Origin: a virus
Virus record (IMG/VR): IMGVR_UViG_3300044940_000235
Location: 1-39,370 of that record
Reading direction: 5' to 3' (one strand)
Length of the DNA: 39,370 nt
Part shown: positions 1 to 39,370 of the stretch, piece after piece
Layout of the letters: each line of letters opens with the position of its first letter
Numbering within the stretch: the stretch's first letter is position 1
Notes under the pieces: generated by a model
Databases searched by the model: none
Seen by the model: the letters and a program-made list of their open reading frames with translations, nothing else
Told to the model about the DNA's origin: nothing
Program-made: the position numbers and the translations under genes

Positions 1-117
1 CGCTCAAGCCAGGCCACAACCTCCGCAGGCGGGCTGGCGGTGCCATTGCACCACCGGTCGACCGCGCTCCTGGTGCGCCCGGTAGCGCGCGCAAGCCAAG
101 GGCGGCTGACGCCAGCC
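1..117. repeat. Terminal direct repeat, left copy
   Basis: Identical over 117 bases to 39254-39370. A reading frame on the minus strand runs from 152 through position 1 and continues in frame at 39253 to a stop at 39178. This shows that the two copies are one locus in a circle. The repeat is best read as an assembly overlap of a circular or circularly permuted genome of 39253 bp. A physical terminal repeat would have to lie inside a gene and is less likely. Confidence 0.95.
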
Positions 118-152
118 GCCCGGAGCAGGTTGGGGAAGTTGGCGGCGCTCAT
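1..152 (-). CDS. Small HTH DNA-binding protein, N-terminal part (spans circular junction)
   Basis: The start codon at 152 overlaps the stop of the upstream 60-aa gene (ATGA). Joined across the junction with 39253-39178 it encodes 75 aa. Residues about 8-50 form a predicted helix-turn-helix: LLRAAGVSRPWLARATG, then RSAVDRWCNGTASPPAEVV, then WLERRL. The pattern resembles Cro/CI-type domains, with an arginine-rich recognition helix. The tail after residue 55 is rich in Pro, Gly and Ala and looks unstructured. It is the last gene of the leftward transcript that begins at the promoter near 385-414. That promoter carries a palindrome over its -10, so autoregulation is plausible. The fold comes from pattern reading; the target is unknown. 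Confidence 0.7.
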   Translation of the reverse strand, partial: MSAANFPNLLRAAGVSRPWLARATGRTRSAVDRWCNGTASPPAEVVAWLE

Positions 153-331
153 CGCGCCGCCTCCGCCTCGCTCGCGACCTTCAAGGCGATCGCGAGCAGT
201 TCCCGGAAGCGGCGCGCAGCCGCGCCGCGCGGATCGGCCGCGATGGCGGCGGCGATGTCGCCGACCGCCGCCCCGGAAACTCGGGACATCTCTTCAAAGA
301 CGGCCGCGACGATGATGTTGGCGGTGGTCAT
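149..331 (-). CDS. Hypothetical protein, 60 aa
   Basis: The start at 331 was chosen because GAGGAGAG lies about 9 bases upstream; a longer in-frame start at 451 has no ribosome binding site and runs back through the promoter. The product is mostly helical (TTANIIVAAVFEEMSRVSG, then VGDIAAAI, then AARRFRELLAIALKVA). The spacing of its hydrophobic and arginine residues loosely resembles DnaA domain IV, but the match is too weak for a call. The stop overlaps the start of the HTH gene at 152, so the two are translationally coupled. It is the first gene after the candidate leftward promoter. Confidence 0.65.
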   Translation of the reverse strand: MTTANIIVAAVFEEMSRVSGAAVGDIAAAIAADPRGAAARRFRELLAIALKVASEAEAAR

Positions 332-377
332 GTTGGTCTCTCCTCTCTGGGAGCCCCGGCCCATCCGAGGCTTTCGA

Positions 378-397
378 TGTGCGCTGTATAGCGCACA
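378..397. promoter_or_regulatory. Palindromic operator over a leftward -10 element
   Basis: TGTGCGCT, four spacer bases (gtat), then AGCGCACA: perfect 8-bp arms. The leftward -10 (TATACA on the minus strand, 385-390) lies in the middle, so a bound repressor would block the promoter. The HTH protein encoded by the same transcript is an obvious candidate ligand (inference). Confidence 0.6.
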
Positions 398-414
398 CCC
401 CCCCCCGGATGCAA
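385..414 (-). promoter_or_regulatory. Sigma70-like leftward promoter with G9 spacer tract
   Basis: On the minus strand, -35 TTGCAT (414-409), an 18-base spacer containing nine consecutive G (plus-strand C at 398-406), and -10 TATACA (390-385). Transcription would start near 378 and run into the 60-aa gene at 331 and the HTH gene. A one-base contraction of the tract would give the optimal 17-base spacer. Confidence 0.5.
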
Positions 415-515
415 GCGGAATCGCGCGCAGGATTATCACGAAATGTTTCATTGCTGCGGCGTTCTGATAGCCGCTGGCGATGCGGGCTAGGCCGTGCCCA
501 CTATGGCAGCGCCCA

Positions 516-1052
516 TCAGTCTCGGGATGCCACAGGCCTGGCAGGAAGCGGCAACCGCCTCAGCTCAGCGGCGACGATCGCGCGGCAGTCGTCGCCGAGA
601 TGGCAGAGCCAATCCGGGCTACGCTCGCCGCCGCGCTCCATTGCCTCAAGCACGCTCGCGCGCGCCAAACAAGCGCAATCCACCTTCGTCGCGCACGCCT
701 CCCGCATCGCCTCCGCCCCGGCGCGGTAGGCATCTGCGAGCGTAACCGCCAGGGTATCCGGCGCCATCGCCACCAATCCTGTGCGCTCCACCCCAGCGAG
801 GAAGTCGCCTTCGCGGTCTTCCCATCCGCGCTTGTAGGCGGCCCTTTCGCGCGCAGCGAGCTCGCGCCGCAGTCGCTCGATTTCGTCTCGCTGCCACCGC
901 AACCCATCGGCGCACTGCGACAGAAACTTCCTCAGCCCCGCGTGCTCGGGACCGATGTATTCTGGATGCCCAGCCCAATCGTCGCACATGCCTAACGCAT
1001 AGTGCGCGATCATCTCGCCGTATGGGGTATCTTCTGGCAGCGAGTCAGTCAT
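516..1052 (-). CDS. Hypothetical phage protein, 178 aa
   Basis: The start at 1052 overlaps the stop of the upstream 341-aa gene (ATGA). The protein begins with an acidic segment (SLPEDTPYGEMIAHYALGM). A charged helix around residues 50-80 (QRDEIERLRRELAARERAAY) may form a short coiled coil. The second half has the pattern AYRAGAEAMREACATKVDC, common in small early proteins of proteobacterial phages. Four cysteines fall between about residues 119 and 150 (ACATKVDCAC, then WLCHLGDDC), which might bind metal. No enzyme motif was recognised. It is third in a leftward run of overlapping genes. Confidence 0.75.
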   Translation of the reverse strand: MTDSLPEDTPYGEMIAHYALGMCDDWAGHPEYIGPEHAGLRKFLSQCADGLRWQRDEIERLRRELAARERAAYKRGWEDREGDFLAGVERTGLVAMAPDTLAVTLADAYRAGAEAMREACATKVDCACLARASVLEAMERGGERSPDWLCHLGDDCRAIVAAELRRLPLPARPVASRD

Positions 1053-2074
1053 GGCGCGGCCTCTATCTGCTCGCGCACGATCTCGCCCCGCAGGCGGTAT
1101 ACCTCGCGCAAGGGGACGCCATGCTGCGAAGCCCAGATCGCCCAGTCCTGGACTTTGCGGCGCATGGCAGCGCGCACGCGCTCTTTGAGCGGGTGCCCCG
1201 CTGGGGGCACGGGCACCATGTCGCCCATAGGCTCGGCAGTCTTGTCAGCCGATTCCGGCGGCGGTGATGGCATGGCGGGAGCGTCCTCCTGCGGCATCTC
1301 GGGCATCGTGACAGAAACCTCCTGCGCCGGCTGCGCTGCTCGGCGCTTCGTCGGGTAGCGATACTCGCGCACCGTGCCGTCTTTGAGCACGCGCCGCGCT
1401 ACCTTGTAGCCGCGTGCTTGGCGCATCTGCCTGACCGACGCCATGGCTTCTCGCAGTTTCTGGCGCCGCTCCTCAGATAAAGATCGCTGCGCCGGACGTC
1501 GCAGCCCAAGCTTCTGCGCCTTGATCCGCACCGCATCAATGCTGCTGATGGGAGGACCTGACAGCGCGTTCAGCCGCGCCAGGACATCCTGCATGGGCAT
1601 CATCTGCGGCCACAGCTCAGCCAACAGCGCTTTGCGCTCCGCCGTCCATACCGGAAGCGGCAAATCCCGGTCGGCCGCAGGAAAGGGGGCCTGAGCCGAC
1701 GACGGAACCGGGGCGTCGTCTGCCGGGATGTCGGCAACCGCAGCGGGCGGAGGACACTGCGGCGGCTCAGGCGTCTCGGGCGGCGCGGCGGTAGCAGTGT
1801 GCCGCGACTGGCACGCGGGCGCAAGGGGCGCCGCGCACTGCTCGGCTGCGACGATATCGGCAAGCACCATCTGACCAATCCGCGCCGTGTCAATCTCCGG
1901 CACGGTGGCGCCGTTTCCGGGCGTCGCCGGCTGCTCGGGCGTGACCGAGCGGGCGAGCGCGGACAGCACCGCGAGGCCGCCGAGAGCAATCCCTAGCGCC
2001 GTTGCGTCGTCCACCTGACCGCGAACCGCGCGCAGCTCGGCGCGCAGGGCCTCAATGGCGGCGTGCAGGCTCAT
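1049..2074 (-). CDS. GcrA/SANT-like DNA-binding protein, 341 aa
   Basis: The start at 2074 was chosen for its ATGA overlap with the upstream stop at 2071; the same frame stays open further upstream, but that part is a shadow of the preceding gene. Residues 1-45 are helical, with a possible hydrophobic stretch at 28-41. Residues 50-140 are a Pro/Ala-rich linker. Residues about 142-193 (starting PVWTAERKALLAELW and ending KAQKLGLRRP) match the helix pattern of GcrA-type or SANT/Myb-like HTH domains. A basic segment (YKVARRVLKDGTVREYRYP) and another low-complexity linker follow. The C-terminal 45 residues (LKERVRAAMRRKVQDWAIWA) form a further charged helical unit. A DNA-binding regulator is inferred; its target is unknown. 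Confidence 0.75.
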   Translation of the reverse strand: MSLHAAIEALRAELRAVRGQVDDATALGIALGGLAVLSALARSVTPEQPATPGNGATVPEIDTARIGQMVLADIVAAEQCAAPLAPACQSRHTATAAPPETPEPPQCPPPAAVADIPADDAPVPSSAQAPFPAADRDLPLPVWTAERKALLAELWPQMMPMQDVLARLNALSGPPISSIDAVRIKAQKLGLRRPAQRSLSEERRQKLREAMASVRQMRQARGYKVARRVLKDGTVREYRYPTKRRAAQPAQEVSVTMPEMPQEDAPAMPSPPPESADKTAEPMGDMVPVPPAGHPLKERVRAAMRRKVQDWAIWASQHGVPLREVYRLRGEIVREQIEAAP

Positions 2075-2376
2075 GCCGCGCCTCCCTTGATCAGAATGGC
2101 TTGCTCCGCAACGCACCCGCAGCGCCCCGGAGAACAGGAGACGCCGGATGCGACACATCCGTTCTCTTCCTGGATCACGCGCAACCACGCGCGGCGTATG
2201 GCGGCCACCTCCGCGCGACGACAATCCGCATATCCCGCCCGATACGTCGCCGCCGCCCATTCTTCCAGCCCATGCCGGGCGCCGTAGTCCCGCACGTCCG
2301 CTGGCACGGGGATGTCGGTAGCGTCCATCATGCCACTGAAGCGAAACGCGAGCGCGTTCAGGTCTTCGCTCCGCAT
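2071..2376 (-). CDS. Hypothetical protein, 101 aa
   Basis: The start at 2376 is favoured because GGAGGA lies 8 bases upstream; the in-frame ATG at 2397 has no such site. The protein carries AAATYRAGYADCRRAEVAAI followed by a tryptophan-containing helix, the same family-level pattern as the 178-aa protein at 516-1052. The C-terminal third has several cysteines (NGCVASGVSCSPGRCGCV), suggesting a metal-binding or disulphide-linked tail. It is the first gene of leftward block A and diverges from the HTH gene at 2491 across a 114-bp switch region. No function was recognised. Confidence 0.7.
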   Translation of the reverse strand: MRSEDLNALAFRFSGMMDATDIPVPADVRDYGARHGLEEWAAATYRAGYADCRRAEVAAIRRAWLRVIQEENGCVASGVSCSPGRCGCVAEQAILIKGGAA

Positions 2377-2406
2377 CTGGCTTATCCTCCGTTGCATACC
2401 GTCCGC

Positions 2407-2436
2407 ACACTACGCCAGGGGGCGCTACAAAAGCAA
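2407..2436 (-). promoter_or_regulatory. Candidate leftward promoter of block A
   Basis: On the minus strand, -35 TTGCTT (2436-2431), an 18-base spacer and -10 TAGTGT (2412-2407). It would drive the gene starting at 2376. Its -35 overlaps the left arm of the palindrome centred at 2446. The -10 is weak, so confidence is moderate. Confidence 0.35.
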
Positions 2437-2463
2437 TCGGTCTTTGCGCAGCCGATTGACTTT
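2429..2463. promoter_or_regulatory. Operator-like palindrome between divergent promoters
   Basis: CAATCGG (2434-2440), 11 bases, then CCGATTG (2452-2458). Extended to 12-base arms, 10 of 12 positions still pair. The left arm covers the leftward -35 and the right arm covers the rightward TTGACT -35, so one bound dimer would repress both promoters. Confidence 0.5.
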
Positions 2464-2484
2464 GTAACGCTGTCTCGCTAACGT
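2456..2484 (+). promoter_or_regulatory. Rightward promoter of block B, apparently leaderless
   Basis: -35 TTGACT (2456-2461), a 17-base spacer and -10 TAACGT (2479-2484). The first base expected in the transcript is at about 2491, which is the A of the HTH gene's ATG. No ribosome binding site precedes that ATG, consistent with a leaderless message as for lambda cI from PRM (known precedent). Confidence 0.55.
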
Positions 2485-2490
2485 GCCGCG

Positions 2491-2736
2491 ATGCGAAACC
2501 ACGATGCCATAAACATCATCGCCAAATGGCCGAGCGTGTCTGCGCTCGCCGACGACCTCGGCATCTCCGCTGTCACCGTGCGAGCCTGGCGCACGCGAGG
2601 CATCCCAGCCAACCGTTGGACCGCAATCGTGCGCGCAGCGCAAGCGCGAGGCCTGCGCGGTGTTAGCTTGACTGCACTCGCAAGAGCGCACGAGCAGAGG
2701 CCAGACGTAGCGCCGAAGACGCCACGCCATGAGTGA
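2491..2736 (+). CDS. Small HTH regulator, carph-isopro/YdaS-like (copy 1)
   Basis: 81 aa. Residues 8-65 show a helix-turn-helix with the signature IIAKWPSVSALADDLGIS, TVRAWRTRGIP, and RW followed by VRAAQARG and GVSLTALA. This matches the small phage HTH family that NCBI calls carph-isopro domain proteins (recalled, not searched). A close paralogue lies at 7934-8152. It is the first gene of block B and diverges from block A across an operator-bearing region. It overlaps the downstream methyltransferase by 8 bases. Its position and size suggest a repressor or Cro-like switch protein; which state it promotes is unknown. The ATG sits at the predicted transcription start, with no ribosome binding site. 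Confidence 0.85.
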   Translation: MRNHDAINIIAKWPSVSALADDLGISAVTVRAWRTRGIPANRWTAIVRAAQARGLRGVSLTALARAHEQRPDVAPKTPRHE

Positions 2737-3547
2737 TCGTAAAGCATGGCCAACGCTAGATGAACAGTATCCCGGCCCGTGGCGGCGGCGCGAGGTGATC
2801 GGGCTGGCGACTCTGTATCTGGGCGATGCGTTGAGCGTGCTGCGTTCTCTGCCTGATGGCGCGGCTGACCTGCTTTTGACAGACCCGCCGTATTCCTCTG
2901 GCGGCATGATGAGAGGGGATAGGACGCAGGATGTTCATACGAAATATGTTCAGAGTGACAGTAAAAGCGGTTACCAACTGAACGGCTTTACTGGCGATAA
3001 TCGCGACCAGCTTGGTTACTGGTTTTGGGTGTCGCTTTGGTTGTCGGAATGCAGGCGCGTCACTACCCCTGGCGGGATCGGCGCCCTGTTCTGCGACTGG
3101 CGGCAACTGCCGGTGACCACCAACGCACTGCAAGCCGGAGGGTATGTCTGGCGCGGCATCGTTCCATGGCACAAGCCGAACGCACGGCCCCATCAAGGTC
3201 GCTGGGCCAACGCGTGCGAATACCTCGTATGGGGCACGAATGGACCGCGCGCGCTTAATGGGTCGCTCTTCCCGGGCATGTATTCGGCTACAGCGCCGCC
3301 TGGCGCCCAACGTGAGCACATCACGCAGAAGCCGCTGCGGTTGATGCTTGACCTTGTGAAGATCGCGCCACCGAAGGGCACGGTGCTGGACCCGTTTATG
3401 GGCAGCGGTACTACCGGCGTCGCAGCGGTAACTCTTGGCCTCCGCTTCATTGGTGTGGAACTAGATCCGCAGCATTTTGAAACGGCCCTGCGCCGCATCG
3501 CCGACGCGCAGCAGCAGGGCGACCTGTTCCGGGATGCTATGGCATGA
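2729..3547 (+). CDS. DNA methyltransferase, beta class (N6-adenine or N4-cytosine)
   Basis: 272 aa, the normal length for phage CcrM/MTases of this class. The catalytic motif DPPY is at residues 52-55, preceded by LLLTDPPY. The AdoMet-binding motif DPFMGSGTTG is at residues 221-230. Catalytic motif first and FxGxG last defines the beta order, which favours N6-adenine or N4-cytosine methylation. The segment between them is the expected target-recognition region. The start overlaps the HTH gene by 8 bases, so the two are cotranslated. No restriction endonuclease is adjacent, so protection of phage DNA from host restriction, or gene regulation, is the likely role. The recognition sequence cannot be read from this. 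Confidence 0.93.
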   Translation: MSDRKAWPTLDEQYPGPWRRREVIGLATLYLGDALSVLRSLPDGAADLLLTDPPYSSGGMMRGDRTQDVHTKYVQSDSKSGYQLNGFTGDNRDQLGYWFWVSLWLSECRRVTTPGGIGALFCDWRQLPVTTNALQAGGYVWRGIVPWHKPNARPHQGRWANACEYLVWGTNGPRALNGSLFPGMYSATAPPGAQREHITQKPLRLMLDLVKIAPPKGTVLDPFMGSGTTGVAAVTLGLRFIGVELDPQHFETALRRIADAQQQGDLFRDAMA

Positions 3548-3704
3548 ATCTGTTCTGCTCCTCGCCTACATCGCGCCGGTCGTCTGGAAGCACCGCGTCG
3601 GCTTCGGCGCGGACACAAGCGCGACGCCATTGCGCGCGCCATTGAGCTACGCCCCGATGCCGCTTCGTTGCTGCGAGGCACGCAGGATTACGGCTGCGCC
3701 GTAG
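3534..3704 (+). CDS. Possible small hypothetical protein, 56 aa
   Basis: This open frame overlaps the methyltransferase end by 14 bases. Its codons from 3546 to about 3660 have C or G in nearly all third positions, as in neighbouring genes. The product starts MLWHESVLLLAYIAPVVWKH and includes a short hydrophobic stretch. There is no good ribosome binding site. An alternative ATG at 3544 overlaps the methyltransferase stop but opens a frame with poor codon bias. The frame converges on the leftward gene ending at 3708. It may be noise. Confidence 0.3.
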   Translation: MLWHESVLLLAYIAPVVWKHRVGFGADTSATPLRAPLSYAPMPLRCCEARRITAAP

Positions 3705-3707
3705 CAC

Positions 3708-3944
3708 TCATGCCGCGCCTCCATCGATCACACGGAACCGCCGCGGCTGCCCACGCAAATGCGGCGGCACGGGTGCAGATGCCATCTCCTGCAGCGCCTC
3801 GCGTGCATGCGCAATGCGCGCGGCCGCTTCCATCAGCGTGGCGAAGCGCGCGCTTTCGGCGGGCCTCGCCGTGTCGAGCGTCGCAGCTGCGAGACGGATT
3901 TTCGCCTCGGCTTCGGCCAGGTCAAAGAAGATTGTCGGGGTCAT
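3708..3944 (-). CDS. Hypothetical helical protein, 78 aa
   Basis: The start at 3944 overlaps the upstream stop (ATGA); an upstream in-frame ATG at 3959 is less likely. The product is almost entirely alpha-helical with heptad-like spacing (AEAEAKIRLAAATLDTA, then ARFATLMEAAARIAHAREAL) and ends in a basic tail (HLRGQPRRFRVIDGG). No motif was recognised. It is the last gene of leftward block C and converges with block B. Confidence 0.65.
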   Translation of the reverse strand: MTPTIFFDLAEAEAKIRLAAATLDTARPAESARFATLMEAAARIAHAREALQEMASAPVPPHLRGQPRRFRVIDGGAA

Positions 3945-4069
3945 GTCATCAGTCTCCAAGCAAGCGCAGCCAGCGCCACCATGGCGACGGCAAGCGGAAG
4001 CCGCGAACGGCGCGCGCTCCGGCGCGTCCGCCGTGTGTAGATCAGGACCGATGCGAGGCTGAGCGGCAT
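3941..4069 (-). CDS. Small membrane protein, 42 aa
   Basis: The start at 4069 overlaps the previous stop (TGATG), and the stop overlaps the next start. The basic N-terminal half (RRTRRSARRSR) is followed by one predicted transmembrane helix, LPLAVAMVALAALAWRLM. By the positive-inside rule the N-terminus should face the cytoplasm. It lies next to a second single-span protein at 4069-4263, so the two may act together at the inner membrane. No homologue was recognised. The confidence rests on the unbroken chain of overlapping starts and stops. Confidence 0.5.
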   Translation of the reverse strand: MPLSLASVLIYTRRTRRSARRSRLPLAVAMVALAALAWRLMT

Positions 4070-4263
4070 CAGAGCAGCCTCAGCATCGCGAGCACGCCGA
4101 TGGCGAGACCGACCACCAGACCGAGGCAGACGCCAATCGCGCAAGAGCCGGGGCAGAAGGCCGTCGGCTTGGGCGACGCCACAGTAAGCGGCTGCGGCGG
4201 AATGAACAGCTCCGGATCGTTGAAGGCACGGGCAGGATGGTAGGGGTCAGGGTGCATGGTCAT
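4069..4263 (-). CDS. Small membrane protein, 64 aa
   Basis: The start at 4263 overlaps the upstream stop (ATGA); a second ATG at 4257 is possible. The N-terminal 40 residues are polar and proline-rich (MHPDPYHPARAF, then PPQPLTVASPKP). Residues about 41-64 form one transmembrane helix (CAIGVCLGLVVGLAIGVLAM). Together with the 42-aa protein downstream it forms a pair of tiny membrane proteins in the early leftward operon. Superinfection exclusion is a known role for such early phage proteins, but here it is a guess. Confidence 0.6.
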   Translation of the reverse strand: MTMHPDPYHPARAFNDPELFIPPQPLTVASPKPTAFCPGSCAIGVCLGLVVGLAIGVLAMLRLL

Positions 4264-4553
4264 GCGCCGATTCCTTGCGACGGGAGGATTGTGGGAAGTG
4301 TGATCGCCGGTTCTTCAGGCGCCAGGTCAAGGGCCGCGGCGCTCAGGCGGTGCCAGCGCTCGAGTCTGCCGCCTGTGAAGATGACGGTGATCCAGTCGCC
4401 GTCGTCATACCACGCGGTCAAGCGGATGCCGTTCCGGTCGCGCATGACGCGGCCGTGCATGGCGCGCCAATACTGCGGCGATCCACGCTCGTGGCAGTTG
4501 CGGATGTCTCGCGTAATACGCCACTCCGCAACGTCGTCAATCGCCTCACTCAT
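4260..4553 (-). CDS. Hypothetical protein, 97 aa
   Basis: The start at 4553 is supported by GGAGGGAAC immediately upstream; an in-frame ATG at 4565 lacks a ribosome binding site. It overlaps the end of the cytosine methyltransferase by 8 bases. The sequence is mixed alpha/beta, with WRITRDIRNCHERGSPQYW and a likely beta segment (GIRLTAWYDDGDWITVIF). No catalytic motif was recognised. It is cotranslated with the methyltransferase and might be an accessory factor, but nothing in the sequence proves that. Confidence 0.7.
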   Translation of the reverse strand: MSEAIDDVAEWRITRDIRNCHERGSPQYWRAMHGRVMRDRNGIRLTAWYDDGDWITVIFTGGRLERWHRLSAAALDLAPEEPAITLPTILPSQGIGA

Positions 4554-5757
4554 AGTTCCCTCCATTCACGCGCGGCGTAATGGCCGCGCTCCTCACTGCT
4601 TCATCGCCAAGCGGCCGCGACGCCATCGCGTGTTCGCAAGTCGCAATTCGCTCCCCGATCCATCGCATGACAGGAACGGCCATGCTGTTCCCTAGCGCCT
4701 TGTAACGCGGTCCATCGGCAGCAGGCTTCCCGCGATAGGGGACCAGCGTCCAATCATCTGGGAAACCTTGCAGCCGTTCGCACTCGCGGGGGGTTAGCCT
4801 GCGCACGGCTTTACGCAAGGCAAGGTAAGACCGGCTTGATCCGCCGGACGCCGCTCGGATGTTCGCAGTGTCATGCGGCCCTTCCGGCATGGAACCTCCT
4901 TCTCGACCGCGCAGATCGAACGCAACTGCTGCGGGAATGAGCGGCGTCCCGCGTCCCGTGCCATCCTCGCTTGCGTCGAACCCTTCGCAGCGCAGGGTGT
5001 GGGCGATGAATGTCTCAGTAGCAAAGTCATGGCGACCAGACGCCGTTCCGCAGGCGTTTAGCGCGGCGGCGACATCAATAGGGACAGATGTGTTGTTTCC
5101 GCCGTATGCGATCAGTCCCCCGTCGCAGTCAAAGTCTGTCCCGAGGCCGCCGCCCGCAGTGCTTCGGCAAGGGATGGTGGGAGCGACTTCCCTCGCTTTT
5201 CGGCGCGGCGCAGGATTCCCGCGCAGGCTCGCGCGCTCAAAAAGAACCGCTGCGGCAGGTCGCCAGTCTCCAAGATATCCGACAACGAAGACACGACGAC
5301 GACGCTGGGGCACTCCGAAATACTGAGCGTCCAGCACTCGGTAGGCGAACCCATACCCGCATTGGACCAAGCCCCCGAGGAAGGCACCAAAATCCCGTCC
5401 TCCGTTGCTCGACAAAACTCCTGGGACATTCTCCCAGACGATCCAGCGGGGGCGAAGGCGATAAGCCAATCGCAGAAACGCAAGGGCCAAGTTGCCGCGC
5501 TCGTCAGCCAACCCTCTGCGCAATCCCGCGACGCTGAACGACTGGCATGGGGTTCCTCCGACCAGAAGGTCAATTGGTAGATACTGTCCGGTCTTGATGG
5601 TGGTGAAGTCGCCATGGATCGGAACCCCTGGGAACCTATGCTCCAGCACCGCGCGGGGGAATGGCGCGATTTCTGACAGGAAAGCATTTCGCCAGCCAAG
5701 CGGGTGCCAAGCGCACTCCGGCGCGCCGATGCCGGAGCAGACGGACCCGATCATCAT
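4546..5757 (-). CDS. C5-cytosine DNA methyltransferase (Dcm family)
   Basis: 403 aa. All core motifs are present in order. AdoMet motif I is SVCSGIGAPECAW near the N-terminus. Motif IV is GGTPCQSFSVAG, with catalytic Cys71. Motif VI is WENV with Glu109. Motif VIII is QRRRRVF. A target-recognition region of about 120 residues follows, then motif IX (RRLTPRECERLQGFP) and motif X (GNSMAVPV). The enzyme should methylate cytosine at C5 in a sequence set by the target-recognition region, which cannot be inferred here. No endonuclease partner is nearby, so it is most likely an orphan anti-restriction enzyme. Its start lies inside the stop of the 52-aa gene upstream. Confidence 0.95.
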   Translation of the reverse strand: MMIGSVCSGIGAPECAWHPLGWRNAFLSEIAPFPRAVLEHRFPGVPIHGDFTTIKTGQYLPIDLLVGGTPCQSFSVAGLRRGLADERGNLALAFLRLAYRLRPRWIVWENVPGVLSSNGGRDFGAFLGGLVQCGYGFAYRVLDAQYFGVPQRRRRVFVVGYLGDWRPAAAVLFERASLRGNPAPRRKAREVAPTIPCRSTAGGGLGTDFDCDGGLIAYGGNNTSVPIDVAAALNACGTASGRHDFATETFIAHTLRCEGFDASEDGTGRGTPLIPAAVAFDLRGREGGSMPEGPHDTANIRAASGGSSRSYLALRKAVRRLTPRECERLQGFPDDWTLVPYRGKPAADGPRYKALGNSMAVPVMRWIGERIATCEHAMASRPLGDEAVRSAAITPRVNGGNYE

Positions 5758-5912
5758 GCCTCGGCCACCGCCAACGCCATCGCGCGTTCAGCCGCGAGCA
5801 GCACCATGTCGCGGAAGCAAGGATCGCTTGCAGCACGCTGTGATGCGCTGAGCGAGATACGCGGCGGCCAAACGCGCGTCCAAGAGCGCGCGATGTGTTT
5901 CCGCGCGCTCAT
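5754..5912 (-). CDS. Small hypothetical protein, 52 aa
   Basis: It starts at 5912, overlapping the RecT stop (ATGA), and ends by overlapping the methyltransferase start, so it fits the chain of coupled genes exactly. The C-terminal half (PCFRDMVLLAAERAMALAVA) is a clean amphipathic helix. The N-terminal half has poorer codon bias than another frame across the same bases. A past frameshift in the first 25 codons is therefore possible. No function was recognised. Confidence 0.5.
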   Translation of the reverse strand: MSARKHIARSWTRVWPPRISLSASQRAASDPCFRDMVLLAAERAMALAVAEA

Positions 5913-6934
5913 GCCGCGTCCTCCGTCCTGGCAAACGCCGCAAGCCGCGCCGCCTCCACCTCGGCATGCAACTCCGGATGCTGTCGCAGCAGCTTCGCAC
6001 GCGCCTGCCTGGTAGCATCCACGATCCGTAGCACAGCGCCGCGATCCGGCGCCGCCTCAAAGTCCGCGATCACCTTGCGCGCCCATACACGCGCCGCGCT
6101 CTCCGCATCATCCCCTTCCGACGGAGAGGACGCCGCTTCCTCCGCGATGGCCGCTTCCAGCGCATCCAGACGGCTGCGCGGCGCTTCGGACGGCTCTTCG
6201 GTGGCCGTGCCATCCAGCACCACGTCCTCGTCCACTCGCTCGATGGCGGAGACCAGCCGATCCGTCGCTTCGTCCCGCGCAGTGCGGCCATCGGCGCCTG
6301 CACCAGGCCTGTCGGTCGAAAGCGGCAGACGCTTGATCAATCGACGCAGCACCGACTTCCGGGCCATCTCGCCCCACCACTGCGACCAGGCGGGGCCTTC
6401 CTTCGAGCGCGACGCCGCGCGCACCTGCTCAATCTCCGCGCGCGACATGACCTCGGCGATCACCTCACCAGACACTAGGCTGGCGATCGCATAGGCCCCG
6501 ATGGGGCGGCCGCGGTCCTCGCTCAGCGACGGCACCTCATGCTCAATCGGCCGTTCTGTGTCGGCCGGACGCCACACGAAGCGATCCCGCTCATGCACCA
6601 CCTGCGCGATCAAAGACTTGATCTGCCCAGAGTTGCGGGCCAGCACCATCAACCCGCCGACCATCGGCATCCATTGCGCCTGGTCGCGGAAACCCACGAT
6701 CGCACCTTGACGGCCATCGGGAAGAAGCCCGTCCTGCGCGGCGCGCAAGCACGCCATGAACAGGCTTTGCCGATTGAGGTTCAGCAGCGACGGGTTGGCC
6801 TGCACGGCGGTCAGCACCACCCGCTCGAACCGCTCGACGGGGATGTGCGATGGCAGCGCGGCCGCCAGCCGGTCGCGCCCGGCATGCACTAGCGCGGCAA
6901 ACTCGCGCGCGCGGTCGGAAATGGTCATGCTCAT
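5909..6934 (-). CDS. recT: RecT-family single-strand annealing protein
   Basis: 341 aa, near the usual length of the family. Recognisable blocks are PVERFERVVLTAVQANPSLL, SLFMACLRAAQDGLLPDGRQ, the WMPMVGGLMVLARNSGQI segment typical of RecT cores, and later WGEMARKSVLRRLIKRLPLS. The last 100 residues are acidic and variable. RecT binds ssDNA and anneals complementary strands, normally with an exonuclease partner. Here the upstream gene keeps only the C-terminal part of a YqaJ-type exonuclease. The start at 6934 overlaps that gene (ATGA) and has AGGAGA plus AGGA upstream. A second annealing set lies in rightward block D. Confidence 0.93.
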   Translation of the reverse strand: MSMTISDRAREFAALVHAGRDRLAAALPSHIPVERFERVVLTAVQANPSLLNLNRQSLFMACLRAAQDGLLPDGRQGAIVGFRDQAQWMPMVGGLMVLARNSGQIKSLIAQVVHERDRFVWRPADTERPIEHEVPSLSEDRGRPIGAYAIASLVSGEVIAEVMSRAEIEQVRAASRSKEGPAWSQWWGEMARKSVLRRLIKRLPLSTDRPGAGADGRTARDEATDRLVSAIERVDEDVVLDGTATEEPSEAPRSRLDALEAAIAEEAASSPSEGDDAESAARVWARKVIADFEAAPDRGAVLRIVDATRQARAKLLRQHPELHAEVEAARLAAFARTEDAA

Positions 6935-7242
6935 TCCTGCATCTCCTGTTGCGTCACGATCAAGCGAACACTCGCCGCGCGTCCGGGCAGCATTTGGCCC
7001 ACCATGTCAGGCGTGATGCGCCGCTCAGGACGCCCCGGCGAATAGGCAGCGGCGATGCGCCACTCGCCCGCGTAGCCGTAGCGGTGGCCGCCGAGCTTCT
7101 CCAAGAGCCGGTTGCGCAATTCGGCGCGCTCCTTCTCGAGCGCCGAGAGCTGCGCCGTCACTGCCGCATATCGCTCCGCCAGCACCGGCGCCTCGTTGTC
7201 GCCCGCGAGGTCGGCAGGCTCGTCATCCGCGCCGTCGCACAT
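6931..7242 (-). pseudogene. C-terminal remnant of a YqaJ-like phage exonuclease
   Basis: The largest ATG-started frame gives 103 aa, with a coiled segment (AERYAAVTAQLSALEKERAE) and a beta-rich end (GYAGEWRIAAAYSPGRPERR). This matches the tail region of YqaJ-family recombinases. Upstream of the ATG the same frame stays open and still reads like the family: HARADFWRSIDEDKPPAPDG, then SDATYRALVEM (to about 7332). The catalytic nuclease core that should precede this is absent; beyond 7332 lie only hairpins and a terminator. No ATG, GTG or TTG precedes 7242 in the conserved part. A decayed gene is the simplest reading, though the small product may still be made because it is coupled to recT. Confidence 0.65.
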
Positions 7243-7338
7243 CTCGACCAGCGCGCGATAGGTGGCGTCGGAACCATCCGGCGCCGGAGGCTTGTCCTCA
7301 TCAATCGAGCGCCAGAAATCCGCCCTCGCGTGTGAGAT

Positions 7339-7449
7339 CGCCGACCTGCCGCTACCGGCGCTGCAGCGCGCGATGTAGCGCGCCCGGACGTCGCACTGCC
7401 GAGCCCCGCCGGGGCTGGGGGGAGTCCCCTGGCCCCGGCGGGGTTTTTT
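7339..7449 (+). ncRNA. Candidate structured RNA ending in an intrinsic terminator
   Basis: Three hairpins follow one another on the plus strand: CGCCG/CGGCG (7339-7360), GCGCGC/GCGCGC with a six-base loop (7366-7383), and the terminator stem (7404-7443) followed by six T. The bases carry no convincing gene in any frame. A rightward transcript here would be antisense to the leftward operon. No clear promoter was identified, so this is a weak candidate. Confidence 0.25.
7404..7449 (+). terminator. Intrinsic terminator on the plus strand
   Basis: A perfect 12-bp stem (CCCCGCCGGGGC at 7404-7415 with GCCCCGGCGGGG at 7432-7443), a 16-base loop that can itself pair, then TTTTTT (7444-7449). It functions only in the rightward sense, opposite to the genes on both sides. 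It would stop antisense read-through from block B, or end a small RNA. Confidence 0.8.
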
Positions 7450-7467
7450 ACGTGCCGGGTCATGCTG

Positions 7468-7806
7468 CTAATCCTCACCTTGTGTCGCCGGTGAGGGGAT
7501 GGACGGCAACTCCGCCCACCAGGCAATGGAGTCGGAGTAGAAGTCGTCGATCTCCTCGATGCCGGATTCCAGGCGGAGTTGCGCATCCTCCCAGGAAATC
7601 TCTCCGCGCTCCAACTCTTCCCAGATGATCGCTCCCTCGTCCTCGTCACCGTCCACATCCTCGCAGATGATGCGGAGGACGCGCCAGTCGTATTCGCGCC
7701 GAAAGCCGCGTCCGCGATCGACGCAGGTCTCGATCACCGCCAGGATCGGCGTGTTGAGCGGAGGCAGCGTTGTCGCCGGGGCGTGCAGCTTGATCGTCAG
7801 TTCCAT
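7468..7806 (-). CDS. Hypothetical acidic protein, 112 aa
   Basis: The start at 7806 is supported by AGGAGA 7 bases upstream. The N-terminal part looks like a beta strand pair (MELTIKLHAPATTLPPLNTP, then ILAVIETCVD). The rest is strongly acidic, with runs such as DVDGDEDEGAIIWEELERGE. Its high negative charge could mimic DNA, as some anti-restriction and anti-defence proteins do, but that is speculation. It is the first gene of leftward block C, divergent from the HTH gene at 7934, so it should be among the first proteins expressed. No family was recognised. Confidence 0.75.
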   Translation of the reverse strand: MELTIKLHAPATTLPPLNTPILAVIETCVDRGRGFRREYDWRVLRIICEDVDGDEDEGAIIWEELERGEISWEDAQLRLESGIEEIDDFYSDSIAWWAELPSIPSPATQGED

Positions 7807-7830
7807 GATGCATTCTCCTGTTGCTGAACC

Positions 7831-7859
7831 CCGGTGGTGTTCGTATTTTGCACCGCCGG
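7831..7859. promoter_or_regulatory. Operator-like inverted repeat at the second divergent switch
   Basis: CCGGTGGTG, 11 bases, then CACCGCCGG: 8 of 9 positions pair. The 11-base spacing equals that of the palindrome at 2434-2458, although the arm sequence differs. It lies between the start of the gene at 7806 and the rightward promoter. Confidence 0.4.
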
Positions 7860-7896
7860 CATTCGGTAGGATAGCCGCCCGGCGTCAAAAAGTGAA

Positions 7897-7924
7897 TGGA
7901 CAACCGTCCCACTCTGCGGATAAA
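7897..7924 (+). promoter_or_regulatory. Rightward early promoter of block D
   Basis: -35 TGGACA (7897-7902), a 16-base spacer and -10 GATAAA (7919-7924). The expected start at about 7931 is only three bases before the ATG at 7934, so this message would also be nearly leaderless. A small palindrome, GGAC/GTCC, overlaps the -35. There is no better candidate in the gap. Confidence 0.4.
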
Positions 7925-7933
7925 GGTAGCCCC

Positions 7934-8152
7934 ATGCCCGATTGGAAATCTATTATCGAAAAGTGGCCGTCGCCGGAGGCGATGGCGCAAGACGTCAAGG
8001 TCTCTCCGATCACCGTGCGAGCGTGGCGCTTGCGCGGCATCCCCCCGCTCCGTTGGCTGGCCGTCGTGCATGCCGCGAAGCGCCGCGGCTACCACGGCGT
8101 CACGCTGGATCGGCTTGCCGCGCTGGCGAAGAGACAGCGTCGCCGTGCGTAG
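7934..8152 (+). CDS. Small HTH regulator, carph-isopro/YdaS-like (copy 2)
   Basis: 72 aa, paralogous to the protein at 2491-2736. Shared signature blocks are IIxKWPS, TVRAWRxRGIP, RW, a helix with two alanines before RG, and GVxL with a final LA pair. About half of the aligned residues are identical. The C-terminus is short and basic (KRQRRRA). It is the first gene of the 31-kb rightward block and sits at a divergent switch opposite the recT operon. A pair of related regulators at two switches suggests cross-regulation of early expression. The ATG was chosen because it is the first in frame after the predicted promoter. Confidence 0.85.
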   Translation: MPDWKSIIEKWPSPEAMAQDVKVSPITVRAWRLRGIPPLRWLAVVHAAKRRGYHGVTLDRLAALAKRQRRRA

Positions 8153-8606
8153 CATCGTCCTCGCCCTCGACCTCGGAAGCACCCTCGGCTGGGCGGTGCG
8201 ACTGCGAGACGGCACCATCACCTCCGGCACGGCGACTTTCCGTCCAGGGCGCTTTGAGGGCGGCGGCATGGGGTGGTTGCGCTTCCGCCGCTGGCTCGAC
8301 AGCATGGCTTCCAGCGCCGGGCCGTTCGACAGCATCGTCTTCGAGGAGGTCCGGCGCCACGCCGGCACCACCGCCGCCCACGTCTATGGCGGCTTCCTCG
8401 CCCATCTCACCGCCTGGTGCGAGGACGCAGGCGTCCCCTACCAGGGCGTCCCGGTCGGCACGATCAAGCGCTTCGCCACCGGCAAGGGGAATACGGACAA
8501 GGCCGCGATGATCGCCGCCATGCGCGCTCGCGGCTTCACACCCGCTGACGACAACGAGGCGGACGCTATCGCCCTGCTCTTGCTGACGATCGAAGGAAAC
8601 ACATGA
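8145..8606 (+). CDS. RuvC-like Holliday junction resolvase
   Basis: 153 aa from a GTG start inside the end of the HTH gene, in a different frame. The RNase H fold motifs of the RuvC family are visible. The first acidic residue is Asp9 in SIVLALDLGSTLGWAV. A Glu pair occurs in FDSIVFEEV. The C-terminal DNEADAIALL supplies the last acidic residues. The enzyme should cut branched DNA formed during recombination and replication before packaging. It opens the recombination module, followed by a Sak4-like ATPase, an ssDNA-binding protein and a nuclease. The GTG start is inferred from the conserved N-terminal strand; no ATG lies closer in this frame. Confidence 0.85.
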   Translation: MRSIVLALDLGSTLGWAVRLRDGTITSGTATFRPGRFEGGGMGWLRFRRWLDSMASSAGPFDSIVFEEVRRHAGTTAAHVYGGFLAHLTAWCEDAGVPYQGVPVGTIKRFATGKGNTDKAAMIAAMRARGFTPADDNEADAIALLLLTIEGNT

Positions 8607-8770
8607 CCGTGCTGCGCGCGCTGCACGCTGCTACACGAAGGCATCGCCTTCCTCTGGGTCTTCGAGATCCTGCTCGGTCCGACCTGACGGCGGCCAAGCA
8701 GAGCATCGGCTGCGCACGCCCGGGCGCGCTGCCGATCCCGTCCACCGGGCCAAGCACAGGGACATTATGA
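8603..8770 (+). CDS. Possible short protein, 55 aa
   Basis: ATG at 8603 overlaps the resolvase stop, and the TGA at 8768-8770 overlaps the next gene's start, as expected for a coupled gene. The product (MTVLRALHAATRRHRLPLGL, then arginine- and proline-rich) resembles no family, and codon bias is not clearly that of a gene. The 160 bases may instead be an untranslated spacer. Confidence 0.25.
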   Translation: MTVLRALHAATRRHRLPLGLRDPARSDLTAAKQSIGCARPGALPIPSTGPSTGTL

Positions 8771-9243
8771 TGAACCGAACGACTCTGGCGCAGCTGCGTG
8801 AGATGGACGTGCAGGAGGCAGCGACCCTCCCGATCGACCACCTCTCAATGCTGCTGGAAGAGGTCGCGGAGCTTCGCACCGACGCGAAGCGTCTCTCCGA
8901 CCTGCTGCACGACGCGCTGCATGCCCGCTACGGCGAAGCGGCTGCCGCGGCCCGTCGCGCCGAGGGCAAAAACACCGGCCGCGTCCGCCTGGAGGATGAC
9001 GGCTTCGAGATCGTCGCCGATCTGCCGAAGCGCGTGGAGTGGGACCAGGCCAAACTGATGGAGGCGATCGCCACGATCCGCGGCTGGGGGGAGGACCCTG
9101 CCGACTACGTCACCATCGAGGTCCGCGTTCCAGAAAGCCGCTTCACTGCGTGGCCGCCGCGCATTCGCGCGGTGTTCGAACCGGCCCGCACCGTCGGCAC
9201 CGGACGCCCCTCCTACACCCTCGAACCGAAGGACGCCGCGTGA
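8767..9243 (+). CDS. Hypothetical protein of the recombination module, 158 aa
   Basis: The start is 8767 or 8770. The N-terminal half is helical and rich in Glu and Leu (PIDHLSMLLEEVAELRTDAK, then RLSDLLHDALHARYG), likely a coiled coil. The C-terminal half is beta-rich, with FEIVADLPKRVEWDQAKLME and YVTIEVRVPESRFTAWPP. Proteins of this form are common immediately upstream of Sak4-like ATPase genes in proteobacterial phages, and their role is not established. It ends one base before the ATPase start. It may assist recombination or DNA binding (inference). Confidence 0.85.
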   Translation: MMNRTTLAQLREMDVQEAATLPIDHLSMLLEEVAELRTDAKRLSDLLHDALHARYGEAAAAARRAEGKNTGRVRLEDDGFEIVADLPKRVEWDQAKLMEAIATIRGWGEDPADYVTIEVRVPESRFTAWPPRIRAVFEPARTVGTGRPSYTLEPKDAA

Positions 9244-9244
9244 T

Positions 9245-10036
9245 ATGGCGATCTCCCTGGCATCGATCCGACGCGGCGGTGAGGCACGCCCTCCGCGGCT
9301 GCTGATCTACGGCGTGGCAGGCGTCGGCAAGACCAAGCTTGCCGCCGATGCGCCGAACCCGGTCTTCCTGCAGACAGAGGACGGGCTTGGCAACATCGAG
9401 GCTGCGACCTTCGGGCTGCTGCGCAGTTTCGATGCGGTCTTGGAGGCGCTCGGCAGCCTCTACTCCGAGGCGCACGACTTCCAGACGGTCGTCGTCGACA
9501 GCCTCGACTGGCTGGAACCGCTGATCTGGCAGCACACGGCGGCGCTGCACAACCAGCCGGACATCGAGACCTTCGGCTATGGCAAGGGCTACCTCGCTGC
9601 GCTCGACACCTGGCGCAGCTTCCTCGATGGCGTGAACGCGCTGCGCGACGAGCGCGGCATGGCGGTGATCTTCCTGGCGCATGCCGAGATCCGGCGCTTC
9701 GACAGCCCCGAAACCGAACCTTACGATCGCTACCAGCCGAAGCTCCACGCGCGGGCATCCGCGCTCGTGCAGGAGCATGTCGATGCCGTGCTCTTCGCGA
9801 ACTACCGGATCAGCACGCTGAAGTCGGATGTCGGCTTCAACAAGAAGGTGGTGCGCGGCGTCTCCGGCGGCGATCGCGTGCTGCACACCGCCGAGCGGCC
9901 GGCCTTCCTGGCGAAAAACCGCTTCGGGCTGCCAGAGACGCTGCCGCTGTCCTGGCCCGAGCTCGCCGCCGGCATCCCCTTCTACGCGGCGCCGCAGGCC
10001 GCCGCCCCCGTCTCCACCACCGCAGCCCGGAGCTGA
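9245..10036 (+). CDS. Sak4-like AAA ATPase (phage nucleotide-binding protein)
   Basis: 263 aa. Walker A is GVAGVGKT at residues 23-30, and a Walker B-like strand TVVVDSLDW begins near residue 81. The N-terminus (MAISLASIRRGGEARPPRLL) and the later FLAHAEIRRFDSPETEPYDR segment are typical of the AAA_24/Sak4 group of RecA-like phage single-strand annealing ATPases. It should bind ssDNA and promote annealing together with an SSB. The next gene encodes a DUF669 protein, the usual partner. This provides a second annealing system besides RecT. The start lies one base after the previous gene. Confidence 0.9.
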   Translation: MAISLASIRRGGEARPPRLLIYGVAGVGKTKLAADAPNPVFLQTEDGLGNIEAATFGLLRSFDAVLEALGSLYSEAHDFQTVVVDSLDWLEPLIWQHTAALHNQPDIETFGYGKGYLAALDTWRSFLDGVNALRDERGMAVIFLAHAEIRRFDSPETEPYDRYQPKLHARASALVQEHVDAVLFANYRISTLKSDVGFNKKVVRGVSGGDRVLHTAERPAFLAKNRFGLPETLPLSWPELAAGIPFYAAPQAAAPVSTTAARS

Positions 10037-10039
10037 GTC

Positions 10040-10573
10040 ATGGCCTCCCTCACCTTCGACGCGACAACAATCGCGCCTGCCACCCCGTTCGAGGTGTTGC
10101 CGCCCGGCAAATACCTGGCGCACATCATCGAGAGCGAGATGATCCCCACCAGGATGGGCGACGGCCAATACCTCAAGCTGACCTTCGAGGTCCTGGAAGG
10201 ACCGTATCAGGGTCGCAAAATCTGGGACCAACTCAATCTGGTGAACGCAAACCAGCAGACGGTGGAGATCGCGCAGCGCATGCTCTCCGCCATCTGCCAC
10301 GCGGTCGGCCAGGTCCACGTCAGCGACAGCGAGCAGCTGCACTTCAAGCCGCTGATCGTGACGCTGAAGGTCGAGCCCGCCGGTCCCGACAAGGGCGGCG
10401 TGCACCGCGAGGCGCGGAACAAGGTGACCGGGTATGCCGCGCCCAACGCGGGCATTGGCGCCCCGCCCGCGCCGCGCCCCGCGCGTCCCGCACCCCGCCC
10501 TGCCGCCCCGCCCGTCCCCCCGGCTGCGCGCCCTGGCGGCACGGCGCCCCCGCCCTGGCGACGCAATACCTGA
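10040..10573 (+). CDS. DUF669-family ssDNA-binding protein
   Basis: 177 aa. Residues 1-120 match DUF669 (FEVLPPGKYLAHIIESEMIP, then GDGQYLKLTFEVLEGPYQGR, then IWDQLNLVN). This family works with Sak4-like recombinases as a phage SSB. The C-terminal 45 residues are a proline/alanine/arginine low-complexity tail (RPARPAPRPAAPPVPPA) ending PPPWRRNT. Bacterial SSB proteins end in an acidic tip that recruits partners; here the end is basic instead, so partner recruitment must differ. It is three bases downstream of the ATPase gene and clearly cotranscribed with it. Confidence 0.88.
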   Translation: MASLTFDATTIAPATPFEVLPPGKYLAHIIESEMIPTRMGDGQYLKLTFEVLEGPYQGRKIWDQLNLVNANQQTVEIAQRMLSAICHAVGQVHVSDSEQLHFKPLIVTLKVEPAGPDKGGVHREARNKVTGYAAPNAGIGAPPAPRPARPAPRPAAPPVPPAARPGGTAPPPWRRNT

Positions 10574-10578
10574 TCTCC

Positions 10579-10605
10579 CGCCGGCAGGCAATGTGCCTGC
10601 CGGCG
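10579..10605. other. Perfect 12-bp hairpin after the SSB gene
   Basis: CGCCGGCAGGCA, a three-base loop (atg), then TGCCTGCCGGCG. No T run follows, so it is unlikely to be a full terminator. It may stabilise or punctuate the message between the SSB and nuclease genes. Confidence 0.6.
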
Positions 10606-10630
10606 CCTGTTTCTCCGGCGAAATCCAGCC

Positions 10631-11581
10631 ATGGTCGTCCTGCCGCCTCCATCGAGCCCCACCGTCGACGCCATCTATGCCGCCTACGAGGCAGCGGCGG
10701 ATAGCGGCTACCGCGCGCATCTCGGCGCATCGCTGATCGGCGCCGAGTGCGAGCGCGCCATCTGGTATACCTTCCGCTGGGCCACGCGCGCCCGGCACAC
10801 GGGCCGCCTGCTCCGTCTGTTCGAGACGGGCCATCTGGCCGAGGCGCGCTTCGTCGCCGACCTCCGCCGCATCGGCGTCACCGTGCTCGACGTCGATCCG
10901 GCGACCGGGCGGCAGTGGAGCCTCCGCGACGCAAGCGGCCACTTCGGCGGCAGCATGGATGCGGTGGCCAAGGGCTTCCCCGAGGCGCCGGCGACCTGGC
11001 ACGTCTGCGAGTTCAAGACCCACAGCGCCAAGTCCTTTGCCAGGCTGAAGGCCGAGGGTGTCGCCGCCTCCAAGCCGCTGCACTGGGCGCAGATGCAGGC
11101 CTACATGCAACTCTCTGGCCTCAATCGCGCATTCTATCTGGCGGTCTGCAAGGACACGGACGAGCTCTACCAGGAGCGCGTCCGACACGATGCGGAGGCG
11201 GGGCTGCGGCTCCTGGCGAAGGCCACGCGCATCATCAACGCGCCCCGACCGCCGGCCCGCATCAGCGACGACCCTGCCTGGTGGCAGTGCCGCGCCTGCG
11301 ACCACCACGCCGTCTGCCATGGCGGCGCTGCGCCGGAGCGGCACTGCCGGTCCTGCCTGCACGCCTCGCCAGTCCATGGCGGTGATTGGCACTGCGCCCG
11401 GCACGATGTCCCGCTTGACCGGCGGAACCAGGAGGCAGGCTGCGCGGCGCATCTCTACATCCCAGATTTCATCGCCGCAGAACAGATCGACGCCGGCGAA
11501 GATTGGGTCAGCTATCGAATGCCGGACGGCAGCGAATGGCGCGACGGCGCCACCTTCTCCAGCACAGGAACCACGCCATGA
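10631..11581 (+). CDS. RecB/Cas4-like PD-(D/E)XK exonuclease with cysteine cluster
   Basis: 316 aa. Catalytic residues are Asp110 (GGSMDAVA) and Glu127-x-Lys129 (CEFKTH), followed by the QMQAYM motif of RecB-family nucleases. Cys40 (IGAEC) together with Cys220, Cys223 and Cys229 (WQCRACDHHAVC) reproduces the one-plus-three cysteine layout that holds a 4Fe-4S cluster in Cas4 and AddB. Cys239, Cys242 and Cys255 with nearby histidines could form a separate zinc site. It should resect DNA ends to provide ssDNA for the Sak4-like protein. It follows the hairpin at 10579-10605, and its stop overlaps the next gene. The iron-sulphur assignment is inference. Confidence 0.88.
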   Translation: MVVLPPPSSPTVDAIYAAYEAAADSGYRAHLGASLIGAECERAIWYTFRWATRARHTGRLLRLFETGHLAEARFVADLRRIGVTVLDVDPATGRQWSLRDASGHFGGSMDAVAKGFPEAPATWHVCEFKTHSAKSFARLKAEGVAASKPLHWAQMQAYMQLSGLNRAFYLAVCKDTDELYQERVRHDAEAGLRLLAKATRIINAPRPPARISDDPAWWQCRACDHHAVCHGGAAPERHCRSCLHASPVHGGDWHCARHDVPLDRRNQEAGCAAHLYIPDFIAAEQIDAGEDWVSYRMPDGSEWRDGATFSSTGTTP

Positions 11582-12189
11582 ACAAAGACCTGCTCATCAC
11601 CGTCTCGGTCAAGAACAATGCGCTGCTGACCGCCATGCGCGACGCCGGATATGCGAGCGCGGCGGCGCTGTCGCGCGCCAGTGGCGTCGTCGCCGGCCGC
11701 ATCTACGACTACCTGAACCTGCGCATCGCACCGCTCCGCGAGAACGGGGAATGGCGCGCCTGCATCCTCGCCATCTCGAAAACACTACGCACGCTGCCGG
11801 AGGATCTCTTTCCCGCGGCGTTCCTGCGCCGCGCGCTAGCGACGAACAAGGTCACGCGCGAGGTCAGCGCCGATGATCTGCCGGCGCTTATGGGCGGCGT
11901 GTCCTACTCCATCGCCTATGACCCAGAGCGGAGCATCGACGTCGACGCTGCGCTCGACGCCCTGGACTCCGCGATAGCCACCCTGCGGCCGCGTGAGATG
12001 CGCGTGCTGCGGATGTATTTCGGCCTGGATGGCGAAGCGCCCCGGACCCTGGAAGAGATCGGGCGATCCTTTAACGTCAGCAAAGAACGCGTGCGCCAGA
12101 CCCTGCTGCTCGCCCAGCGCCGGCTGGCCGCACCGCGGCACCGACTCCGCCAGCGTTGCGCGCCCCTGCTGGAAGACGTCGCGCCCTGA
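11578..12189 (+). CDS. Xre-like HTH fused to sigma70 region 4
   Basis: 203 aa. Residues about 15-55 (LTAMRDAGYASAAALSRASG, then RIYDYLNLR) resemble a Cro/CI-type HTH. Residues about 130-190 are a clear sigma70 region 4: LRPREMRVLRMYFGLDG, RTLEEIGRSFNVSKERVRQT, LLLAQRRL. Regions 1-3 are absent, so it cannot be a full sigma factor. It could recruit host RNA polymerase or bind -35-like sequences of later promoters. It is coupled to the nuclease gene by an ATGA overlap and lies between recombination and replication genes, a good position for an early-to-late switch. That role is inferred. Confidence 0.88.
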   Translation: MNKDLLITVSVKNNALLTAMRDAGYASAAALSRASGVVAGRIYDYLNLRIAPLRENGEWRACILAISKTLRTLPEDLFPAAFLRRALATNKVTREVSADDLPALMGGVSYSIAYDPERSIDVDAALDALDSAIATLRPREMRVLRMYFGLDGEAPRTLEEIGRSFNVSKERVRQTLLLAQRRLAAPRHRLRQRCAPLLEDVAP

Positions 12190-12197
12190 GAAAAGCG

Positions 12198-13784
12198 ATG
12201 ACACTCCCCCTCCGTCCCTATCAGCGCGCAGCCATCGAGGCGCTCTACGACTACTTCGCCGCCAACGTGGGCAACCCGCTGGTCGTGATGCCGACCGGCA
12301 CGGGAAAGTCCGTCGTCATCGCCGGCTTCATTCGCGAGGCGATCGCCGCCTATGGCGACACCCGCGTCCTGGTCCTGACGCACGTGAAGGAGCTCATCCA
12401 GCAGAACTTCCTGGCGCTGCTCCGCGCCTGGCCCGAAGCGCCGGCGGGCATCTATTCCGCTGGCCTCTCGCGGCGCGACATTCGCGCCCAGGTGCTTTTC
12501 GCCGGCATCCAGTCCATTCATCGCCACGCGCGGCAGGTACAGCGCTGCGACCTCGTCCTGATCGATGAGGCGCACCTGCTCGGCCGCAGTGACAGCAGCA
12601 TGTATCGCTCCTTCCTGAAGGAGTTGAACGAGATCAACGGCGGGCTGCTCAAGGTGGTCGGCTTCACCGCCACGCCCTACCGCCTCGACAGCGGGCTTCT
12701 CCACGAGGGCAAAGACCGACTGTTCACGGACATAGCATTCCAGGTGCCGGTGCTGGACATGATCCAGCAGGGCTATCTCTGCCCGGTCGTTCCCAAACAG
12801 ACCACGACCCAACTGGACGTCGGCGGCGTCGGCACACGGGGCGGCGAGTTCATCGCCAAGGAACTGGAGGCGGCGGTGGACCGCGACGAGGTCACGCGCG
12901 CCGCGGTGGCCGAGATCGTTCAGCACGGGCATGATCGAGGCTCCTGGCTGGTCTTCTGCTCGGGCGTGGCCCATGCGCGCCACGTCCGCGACGCCATTCG
13001 CGAACACGGCGTCTCCTGCGAGACCGTCACAGGCGAAACGCCTGGTCCCGAGCGCGATGCCATCCTGTCGGCGTTCAAGACGGGGCGGCTACGCTGCGTC
13101 ACCAACGCGAACGTGCTCACCACCGGCTTCGATGCGCCCGGCGTCGACCTGATCGCGCTGCTGCGCCCGACGAAGAGCGTCGGCCTCTACGTCCAGATGG
13201 TGGGACGCGGCACGCGCCTTGCCGAAGGCAAGGACGACTGCCTGGTGCTGGACTTCGCGGGCAACACGGCGCGGCACGGGCCGATCGACATGGTGGACGG
13301 CCGGAAGAAGGAGAAGTCGGAGGAGCCGGGCGAGGCACCGATCAAGGTCTGCCCGGAATGCCAGACCATCAACCACGCCAGCGTGCGGCGCTGCGTCGGG
13401 TGCGACTACGAGTTCCCGCCGCCGGTGGTGAAGGTGGCGCCGCAAGCAGCGTCGAACGCGCTGCTCTCGACCCAGATCCAGGCAACCTGGGCCGACGTCA
13501 CCGGGATCAGCTACGCGCGCCACGAGAAGCCTGGCAAGCCCGCGTCGCTCCGCGTCACCTACGAGTGCGGACTGGCGCGACACAGCGAGTGGGTCTGCTT
13601 CGAGCACACCGGCTTCCCGCGCGAGAAAGCGCTGGTCTGGTGGCGGCGCCGCGCCGGCAATCTGCCGCCGCCGGCGACAGTTGACGAGGCTCTGCGACAA
13701 GTGAGCTATCTTCGCCGTCCTATCGCGATCCAGGTCCGCCCCGTGGGACAATACACCGAGATCACTGCTGTGAGGTTCGTGTGA
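12198..13784 (+). CDS. SF2 DNA/RNA helicase, DEAD/DEAH type
   Basis: 528 aa. Motifs are present in order: LRPYQRAAIEALYDYF (Q-like), Walker A MPTGTGKS, Ia LVLTHVKELI, DEAH box LVLIDEAHLLG, SAT-like GFTATPYRL, motif V FDAPGVDLI and motif VI YVQMVGRGTR. A four-cysteine zinc ribbon (CPECQTINHASVRRCVGC) follows the helicase core near residue 390. The family includes phage UvsW-like and RadD-like helicases. It probably remodels forks or recombination intermediates beside the primase-polymerase. ATG at 12198 has only a weak ribosome binding site; its stop overlaps the GTG of the next gene. Confidence 0.92.
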   Translation: MTLPLRPYQRAAIEALYDYFAANVGNPLVVMPTGTGKSVVIAGFIREAIAAYGDTRVLVLTHVKELIQQNFLALLRAWPEAPAGIYSAGLSRRDIRAQVLFAGIQSIHRHARQVQRCDLVLIDEAHLLGRSDSSMYRSFLKELNEINGGLLKVVGFTATPYRLDSGLLHEGKDRLFTDIAFQVPVLDMIQQGYLCPVVPKQTTTQLDVGGVGTRGGEFIAKELEAAVDRDEVTRAAVAEIVQHGHDRGSWLVFCSGVAHARHVRDAIREHGVSCETVTGETPGPERDAILSAFKTGRLRCVTNANVLTTGFDAPGVDLIALLRPTKSVGLYVQMVGRGTRLAEGKDDCLVLDFAGNTARHGPIDMVDGRKKEKSEEPGEAPIKVCPECQTINHASVRRCVGCDYEFPPPVVKVAPQAASNALLSTQIQATWADVTGISYARHEKPGKPASLRVTYECGLARHSEWVCFEHTGFPREKALVWWRRRAGNLPPPATVDEALRQVSYLRRPIAIQVRPVGQYTEITAVRFV

Positions 13785-14134
13785 TATGCAGCGCCTGTCG
13801 CCTTCGCACCGCCCGCGGCTTCGGGTGGTTCGACCCGCGCAGTCGAACATCCGAGCCGCTCCCGGCCTGCTCCATGCGCTGCATGAACGCGCTTTGCCGG
13901 AGGTGGGGCGTGATTGATCCAGACGAGCATGAAAAGGCCGCCATCGCAGCCGCCAGTCCCATGGCCGGGGAGTATCTGGACAGCATCGGGAAAACCGACC
14001 TCGCGATGCTGACCGAAGCTGAGTGGCTGACGCTGCTCGAGGTGATCATCACCGCCTACCAGGACGAACTCGCGCGCCGGCTGGACCAGGGATGGCACCC
14101 AGCACCGCCTCTCACAGTGGAAGAGCCATCGTGA
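13781..14134 (+). CDS. DUF6511-like zinc-binding protein, 117 aa
   Basis: GTG start within the helicase stop (GTGA). The N-terminal region has CSACRLRTARGFGWFD and CSMRCMN, two cysteine pairs that look like a small zinc-binding domain; the GFGWFD sequence is typical of proteins annotated DUF6511 (recalled). The C-terminal part is helical (AEWLTLLEVIITAYQDELAR). It lies between helicase and primase-polymerase genes with overlapping starts and stops on both sides, so it probably belongs to the replication complex. Its biochemical role is not established. Confidence 0.85.
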   Translation: MICSACRLRTARGFGWFDPRSRTSEPLPACSMRCMNALCRRWGVIDPDEHEKAAIAAASPMAGEYLDSIGKTDLAMLTEAEWLTLLEVIITAYQDELARRLDQGWHPAPPLTVEEPS

Positions 14135-16485
14135 CGCAGCCATCTTTCATGGCCGACTATGGCGAGCGCCTGGTCGACAACGGCTACTCCGTCATCCCGA
14201 TCATGCCAGGCAGCAAAGTGCCGGGGCAGTTCCGCAAGGGCGAGTGGTCGCCTTATCCCGACTGGGCGCGTCATTGCGACCGCGCGACGAAGTCCTTTGA
14301 GGTGGACATCTGGCGACGCTGGCCCGGGTGCGGCGTCGGCATCGCCTGCGGCACCGTCGTCGGCATCGACATCGATGTGCTGGACGGCGCACTCGCCATC
14401 CAGCTCGCCGAGCTCGCGGCCAGCATGCTGGGCGACACGCCCTGCGTGCGCATCGGCCGCGCCCCGAAGCGCCTCCTGGTCTACCGCGCGGCCACGCCCT
14501 TCCCCGGCCGCAAGCGCCACCCCCTCGAACTGCTGGCCCGCGGTCAGCAGTTCGTCGCCTATGCGGTGCATCCCGACACCGAGCGGCCCTACGAGTGGCC
14601 CGAGGAGAGCCTGGTCGAGACGCCCATCTCGCGCCTGCCCGAGGTGGACGAAGCGAGCTGCCATGCATTCCTCGACGCTGCGATGCGGCTGGTCCCAGAG
14701 GAAATGCGGGTCAAATCGATCCTGGCGAAGGAGTCGAACGGCGGCTGGCACGGGCCGAGCGACCCGAAGGGCACGCGCGAGGCCATCGCCGCCGCCCTGG
14801 CCTGGATCCCAAACGACGACCTGCCCGGCGACGAATGGATCACCATCGGCGCGGCCATCAAGGCAGCGCTGGGCGAAGAGGGACGGGACCTGTGGATCGC
14901 CTGGTCGCGCCAGTCCAAGAAATCCGGCCAATCCGGACGCCACGACACGCCTGAACGGCGCTGGGCGGCTCTCCGGCCGCACAGCGTGGGGGCCGGGACG
15001 ATCTACTGGCTTGCCGAACAGCGCGGCTGGAAGCCAGACCCTGCCCTGATCCTGAATGGCACCATAGCCAAGCAGCTGGCGCAGCCCAACCCGGCCACGG
15101 CCCTGCTGGCGAAGGTCGCCTCGCCCCCCCCCCGCACCGCCCCGCCGCCGAAGCCATATCGCGTTCCGCCCGAGCTGCTGCAGGTGGACGGCGCGCTGCG
15201 CATGTTCCTGGACTACGCCACCGCCAGCGCCGTCAGCCCGCAGCCCTTCCTCTCGCTCGGGGCGGCCATCTGCCTGGTGGGCACCATCGCGGGGCGGCGC
15301 TATCGCACTCCCACCGACCTGCGCAGCAACATCTACGCGATCGGGATCGCCGACAGCGGAGGCGGCAAGGACCATGCCAGACGCTGCGTGAAGCGGGCAA
15401 TCTATGCGGCGGGCCTAGATCGCTACCTCGGCGGCGAGGATCTGGCCTCCTCGGCCGGGCTTCTCACCTCCTTGCAGCGCCATCCCGCGCGGCTCTTCCA
15501 GGTGGACGAATTCGGCCAGTTCCTGAAACAGGTCCTCGCCCCGCGCGCCCCGGCGCACAAGGCGTCCATCTGGTCCGAGTTGACCAAGCTCTACACCTCG
15601 GCGGCAGAGCCCTACATCGGCACCGAATACGCCGACCAGAAGACGCGGCCGCGCGTCACCATCGAGCAGCCCTGCGCCTGCATCTGGGGCGTCACCGTGC
15701 CTGGGCCGTTCTGGCAGGCGCTGGAAGGCGGCGCGCTCGCAGATGGCTCCATGGCACGCTTCCTGATCTTCCTCACCGACGAGGACTATCCCGACCGCAA
15801 CGAGACGCCCGCGCCAATGGACCCGCCCCCGGACCTGGTGGCGGCGCTGCAGGCGATCGCACGCGGCGTGCCTGGCCACAGCCATGGCGGGAACATCGCC
15901 GACGCCATGGAGTCCTCGGCGCCGATTCACGCCTACACGGTGCCGCTCAGCCCCGACGCAGAGCGCGCGATGCAGGCAGTGCGGCATAAAGCCCTCGATC
16001 TGCTGCGCGCGCATCGCGGCACCTACGCCACCGCCCTGTTCGGGCGCTACGCGGAGCACGTCGCCAAGCTGGCCATGATCGCAGCCGTCAGCCGCGATCC
16101 AGCGCAGCCAGTGACGCAGGCCAGCGACGTCGCCTGGGCGGCGGCGCTCGTTGAGCACTGCATCGACACGCTGCGGCAAGACGCCGAGCGCTTCGTGGCC
16201 GACACCCCGGCCCACGCGCGCCTCAAGAAGGTCTTGGAAATCATCCGCAAGGCCGGTAGGATCAGTCGCAGCGCATTCGTTCGGAAGACGCAATTTCTAT
16301 CCAAGGTTGAGCGCGAGGACGCCATCGCAACCTTGCTGGACAGCCGCCAGATCACAATCGAGGCCGCGACGAGCGCTTCCGGCCCCGACACCTGCTGGAT
16401 CGTCGCCACCGATCCGCAGGAGCCCCACGACCGCGACCTGCGTGGCCAGGGGGGGGTTGGGAGAGAGGACCTTGAAAAGTCTTGA
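14131..16485 (+). CDS. Primase-polymerase fused to DUF3987-type helicase
   Basis: 784 aa from a GTG that overlaps the previous stop; an ATG seven codons in is possible. Residues about 1-200 form a bifunctional primase/polymerase (Prim-Pol) domain with CGVGIACGTVVGIDID, whose DxD holds the catalytic metal ions. A proline-rich linker follows near residue 335, encoded by ten consecutive C at 15124-15133. The C-terminal half is DUF3987-like, with a P-loop variant GIADSGGGKDHARR (Asp where Thr or Ser is usual) and a Walker B-like RLFQVDEFGQF. It should prime and unwind at the origin. The last codons lie inside the iteron array at 16472-16661. Confidence 0.88.
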   Translation: MTQPSFMADYGERLVDNGYSVIPIMPGSKVPGQFRKGEWSPYPDWARHCDRATKSFEVDIWRRWPGCGVGIACGTVVGIDIDVLDGALAIQLAELAASMLGDTPCVRIGRAPKRLLVYRAATPFPGRKRHPLELLARGQQFVAYAVHPDTERPYEWPEESLVETPISRLPEVDEASCHAFLDAAMRLVPEEMRVKSILAKESNGGWHGPSDPKGTREAIAAALAWIPNDDLPGDEWITIGAAIKAALGEEGRDLWIAWSRQSKKSGQSGRHDTPERRWAALRPHSVGAGTIYWLAEQRGWKPDPALILNGTIAKQLAQPNPATALLAKVASPPPRTAPPPKPYRVPPELLQVDGALRMFLDYATASAVSPQPFLSLGAAICLVGTIAGRRYRTPTDLRSNIYAIGIADSGGGKDHARRCVKRAIYAAGLDRYLGGEDLASSAGLLTSLQRHPARLFQVDEFGQFLKQVLAPRAPAHKASIWSELTKLYTSAAEPYIGTEYADQKTRPRVTIEQPCACIWGVTVPGPFWQALEGGALADGSMARFLIFLTDEDYPDRNETPAPMDPPPDLVAALQAIARGVPGHSHGGNIADAMESSAPIHAYTVPLSPDAERAMQAVRHKALDLLRAHRGTYATALFGRYAEHVAKLAMIAAVSRDPAQPVTQASDVAWAAALVEHCIDTLRQDAERFVADTPAHARLKKVLEIIRKAGRISRSAFVRKTQFLSKVEREDAIATLLDSRQITIEAATSASGPDTCWIVATDPQEPHDRDLRGQGGVGREDLEKS

Positions 16486-16661
16486 AGAGTGGCGGCGCTA
16501 AGCTTTTGAAAAAGCGAACTATTCAAACTTTTCAACTCTTCAACCAGGGGGGGGAGCTATACGCGTGCTGCCTGTGGGGGAATACCTTGTTGAAGAGTTG
16601 AAGAGTGTGAATAGTTTTATTTTTCAAAGACTTAGGATCACCACTCTTCAAGACTCTTCAA
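16472..16661. repeat. Iteron-bearing inverted repeat, candidate replication origin
   Basis: A 9-base element, TTGAAGAGT (sixth base also A, once T), occurs twice forward at 16472 and 16482 and three times reversed at 16518, 16527 and 16535. It recurs three times forward at 16590, 16598 and 16607 (the last with G first) and twice reversed at 16643 and 16653. All ten pair exactly about 16566.5. The 72-base arms (16472-16543 and 16590-16661) align without gaps at 60 of 72 positions, around a 46-base centre. Runs of eight G (16447-16456 region and 16547-16554) and ten C (16664-16673) flank the arrays. The block is much more AT-rich than its surroundings and directly follows the primase-polymerase, as expected of an origin. 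A giant transcript hairpin is the alternative. Confidence 0.7.
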
Positions 16662-16690
16662 ATCCCCCCCCCCTGCCACGAGAAGCAGGC

Positions 16691-16789
16691 ATGACTAAGC
16701 CAGCCGGCCCGGCCCCCATCTCCCCTATCCCCCCCATCCCCCCCAGCTGCGGCGCAGCCGCCGCCCCCGAGAATGCCCATGGGCGGTAA
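16691..16789 (+). CDS. Possible proline-rich leader peptide, 32 aa
   Basis: ATG at 16691 preceded by AGAAGCAGG. It reads MTKPAGPAPISPIPPIPPSC and then an Ala-rich end, overlapping the start of the next gene in another frame. Proline clusters can stall ribosomes, so a regulatory leader is conceivable. The frame may equally be chance in a C-rich spacer. Confidence 0.2.
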   Translation: MTKPAGPAPISPIPPIPPSCGAAAAPENAHGR

Positions 16790-17348
16790 GCGGAAACCGA
16801 AGCCAGCGAAGCAACCCAGGCCCCTGGGCCCGTCCAGGTGGCGCCTGCAGCACGGCAGCTTCTCCGAGCCGATCCGCGAGGCAGACCCCGAAACCGGCAC
16901 CCCGGTCGTGCATCGGCGCGCGATCGACACCCTCGGCCAGATGCTCGCCAACGGCACCATCACCCAGGAGATGCACGACGCCGGCGGGCTCTTCCGCCGC
17001 CAGTTCCGCGCTGCCGCGCTCGACGCGCTCCGCGCCGCCCCCCTGCTCCGACTCCCTGCCGCGACGGGCGACACCATCACCGAGCGCCAGACCCAGGCCC
17101 GCCGCCAGATCGCTGCAGCCATGACCACGCTCGGCGGCCCAAGCAGCGCCCCCGGAAGCTGCGTCTGGCACGTGGTCGGCCTCGAGTGCTCGATCCGCGA
17201 ATGGGCCATGCGCCAGGGCTGGAACGGCAGACCCGTGCCGGCCAGCCAAGCCCAGGGCATGCTGGTGGCCGCGCTCGCCGTCCTGGCGACGCACTACGGC
17301 CTGCCCTTGCGTCGCCCAAAATGCCGCCCCCCTCAAAAAGCCGTTTAG
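16779..17348 (+). CDS. DUF6456-like DNA-binding protein, 189 aa
   Basis: The start at 16779 was preferred over 16773 because GAGA is six bases upstream. The N-terminus is basic (GGKRKPKPAKQPRPLGPSRW). The central and C-terminal parts follow the DUF6456 pattern: MHDAGGLFRRQFRAAALDAL, then R and Q residues in a helix, then CVWHVVGLECSIREWAMRQG, then a final helix with LAVLATHYG. This family is frequent in alphaproteobacterial phages just before the terminase genes. The conserved Trp, Glu and HYG residues suggest an HTH-like fold. The likely role is regulation of replication or late genes; this is inference. Confidence 0.75.
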   Translation: MGGKRKPKPAKQPRPLGPSRWRLQHGSFSEPIREADPETGTPVVHRRAIDTLGQMLANGTITQEMHDAGGLFRRQFRAAALDALRAAPLLRLPAATGDTITERQTQARRQIAAAMTTLGGPSSAPGSCVWHVVGLECSIREWAMRQGWNGRPVPASQAQGMLVAALAVLATHYGLPLRRPKCRPPQKAV

Positions 17349-17706
17349 CGGGCCGTACAGGGCGGTCAGGCGATTTCCGCACCCACCCTAGCACCCAGGC
17401 CGCCGAAAGCCGCCAGGCGCCAAATTTCCCGGGTTTTCGGGTGCGGTTTCGGCCGGGGCGTCTCCCCCCCCTGCCTCGGGCTTGCCCCCGCGCCGACCCA
17501 AAATGCTGCATTGACAGCTGAAACTCACATCGCATACCTTCCCGCCATTCGTCGGATTGCGCCCTGCGCAATCCGCATCCTCGCGCACCACATCGACGGT
17601 GGCTGGCGAGCCGCATGGTTCCTTCCTGGCCCCGGCGTATGCGGGGGGCGAAAGCGCGACGGTTTTCTGGTAGGCGGGGTCTTCGGGCGAGTGACGGCTC
17701 CAGCGT
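17349..17706. other. 358-base gap before the terminase genes
   Basis: No convincing gene was seen. The first half is GC-rich and has clusters of GGCCGCC/GCCGCCAGGCG-like repeats, which could be terminase recognition sequence. The second half contains the TTGACA promoter and an untranslated leader. In a lambda-type packaging system cos would be expected close to the small terminase gene, so this is the best place to look for it. No cohesive end can be recognised by eye. Confidence 0.5.
17511..17538 (+). promoter_or_regulatory. Late promoter upstream of terminase
   Basis: A perfect -35 TTGACA (17511-17516), a 16-base spacer, and CATACC (17533-17538) as -10; with 17 bases the -10 would be ATACCT. 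The weak -10 with a perfect -35 would suit activation by a region 4-containing protein such as the one encoded at 11578. The leader to the TerS start is about 160 bases. Confidence 0.5.
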
Positions 17707-18246
17707 ATGGCTGACCACGACGACGCGGCTGTTGGGGTCGTCAGCAAGAAGCGCTACGCGCAGCATCGCGGCTGCACGCCGCCCCATATCTACAACCTGA
17801 TTCGGCAGGGGAAGTTGGGGCCGCCGGCTGTCACTCCCGACGGGCGGATCGATGTTGCGTTAGCGGACAAGATGCTTGGGCCGCCGAGGCAGGAACGGGC
17901 GACGCGGATTAAGCCTGTAACGGCGCCCAACGCGGAGGATGGCGGGCCGGTCTATGCGGTCGAGAGGGCGCGGCGGGAGAGGGCGCAGGCAGCGCTTGCC
18001 GAGCTTCAATTGGCGGAGCGGCAGGGCAAGCTGCTGCACACCGATGCGGTGCGGGGGGCGGCAGTGTCTGTGTTCGGGCGGGCGACGGCGAGGATCGCTG
18101 AGGGGTTTGCCGATTTGGCGGTGGAATTGGCGGCCATGACGGATGCCGGAAGGATCGCGGACCGTCTGGCGGAGCATCTGCGGCGCAACATGTCTGGGCT
18201 GTCGGAGGAGTTTTTGGCGGATGCTGCCCGCCGCAGCGCCGCCTGA
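17707..18246 (+). CDS. terS: Terminase small subunit
   Basis: 179 aa. An N-terminal winged-HTH-like segment (SKKRYAQHRGCTPPHIYNLI, then RQGKLGPPAVTPDGRID) is followed by a helical domain (RERAQAALAELQLAERQGKL, TDAVRGAAVSVFGRATARI). This layout is typical of Nu1/DUF1441-like small terminase subunits, which bind the packaging site and recruit the large subunit. It overlaps the TerL start by 26 bases. Codons in this gene and in the first half of terL favour G at the third position, whereas the portal gene favours C, a sign of mosaic origin. Confidence 0.85.
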   Translation: MADHDDAAVGVVSKKRYAQHRGCTPPHIYNLIRQGKLGPPAVTPDGRIDVALADKMLGPPRQERATRIKPVTAPNAEDGGPVYAVERARRERAQAALAELQLAERQGKLLHTDAVRGAAVSVFGRATARIAEGFADLAVELAAMTDAGRIADRLAEHLRRNMSGLSEEFLADAARRSAA

Positions 18247-20176
18247 CGTTGAAGCGCTGCTTCTCAGGGCGGTGGCGGATGCGTGTGCGGTCCCGCCGCC
18301 CAGGGATGTCGTCAAATGGGCGGACGCGGAGAGAATTGTTCCGCCTGAGAGTGGCTCGCCATGGCCTGGGCGGTGGCATACGGCGCGAGTGCCGTATCTC
18401 CGCGAAGTGATGAGGGTCATGTCGCTGGCGCATCCGGCGCGGCGGGTGACGTTTGTCAAGGCGGCGCAGCTTGGGGGCAGTGAGGCGGCGTTGAATTTAA
18501 TTGGCCAGATCATGGCCGAAACGCCGACTTCGGTGCTGGTGATGTTGCCGAGCATCGACATGATGCGCGGCTACAACCGCTTGAAGCTGGATCCGATGAT
18601 TGCGGCGACACCGAGGCTGCGGGCGCGCGTGCGGGACCAGGTGGAAGGCGACGATGAGTCTTCCACGGTCACGTTCAAGCGGTTCCCTGGCGGGTATCTT
18701 CAGCTGCTCACGGCAGCATCGTCGGCAAACTTGCAGATGCGGTCGGCGCGGGTGCTGGTTTGCGAGGAGGTCTCGGACTATCCGATTGACACCGGTGGGC
18801 GCGGGGACCCGGTTGCGCAGCTTGAGGCGCGGGCTATCGCCTATGCGGGGCGGGAAAAAATTATCAAGATCTCGACTCCGGCGGAGGAAGGGGCTTGCCG
18901 GATTAGCGAGGAATACGAACGGTCCTCGAAGGGCAGGTATTTCGTTCCCTGCCCGCATTGTGGCGAACGGCAGACGCTCGAATGGGAGTCGCTGCGTTGG
19001 CCGAAGGGGCGGCCGCAGGAGGCGGTGTATCACTGCGTAGGGTGTGGGGCCGCGATCCAGCATGAGTGCAAGGCGGCGATGCTGGCGGCGGGTGAGTGGG
19101 TGCATGAGCGGCCGGAGCTGGTAGAGCTGCACGCCGGGTTCAGTCTATCTGGGCTCTATTCGCCGACGCTTTCTTGGGGCGATCTCGCGGACGAATGGGA
19201 GCGCATTCAGGGGGACCAGGAGAAGATCAAGACCTTCGTCCAGCAGAAGCTTGGGCGGGCTTGGCGGGTGTCCGGGGAAGCGCCGGACTGGCAGCGGCTC
19301 TATGATCGCCGCGAGCATTGGCCCGCCGGCACCGTGCCGATGGGCGGGCTGCTGCTGACGGCCGGCGTGGACGTGCAGCGCGACCGCCTCGAAGCCTCGA
19401 TCTGGGCTTGGGGGCAGGATCGGCAGTCCTGGCTGATCGATCATCGTGTGATCGCTGGCAACCCCTTTGAGGCGGCGGTGTGGGAGAAGTTGCGGCTGCT
19501 GCTTGACGACACCTGGCAGCACGCGAGCGGGCATCGTCTGCCCATTGCCATGGCGGCGATCGACAGCGGCGACGGCATGACGACGGCGGAGGTCTATGCC
19601 TTCGTCCGCCGCATGGGATCGAGCCGTGCCATTGCCGTGAAGGGCCAGGATGGGTTGCGTGCTGCCATCGGCCAGCCGGCGGCGACGGAGGTCAGGCGCA
19701 ACGGGCGCAAGCTCGGCGGGCTCAAGGTGTGGCCGGTGGGTTCCTCCTTCCTCAAGGGCGAGACCTATGGCTGGCTGAAGCTGGATCGGCCGACCGAGGA
19801 AAGCGGCGATCCGTTCCCGCCGGGCTATGTCCATCTGCCGGTCCATGCGGCGGGTGAGGAGTTCTGCCGACAGCTCACGGCGGAGCAGTTAGTGGCGCGG
19901 GCTGGCCGGAACGGCTTCCGCCGGCTGGAGTGGGTGAAGACCCGCGAGAGGAATGAGGCGTTGGACTGCCGCGTCTATGCTCGCGCGGCGGCGGCGGCGC
20001 TCGGCATGGATGGCTGGGGTGAGGGCCGCTGGACGCGGATGGCAGATGCGCTGTCGCTGCCGACCGCCGAACTTCCCACTGCCGGGAATGTCGCTCCGCT
20101 ATCGTCGCCACCGGCAGCGTCCGACACCTATCGCCCGCGCGCCTGGCTTGCGCCGCGCAGCGGCTGGCTGCGCTGA
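18221..20176 (+). CDS. terL: Terminase large subunit, GpA family
   Basis: 651 aa from the ATG at 18221, which has GGAGGAG ten bases upstream; the frame is open further back but within terS. The packaging ATPase segment shows the GpA-type Walker A region (VTFVKAAQLGGSEAALN) and a Walker B-like strand ending in the acidic pair of VLVCEEVSDYP. A CxxC pair (FVPCPHCGERQTLEW) and a second (HCVGCGAAI) fit the zinc-ribbon insertion of this family. The nuclease domain begins near GVDVQRDRLEASIWAWG. It cuts concatemers and drives DNA into proheads. GpA/Nu1/gpW/gpB-type partners predict cos-type packaging. Confidence 0.93.
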   Translation: MLPAAAPPDVEALLLRAVADACAVPPPRDVVKWADAERIVPPESGSPWPGRWHTARVPYLREVMRVMSLAHPARRVTFVKAAQLGGSEAALNLIGQIMAETPTSVLVMLPSIDMMRGYNRLKLDPMIAATPRLRARVRDQVEGDDESSTVTFKRFPGGYLQLLTAASSANLQMRSARVLVCEEVSDYPIDTGGRGDPVAQLEARAIAYAGREKIIKISTPAEEGACRISEEYERSSKGRYFVPCPHCGERQTLEWESLRWPKGRPQEAVYHCVGCGAAIQHECKAAMLAAGEWVHERPELVELHAGFSLSGLYSPTLSWGDLADEWERIQGDQEKIKTFVQQKLGRAWRVSGEAPDWQRLYDRREHWPAGTVPMGGLLLTAGVDVQRDRLEASIWAWGQDRQSWLIDHRVIAGNPFEAAVWEKLRLLLDDTWQHASGHRLPIAMAAIDSGDGMTTAEVYAFVRRMGSSRAIAVKGQDGLRAAIGQPAATEVRRNGRKLGGLKVWPVGSSFLKGETYGWLKLDRPTEESGDPFPPGYVHLPVHAAGEEFCRQLTAEQLVARAGRNGFRRLEWVKTRERNEALDCRVYARAAAAALGMDGWGEGRWTRMADALSLPTAELPTAGNVAPLSSPPAASDTYRPRAWLAPRSGWLR

Positions 20177-20189
20177 CAGGAGGACTTGC

Positions 20190-20426
20190 ATGGACCCGAC
20201 CGTCCTGGCCTGGGCGCTGGCGCAGCCTCCTGGCAGCCGGGCTGCCGCCCTGGCCGCGGCCTACACGGGCGGCACCACGCGCGTGACGTTCGAAGGGCGC
20301 ACCGTGGAATACCGCAGCCTCGATGAGTTGGGCCGGGCGCTTGCCGTTCTGCGCGGGGCGGAACTCACGGCCGCGCGCCGCCCGTCCGTGACTCTGGCCA
20401 GCTTCTCGCGCGGGGGCAGCACGTGA
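20190..20426 (+). CDS. gpW-like head-tail joining protein
   Basis: 78 aa with AGGAGG upstream of the ATG at 20190. It contains the conserved beta-hairpin and helix of gpW (TTRVTFEGRTVEYRSLDELG, then RALAVLRG) and a short basic end. gpW binds the portal underside and lets the tail attach. It lies between TerL and portal genes exactly as in lambda. Its last codon overlaps the portal GTG. Confidence 0.85.
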   Translation: MDPTVLAWALAQPPGSRAAALAAAYTGGTTRVTFEGRTVEYRSLDELGRALAVLRGAELTAARRPSVTLASFSRGGST

Positions 20427-21910
20427 TCGACCGGATGAGGCGGCGCGTGCGCGACGCCTGGAACGTCCTGCGGGGCTATGCCGCGGCGCAGGACCACCGC
20501 GCCTCGGCCTGGGCACCGTCTGGCGGCAGCGCCAACGCTGAGGTCGGCATGGCCGCAGCGACGGTCGCCCGCCGCGCCCGCGACGCCGTGCGCAACGATC
20601 CCTATGCCGCACGCATCGTCGACCTTTGGACGGGGAATGCGGTCGGCGCCGGCATCACCACCCGCTGGCCCGACGACGCCCACGGCCGCGCCTGGCAGCG
20701 CTGGGCGGAGAGCACCGCCTGCGACGCCGAGGGACGGCTCGACCTCTACGGTCTCCAGGCGCTGGTCATGCGCGCCGTCGTCGAGAGCGGCGAGTGCTTC
20801 GTCCGGTTCCTGATCGTGCCGCCATCGCCCACCAACCCGATCGGCCTGCGGCTGCAGGTGCTGGAAAGCGACCACCTTGACACGGCGCGCAACGGCATGC
20901 TGGACGGCGCGGCCACCATCCAAGGCATCGCCCTCGGCGAGGCCGGCGAGCCGATCGGCTACTGGCTGCACCGGGTGCATCCCGGCGCAGCGTGGATCAT
21001 GCCAGGCGCCGCCTGGCAGGACAGCGAACGCATTCCGGCCAGCGAGGTGCTGCACGTCTATCGCAAGCGCCGGCCTGGCCAGTTGCGCGACGTCTCCTGG
21101 CTGGCTCCAATCCTGCTCCGGCTGCGCGACCTTGGTGACTACGAGGCCGCGCTGCTGATGAAGGCCAAGATCGAGGCCTGCCTCGCCGCAGTGGTGACGG
21201 AGGAAGGCGACGAGGCGCTGACCGGCGCCGCCGCCGGCCTATTGCGCGACGCCCAGGGCCGCACCGTCGAGAGCTTCGAGCCGGGGATGATCCTCTACCG
21301 CCGCGGCATGGGCTCGGTTGAGGTCGTGAACCCCTCCGGTGGTGGTTCGCACACCGCTTTCGCCCGCCGCGCGCTCGAGGCCGCCGCGGTCGGCGCCGGG
21401 CTGACCTATGACCAGGTCTCCGGCGACCTCAGCCAAGCGAACTACTCTAGCCTCCGCGCCGGCAAGATCGAGTTCCGCCGGCTCTGCGAACAGGTGCAGT
21501 ACGGCATGCTCATCCCGATGCTGGTGCGCCCCATCGCCGAGCGGTTCCACGCCCAAGGCGCGCTGCTCGGGCTGTGGGGGGCGGAGATGCCGGATGGGGT
21601 GTCGCACGTCCCGCCGGCGCATGAGATGATCGACCCGCTGAAGGACACCACCGCGCTCATCGCCCAGGTGCGTGCCGGCTTCGTGCCGCAGCCCGAGGCG
21701 GCCGGGGCCTTCGGCTACGACTTCCGGGCCGCCGTGGAGATGATCCGCGAGGCCAACGCCCTGCTCGACGAGGCCGGCATCTCGCTCGACACCGACCCGC
21801 GCCGGGTCGCGAAGTCCGGCGCAGCGCAGGACGCCGCGCAGATGGCCGCGGTCGAGATTGCCGCCACCGGCGCCGCGGCCCCGCCGCGCGAGATCCCAGC
21901 ACAGGGCTGA
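20423..21910 (+). CDS. Portal protein, lambda gpB family
   Basis: 495 aa from a GTG overlapping the gpW-like stop. Family features include RARDAVRNDPYAARIVDLWT near the N-terminus, SGECFVRFLIVPP, HVYRKRRPGQLRDVSWLAPI, and the later GLTYDQVSGDLSQANYSSLR. Length and order match lambda-type portals. Twelve copies form the channel for DNA entry and the tail attachment site. The end is followed after two bases by the protease/capsid gene. Confidence 0.95.
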   Translation: MIDRMRRRVRDAWNVLRGYAAAQDHRASAWAPSGGSANAEVGMAAATVARRARDAVRNDPYAARIVDLWTGNAVGAGITTRWPDDAHGRAWQRWAESTACDAEGRLDLYGLQALVMRAVVESGECFVRFLIVPPSPTNPIGLRLQVLESDHLDTARNGMLDGAATIQGIALGEAGEPIGYWLHRVHPGAAWIMPGAAWQDSERIPASEVLHVYRKRRPGQLRDVSWLAPILLRLRDLGDYEAALLMKAKIEACLAAVVTEEGDEALTGAAAGLLRDAQGRTVESFEPGMILYRRGMGSVEVVNPSGGGSHTAFARRALEAAAVGAGLTYDQVSGDLSQANYSSLRAGKIEFRRLCEQVQYGMLIPMLVRPIAERFHAQGALLGLWGAEMPDGVSHVPPAHEMIDPLKDTTALIAQVRAGFVPQPEAAGAFGYDFRAAVEMIREANALLDEAGISLDTDPRRVAKSGAAQDAAQMAAVEIAATGAAAPPREIPAQG

Positions 21911-21912
21911 CC

Positions 21913-23985
21913 ATGACGGACATCATCGAACCGGGCGGGGGAGACCCCGCACCGGAGCTTGCTGCTGCGCCCATCTTGGCGCAGCGCGCGATTGCCGCGC
22001 CTGCCACCGTCGATCGCGCCGCCCGCACCGTCGAGGTGGTGTGGAGCACCGGCGCCCGCGCCCGCAACTTCGTCCCCACCCTCGGGCTGATCACCGAGGA
22101 GCTGGAGATGTCGCCGAATGCGGTGCGCATGGACGCGCTGCGCTCGGGCCGCGCCCCGGTACTCGACACCCATCGCCGTGGCGGCGCCCGCGACGTGCTC
22201 GGACGCGTGACCGCCGCCCGCCTCGAGCGCGGCCGCGGGTACGCAACGCTGCAGTTCTCCACCGCGGCAGATGTGGAGCCGGTCTGGCAGCGCATCGCCG
22301 ATGGCACGCTGCGCGCGGTCAGCGTCGGCTATCGCGTGCACCGCTACGAGACGCGGCCCGACGTCGCGACTGGCGAGACCGTCCACCGCGCCGTGGATTG
22401 GGAGCCCTTCGAGATCTCCGTCGTGCCGGTCCCGGTGGACCGGGATGCCGCAGTGCGTGGCGAGGCGCATCAGGGCGCGCCTGCCGTCGCTGTCGAACCA
22501 GCCCTGTCAGAGGAACTCAGCATGCCCGAGACGACGCCGGAGACCCCGGCAGCCCCGCCCGCGGCGCCGCCCTCCGCCGCGCCGTCCATCCCCTCGCACC
22601 AGGAGAACATCGTGAACGCCACCTCTTCCACGACCCCGCCGGTCGAATCCGCCCGGGCCGCGCCCGACATCGACGCCATCCGCGCCGAGGCGCAGCGTGC
22701 CGAACGCGAGCGCATCGCGGCCATCGACACCGCCGTCGAGGCCGCGCGCGCTCTGCTGCCGGCCGACCGCATCGCCCCCGTCCGCAGTGAGGCGGTGGAG
22801 CGCGGTTGGAGCGGCGAGCAGGTCCGCCGCGCCCTGTTCGATCTCCTGGTCAGCGAGGGGACGCGCCCCTCCATCCCCGCCCGTCCGGAGACCGGCCCTG
22901 GCAATGATGACCCTGTCGCTATCCGCGAGGCCATGGCCGAGGCGATCGCCGTCCGCGCCATGCCCGGCTACCAGCCGAAGGGCAATGGGCGTCACGTCGA
23001 GTTCCTGGGCTGGCGCCCGTCCGACATGATCCGCGAGCTGCTCGCCCGCAGCGGCGAGCGCCAGATCCCGCGCGAGCCCGCCCGCCTCGCCGAGCGTGCT
23101 TTCCACACCACCTCGGACTTCCCGCTGCTGCTCTCGGCTGCCGCGAACAAGATGTTGCTCGCGACCTACGCGCTGGCGACCCCGACCTACCGGCAGATCA
23201 TGCTGCGGCGCGACTTCCGCGACTTCAAGCCGCACCGTTACCTGCGCGTCGGCGACTTCCCCAATCTCCTGGCGCTCGCCGAGAATGGTGAGATCCAGGT
23301 CGGCACCATCGGCGAGAGCCGGGAGACGGTGAGCCTCAGCACCTTCGCCCGGCGCGTCCGTGTGACGCGCCAGATGCTGGTGAACGACGATCTCGGCGCC
23401 TTCACCGACTTCGCCTCCATGATCGGTCGGCGCGTCACCGACTTCGAGAACGCCACCGCCTATGCCCTGGTCAACCTCGCCAATGGCGATGGCCCGACGC
23501 TGGAAACCGCCGGCGGCACGGTGTTCGGGACCGGCACGGCACGCGCCAACAAGGCCACGTCTGGCACGGCGCTCGATGAGACCAATATCGGTGTCGGTCG
23601 CGCTGCCATGATGCGGCAGAAGACGCTGGATGGCCTGCCGATCTCGCTCGGGCGGAACATGCGCCTGCTGGTCGGGCCGTCGCTCGAACTGACGGCGCTC
23701 AAGATCACGACGGCGATCACGCCGTCGAGCTCGGGCAACGTGAACCCCTATTCCGGGCTGCTGCAGCCGATCGTCGAGCCGCTGATCCCCAACAACCGCT
23801 GGTATCTCTTCGCCGAGCCTTCCTCGGCGCCGGTCTACACCTACGGCTACCTCAACGGCGCGGAGGGACCGCAGGTCACCACCGGCCCCGTGCAGGGCGC
23901 CGATGGCGTCGAGGTGAGCGTGATCTTCGACTTCGGCGTCGGCGCCATCGACTACCGTGGCGGCTGGTTCAACCCGGGGACGTAA
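21913..23985 (+). CDS. Prohead protease/major capsid protein fusion
   Basis: 690 aa. Residues about 30-190 are an HK97-type (S78) prohead protease with His87 (APVLDTHRRG) and Ser137 (LRAVSVGYRV). Residues about 190-300 are a Pro/Ala-rich linker followed by a charged helix (EAQRAERERIAAIDTAVEAA), probably the scaffold. Residues about 320-690 are the capsid protein, with RETVSLSTFARRVRVTRQML and a final beta-rich segment. Fused protease/capsid genes are known in some phages. Here two in-frame internal starts, ATG at 22522 (GAGGA upstream) and GTG at 22612 (AGGAG upstream), could make scaffold-capsid chains without protease. Confidence 0.93.
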   Translation: MTDIIEPGGGDPAPELAAAPILAQRAIAAPATVDRAARTVEVVWSTGARARNFVPTLGLITEELEMSPNAVRMDALRSGRAPVLDTHRRGGARDVLGRVTAARLERGRGYATLQFSTAADVEPVWQRIADGTLRAVSVGYRVHRYETRPDVATGETVHRAVDWEPFEISVVPVPVDRDAAVRGEAHQGAPAVAVEPALSEELSMPETTPETPAAPPAAPPSAAPSIPSHQENIVNATSSTTPPVESARAAPDIDAIRAEAQRAERERIAAIDTAVEAARALLPADRIAPVRSEAVERGWSGEQVRRALFDLLVSEGTRPSIPARPETGPGNDDPVAIREAMAEAIAVRAMPGYQPKGNGRHVEFLGWRPSDMIRELLARSGERQIPREPARLAERAFHTTSDFPLLLSAAANKMLLATYALATPTYRQIMLRRDFRDFKPHRYLRVGDFPNLLALAENGEIQVGTIGESRETVSLSTFARRVRVTRQMLVNDDLGAFTDFASMIGRRVTDFENATAYALVNLANGDGPTLETAGGTVFGTGTARANKATSGTALDETNIGVGRAAMMRQKTLDGLPISLGRNMRLLVGPSLELTALKITTAITPSSSGNVNPYSGLLQPIVEPLIPNNRWYLFAEPSSAPVYTYGYLNGAEGPQVTTGPVQGADGVEVSVIFDFGVGAIDYRGGWFNPGT
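22601..22614 (+). promoter_or_regulatory. Internal ribosome binding site and GTG start inside the capsid fusion gene
   Basis: AGGAG at 22601-22605, then the in-frame GTG at 22612 (codon 234 of the fusion). A similar site, GAGGA then ATG at 22522 (codon 204), lies upstream. Initiation here would yield a separate scaffold/major capsid chain in excess over the protease, as lambda does with Nu3 nested in C (known precedent). Confidence 0.5.
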
Positions 23986-24016
23986 TCCCGGCGTCCCCTT
24001 TCCATCACAACCCCAT

Positions 24017-24045
24017 GCAGCGGGCGTCCTGCGGACGCCTGCTGC
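24017..24045. other. Hairpin between capsid and decoration genes
   Basis: GCAG, then GGCGTCC, loop TGC, GGACGCC, then CTGC: about eleven pairs with small bulges. No T run follows, so partial termination or protection of the capsid message end is possible. Confidence 0.5.
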
Positions 24046-24063
24046 GTTTCAGGAGATCCAACC

Positions 24064-24414
24064 ATGCGCAACTGCATCCGCCCCGACGCGCGCTCCATCC
24101 CCATGGTCGTGCCCTATTCCGGCGGCATCCTCTCTGGCCAGGGTATGCTGGTCGGCGCGTTCTTCGGCGTCGCCGCATCGGACGCGGCGCAGAACGAAAC
24201 CGTCGAGTGCGAGACCCGCGGCGAGTTCGAGCTGCCCAAGGAACCGGGGCAGGCCATCACGGCCGGCGCGCGGCTGTTCTGGGACAACACCAACCGCCGC
24301 CTCACCACCACCGCCACGGGCAACTTTCAGGTGGCCATCTGCACGGTGGCCGCAGCGGCGGCGGATGCGAACGTGCGAGCGACCCTCGAGCGCGTGCCGG
24401 CGTCCGGCGCATGA
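24064..24414 (+). CDS. DUF2190-family capsid decoration protein
   Basis: 116 aa with CAGGAG upstream. The family pattern is clear: a beta-rich N-terminus (SIPMVVPYSGGILSGQGMLV), then GAFFGVAASDAAQNETVECE, then LPKEPGQAITAGARLFWDN and a final hydrophobic strand. Proteins of this family trimerise on the capsid surface and stabilise it after expansion. The position directly after the capsid gene is standard. Its stop overlaps a 14-codon mini-ORF leading to the connector gene. Confidence 0.88.
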   Translation: MRNCIRPDARSIPMVVPYSGGILSGQGMLVGAFFGVAASDAAQNETVECETRGEFELPKEPGQAITAGARLFWDNTNRRLTTTATGNFQVAICTVAAAAADANVRATLERVPASGA

Positions 24415-24455
24415 TGGTGCGGCCCGTCGCGCAGCGCATGGCGGACGGCGCATGA
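24411..24455 (+). CDS. 14-codon coupling mini-ORF
   Basis: It encodes MMVRPVAQRMADGA. Its start overlaps the decoration gene stop (ATGA) and its stop overlaps the connector start (ATGA). It may serve only to carry ribosomes across the 38-base gap. No peptide function is suggested. Confidence 0.25.
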   Translation: MMVRPVAQRMADGA

Positions 24456-24757
24456 GCGCCTTCGCCGCGGCGATGGCGGCGCTGGTGGCGGACGTCAATC
24501 TCGGCGTCGCCGCGACGTGGCAGCGCGGAAATGGCACGCCAGCCCAGCTCCGCGTGATCCGCTCCGCCCCCGACGAGGTCTCCTCCGCCTTCGACAGCGG
24601 CGTGATCACCGCCACCGACATCCTGACGGTGCCGGTGGCGGCACGGCCCGACGTGCTGCCGGGCGACACCTTCACGATCGGCTCGACCACGCTGGTCGTT
24701 CAGAGCGCGCTGCGCGATGCCACCGGCACCGCGTGGCGCGTCGCGTGCAGGCGGTGA
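24452..24757 (+). CDS. Head-tail connector/attachment protein, 101 aa
   Basis: It begins with a helix (SAFAAAMAALVADVNLGVAA), followed by a beta-barrel-like series (ADILTVP-type strand in TATDILTVPVAARPDVLPGD and TFTIGSTTLVVQSALRD) and a short basic end. This is the arrangement of gpFII-type head-tail attachment proteins (Phage_attach). Its place between decoration protein and DUF6441 protein agrees. It should form the ring joining head and tail. Confidence 0.75.
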   Translation: MSAFAAAMAALVADVNLGVAATWQRGNGTPAQLRVIRSAPDEVSSAFDSGVITATDILTVPVAARPDVLPGDTFTIGSTTLVVQSALRDATGTAWRVACRR

Positions 24758-24769
24758 GGGAGAGTGGCA

Positions 24770-24841
24770 ATGGCCGAGTTCCAGACCATCGCGTCGGAGC
24801 GCGAGGATCTGCGCACCCATGTCGAGCACTGCTCCGGGTGA
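24770..24841 (+). CDS. Possible 23-aa peptide
   Basis: ATG at 24770 has GAGGGAGA upstream and encodes MAEFQTIASEREDLRTHVEH plus CSG. The LRTHVEHC segment recalls short helical proteins seen between head and tail genes in other prophages, which are usually longer. A truncated version is plausible. It lies alone in the 93-base gap before the DUF6441-like gene. Confidence 0.3.
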   Translation: MAEFQTIASEREDLRTHVEHCSG

Positions 24842-24850
24842 GCCAGGAGC

Positions 24851-25585
24851 ATGACGCTCGGCCTCACTGCCGTCGTGACGGGCGATCTCCGCAGCCTGAT
24901 GGCCGCCGAGGTCGCCGCCGGCCAGCGCGCTGCGCGCGGCGCCGTCACCGACACCGGCCGCTGGACGCAGGAGCAGCTCCGCGGCCAGGTCCGCAGCGCC
25001 TTCGGCGCGCGCAGCGCGCGGCTCGCCAACACCTGGCGGCTGGGGGTCTATCCCACCAGCGCGCCGACGCTGCGCCCGGCCGCCCTGGTGTCGTCTCGCG
25101 CCCCGGCCATCATCGACGCGTTCGATCGCGGCGCGGTGATCCGTCCCAAGGGTGCGGGGAAGTTCCTGGCGGTGCCCCTGGACGCCAACCGCCGCGGCGG
25201 GCTGCGTACCTCCAGGCCGCGCGTCACGCCCGCGCAGATGGCCGCCAGCCGCGCCGCCTTCGTGCTGGCCGTCAAGGGCAGCCGCAACAAGCTGTGGTGC
25301 CTGCGGGTGACGCAGGCACAGCGGCGCTCGGCGGCGGGGCGGATCTCCGACATCGCCATCGCCGGGAACCTGCTGCAGGTCGGCGCGCGCGGCACCACGC
25401 TGCGCGGCGCCTATCTCTCCCGCGGCAAGCTGACGCAACGGCTGCTCGCGCAAGGCTTCGCGCCGATGTTCCTGCTCGTGCCGGAGCTCCGCCTGTCCAA
25501 GCGCCTCGACATCGCCGCCGTCGCGCGCGCCGCGTCCGCGCGCATGGAAACCACCCTGCGCAGCCGCTGGGGGCGCGACGCATGA
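24851..25585 (+). CDS. DUF6441-like minor head-tail protein
   Basis: 244 aa, with AGGAG before the ATG at 24851. The N-terminal half is helical with many Ala and Arg (EVAAGQRAARGAVTDTGRWT, then RSARLANTWRLGVYP). A central segment, AAVIRP-like AGKFLAVPLDANRR and LAVKGSRNKLWCLRV, and the C-terminal FAPMFLLVPELRLSKRLDI match proteins annotated as DUF6441 in alphaproteobacterial phages (recalled). In this position, between connector and tail terminator, HK97 gp10-like proteins help join head and tail. That role is inferred from order. Confidence 0.8.
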   Translation: MTLGLTAVVTGDLRSLMAAEVAAGQRAARGAVTDTGRWTQEQLRGQVRSAFGARSARLANTWRLGVYPTSAPTLRPAALVSSRAPAIIDAFDRGAVIRPKGAGKFLAVPLDANRRGGLRTSRPRVTPAQMAASRAAFVLAVKGSRNKLWCLRVTQAQRRSAAGRISDIAIAGNLLQVGARGTTLRGAYLSRGKLTQRLLAQGFAPMFLLVPELRLSKRLDIAAVARAASARMETTLRSRWGRDA

Positions 25586-26034
25586 CGGTGAGCACACGCG
25601 AGGCAGCTCTCGCCGCCCTGTTCCAGGTGCTAGATACAGCACGGATCAGCTTGTCTCCGGCGCCGACGCTGCTGCGCAACGAGACGGTGCCGCAAACTCT
25701 GCCCCAGGGCGGCGTCATGGTCCTCCAGGACGGAGAGACCGAAGAAGCGACGGCGATGATCTCGCCGCTCGCCTACGCGATACGCCATCGCGCCGAGCTG
25801 GAGATCACCGTTGGCGGCGCGACGGAGGCAATACGCATCTCCCGGTTGGAGGACATCCTCGGCATGGCGGCCTCTGCCATCGCCAACAACCGCACGCTAA
25901 GCGGCGCAGTGGAATGGGCCGAGCCTGGTTCGCCGCTGATTGAAGCGGTCCCGGTCGACGGCGCATCCGCGCTGAGATCAGCGCTGTTGCCAATCACCCT
26001 CTGGTTCACCGCCACCGGCACTCCGCTCGGCTAA
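25582..26034 (+). CDS. Putative tail terminator protein, 150 aa
   Basis: The start overlaps the previous stop (ATGA). The pattern is alpha/beta: an N-terminal helix (TREAALAALFQVLDTARI), strands GGVMVLQDGETEEA and HRAELEITVGG, and a helix preceding AVPVDGASALRSALLPITLW. This fits gpU-like tail terminators, and similar phage genes are sometimes mislabelled acyl-CoA transferase. Position before the tail tube gene agrees. It should cap the tail tube and dock to the head. Confidence 0.72.
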   Translation: MTVSTREAALAALFQVLDTARISLSPAPTLLRNETVPQTLPQGGVMVLQDGETEEATAMISPLAYAIRHRAELEITVGGATEAIRISRLEDILGMAASAIANNRTLSGAVEWAEPGSPLIEAVPVDGASALRSALLPITLWFTATGTPLG

Positions 26035-26079
26035 TCCTGCCGTGCAACATCCCGCAACGTCAGACGAAGGAGCCCCGCC

Positions 26080-27030
26080 ATGCCCGGCGTGATCGGCGCC
26101 AACGCCAATCTCTACATCAAGCCTGAGACCACCTACGGAACCCTCGCAACCGGCAACTACACCCGGCTCGGCTTCCTGCGCGCGAGCCTCGGTGTGTCAC
26201 AGCAGCTGCTTGACGTGCGCGTGCTCGGCCTTGGCCAAGGGCGCGACCCCGGCGATCCGATCCTCGGCGAGATCGACACCGAGGGCGAGGTCGAAATCCC
26301 GATCAACCATGACGGCTTCGGCCATTGGCTTCGCCTTCTGTTCGGCCCCCCGACCACGACCGGCACCAGCCCGAACTTCGTGCATACCTTCACGTCTGGC
26401 GCGGCAATGTTGCCATCGAGCAGCCTGTCGCTTGACTACGGCGCGGTTCTGACGGACCGGTATCTGGTGCTGACGGGCGTCCGCGCGGGAACCATGTCCA
26501 TCGGCTTCAGTCCAACTGGGCCTGCCACAGCGCGGCTCGGCCTGATGGCCCAGGGCGGCGACCTGCAAGCCACCGCCGTGCATGGCACGCCCACCACCGC
26601 GACGGGCGAGAACTACAATCGTGCCCAAGGCCGCATTTTGAAGGACACGACGCCGCTGGCGCTTGTCACCGACGCCACGCTTGACATCTCCAACGGCATC
26701 GAACCGCTGCGCACCATCCGCGCTGACCGGAAGATCGAAGAGGCCGAGCCTGGCGGCACAAGCGTGACGGGGCGCATCACTGCGCGATTCGCCTCCGGCG
26801 GTCTCCTGCCTGACGCCCTGGCAGACACGCCCGTTGACATCACTTTGGGCTTCCGGAAGACGACAACCCGCGAAGTGGCGTTCAACATTCCGCGCGCATT
26901 CCTGTCCAAGCCGCGTGCTGAGGTGGACGGTCCTGGCGGCGTGGCGGTGACCTTCGACTTCCGAGCATCGGCTGACGGCGGTCCCTCGCTCACCGTCACC
27001 CTGCGCAACGGCGTGGCGAGCTACGCATGA
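26080..27030 (+). CDS. Major tail tube protein
   Basis: 316 aa with AAGGAG upstream. It begins PGVIGANANLYIKPETTYGT, typical of the Phage_tube_2-like family. Beta-strand alternation runs throughout, with EGEVEIPINHDGFGHWLRLL and RYLVLTGVRAGTMSIGFSPT. Hexameric rings stack to make the long tail tube. The length is usual for siphoviruses with GTA-like tips. Its stop overlaps the chaperone start. Confidence 0.9.
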   Translation: MPGVIGANANLYIKPETTYGTLATGNYTRLGFLRASLGVSQQLLDVRVLGLGQGRDPGDPILGEIDTEGEVEIPINHDGFGHWLRLLFGPPTTTGTSPNFVHTFTSGAAMLPSSSLSLDYGAVLTDRYLVLTGVRAGTMSIGFSPTGPATARLGLMAQGGDLQATAVHGTPTTATGENYNRAQGRILKDTTPLALVTDATLDISNGIEPLRTIRADRKIEEAEPGGTSVTGRITARFASGGLLPDALADTPVDITLGFRKTTTREVAFNIPRAFLSKPRAEVDGPGGVAVTFDFRASADGGPSLTVTLRNGVASYA

Positions 27031-27401
27031 TCACGCTTGACATTCCGACCGAGCCGCGCTGGGTGGAACTGCCGCATGGCGTTTCTGTGCGCGTGCGCCC
27101 GGTTACAACCGCAGTGATCGTCGCGGCGCAATCAGCGGCGCGGCGGGCCATGGAGGAGGTCCCGGAGGCGGATCGAAGCGATGCTGCGCTGATGGCCGGG
27201 CTTGGCTTTGCATCTCTGGTGGAGGCGCTGGCGCGCTATGCCATCGTGGAGTGGCGCGGCGTTTCGGACGCCGCCGGCCAGCCTCTTGATCTGACGCCCG
27301 ATCGCGCGGCGCTGCTGATGCGGCATGAGGAGATGGCCACCGCGTTCTTTGACGCGGTTTATCGCCCTCTGCGTGCCCTGGCAGCCGAGGGAAACGCCTG
27401 A
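27027..27401 (+). CDS. Tail assembly chaperone (G-like)
   Basis: 124 aa. It starts with a beta strand pair (LDIPTEPRWVELPHGVSVRV, RPVT) and continues as helices (AAQSAARRAMEEVPEADRSD, then GFASLVEALARYAIVEW). Such proteins bind the tape measure and recruit tube subunits. Just before the stop the gene contains G GGA AAC at 27389-27395 in the phase required for -1 slippage. This would fuse it to the downstream frame as a G-T product of about 232 aa, as in lambda. Confidence 0.85.
   Translation: MITLDIPTEPRWVELPHGVSVRVRPVTTAVIVAAQSAARRAMEEVPEADRSDAALMAGLGFASLVEALARYAIVEWRGVSDAAGQPLDLTPDRAALLMRHEEMATAFFDAVYRPLRALAAEGNA
27389..27395 (+). promoter_or_regulatory. Programmed -1 frameshift site G_GGA_AAC
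   Basis: GGGAAAC with zero-frame codons GGA and AAC is a canonical X XXY YYZ heptamer, four bases before the chaperone stop at 27399. After slipping to GGG AAA the next codons are CGC CTG AAG, which enter the downstream open frame. A bulged stem (27411-27421 with 27442-27450) may stimulate slippage. Confidence 0.75.
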
Positions 27402-27724
27402 AGGCCCGCGCCGCGTGGCAGTTCGGAACCGGGCCGGACTACTGCCGCGGCTGCGCGGCCGTCGAGCGGGATTGCGGGATGGAGTGTCCCTTCGTCGCCA
27501 ACGCGCCGGAGAGCATCGAAGGCGCGATCTGCTGGGAGGCCGGGATGCTGTGCATTGAGGCTGGGATGTCCGGCGCGACGATCGCGCTGGCGCCGGCGCT
27601 TGCGATCGCGGCCGAACAGGGCGTGACGGCGACGGTCGCAGCCACGCTGATCAGTGCGATGCGCGAGGGCATGGCCAGCGCGCGCCGCTCGGAGGAGGAC
27701 AAGCAGGAGTCTGACGCGGAATGA
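27395..27724 (+). CDS. T-like extension of the tail chaperone, reached by -1 frameshift
   Basis: 109 codons open in the -1 frame with no good start of their own at the upstream end; ATG codons inside (such as 27479) would leave out the first part. The sequence begins RLKARAAWQFGTGPDYCRGC and has CAAVERDCGMECPFV, giving five cysteines in 25 residues. It ends in helices (ALAIAAEQGVTATVAATLIS). The stop overlaps the tape measure start. In the lambda model the G-T fusion is made at low level and contacts the tape measure. Confidence 0.75.
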   Translation, partial: RLKARAAWQFGTGPDYCRGCAAVERDCGMECPFVANAPESIEGAICWEAGMLCIEAGMSGATIALAPALAIAAEQGVTATVAATLISAMREGMASARRSEEDKQESDAE

Positions 27725-29904
27725 GCGGAACTGTTCGCCGTGTTGGCATCCGGCTTGGCCTCGAAGGCGCGCAGGAGGTTCAGCGCGGCCTGCGCGAGGT
27801 TGGCGAGGCCGGAACCCGCAGCCTGCAACAGATCATCCGGTCATCTGAGGCGGCCAGCGCGGCGCTGCGCCTTCTCGGCCCGGTGCTCGCTGGTCTTTCC
27901 GTAGGTGCAGTGGCTCGGTTTGCGCGGTCCGCGATCGACACCGTCGGCGGGCTTGGCGAGCTGGCCGACGCCGCGGGCGTCTCTACCGACGCTTTGCAGG
28001 CCTTCGGCTATGCCGCGACGCAGGTGGGGCTTTCCAACGAGGAGTTGCAGCGCGGCCTGCAGGCGCTAACGCGGCGCATTTCTGACGCTGCTATCGGCGA
28101 GGAAGCGGCTCAGCGAGCCTTTGACCGCCTCGGCATCGCTTTTCGCGACGCTTCAGGCAACGCCCGCGCGACAGAGGCGGTCCTAGTTGATCTTGCCGAA
28201 CGGCTCTCCGGCATCTCCAATCCGGCTGAACGTGCGGCCATTGCCACGGCGGTTTTTGGCGATCGGCTCGGCCAGAGGCTGATCCCCTTCCTGCTGCAAG
28301 GTCGGGAAGGGCTGGAACGCCTCACCGCAGAGGCGCTGCGCTTCGGCGCGATCGCCGATGCCGACCTCATCGCCAAGGCCGATGCCGCGTCCGACAAGAT
28401 CGCCGCCTTGGAGCGCGCCTTCTCGTCGCTGGCGCGCAACCTTATGGCGCAGGTGGCGCCGGCGCTGACGTATGTAGCGGATCGGATCAACCGGATTGTG
28501 GTCGGCGCGCCGCTGGCGGAACGCCGTGCGTCGCTCGAAAGCCAACGCGACGCGCTTCAGCGGCGCCTAAGCGAGCTTGAAGCCGAGGGAGCCGGCCAGC
28601 CGGCTGTCTCTTCCCAGCCCCGCCGCGGCACTATCCAGCGCGGGCTAGTCGGCGTGGCGCGGGAGCAGGCCGGCGTCACACGCAGCGGCCTGATTGCGGA
28701 GATCCGGCAGCAGCTTGACGAGGTGCAGCGCGAAATCGCCACCCTCGAAGCCGAGGCGCGCGCCGCCGAGGAACGCGCCCGGCAGATCCTGAACCCGCAG
28801 ACCCGTGCGGGCGGCAACGAGGCGGAAATCCGCCGCCAGCGCGCAGCCGAAGATATTGCCAGGCTGCAGGCGACACTGGATCGTCGCATAGCCATTGAGC
28901 AGAACTTTCAGCAGCAGTTGAACCGCATCCGCGAGGCGGAATCGGCCGGCGCCATCGACACGGCCGAGGCGCAGCGCTTGGTGACCGAGGCCACGCGCCA
29001 ACGCGACGAAGCCCTGCAGCGGCTCACCGACACCCAGCGCCGCGCGACCAATGCGACGCGCGATAACCGCGACGCCGAGCGCGAGCTGAACGAGGTGCTG
29101 CGCGAACGCGAGCGCCTCATCCAGCAGAACGAGACGGCTTACGAGCGCTATCAGCGCAGGCTGGAGAACCTGGCCAGTCTGACGGAACGCGCGCAGCGGG
29201 CGGGCGTCCCCATCCCGGAAGAGACCATCCGCCGCGAAGCGCAGGCCGCTCTTGACGAGCTTGAGCGCGCCGAGCAACGCACGCGGGAAGCGACCGATAC
29301 CGCGCGCGAACTCGGGCTGGCGTTCTCTTCCGCCTTCGAGGACGCCATAGTGCGCGGCGCCTCCTTCCGCGACGTGCTGCGCGGCATCGAGCAGGACCTG
29401 CTCCGCATCGGCACCCGTAGGCTGGTGACCGAGCCGCTTCTGGCCGCGTTCAGCAGCTTGTTCGGCACCGGCAGCGGTGGCGGGGACATTTTCTCCCGTC
29501 TGCTCAACGGATCTCTGTTTGGCAGCAGTGGCGTCGGCGGGCTGTTCAGTAGCATAGGCAGCCTCTTCACCTCCATCTTCGGCTCGATCTTCCACGCCGG
29601 CGGCATCGTCGGCAATGCGGCGCCGGGTCGCAACGTGCCAGCACTGGCCTTTGCCGGTGCGCCGCGCCTGCACTCGGGCGGCTTCTTGGGCCTCCGCCCG
29701 GACGAGGTGCCGGCGATCCTGCAACGGGGTGAGCGCGTGCTCTCGCGCGAGGAGGTGCGCCGCGAAGCGCGCGCCGGGCGCGGCGGCGCGCAGCAGGTCA
29801 ACGTCACCATCGTCGCGCCCTCGCCGGACACGTTCTACGCGTCACGCTCGCTTATTGAGGCGAGCATGGCGCGCGCGGTGCGCATGGCCGCGAGGAACCT
29901 CTGA
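27721..29904 (+). CDS. Tail tape measure protein
   Basis: 727 aa, largely helical. The N-terminal third (ALQAFGYAATQVGLSNEELQ, then ERAAIATAVFGDRLGQRLIP) matches the PhageMin_Tail type of tape measure. Long coiled-coil stretches occur around residues 265-530 (REQAGVTR region, LDEVQREIATLEAEARAAEE). A glycine- and serine-rich hydrophobic segment near residues 575-640 may insert into membrane. At about 1.5 angstrom per residue the tail would be near 110 nm (rule of thumb). The C-terminus (GGIVGNAAPGRNVPALAFAG) resembles other GTA-like tails. Confidence 0.93.
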   Translation: MSGTVRRVGIRLGLEGAQEVQRGLREVGEAGTRSLQQIIRSSEAASAALRLLGPVLAGLSVGAVARFARSAIDTVGGLGELADAAGVSTDALQAFGYAATQVGLSNEELQRGLQALTRRISDAAIGEEAAQRAFDRLGIAFRDASGNARATEAVLVDLAERLSGISNPAERAAIATAVFGDRLGQRLIPFLLQGREGLERLTAEALRFGAIADADLIAKADAASDKIAALERAFSSLARNLMAQVAPALTYVADRINRIVVGAPLAERRASLESQRDALQRRLSELEAEGAGQPAVSSQPRRGTIQRGLVGVAREQAGVTRSGLIAEIRQQLDEVQREIATLEAEARAAEERARQILNPQTRAGGNEAEIRRQRAAEDIARLQATLDRRIAIEQNFQQQLNRIREAESAGAIDTAEAQRLVTEATRQRDEALQRLTDTQRRATNATRDNRDAERELNEVLRERERLIQQNETAYERYQRRLENLASLTERAQRAGVPIPEETIRREAQAALDELERAEQRTREATDTARELGLAFSSAFEDAIVRGASFRDVLRGIEQDLLRIGTRRLVTEPLLAAFSSLFGTGSGGGDIFSRLLNGSLFGSSGVGGLFSSIGSLFTSIFGSIFHAGGIVGNAAPGRNVPALAFAGAPRLHSGGFLGLRPDEVPAILQRGERVLSREEVRREARAGRGGAQQVNVTIVAPSPDTFYASRSLIEASMARAVRMAARNL

Positions 29905-30524
29905 TGTCGTTCCACGACGTCCGCTTCCCGACCGTCATCGGCCAGGGTGCGCAGGGCGGGCCGGTGTTCAACACGCTGGTTGCCACCTGCGCCAGCGGAG
30001 ACGAGGTGCGCACACAACGCTGGGCTCGTGACCGTGGCCGTTGGAACGTGGCAAGCGGGCTGCGCACGCGCACCGACTTTCAGGTGCTTCAGGCCTTCTT
30101 CCGCGCTCGCCGCGGCCGCGCCTTCGCGTTCCGCTTCAAGGATTTTTCCGACTTTGAGGTGCCGCGTCAGCAGATCGGAACGACAAACGGCACACTTGCC
30201 AACTACCAGATATTCAAGCGCTACACGTCCGGTTCGCAGACGCAGGACCGCATTATCACCAAGCCGGTGGCCAATACGGTCAAATGCTGGGTGGATAACG
30301 TGGAGAGGACGCTTGGACCTGGTGCCACGCAATTCCAGGTCAACCTGCTCACTGGCGTCATAACCATAGGCTCGTCCCTCGCTGCGACCACTGGCAAGGC
30401 GGTCGAGGTCGAATGCGAGTTTGACGTTCCGGCACGCTTTGACTCGGACGAGATGGGCTTGACGCTGGAAGCCTTCCATCGCGGCGTCTGGGCCGACATC
30501 CCTGTGGTTGAGGTCCGCGAATGA
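29904..30524 (+). CDS. DUF2460 tail protein (GTA gp12-like)
   Basis: 206 aa with start overlapping the tape measure stop. Family hallmarks are FHDVRFPTVIGQGAQGGPVF, FQVLQAFFRARRGRAFAFRF, and DEMGLTLEAFHRGVWADIPV near the end. It is a distal tail protein analogue that starts the tail tip and connects tube to hub. It is first of the DUF2460-DUF2163-NlpC/P60-J cassette known from gene transfer agents and their phage relatives. Confidence 0.92.
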   Translation: MSFHDVRFPTVIGQGAQGGPVFNTLVATCASGDEVRTQRWARDRGRWNVASGLRTRTDFQVLQAFFRARRGRAFAFRFKDFSDFEVPRQQIGTTNGTLANYQIFKRYTSGSQTQDRIITKPVANTVKCWVDNVERTLGPGATQFQVNLLTGVITIGSSLAATTGKAVEVECEFDVPARFDSDEMGLTLEAFHRGVWADIPVVEVRE

Positions 30525-31585
30525 AGGCTGCGTCCGCCGGTCTCGCCGCGCTCCTCTCTTCCGGGGCGCCGCTTACGCTCGCCACCTGCATTGAGATCAC
30601 GCGCAGCGATGGGCAGGTGTTCCGCTTCACAGACCATGATCGCGACCTGACGGTTGCCGGGCAAACATACTCAGCATCACGCGCTTACACACGCGAGGCG
30701 GTAAGCGCATCAGCCGACATGAGCGTTGCCGAGAGCGAGATCATTGTGCTGCTCGACAACGCTGCGATCACTGCCGCTGATATCCGCGCTGGACGCTGGG
30801 ACAACGCCAAGTTCCGTCTGATGCTGGTCAACTGGTCGGACACGTCGCAAGGTGCGATCACCTTGCGCACAGGCTGGTTCGGCCGCGTGCAGCCGCAAGA
30901 TGATGGCACGGCGCGCGTCGAGCTGCGCGGCTTGGCGCAGGCGTTGCAGCAACAAATTGTGCGCAGCTATGCGCCTGGTTGCGATGCTGACCTCGGCGAC
31001 ACGCGATGCGGCATCCCGACCTCTCCGCCGCTGCGCGCCAACAGCACAGCCTATGCGGTGGGTGCGTTCGTGAGGGTTGAAACAGACACCTCCGCGACTG
31101 GTCCATACCGCGAGGAACGCCGCATCTACGAATGCACAACCGCTGGCACCACCGCCGCGTCACCTCCGACGTTCTCAACCACGATCAACAGCACCACGAC
31201 GGACGGCACGGTGACATGGACTGCGCGCGCGGCGTGGGCGCAGCCTGCTACCGTCTCCTCGGTTGTCACGCAGGCAAGCGTTGTGCTCCAGGCGGACGGC
31301 ATCCAGGCCTATGCCGATGGCTGGTTCGATGGCGGGCTGGCGATCTGGGTCACAGGCGCCAACGCAGGCGCGGTGCGCGAGGTCAATGGCTGGGTGCAGG
31401 CCACGCGCACTCTGACGCTGTTCCTGTCCCTGCCCGCGCCCATTGCAGTCGGCGACGTTCTGCGCGTGCTGCCAGGCTGCGACAAGCGCTTCATCACGTG
31501 CCGCGACAAGTTCAGCAATTGGACGCGCTTCCGTGGGTTCCCGGACGTGCCTGGTGCGCAGGCGGCATTGGAGCGGCCGGTATGA
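30521..31585 (+). CDS. DUF2163 tail hub protein (GTA gp13-like)
   Basis: 354 aa, longer than the usual 280-300 because of an inserted module. The core shows TLATCIEITRSDGQVFRFTD, then ADIRAGRWDNAKFRLMLVNW and the cysteine segment SYAPGCDADLGDTRCGIP, with GCDKRFITCRDKFSNWTRF near the end; these cysteines are conserved in iron-sulphur or metal-linked hubs of GTA tails. The insertion (YAVGAFVRVETD, then YECTTAGTT and TWTARAAW) looks like a small carbohydrate-binding domain. Start and stop overlap both neighbours. Confidence 0.9.
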   Translation: MKAASAGLAALLSSGAPLTLATCIEITRSDGQVFRFTDHDRDLTVAGQTYSASRAYTREAVSASADMSVAESEIIVLLDNAAITAADIRAGRWDNAKFRLMLVNWSDTSQGAITLRTGWFGRVQPQDDGTARVELRGLAQALQQQIVRSYAPGCDADLGDTRCGIPTSPPLRANSTAYAVGAFVRVETDTSATGPYREERRIYECTTAGTTAASPPTFSTTINSTTTDGTVTWTARAAWAQPATVSSVVTQASVVLQADGIQAYADGWFDGGLAIWVTGANAGAVREVNGWVQATRTLTLFLSLPAPIAVGDVLRVLPGCDKRFITCRDKFSNWTRFRGFPDVPGAQAALERPV

Positions 31586-31986
31586 GCGCGATCGTGGAAG
31601 CGGCGCGGTCTTATCTCGGCGTTCCGTGGCGACACCTCGGGCGCAGCCGCATGGGCGTGGATTGCATCGGGCTGGTCATCTTGGCGCACCGTGACGTTGG
31701 CATCATGCTGGACGATCCGACACCGTATGCGCGGGAGCCATCTGCCGCGCGCATCATCGCGGGCGTTGACGCTGTGGGCGAACGCCGCGTGGCGGCGCCA
31801 CAACCGGGTGACGTGGTGGTGTTCAAGGTGGACGGGGTCAACGCAGGCCATGTCGGCATTGCGGCGTCGCGTGATGACGTGCCGACGGTCATTCACGCCT
31901 ATGCGCCACGTCGCCGCGTGGTAGAGGAGCCGCTGACGCATGACCTCGCCGACGCGCTGATCGGCGCGTGGCGGATAGGGGCCTGA
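31582..31986 (+). CDS. NlpC/P60 tail-tip peptidase (GTA gp14-like)
   Basis: 134 aa. Catalytic Cys28 (RMGVDCIGLV), His90 (VNAGHVGIAAS) and a third polar position near VIHAYAP are all present. The N-terminus (IVEAARSYLGVPWRHLGRS) is typical of the family. It should cleave peptide cross-links of peptidoglycan as the tail tip crosses the cell wall. It is cotranslated with the DUF2163 gene through an overlap. Confidence 0.92.
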   Translation: MSAIVEAARSYLGVPWRHLGRSRMGVDCIGLVILAHRDVGIMLDDPTPYAREPSAARIIAGVDAVGERRVAAPQPGDVVVFKVDGVNAGHVGIAASRDDVPTVIHAYAPRRRVVEEPLTHDLADALIGAWRIGA

Positions 31987-31989
31987 GCG

Positions 31990-34900
31990 ATGGCAGTCCT
32001 TGCTCTCGCCGCTGGTGGTGCGCTGGTAGGCTCCGCGCTTGGCGGCGGTGTCCTCACCTCCATCGGGTGGACTGCGGGCGCGCTGCTCGGCCAGGCACTG
32101 TTCCCGTCTCGCCCTGCTGGTGGACCGCAGCTCGGCGATCTCACGGTCCAATCCAGCGCTTACGGCACGCCGATCCCGCTCATCTACGGCACTGCGCGGG
32201 TGGCCGGGAACATCATCTGGTCCCCAGGCATCAAGGCGCGCAAGCAGCGCCAGAGGCTCGGCAAAGGCGGCGGGCGCAGCAGCACCACCTATCGCTACTC
32301 GGCATCCTTCGCTGTGGCGTTCGGAGAGGGGCCGGGCAAGATCGTCAAGCTGTGGTTCGACGACAAGGTGGGGTATGACGCGACGGGCGGAAGTCTGCAA
32401 ATCCGCGTGCCAGGGCTTCGCCTCCGCGCGTATGAGGGCAACGAGACGCAACAGCCTGATCCGCTGATCGCTGCCTCTGCACCGCAAGGCAAGACGCCAG
32501 CCTATCGCGGCACGATCTACGTCGTGTTCGAGGACCTCGACCTTGAACCGTTCGGCAACCGGCTGCCCAACGTGACTGCGCTGATCTCCACCAGCGTCAC
32601 CAGCGTGAATGTGGATGAGCCTGCAAACATACTGCCGGGCAGTTACAACGTGGGCGTCGGGTGCGGAGATTTTAGCACCCGCCGCTGTTATCTGGTCAGC
32701 AGCAGCATCGTGGAATTGGACTACATTGCGAGGACCGCGCGCGCAGTTCCAAATAGCGATGCTCTTCATGGGCGCGTGATGTGCTGTTTCCCCGGTGGTC
32801 CACTTGTCGGTATGAGGGCCGGATCATCCAACTACCGGCCAGTGCGCGCGATTGACCCGATCAGCGGCGCGACGCTGTGGGAGTGGGGTGTTTTTGGGAG
32901 CTTCGGTGGTCCTAATAGCATCGGAGCAGGTTCCCGTCGCGCAGCCGCGATCGAGGTGCGCGGACCGAAACCGCGCCGCTTCTTCCTGGCGGAAAATGCC
33001 CTCGTGTCTGCTCAGCCGACACCGCTAATGCTGGATGTCGATACCGGCACGGTAATCCTCCCGAGCGCGGAAAACAATGTCACGAGGTTGTATCTGCCGC
33101 GTAGTGAAGCTCGTGGCCTTTTTGTGCAGGGTGCGCAGCGGATCGGCGAAACCGATGCATGGCATATCGGCGTCGCGACATCGGCGCAGGAGATTGACGT
33201 CTGGCGGTTGCGAGTGACTGATGGCGCGGCCTATTTCGCTCCGCCGGTTGGTATGACGACAGGCATCGTGCCGACGCTCGCAGGCACTATCACTGCGTCG
33301 ATGCTCGGCTTTGTATCCGCTGGCGCGCCCACAATTCTCACCGCAGCATGGGACGCGAGCGACGATAGCCTGATCGTGTTTGTGTCCTGGCCTGGAACGC
33401 AGTTGAGCACCCAGCGTTTCGCATTCAAATGGTCGCTATCGGCTGGGGTGGTATGGCGGACACCGGGCCACAACAATATCATCCCTGTCAACGGAAGTGA
33501 CGCGTCAGGCCATCTGCTCGTGCGCGAGCGCGTTGCGTGGATTGGAACTGACGGAGATGGCATCGTCATCAACACACGCACCGGCGTGATTGAGCAGCAA
33601 GGCCAGCTGACGTCGCACTCCAACATTTCGGCTCCGATCTGCCTCTTCGACGGTGACTATGATCTCGCAGTGTCGTTCACGCGCCGCTTGCTGCTCGGTC
33701 GCGCCACGACAGGCACAGTGTCGCTGTCCGGCATTGTGCAGGACATCGCTAAGCGCGCTGGTCTCGCTGCTTCCGACCTCTCTCTTGGCGCGCTGACCAA
33801 CCAAGTGCGCGGCTATGTCGTCAGCCGCGCAGGCTCCGCGCGCGACGCGCTTGAGCCGCTTGCCGCTGCATTCCTGTTCGATCTCGTCGAGACTGACGGG
33901 CAAATGCGCGCCGTCAAGCGCGGTGGTGCGGTGTCCGCGACGATCAACTACGATGATCTTCTGCGCCCGCAACCGAGCGCCGGCGTGCTGACCGAGGACC
34001 GCGCGCAGGATCGGGAGCTGCCACGCCGCCTAACGCTCCGCTATCTTGATGTGGACCGCGACTATGAGGTGGGCGCACAGACTTGGCAGCGGCCAGCGGC
34101 ACCGGTCTCGGTGAGCGGCTCCGAGAGCACCGCAACTGTGGACGTAGCGGTGCCTATGACAGCGAGCGAAGCGCGCACCTTGGCGCGCCGCCTGCTCATG
34201 AGCGCCTGGCGTGAGCGCAACCGTGTTACCTTTGGCGGCACTCCGCGCCACCTCCGCTTCGACCCCGCCGACGTGCTGAATGCCACGCGCGCGGATGGCA
34301 CGACGATGCGCCTCCGTCTCACGCGAGCTGATCTCGGCGCCGACTACACCATGCGTTTCGAGGCGGTGGAGGAGGACCCTGCCGACTATGCGCTGACTGC
34401 GCCAGGCGTTATCGGCGACTATTTCGCCAACGGCATGCCTGCGCCTTACGTGACGCGGGGGTGGGCGCCAAACTTGCCGCTGCTCCTTGATGCTGACGAC
34501 ACGAATGGCACCGCGCTCCGCGAATACCTGCTGGCGGGTGGCTATGGCGACAACTGGCGCGGCGCGGAGGTGGCGCTGTCCGATGATCTGACGTCGTGGA
34601 CTGACCTCGACGCCATCGTGGACGGCGTGCAGTGGGGTGCGGCAGCGAACGCTCTCGGCGCGCCTGCATCAGTGTGGACATGGGACGACGTGAACACGCT
34701 GACAGTGTGGATGATGAGCGGTGAACCGGAGTCCGCCACCGACTTGGAGGTGTTGAACGGAACCAACCTTGCCGTCCTGCTCACGCCGAGCACTGGCACG
34801 TTGGAGCTGATCCAATGGCGCGACGCGGTGCAGAACACTGACGGATCGTGGACACTCTCGCGCCTTTTGCGCGGCAGGCGTGGCACCGAGGACGGTTCGA

Positions 34901-35403
34901 CCAACCGCGCGGCAGGCGATGTGTTCATCATCCTTGACGACGACGCTGCGCGGCTGCGCCTGCAGTCGCCTGCGTCGCTGCTCAGCGCGACGCGCTATTA
35001 TCGCCTGCGCGGGCAGTTTGATGTGCCGGCGACGGCGACGGTGGTCACCAAGGCTGCACGCGGGCGCGCGGAGCGCCCCTATGCGCCGGTGCATATCACC
35101 GGCACCCGCGACCAGAGCAACAACCTCACAGTCACGTGGGTGCGGCGCACGCGCGTGGGCGGGGAGCTACGCGACCTGACTGGTGACGTGCCGTTGGGCG
35201 AGTCAAGCGAGACTTATGAGGTGGAGTTCCTCAACGGCAACACTGTCGTGCGCACCGTGACAGGCCTCACGTCGCCGACAGTCACCTACAGCGCGGCCCA
35301 GCAGACGACAGATGGCATCACACCAGGCAATCCAGTCGGCGTGCGCGTCTATCAGATGAGCGCGCTGGTCGGACGCGGCATTCCAGGGAGCCGGACCGTA
35401 TGA
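31990..35403 (+). CDS. J-like host-specificity tail protein (GTA gp15-like)
   Basis: 1137 aa. The N-terminus has a glycine-rich hydrophobic segment (LALAAGGALVGSALGGGVLT), followed by LGDLTVQSSAYGTPIPLIYG and SASFAVAFGEGPGKIVKLWF, standard for this family. Residues about 215-560 are not standard: repeats such as AIDPISGATLWEWG, LMLDVDTGTVILPS and VINTRTGVIEQQ suggest a beta-propeller inserted in the hub. The conserved part resumes with YVVSRAGSARDALEPLAAAF and continues to fibronectin-like segments at the end. It forms the central tip and probably contacts the receptor. Confidence 0.9.
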   Translation: MAVLALAAGGALVGSALGGGVLTSIGWTAGALLGQALFPSRPAGGPQLGDLTVQSSAYGTPIPLIYGTARVAGNIIWSPGIKARKQRQRLGKGGGRSSTTYRYSASFAVAFGEGPGKIVKLWFDDKVGYDATGGSLQIRVPGLRLRAYEGNETQQPDPLIAASAPQGKTPAYRGTIYVVFEDLDLEPFGNRLPNVTALISTSVTSVNVDEPANILPGSYNVGVGCGDFSTRRCYLVSSSIVELDYIARTARAVPNSDALHGRVMCCFPGGPLVGMRAGSSNYRPVRAIDPISGATLWEWGVFGSFGGPNSIGAGSRRAAAIEVRGPKPRRFFLAENALVSAQPTPLMLDVDTGTVILPSAENNVTRLYLPRSEARGLFVQGAQRIGETDAWHIGVATSAQEIDVWRLRVTDGAAYFAPPVGMTTGIVPTLAGTITASMLGFVSAGAPTILTAAWDASDDSLIVFVSWPGTQLSTQRFAFKWSLSAGVVWRTPGHNNIIPVNGSDASGHLLVRERVAWIGTDGDGIVINTRTGVIEQQGQLTSHSNISAPICLFDGDYDLAVSFTRRLLLGRATTGTVSLSGIVQDIAKRAGLAASDLSLGALTNQVRGYVVSRAGSARDALEPLAAAFLFDLVETDGQMRAVKRGGAVSATINYDDLLRPQPSAGVLTEDRAQDRELPRRLTLRYLDVDRDYEVGAQTWQRPAAPVSVSGSESTATVDVAVPMTASEARTLARRLLMSAWRERNRVTFGGTPRHLRFDPADVLNATRADGTTMRLRLTRADLGADYTMRFEAVEEDPADYALTAPGVIGDYFANGMPAPYVTRGWAPNLPLLLDADDTNGTALREYLLAGGYGDNWRGAEVALSDDLTSWTDLDAIVDGVQWGAAANALGAPASVWTWDDVNTLTVWMMSGEPESATDLEVLNGTNLAVLLTPSTGTLELIQWRDAVQNTDGSWTLSRLLRGRRGTEDGSTNRAAGDVFIILDDDAARLRLQSPASLLSATRYYRLRGQFDVPATATVVTKAARGRAERPYAPVHITGTRDQSNNLTVTWVRRTRVGGELRDLTGDVPLGESSETYEVEFLNGNTVVRTVTGLTSPTVTYSAAQQTTDGITPGNPVGVRVYQMSALVGRGIPGSRTV

Positions 35404-36107
35404 CGACGCCCAACCTTGCGATCCCGCATGTCGCCGCATCACAGAACCAGAAGGAAGTCACCATCAACGCGGCGTTCGATGCGCTCGACAACGCGACCAA
35501 CCGCGAGGTTGTCATCACCTATGCCGACGCAGATGTAACGCTGACGGCGGATCAGGCGCGGAGAAACGCGGTGATCCGCTGCACAGGCAGCGTCACAGCG
35601 AACCGGCGGCTGATCCTGCCATCCGGCAGACGGCTTCTGTGCGTGGACAACCGAGTGTCGGGAAACCGGTCCATTGAGGTGGGCTACGCAGCAGGCGAGC
35701 GCGTCTGGGTCCCGCCCGCTGCATCCGTTTGGGTGCAGGGAGACACCACCAATGTCGTGGCGATCGGTGCTGGCGCGGAGATCGGGTTCTTTGTCGCCGG
35801 GCAGCCTGGCGCAGACGAGCTGGTGGGCGTCTTCGTGGCGACGCGGCGGCTTGTGGTGCCAGCAGGTGCGCCTGGTGCGCGTGCTTACGCTGAGACAGCA
35901 CCGACAGCCGCTGCGCAGTTCCCCATCCACCGCAACGGCGTGTCGGTCGGGAACGCAGCCTTCGGCGCAGGCTCCAATACCGCCACGTTCACCGTCGCTA
36001 ACGACGCAGTGTTTGAGCCTGGCGATAGGCTGATGCTGCGCGCGCCGCTGGTGCAGGACACCACGCTGGCGGACATCGCCATCACTCTTCGCGCGAGGAT
36101 CATCTGA
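35400..36107 (+). CDS. DUF2793-like tail fibre protein, 235 aa
   Basis: The start overlaps the J-like stop. The N-terminus (IPHVAASQNQKEVTINAAFD) carries the sQxqKevtxNxA motif that anchors DUF2793-type fibres to the tip. The rest is beta-rich and repetitive, with SVTANRRLILPSGRRLLCVD and RVWVPPAASVWVQGDT. A final domain (FTVANDAVFEPGDRLMLRAP) resembles a small jelly roll. It likely trimerises as a receptor-binding fibre. Confidence 0.8.
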   Translation: MTTPNLAIPHVAASQNQKEVTINAAFDALDNATNREVVITYADADVTLTADQARRNAVIRCTGSVTANRRLILPSGRRLLCVDNRVSGNRSIEVGYAAGERVWVPPAASVWVQGDTTNVVAIGAGAEIGFFVAGQPGADELVGVFVATRRLVVPAGAPGARAYAETAPTAAAQFPIHRNGVSVGNAAFGAGSNTATFTVANDAVFEPGDRLMLRAPLVQDTTLADIAITLRARII

Positions 36108-36108
36108 C

Positions 36109-37152
36109 ATGGCCTACATTCTGATCGAAGGGTTCGACTACTACAACTCGCAGAGCGACATCGCGGCATCGCCGCAATGGCCTGTTTTGCCTGTCCAGAA
36201 CACAATCACATTCGTCCCTGGCTTCTATAGCCATGGCCGTGCTGTTTCAATCCCCAACGGTTCCTCCAATTTCGGAATGACGGCTGAGCTGTCATCTACG
36301 GCTTCGGAATTGTTTCTTGCTTTTGATGTGCTTTTCGAGGCTCTCCCAACAACCACTCCTTCAAGGTTTGTGACGTGTATGGAGGGCACCACCACACACG
36401 CGAACCTCGCACTTACAACTAGTGGCGCTATCCGCATGCGTCGTGACACGACGCAGCTTGGGTCAGACAGCACATTCACTTTCGCATTGAACGTGCGCTA
36501 TCGTGTCGAGATGCGCGCCGTTATTGCGGACACCGGTGGTCTGATTGATGTGCGTGTGGATGGCACTTCCGTTGCCTCTGTGTCAAATGTGGACACTCGC
36601 AACGGCGGTAGTGGTGTTGCAAACCGCATTGAGATTTGGGGCATGATTCAATCCTCAAATATCGGGCGCACCATCTACGACAACCTCACTGTCAACAACA
36701 CCACTGGCGCCGCTCCGACCTCATGGCCAGGCGCGCGACGCATCGAAACGATCTTTCCGAACGGCGACGACTCTGTGCAGTGGACACCATCGCAGGGGTC
36801 GCTCAACTACGATTTGATCAAAGACGCGACGCCGGACCTGCTGACCTGGGTGCAGAGCAACACTGTCGGCCAGGTGGATCGCTACGACCTGCAGGACCTC
36901 AGCGGCACTCCGACAACGATTGACGCGGTGCAGCTCGTCACACGCGCAGGGCGCTCGGACACCGGCGCGCGAACGATGCGCGGATTCATCCGCTCCGGCA
37001 CCACCAAGGCCAACGGCGCGACGTTCACTCCTGTTGCCACGCCGAGCGGGCAATATGTGCGCGACACCTGGCACACAGACCCTGACACGAACACTGCCTG
37101 GACTGCAGCAGGCGTGGACGCCTTGAAGGCAGGTGTCGAGGTTGTGTCATGA
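36109..37152 (+). CDS. Putative receptor-binding tail protein with lectin-like domain, 347 aa
   Basis: Residues 1-205 (ILIEGFDYYNSQSDIAASPQ, LFLAFDVLFEALPTT, YRVEMRAVIADTGGLIDVRV, NRIEIWGMIQSSNIGRTIYD) form the beta-sandwich pattern of LamG/concanavalin-like domains in other phage tail proteins. Residues about 215-345 form a second repeat-free beta domain. Base composition over the first 600 bases is visibly richer in A and T than the surrounding tail genes, suggesting recent exchange. It likely sits at the tail tip and binds surface sugar. No enzyme motif is visible. Confidence 0.78.
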   Translation: MAYILIEGFDYYNSQSDIAASPQWPVLPVQNTITFVPGFYSHGRAVSIPNGSSNFGMTAELSSTASELFLAFDVLFEALPTTTPSRFVTCMEGTTTHANLALTTSGAIRMRRDTTQLGSDSTFTFALNVRYRVEMRAVIADTGGLIDVRVDGTSVASVSNVDTRNGGSGVANRIEIWGMIQSSNIGRTIYDNLTVNNTTGAAPTSWPGARRIETIFPNGDDSVQWTPSQGSLNYDLIKDATPDLLTWVQSNTVGQVDRYDLQDLSGTPTTIDAVQLVTRAGRSDTGARTMRGFIRSGTTKANGATFTPVATPSGQYVRDTWHTDPDTNTAWTAAGVDALKAGVEVVS

Positions 37153-37445
37153 CGCAGGCGCGCGTCTTCCAGCAGGACGTGCAGGTTGTCCATGACCAGC
37201 TGCCGTCCAACACCGGAACCGCACGAGTGTCGCAGGTGGCGGTGCAGGTGGTGCGTGACCGCGCGGACTGGGTTGGCGACTTCGCGCGCATCTACCAGCA
37301 GACCGCGCAGGTGGTGCATGGTGACATTCCTGCCAACACCGGGACTGCGCGAGTGACGCTTCTCGCGGTGCAGGTGGTGCGCTCCGTTGGCCAGGGCGGA
37401 GGTGGGGGCGGCGCGCGGCGGTCTGTGGTGGTCGTGGCGACATAA
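37149..37445 (+). CDS. Small tail-associated protein with an internal duplication, 98 aa
   Basis: The start overlaps the previous stop. Two units repeat: RVFQQDVQVVHDQLPSNTGT followed by ARVSQVAVQVV, and RIYQQTAQVVHGDIPANTGT followed by ARVTLLAVQVV. A Gly run and a basic VVVV end complete it. Similar short proteins with valine-rich QVV repeats occur beside tail fibre genes of other phages. A structural or fibre-capping role is suggested only by position. Confidence 0.75.
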   Translation: MTQARVFQQDVQVVHDQLPSNTGTARVSQVAVQVVRDRADWVGDFARIYQQTAQVVHGDIPANTGTARVTLLAVQVVRSVGQGGGGGGARRSVVVVAT

Positions 37446-37459
37446 GCGAGGAGCAGAAG

Positions 37460-37777
37460 ATGACCAAGGTCAGCGAAGGAATTGCAGCGGTCGCTAACAG
37501 CCCGTTGCGCGCTGTTATCACATCCGTTACTGGCGGCTTGACGCTGGCACTTCTGGTGTGGGTCGCGTCTCTGCTTTCTTACCTGGCGCACACGATGCCG
37601 GTCGTCGAACGCCGCATCGCAGCCATCGAAGCGCGCGATGACACTGCGAGAGAGCAGGCGATTGCGACGCGGGAGGCTCTGGCAGTTCTGCGCACGCAGA
37701 TGGCCGGGATGCAAGAGGAGATGCGGCTACTGCGGGCAACGCTGCTGCAGCAACAGCAGCGCGAACCCGCAAGGTGA
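37460..37777 (+). CDS. Membrane protein with coiled coil, holin or spanin-like
   Basis: 105 aa. One transmembrane helix (GGLTLALLVWVASLLSYLAH, residues about 25-44) is followed by a long charged helix (VERRIAAIEARDDTAREQAI, then MQEEMRLLRATLLQQQQ). GAGGAGCAGAAG gives the ribosome binding site. It lies directly before the endolysin. A class III-like holin or a lysis regulator is possible; a tail-associated role is the alternative. The single span excludes a classical multi-span holin. Confidence 0.75.
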   Translation: MTKVSEGIAAVANSPLRAVITSVTGGLTLALLVWVASLLSYLAHTMPVVERRIAAIEARDDTAREQAIATREALAVLRTQMAGMQEEMRLLRATLLQQQQREPAR

Positions 37778-37802
37778 CGGCAACATAGGATGACATGAAG
37801 AC

Positions 37803-38546
37803 ATGAGCCAGAACCGACGCTTCGCTGAGTGTGTGGCCGTCGTGCTGCGCCACGAGGGACCATTCGTTGACCATCCGCGCGACCCAGGCGGTGCCACCAA
37901 CATGGGTATCACGCTGCGCACCCTCCGCGAATGGCGCGGCGACGACAGCCTGACAGCCGAGGATGTGCGCAAATTGACAGAGGTTGAGGCGCGCGAAATC
38001 TACCTCGCGCGCTACTGGAACCCGGTCCGTGGGGACGATCTGCCGCCTGGCATTGACCTGGCCGTGTTCGACTGGGCGGTGCTCGGAGGCGTGCCACGCG
38101 CCGCGCGCGACCTGCAAACGGTGCTCGGCGTGAAGGCGGATGGCGCCATCGGGCGCCAGACGCTGGCGGCCGCGCGCGAGTCAAATCCTGAGGAGGTGAT
38201 CCGCGCGCTGTGTCGGCGCCGCCTGGCCTATCTCCGGACGCGCCCGCATTGGGATGCGTTTGGCGCCGGATGGTCAAATCGCGTGCGCGCGATCGAGCAG
38301 GCTGCTCTTGCGCGCGCGCGGCGGCCGGCGCTGACCGTGCGCGAGGCGCAGCAGACCACCACGGTGCAGACGGCAACCGGCGTCGCCACCGCGGTCGCGC
38401 CCGCCGCCGCTGCCCTGCCGTCGCTCGTCAGCGCCCTTGCCGAGGTGGATCGGTGGGTCGGCCTCGGGCTGATCGCGGCCGGCCTGGTGGCGCTGGTGGT
38501 GGCGGCCTGGATGGCATCGACCTGGTGGCGGATGCGGCGCGCATGA
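37803..38546 (+). CDS. GH108 N-acetylmuramidase endolysin with C-terminal membrane anchor
   Basis: 247 aa. The GH108 catalytic glutamate is Glu18 in LRHEGPFVDHP, followed by GGATNMGIT. The PG_binding_3 domain is seen around residues 95-165 (FDWAVLGGVPRAARDLQTVL, then GVKADGAIGRQTLAAAR). Residues about 215-240 are a strong transmembrane helix (GLGLIAAGLVALVVAAWMAS) ending in WWRMRRA, which places the C-terminus in the cytoplasm. Typical GH108 lysins end without this anchor. It cleaves the glycan backbone of peptidoglycan; the anchor may delay release until membrane depolarisation. Confidence 0.92.
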   Translation: MSQNRRFAECVAVVLRHEGPFVDHPRDPGGATNMGITLRTLREWRGDDSLTAEDVRKLTEVEAREIYLARYWNPVRGDDLPPGIDLAVFDWAVLGGVPRAARDLQTVLGVKADGAIGRQTLAAARESNPEEVIRALCRRRLAYLRTRPHWDAFGAGWSNRVRAIEQAALARARRPALTVREAQQTTTVQTATGVATAVAPAAAALPSLVSALAEVDRWVGLGLIAAGLVALVVAAWMASTWWRMRRA

Positions 38547-38767
38547 TGGCGGCGCTTTGGGGCCGCCTGGCGGCCTGTCTGGCGGCGGCGGGGGCGCTGC
38601 TGGCCGCCCTGGCTGGCGCCTGGCTCAGCGGCAGGCGGGCGGGGCGCGATGCGGCGGCGGCAGAGGCCGCCCGCCGGGGCGAGGAAGCCCGGGCGCGGGG
38701 CGAGGCGGCGGAGCGCCAGGCGCAGCGGGAGGGCGCGGCGGAGCGGCTGCGCCAGGGGCGCTTCTGA
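38543..38767 (+). CDS. i-spanin-like (Rz-like) protein, 74 aa
   Basis: The start overlaps the endolysin stop. One N-terminal transmembrane helix (LAACLAAAGALLAALAGAWL) is followed by a charged helix rich in Arg, Glu and Ala (AEAARRGEEARARGEAAERQ), the layout of an inner-membrane spanin. The stop overlaps the o-spanin-like gene. With its neighbour it should fuse or disrupt the outer membrane in the last step of lysis. Confidence 0.75.
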   Translation: MMAALWGRLAACLAAAGALLAALAGAWLSGRRAGRDAAAAEAARRGEEARARGEAAERQAQREGAAERLRQGRF

Positions 38768-38988
38768 TGCGGGCGGCGGCTGTTCTGGCGCTAGCGGCGC
38801 TGCTGGCCGGCTGCGCGGGGGCGGTGGTCTCCGACCGCCCATGCCCGCGCGTGACCGAGTTCCCTGCGACGGTGCAGGCGCGGGCGGCCGAGGAGCTGGC
38901 GACGCTGCCCCCAGGCTCGGCGCTGGCGCGCATGATGGATGCGATGGCGGCGGACAGGGCGTTCAACCGGGCCGTGTGCGCCCGCTGA
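38767..38988 (+). CDS. o-spanin-like (Rz1-like) lipoprotein, 73 aa
   Basis: A signal peptide (MRAAAVLALAALLAGC) ends in the lipobox LAGC, giving lipidation at Cys16. The mature part has AVVSDRPCPRVTEFPATVQA and a helical end. Start and stop codons overlap with the i-spanin-like gene (TGATG). It would sit in the outer membrane and bind the i-spanin across the periplasm. Confidence 0.8.
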   Translation: MRAAAVLALAALLAGCAGAVVSDRPCPRVTEFPATVQARAAEELATLPPGSALARMMDAMAADRAFNRAVCAR

Positions 38989-39034
38989 TCGCGACGATTC
39001 CGCTTGCGGCGCTGGCCGCGAGGTGCTAAGAGAG

Positions 39035-39064
39035 ATGCGCGCCCCATTCAGGCGGGGCGCGCAT
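39035..39064. other. Perfect 11-bp hairpin downstream of the lysis genes
   Basis: ATGCGCGCCCC, eight bases, then GGGGCGCGCAT. There is no T run. It may act together with the terminator 20 bases downstream as a message-end stabiliser, or be a protein-binding palindrome. Confidence 0.55.
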
Positions 39065-39086
39065 GTCGTCTCCTCTCTCTCCTTCG

Positions 39087-39122
39087 GCGGCCGCGCGGAA
39101 AACCACCGCGCGGCCGCTTTTT
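39087..39122 (+). terminator. Intrinsic terminator of the rightward late operon
   Basis: GCGGCCGCGCGG (39087-39098), a seven-base loop (aaaacca), then CCGCGCGGCCGC (39106-39117) and TTTTT (39118-39122). A perfect 12-bp stem with a T run ends the 31-kb rightward block before the converging HTH gene. Confidence 0.92.
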
Positions 39123-39177
39123 GTGCTTTGCTCAGTCTTCGGCCGCCGTCTTCGCTTCTCCACAGCGCGGCGGCGGG

Positions 39178-39370
39178 TCAGTCTGCTGCGGCCGCCCCCG
39201 CCCCAGGCTGGCCCCCGCGCCGCCCCAGCCGAGGCGGGGGGTCAGCCAGGCGCCGCTCAAGCCAGGCCACAACCTCCGCAGGCGGGCTGGCGGTGCCATT
39301 GCACCACCGGTCGACCGCGCTCCTGGTGCGCCCGGTAGCGCGCGCAAGCCAAGGGCGGCTGACGCCAGCC
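39178..39370 (-). CDS. Small HTH DNA-binding protein, C-terminal part (continues from position 152 through the junction)
   Basis: This is the remainder of the junction-spanning HTH gene. Reading leftward from the repeat, the frame runs through WLERRLADPPPRLGRRGG and ends in an Ala-rich tail, with stop TGA at 39180-39178. The stop faces the rightward lysis operon, which ends at 38988. The intrinsic terminator at 39087-39122 separates the two converging transcripts. The bases 39254-39370 repeat positions 1-117, and the true start codon lies only at 152 in the left copy. Confidence 0.65.
   Translation of the reverse strand, partial: AGVSRPWLARATGRTRSAVDRWCNGTASPPAEVVAWLERRLADPPPRLGRRGGQPGAGAAAAD
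39254..39370. repeat. Terminal direct repeat, right copy
   Basis: Exact copy of positions 1-117. Removing one copy gives a 39253-bp circle in which the minus-strand HTH gene is intact. Confidence 0.95.

Follow-up and report, generated by a model that had tools for sequence, protein, structure and literature searches.

What is the role of an inverted array of short repeats that begins inside the last codons of a phage primase gene, and which protein reads it? The array considered here lies in a viral DNA of 39,370 nt (IMG/VR record IMGVR_UViG_3300044940_000235; the whole stretch is called the window), where positions 16472–16661 hold ten copies of a 9-base element in the order two forward, three reverse, centre, three forward, and two reverse. 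The copies start at 16472 and 16482 (forward), 16518, 16527, and 16535 (reverse), 16590, 16598, and 16607 (forward, the last being GTGAATAGT), and 16643 and 16653 (reverse). Copy mapping confirms the number, order, and pairing given in an earlier sequence-only reading of this DNA: all ten copies mirror their partners exactly about position 16566.5 (start plus end, 33133). Nine of the ten are within one mismatch of TTGAAGAGT, a word that at this tolerance has 10 matches in the whole window compared with 2.3 in dinucleotide shuffles (shuffle maximum of 7). The ungapped arms measure 77 nt, are 83% complementary, and enclose a 36-nt loop, which is equivalent to the 72-nt arms with 60 matches described before; their symmetric-arm score is 44.5, compared with at most 11.5 in 60 shuffles.

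The outer left iterons, TTGAAAAGT at 16472 and TTGAAGAGT at 16482 (16472–16490, forward strand), overlap the end of the primase gene, the stop codon of which (TGA) occupies 16483–16485, as had been claimed. They are followed by the inner left block of three reverse iterons (16518–16543, reverse strand), a 46-nt centre that contains a G8 run at 16547 and TACGCGTG (16544–16589), the inner right block of three forward iterons (16590–16615, forward strand), and the outer right iterons (16643–16661, reverse strand). The homopolymer runs formerly described as flanking the arrays flank them only in part: a C10 run at 16664 and a G run at 16449 do so, but the G run at 16547 is inside the centre. The AT content reaches a maximum of 77% at 16598–16627, and we regard the segment 16598–16634 as a candidate DNA-unwinding element. 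Two predicted IHF-like sites separate the repeat blocks, TTTCAAAAGCTTA at 16499–16511 (reverse strand), with one mismatch to the consensus WATCARNNNNTTR, and TTTCAAAGACTTA at 16622–16634 (forward strand), also with one mismatch; the second is an exact match to the consensus in five relatives (L003, L004, L028, L032, and L103).

The gene that the array overlaps (14023–16485, forward strand; its GTG start is uncertain) encodes a primase-polymerase that we propose to be the origin-binding initiator. Pfam models match its Prim-Pol and PriCT_2 domains, and PHROG DNA primase matches cover most of its length. These domains are followed by a helicase-like region, to which Pfam assigns no helicase class, and a C-terminal winged helix, an architecture shared with pRN1-type replicons that have a downstream origin. 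No match to the DUF927 or D5/Primase_Cterm helicases of the SaPI Rep type was found in Pfam at E 0.01, and of the earlier label "primase-polymerase/DUF3987" only the first half can be kept, the protein falling below the Pfam DUF3987 level. The C-terminal domain (about residues 729–795, encoded by 16207–16407, forward strand) was modelled by AlphaFold2 as a winged helix with a core pLDDT of 93–96; fold comparison returned many winged helices at Z near 10, and no single family stands out. Downstream of the array lies a DUF6456-like gene (16773–17348, forward strand; 26.1 bits against a gathering score of 26.3), and Nu1-like and gpA terminase genes begin 1.2 kb downstream of the array. Elsewhere in the window, a 770-codon open frame without a PHROG match (9143–11452, reverse strand) is possibly spurious, and a direct terminal repeat of ~117 bp (1–117 and 39254–39370) is consistent with a circular map or a circularly permuted genome.

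Scans with the window primase identified 79 viral loci and 36 in genomes, most of those with a name being Acetobacteraceae; ~200 related sequences were compared overall. The sequence-only reading had called for such a comparison, and both the position and the layout of the array recur. The gene order primase, array, DUF6456 is kept in most relatives, and in nearly all of them one short word is repeated in inverted blocks on the 3′ side of the primase gene. The layout is common to them: the first outer copies stand close to the stop codon, the inner blocks (reverse, then forward) enclose a GC-rich centre, and reverse outer copies end the array. Relatives with the same primase and no array, which that reading had named as evidence against itself, were not encountered in the window's own family. 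The word itself changes. Approximately seven words are in use, namely TTGAAGAGT (class A), TTGACGTAT-like (class B), TTGAATTAT-like, TTGAGGAAT, TTGAACAAA, TTCGGTTAT, and AATAACAAA, with strong repeat scores for most classes and weak ones for others (e.g., the G2 group). DnaA boxes are an unlikely identity for the copies, given that the word varies between phages and a host DnaA box would not. Every iteron class has a 30-nt AT peak (70–93% AT) right of the centre. Exact IHF-consensus sites number eight in the window's family, compared with 0.2 in shuffles that ignore relatedness, and they occupy fixed places; this excess is suggestive of IHF sites within the arrays. Most relatives (including L005, L034, and L059) also have an extra open stretch of ~65 codons between the array and the DUF6456 gene, about +220 to +430 from the primase stop, with sequences such as TPEMEALRRRVWQQQGV and DITDPWLRQAI; the window is without it. 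Insertions between array and DUF6456 gene are found in L030, L046, L090, and L105, in which DUF6456 lies ~1.1 kb past the stop, and in L078 and L101 (863 bp).

These comparisons bear on the proposal, made for pRN1 and BIP-1 and offered as an alternative in the sequence-only reading, that a giant RNA hairpin or a DNA cruciform is the functional element. The window sequence does fold with unusual stability (z of −11.7 as RNA and −9.7 as DNA), and the integrity of the stem matters in pRN1 (PMC4234260). A stable stem-loop 3′ of the gene is, however, confined to the window and its close relatives and absent from many relatives that keep the iterons, across which the DNA hairpin z ranges from −10 to +1.7. 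Even in L002 and L003, which are close relatives, the outer copies are out of register; mismatches of the G-U and A-C types are equally frequent (4 and 4), Rfam gives only far sub-threshold miRNA-like matches, and the conserved pairing with compensatory or G-U changes characteristic of a structured RNA was not found. We therefore abandon the giant RNA hairpin and consider a hairpin or cruciform function very improbable. The inverted arrangement of short repeats around a centre also recalls an attachment site with integrase arm-type repeats; in the relatives L080 and L085, which lie on large chromosomal contigs, the array is intact between the primase and DUF6456 genes and not at a junction with host DNA, and we give this explanation almost no credence.

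To see which protein might read the word, iteron class was compared with sequence identity along the primase. Iteron classes were assigned to 92 loci of the primase family with a k-mer script and partly by hand, the loci being related and redundant. The C-terminal ~75 residues of the primase predict the class with an AUC of 0.997, whereas residues 40–735 do so less well (AUC of 0.735). When the protein is divided into blocks of 20 residues, the AUC is 0.51–0.76 over residues 40–719, jumps at 720, and reaches 0.996 at 760–779. At the DNA level, the associated block extends from about −260 to +180 around the primase stop, with flanks near 0.55. The sequence-only reading had named two possible binders, the primase-polymerase and the DUF6456-like protein; the class follows the winged helix of the first and hardly follows the second (AUC of 0.55; its nearest neighbour gives the correct class in only 40 of 88 cases), which makes the primase the likely iteron binder on this comparative evidence and leaves the DUF6456-like protein as a conserved neighbour, apparently not a specificity partner.

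Two pairs of phages look as if the winged-helix codons and the array had been exchanged as one block. Between L011 (class A) and L084 (class B), identity is 95% in the N-terminal part of the primase and 97% in DUF6456, but only 40% in the winged-helix part, and their iterons differ; the divergent island extends from about −260 to +250 around the stop between near-identical flanks. L034 and L039 repeat this pattern with classes C and F. Five loci from a later scan, outside the 92 classified (L310, L311, L312, L314, and L315), have N-terminal parts nearest class C and C-terminal parts nearest class A; the iterons are of class A in every one of them. New iteron words are found in L337 and L359, the C-terminal parts of which are distant; the word of L359 is GAAAACTCA / TGAGTTTTC, around an AT-rich region. 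Linkage could explain part of the association, the C-terminus and the array being adjacent in most loci. Against linkage, the DUF6456 side is about as close and shows no association, and an array 1.3 kb away from the primase, described below, still matches the winged helix. The same evidence bears on packaging. The array could be a cos site for the Nu1/gpA terminase that follows, given the position of these genes 1.2 kb downstream, but relatives keep the array without the window's Nu1/TerL genes next door, the repeat word tracks the primase and not the packaging genes, and the 360 bp between DUF6456 and nu1 would be a more natural position for cos; we think this highly improbable.

Searches with the primases of Rhizobium phage N65, Sinorhizobium phage AP-16-3, and Bordetella phage BPP-1 extended the comparison to more distant lineages. 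N65-type phages, with an AAA_25 helicase, have about 11 direct iterons at near-fixed spacing and use several words, and 11 IHF-consensus sites (0.1 in shuffles that ignore relatedness) occupy fixed places; many distant N65-type loci had no detectable array near the gene. BPP-1-type phages, with a D5_N helicase, have four iterons, a tandem pair on one side of a centre and an inverted pair on the other; the four agree within most phages and differ between phages. No IHF-consensus sites were found in BPP-1-type phages, and no tandem iterons were seen in BPP-1 itself. Among the other loci, no array was found in L123. A fixed motif like GCTAAGTCATTGAAATCATTGA, resembling an IHF site, lies between variable iteron blocks in L127 and L132–L138, and the window array has a similar motif. 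In the BPP-1-type loci L227 and L260, the region 3′ of the primase gene has half-arrays of iterons that are expanded or duplicated, perhaps as intermediates of array rewriting.

Whole-block comparison of the BPP-1 and N65 lineages gave no domain-swap signal; the signal is instead at single residues. Among 26 non-redundant BPP-1-type primases, for which the iteron triplets were read by eye from the arrays, the strongest co-variation with the three variable iteron positions, out of 589 columns, is at residues 841–844. The residue pair 841/842 accompanies the triplet ACG when it is RD (8/8), TCG when it is KD (4/4), and TCC when it is KN (2/2); other pairs are KG (CCA or CCT), MN (TTC), QH (GTA), and IY (TAG). 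The two-residue key is incomplete, given that RS is found with TCA and CAC and RG with TCA and ACA. The primases of L242 and L243 are the same except at 12 of 870 residues, five of which fall at 838–842, and all four iterons differ by a change of T to C. A structure model places these residues at the tip of the wing of the winged helix. Searched against PDB sequences, neither of the two C-terminal domains had a significant match. These comparisons suggest that two wing-tip residues nearly fix the variable iteron triplet in BPP-1-type phages. In N65-type phages, the column that ranks first for iteron position 1 lies 21 residues before the C-terminus, presumably also in the wing.

The AP-16-3 lineage includes three contigs (L212, L214, and L219) that seemed to lack an array, the situation that the sequence-only reading had singled out as adverse. 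Their winged helices are 88% identical to that of AP-16-3, and the array has moved: a gap of ~1.3 kb with small open frames separates it from the primase gene, and the arrays of L212 and L219, which were inspected, keep the AP-16-3 word, as predicted. L217 is 95% identical to L212 in the N-terminal part and 72% identical in the winged helix, and its word differs.

Taken together, the array and its co-variation with the winged helix make it very probable that the block is an iteron-type origin at the 3′ end of its initiator gene, that the winged helix of the primase binds the 9-mers, and that word and helix are exchanged as a module. The earlier proposal of a candidate origin with a dedicated phage initiator is the best-supported reading, with one of its two named binders. 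Clustered short repeats beside a putative initiator gene and an adjacent AT-rich region, both expected of an iteron origin, are present. The cumulative GC-skew minimum of the window, at 17594, is weak evidence in its favour. BPP-1, L123, and the many distant N65-type loci, in which no such array was seen near the gene, count against it, as does the outcome of binding work on pRN1 described below. In the mechanism that we envisage, the C-terminal winged helix would bind the 9-mers, as the co-variation suggests, and the inverted blocks would load two initiator assemblies face to face, with the DNA bent at the IHF-like sites that separate the blocks. Melting would take place in the AT-rich stretch to the right of the centre, and unwinding and priming would fall to the helicase and primase domains, which are fused in one protein; the analogies are with P4 alpha, SaPI Rep, and pRN1. 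Melting, helicase loading, and priming at the array are predicted steps that draw on these analogies. The repeat word of each phage would fit the winged helix of that phage, and the two would pass between phages together as one module.

The co-variation taken alone says that the winged helix of the primase is matched to the repeats, and it would also suit an operator or copy-control site through which the primase regulates itself or the downstream DUF6456 gene, with replication starting elsewhere. Iterons often have a second role in copy control. Nevertheless, the site is 3′ of the primase gene and no sigma-70-like promoter was found, the AT-rich and IHF-like elements suit an origin, and characterised systems of similar plan (pRN1 and SaPI) use that position as an origin; we judge an operator unlikely. 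Returning to the origin, we lean towards a broader statement, that PrimPol phages share a modular origin specificity in which the layout is fixed, the iteron word is free and rewritten in all copies at once, a few wing residues spell the word, and phages that share a replication gene exchange the module. We speculate that swapping is driven by origin-targeting defences or by incompatibility with related prophages, by analogy with the PLE system, for which an origin-directed nuclease, Odn, is known (PMC8263062). If these proposals are correct, sequence alone would be enough to locate the origins of many uncharacterised phages and prophages and to predict their compatibility groups; L011/L084 and L242/L243 provide natural matched and mismatched pairs. 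Among the papers searched, none was found that ties iterons to Prim-Pol phages or describes a wing–iteron key. The position and plan of the origin were already known; its readable and swappable specificity module seems to be new.

Among the closest precedents are pRN1 and Bordetella phage BIP-1/BPP-1, in which a stem-loop directly 3′ of the replication gene is the proposed origin (Berkner et al. 2014, PMC4234260). The window resembles them in having the element directly 3′ of a Prim-Pol gene with a C-terminal winged helix and in the combination of conserved flanks with a variable element. No iterons were reported at the pRN1 origin (PMC4234260), whereas short iterons recur here in many phages, among them relatives of BPP-1 (BPP-1 itself excepted), and conservation does not extend to the stable hairpin. 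In the pRN1 study, no specific binding of the replication protein to the downstream stem-loop was found, and the question of what such a PrimPol protein recognises at an origin downstream of its gene was left unanswered (PMC4234260); our comparisons favour iterons, which the C-terminal domain would read through its wing. The primase-helicase alpha of phage P4 likewise binds origin repeats through a C-terminal winged helix (PMC4234260), although the P4 primase is of the Toprim type and the primase described here is archaeo-eukaryotic (Prim-Pol). In the SaPI Rep-ori and SCCmec Cch2 systems, the C-terminal domain of an initiator helicase reads short iterons directly downstream of its gene (PMC7581432); the array described here shares this position, with recognition suggested by co-variation. 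Those systems belong to staphylococcal islands, often have a separate primase, and are described, in the sections considered here, without a residue-level wing–iteron key (PMC7581432); a Pfam match of the SaPI Rep helicase type, not found for the window primase, is present in the BPP-1-type relatives as D5_N. PLE RepA-ori differs in having an N-terminal RepA_N domain and ~30-bp semi-palindromic iterons, but there too the DNA-binding domain of the initiator and the iterons co-vary, only the cognate pair functions, and the pair is swapped as a module (PMC8263062). The rapid exchange of origin words in the phages studied here hints that phage origins are under a pressure similar to the one described for PLE satellites (PMC8263062).
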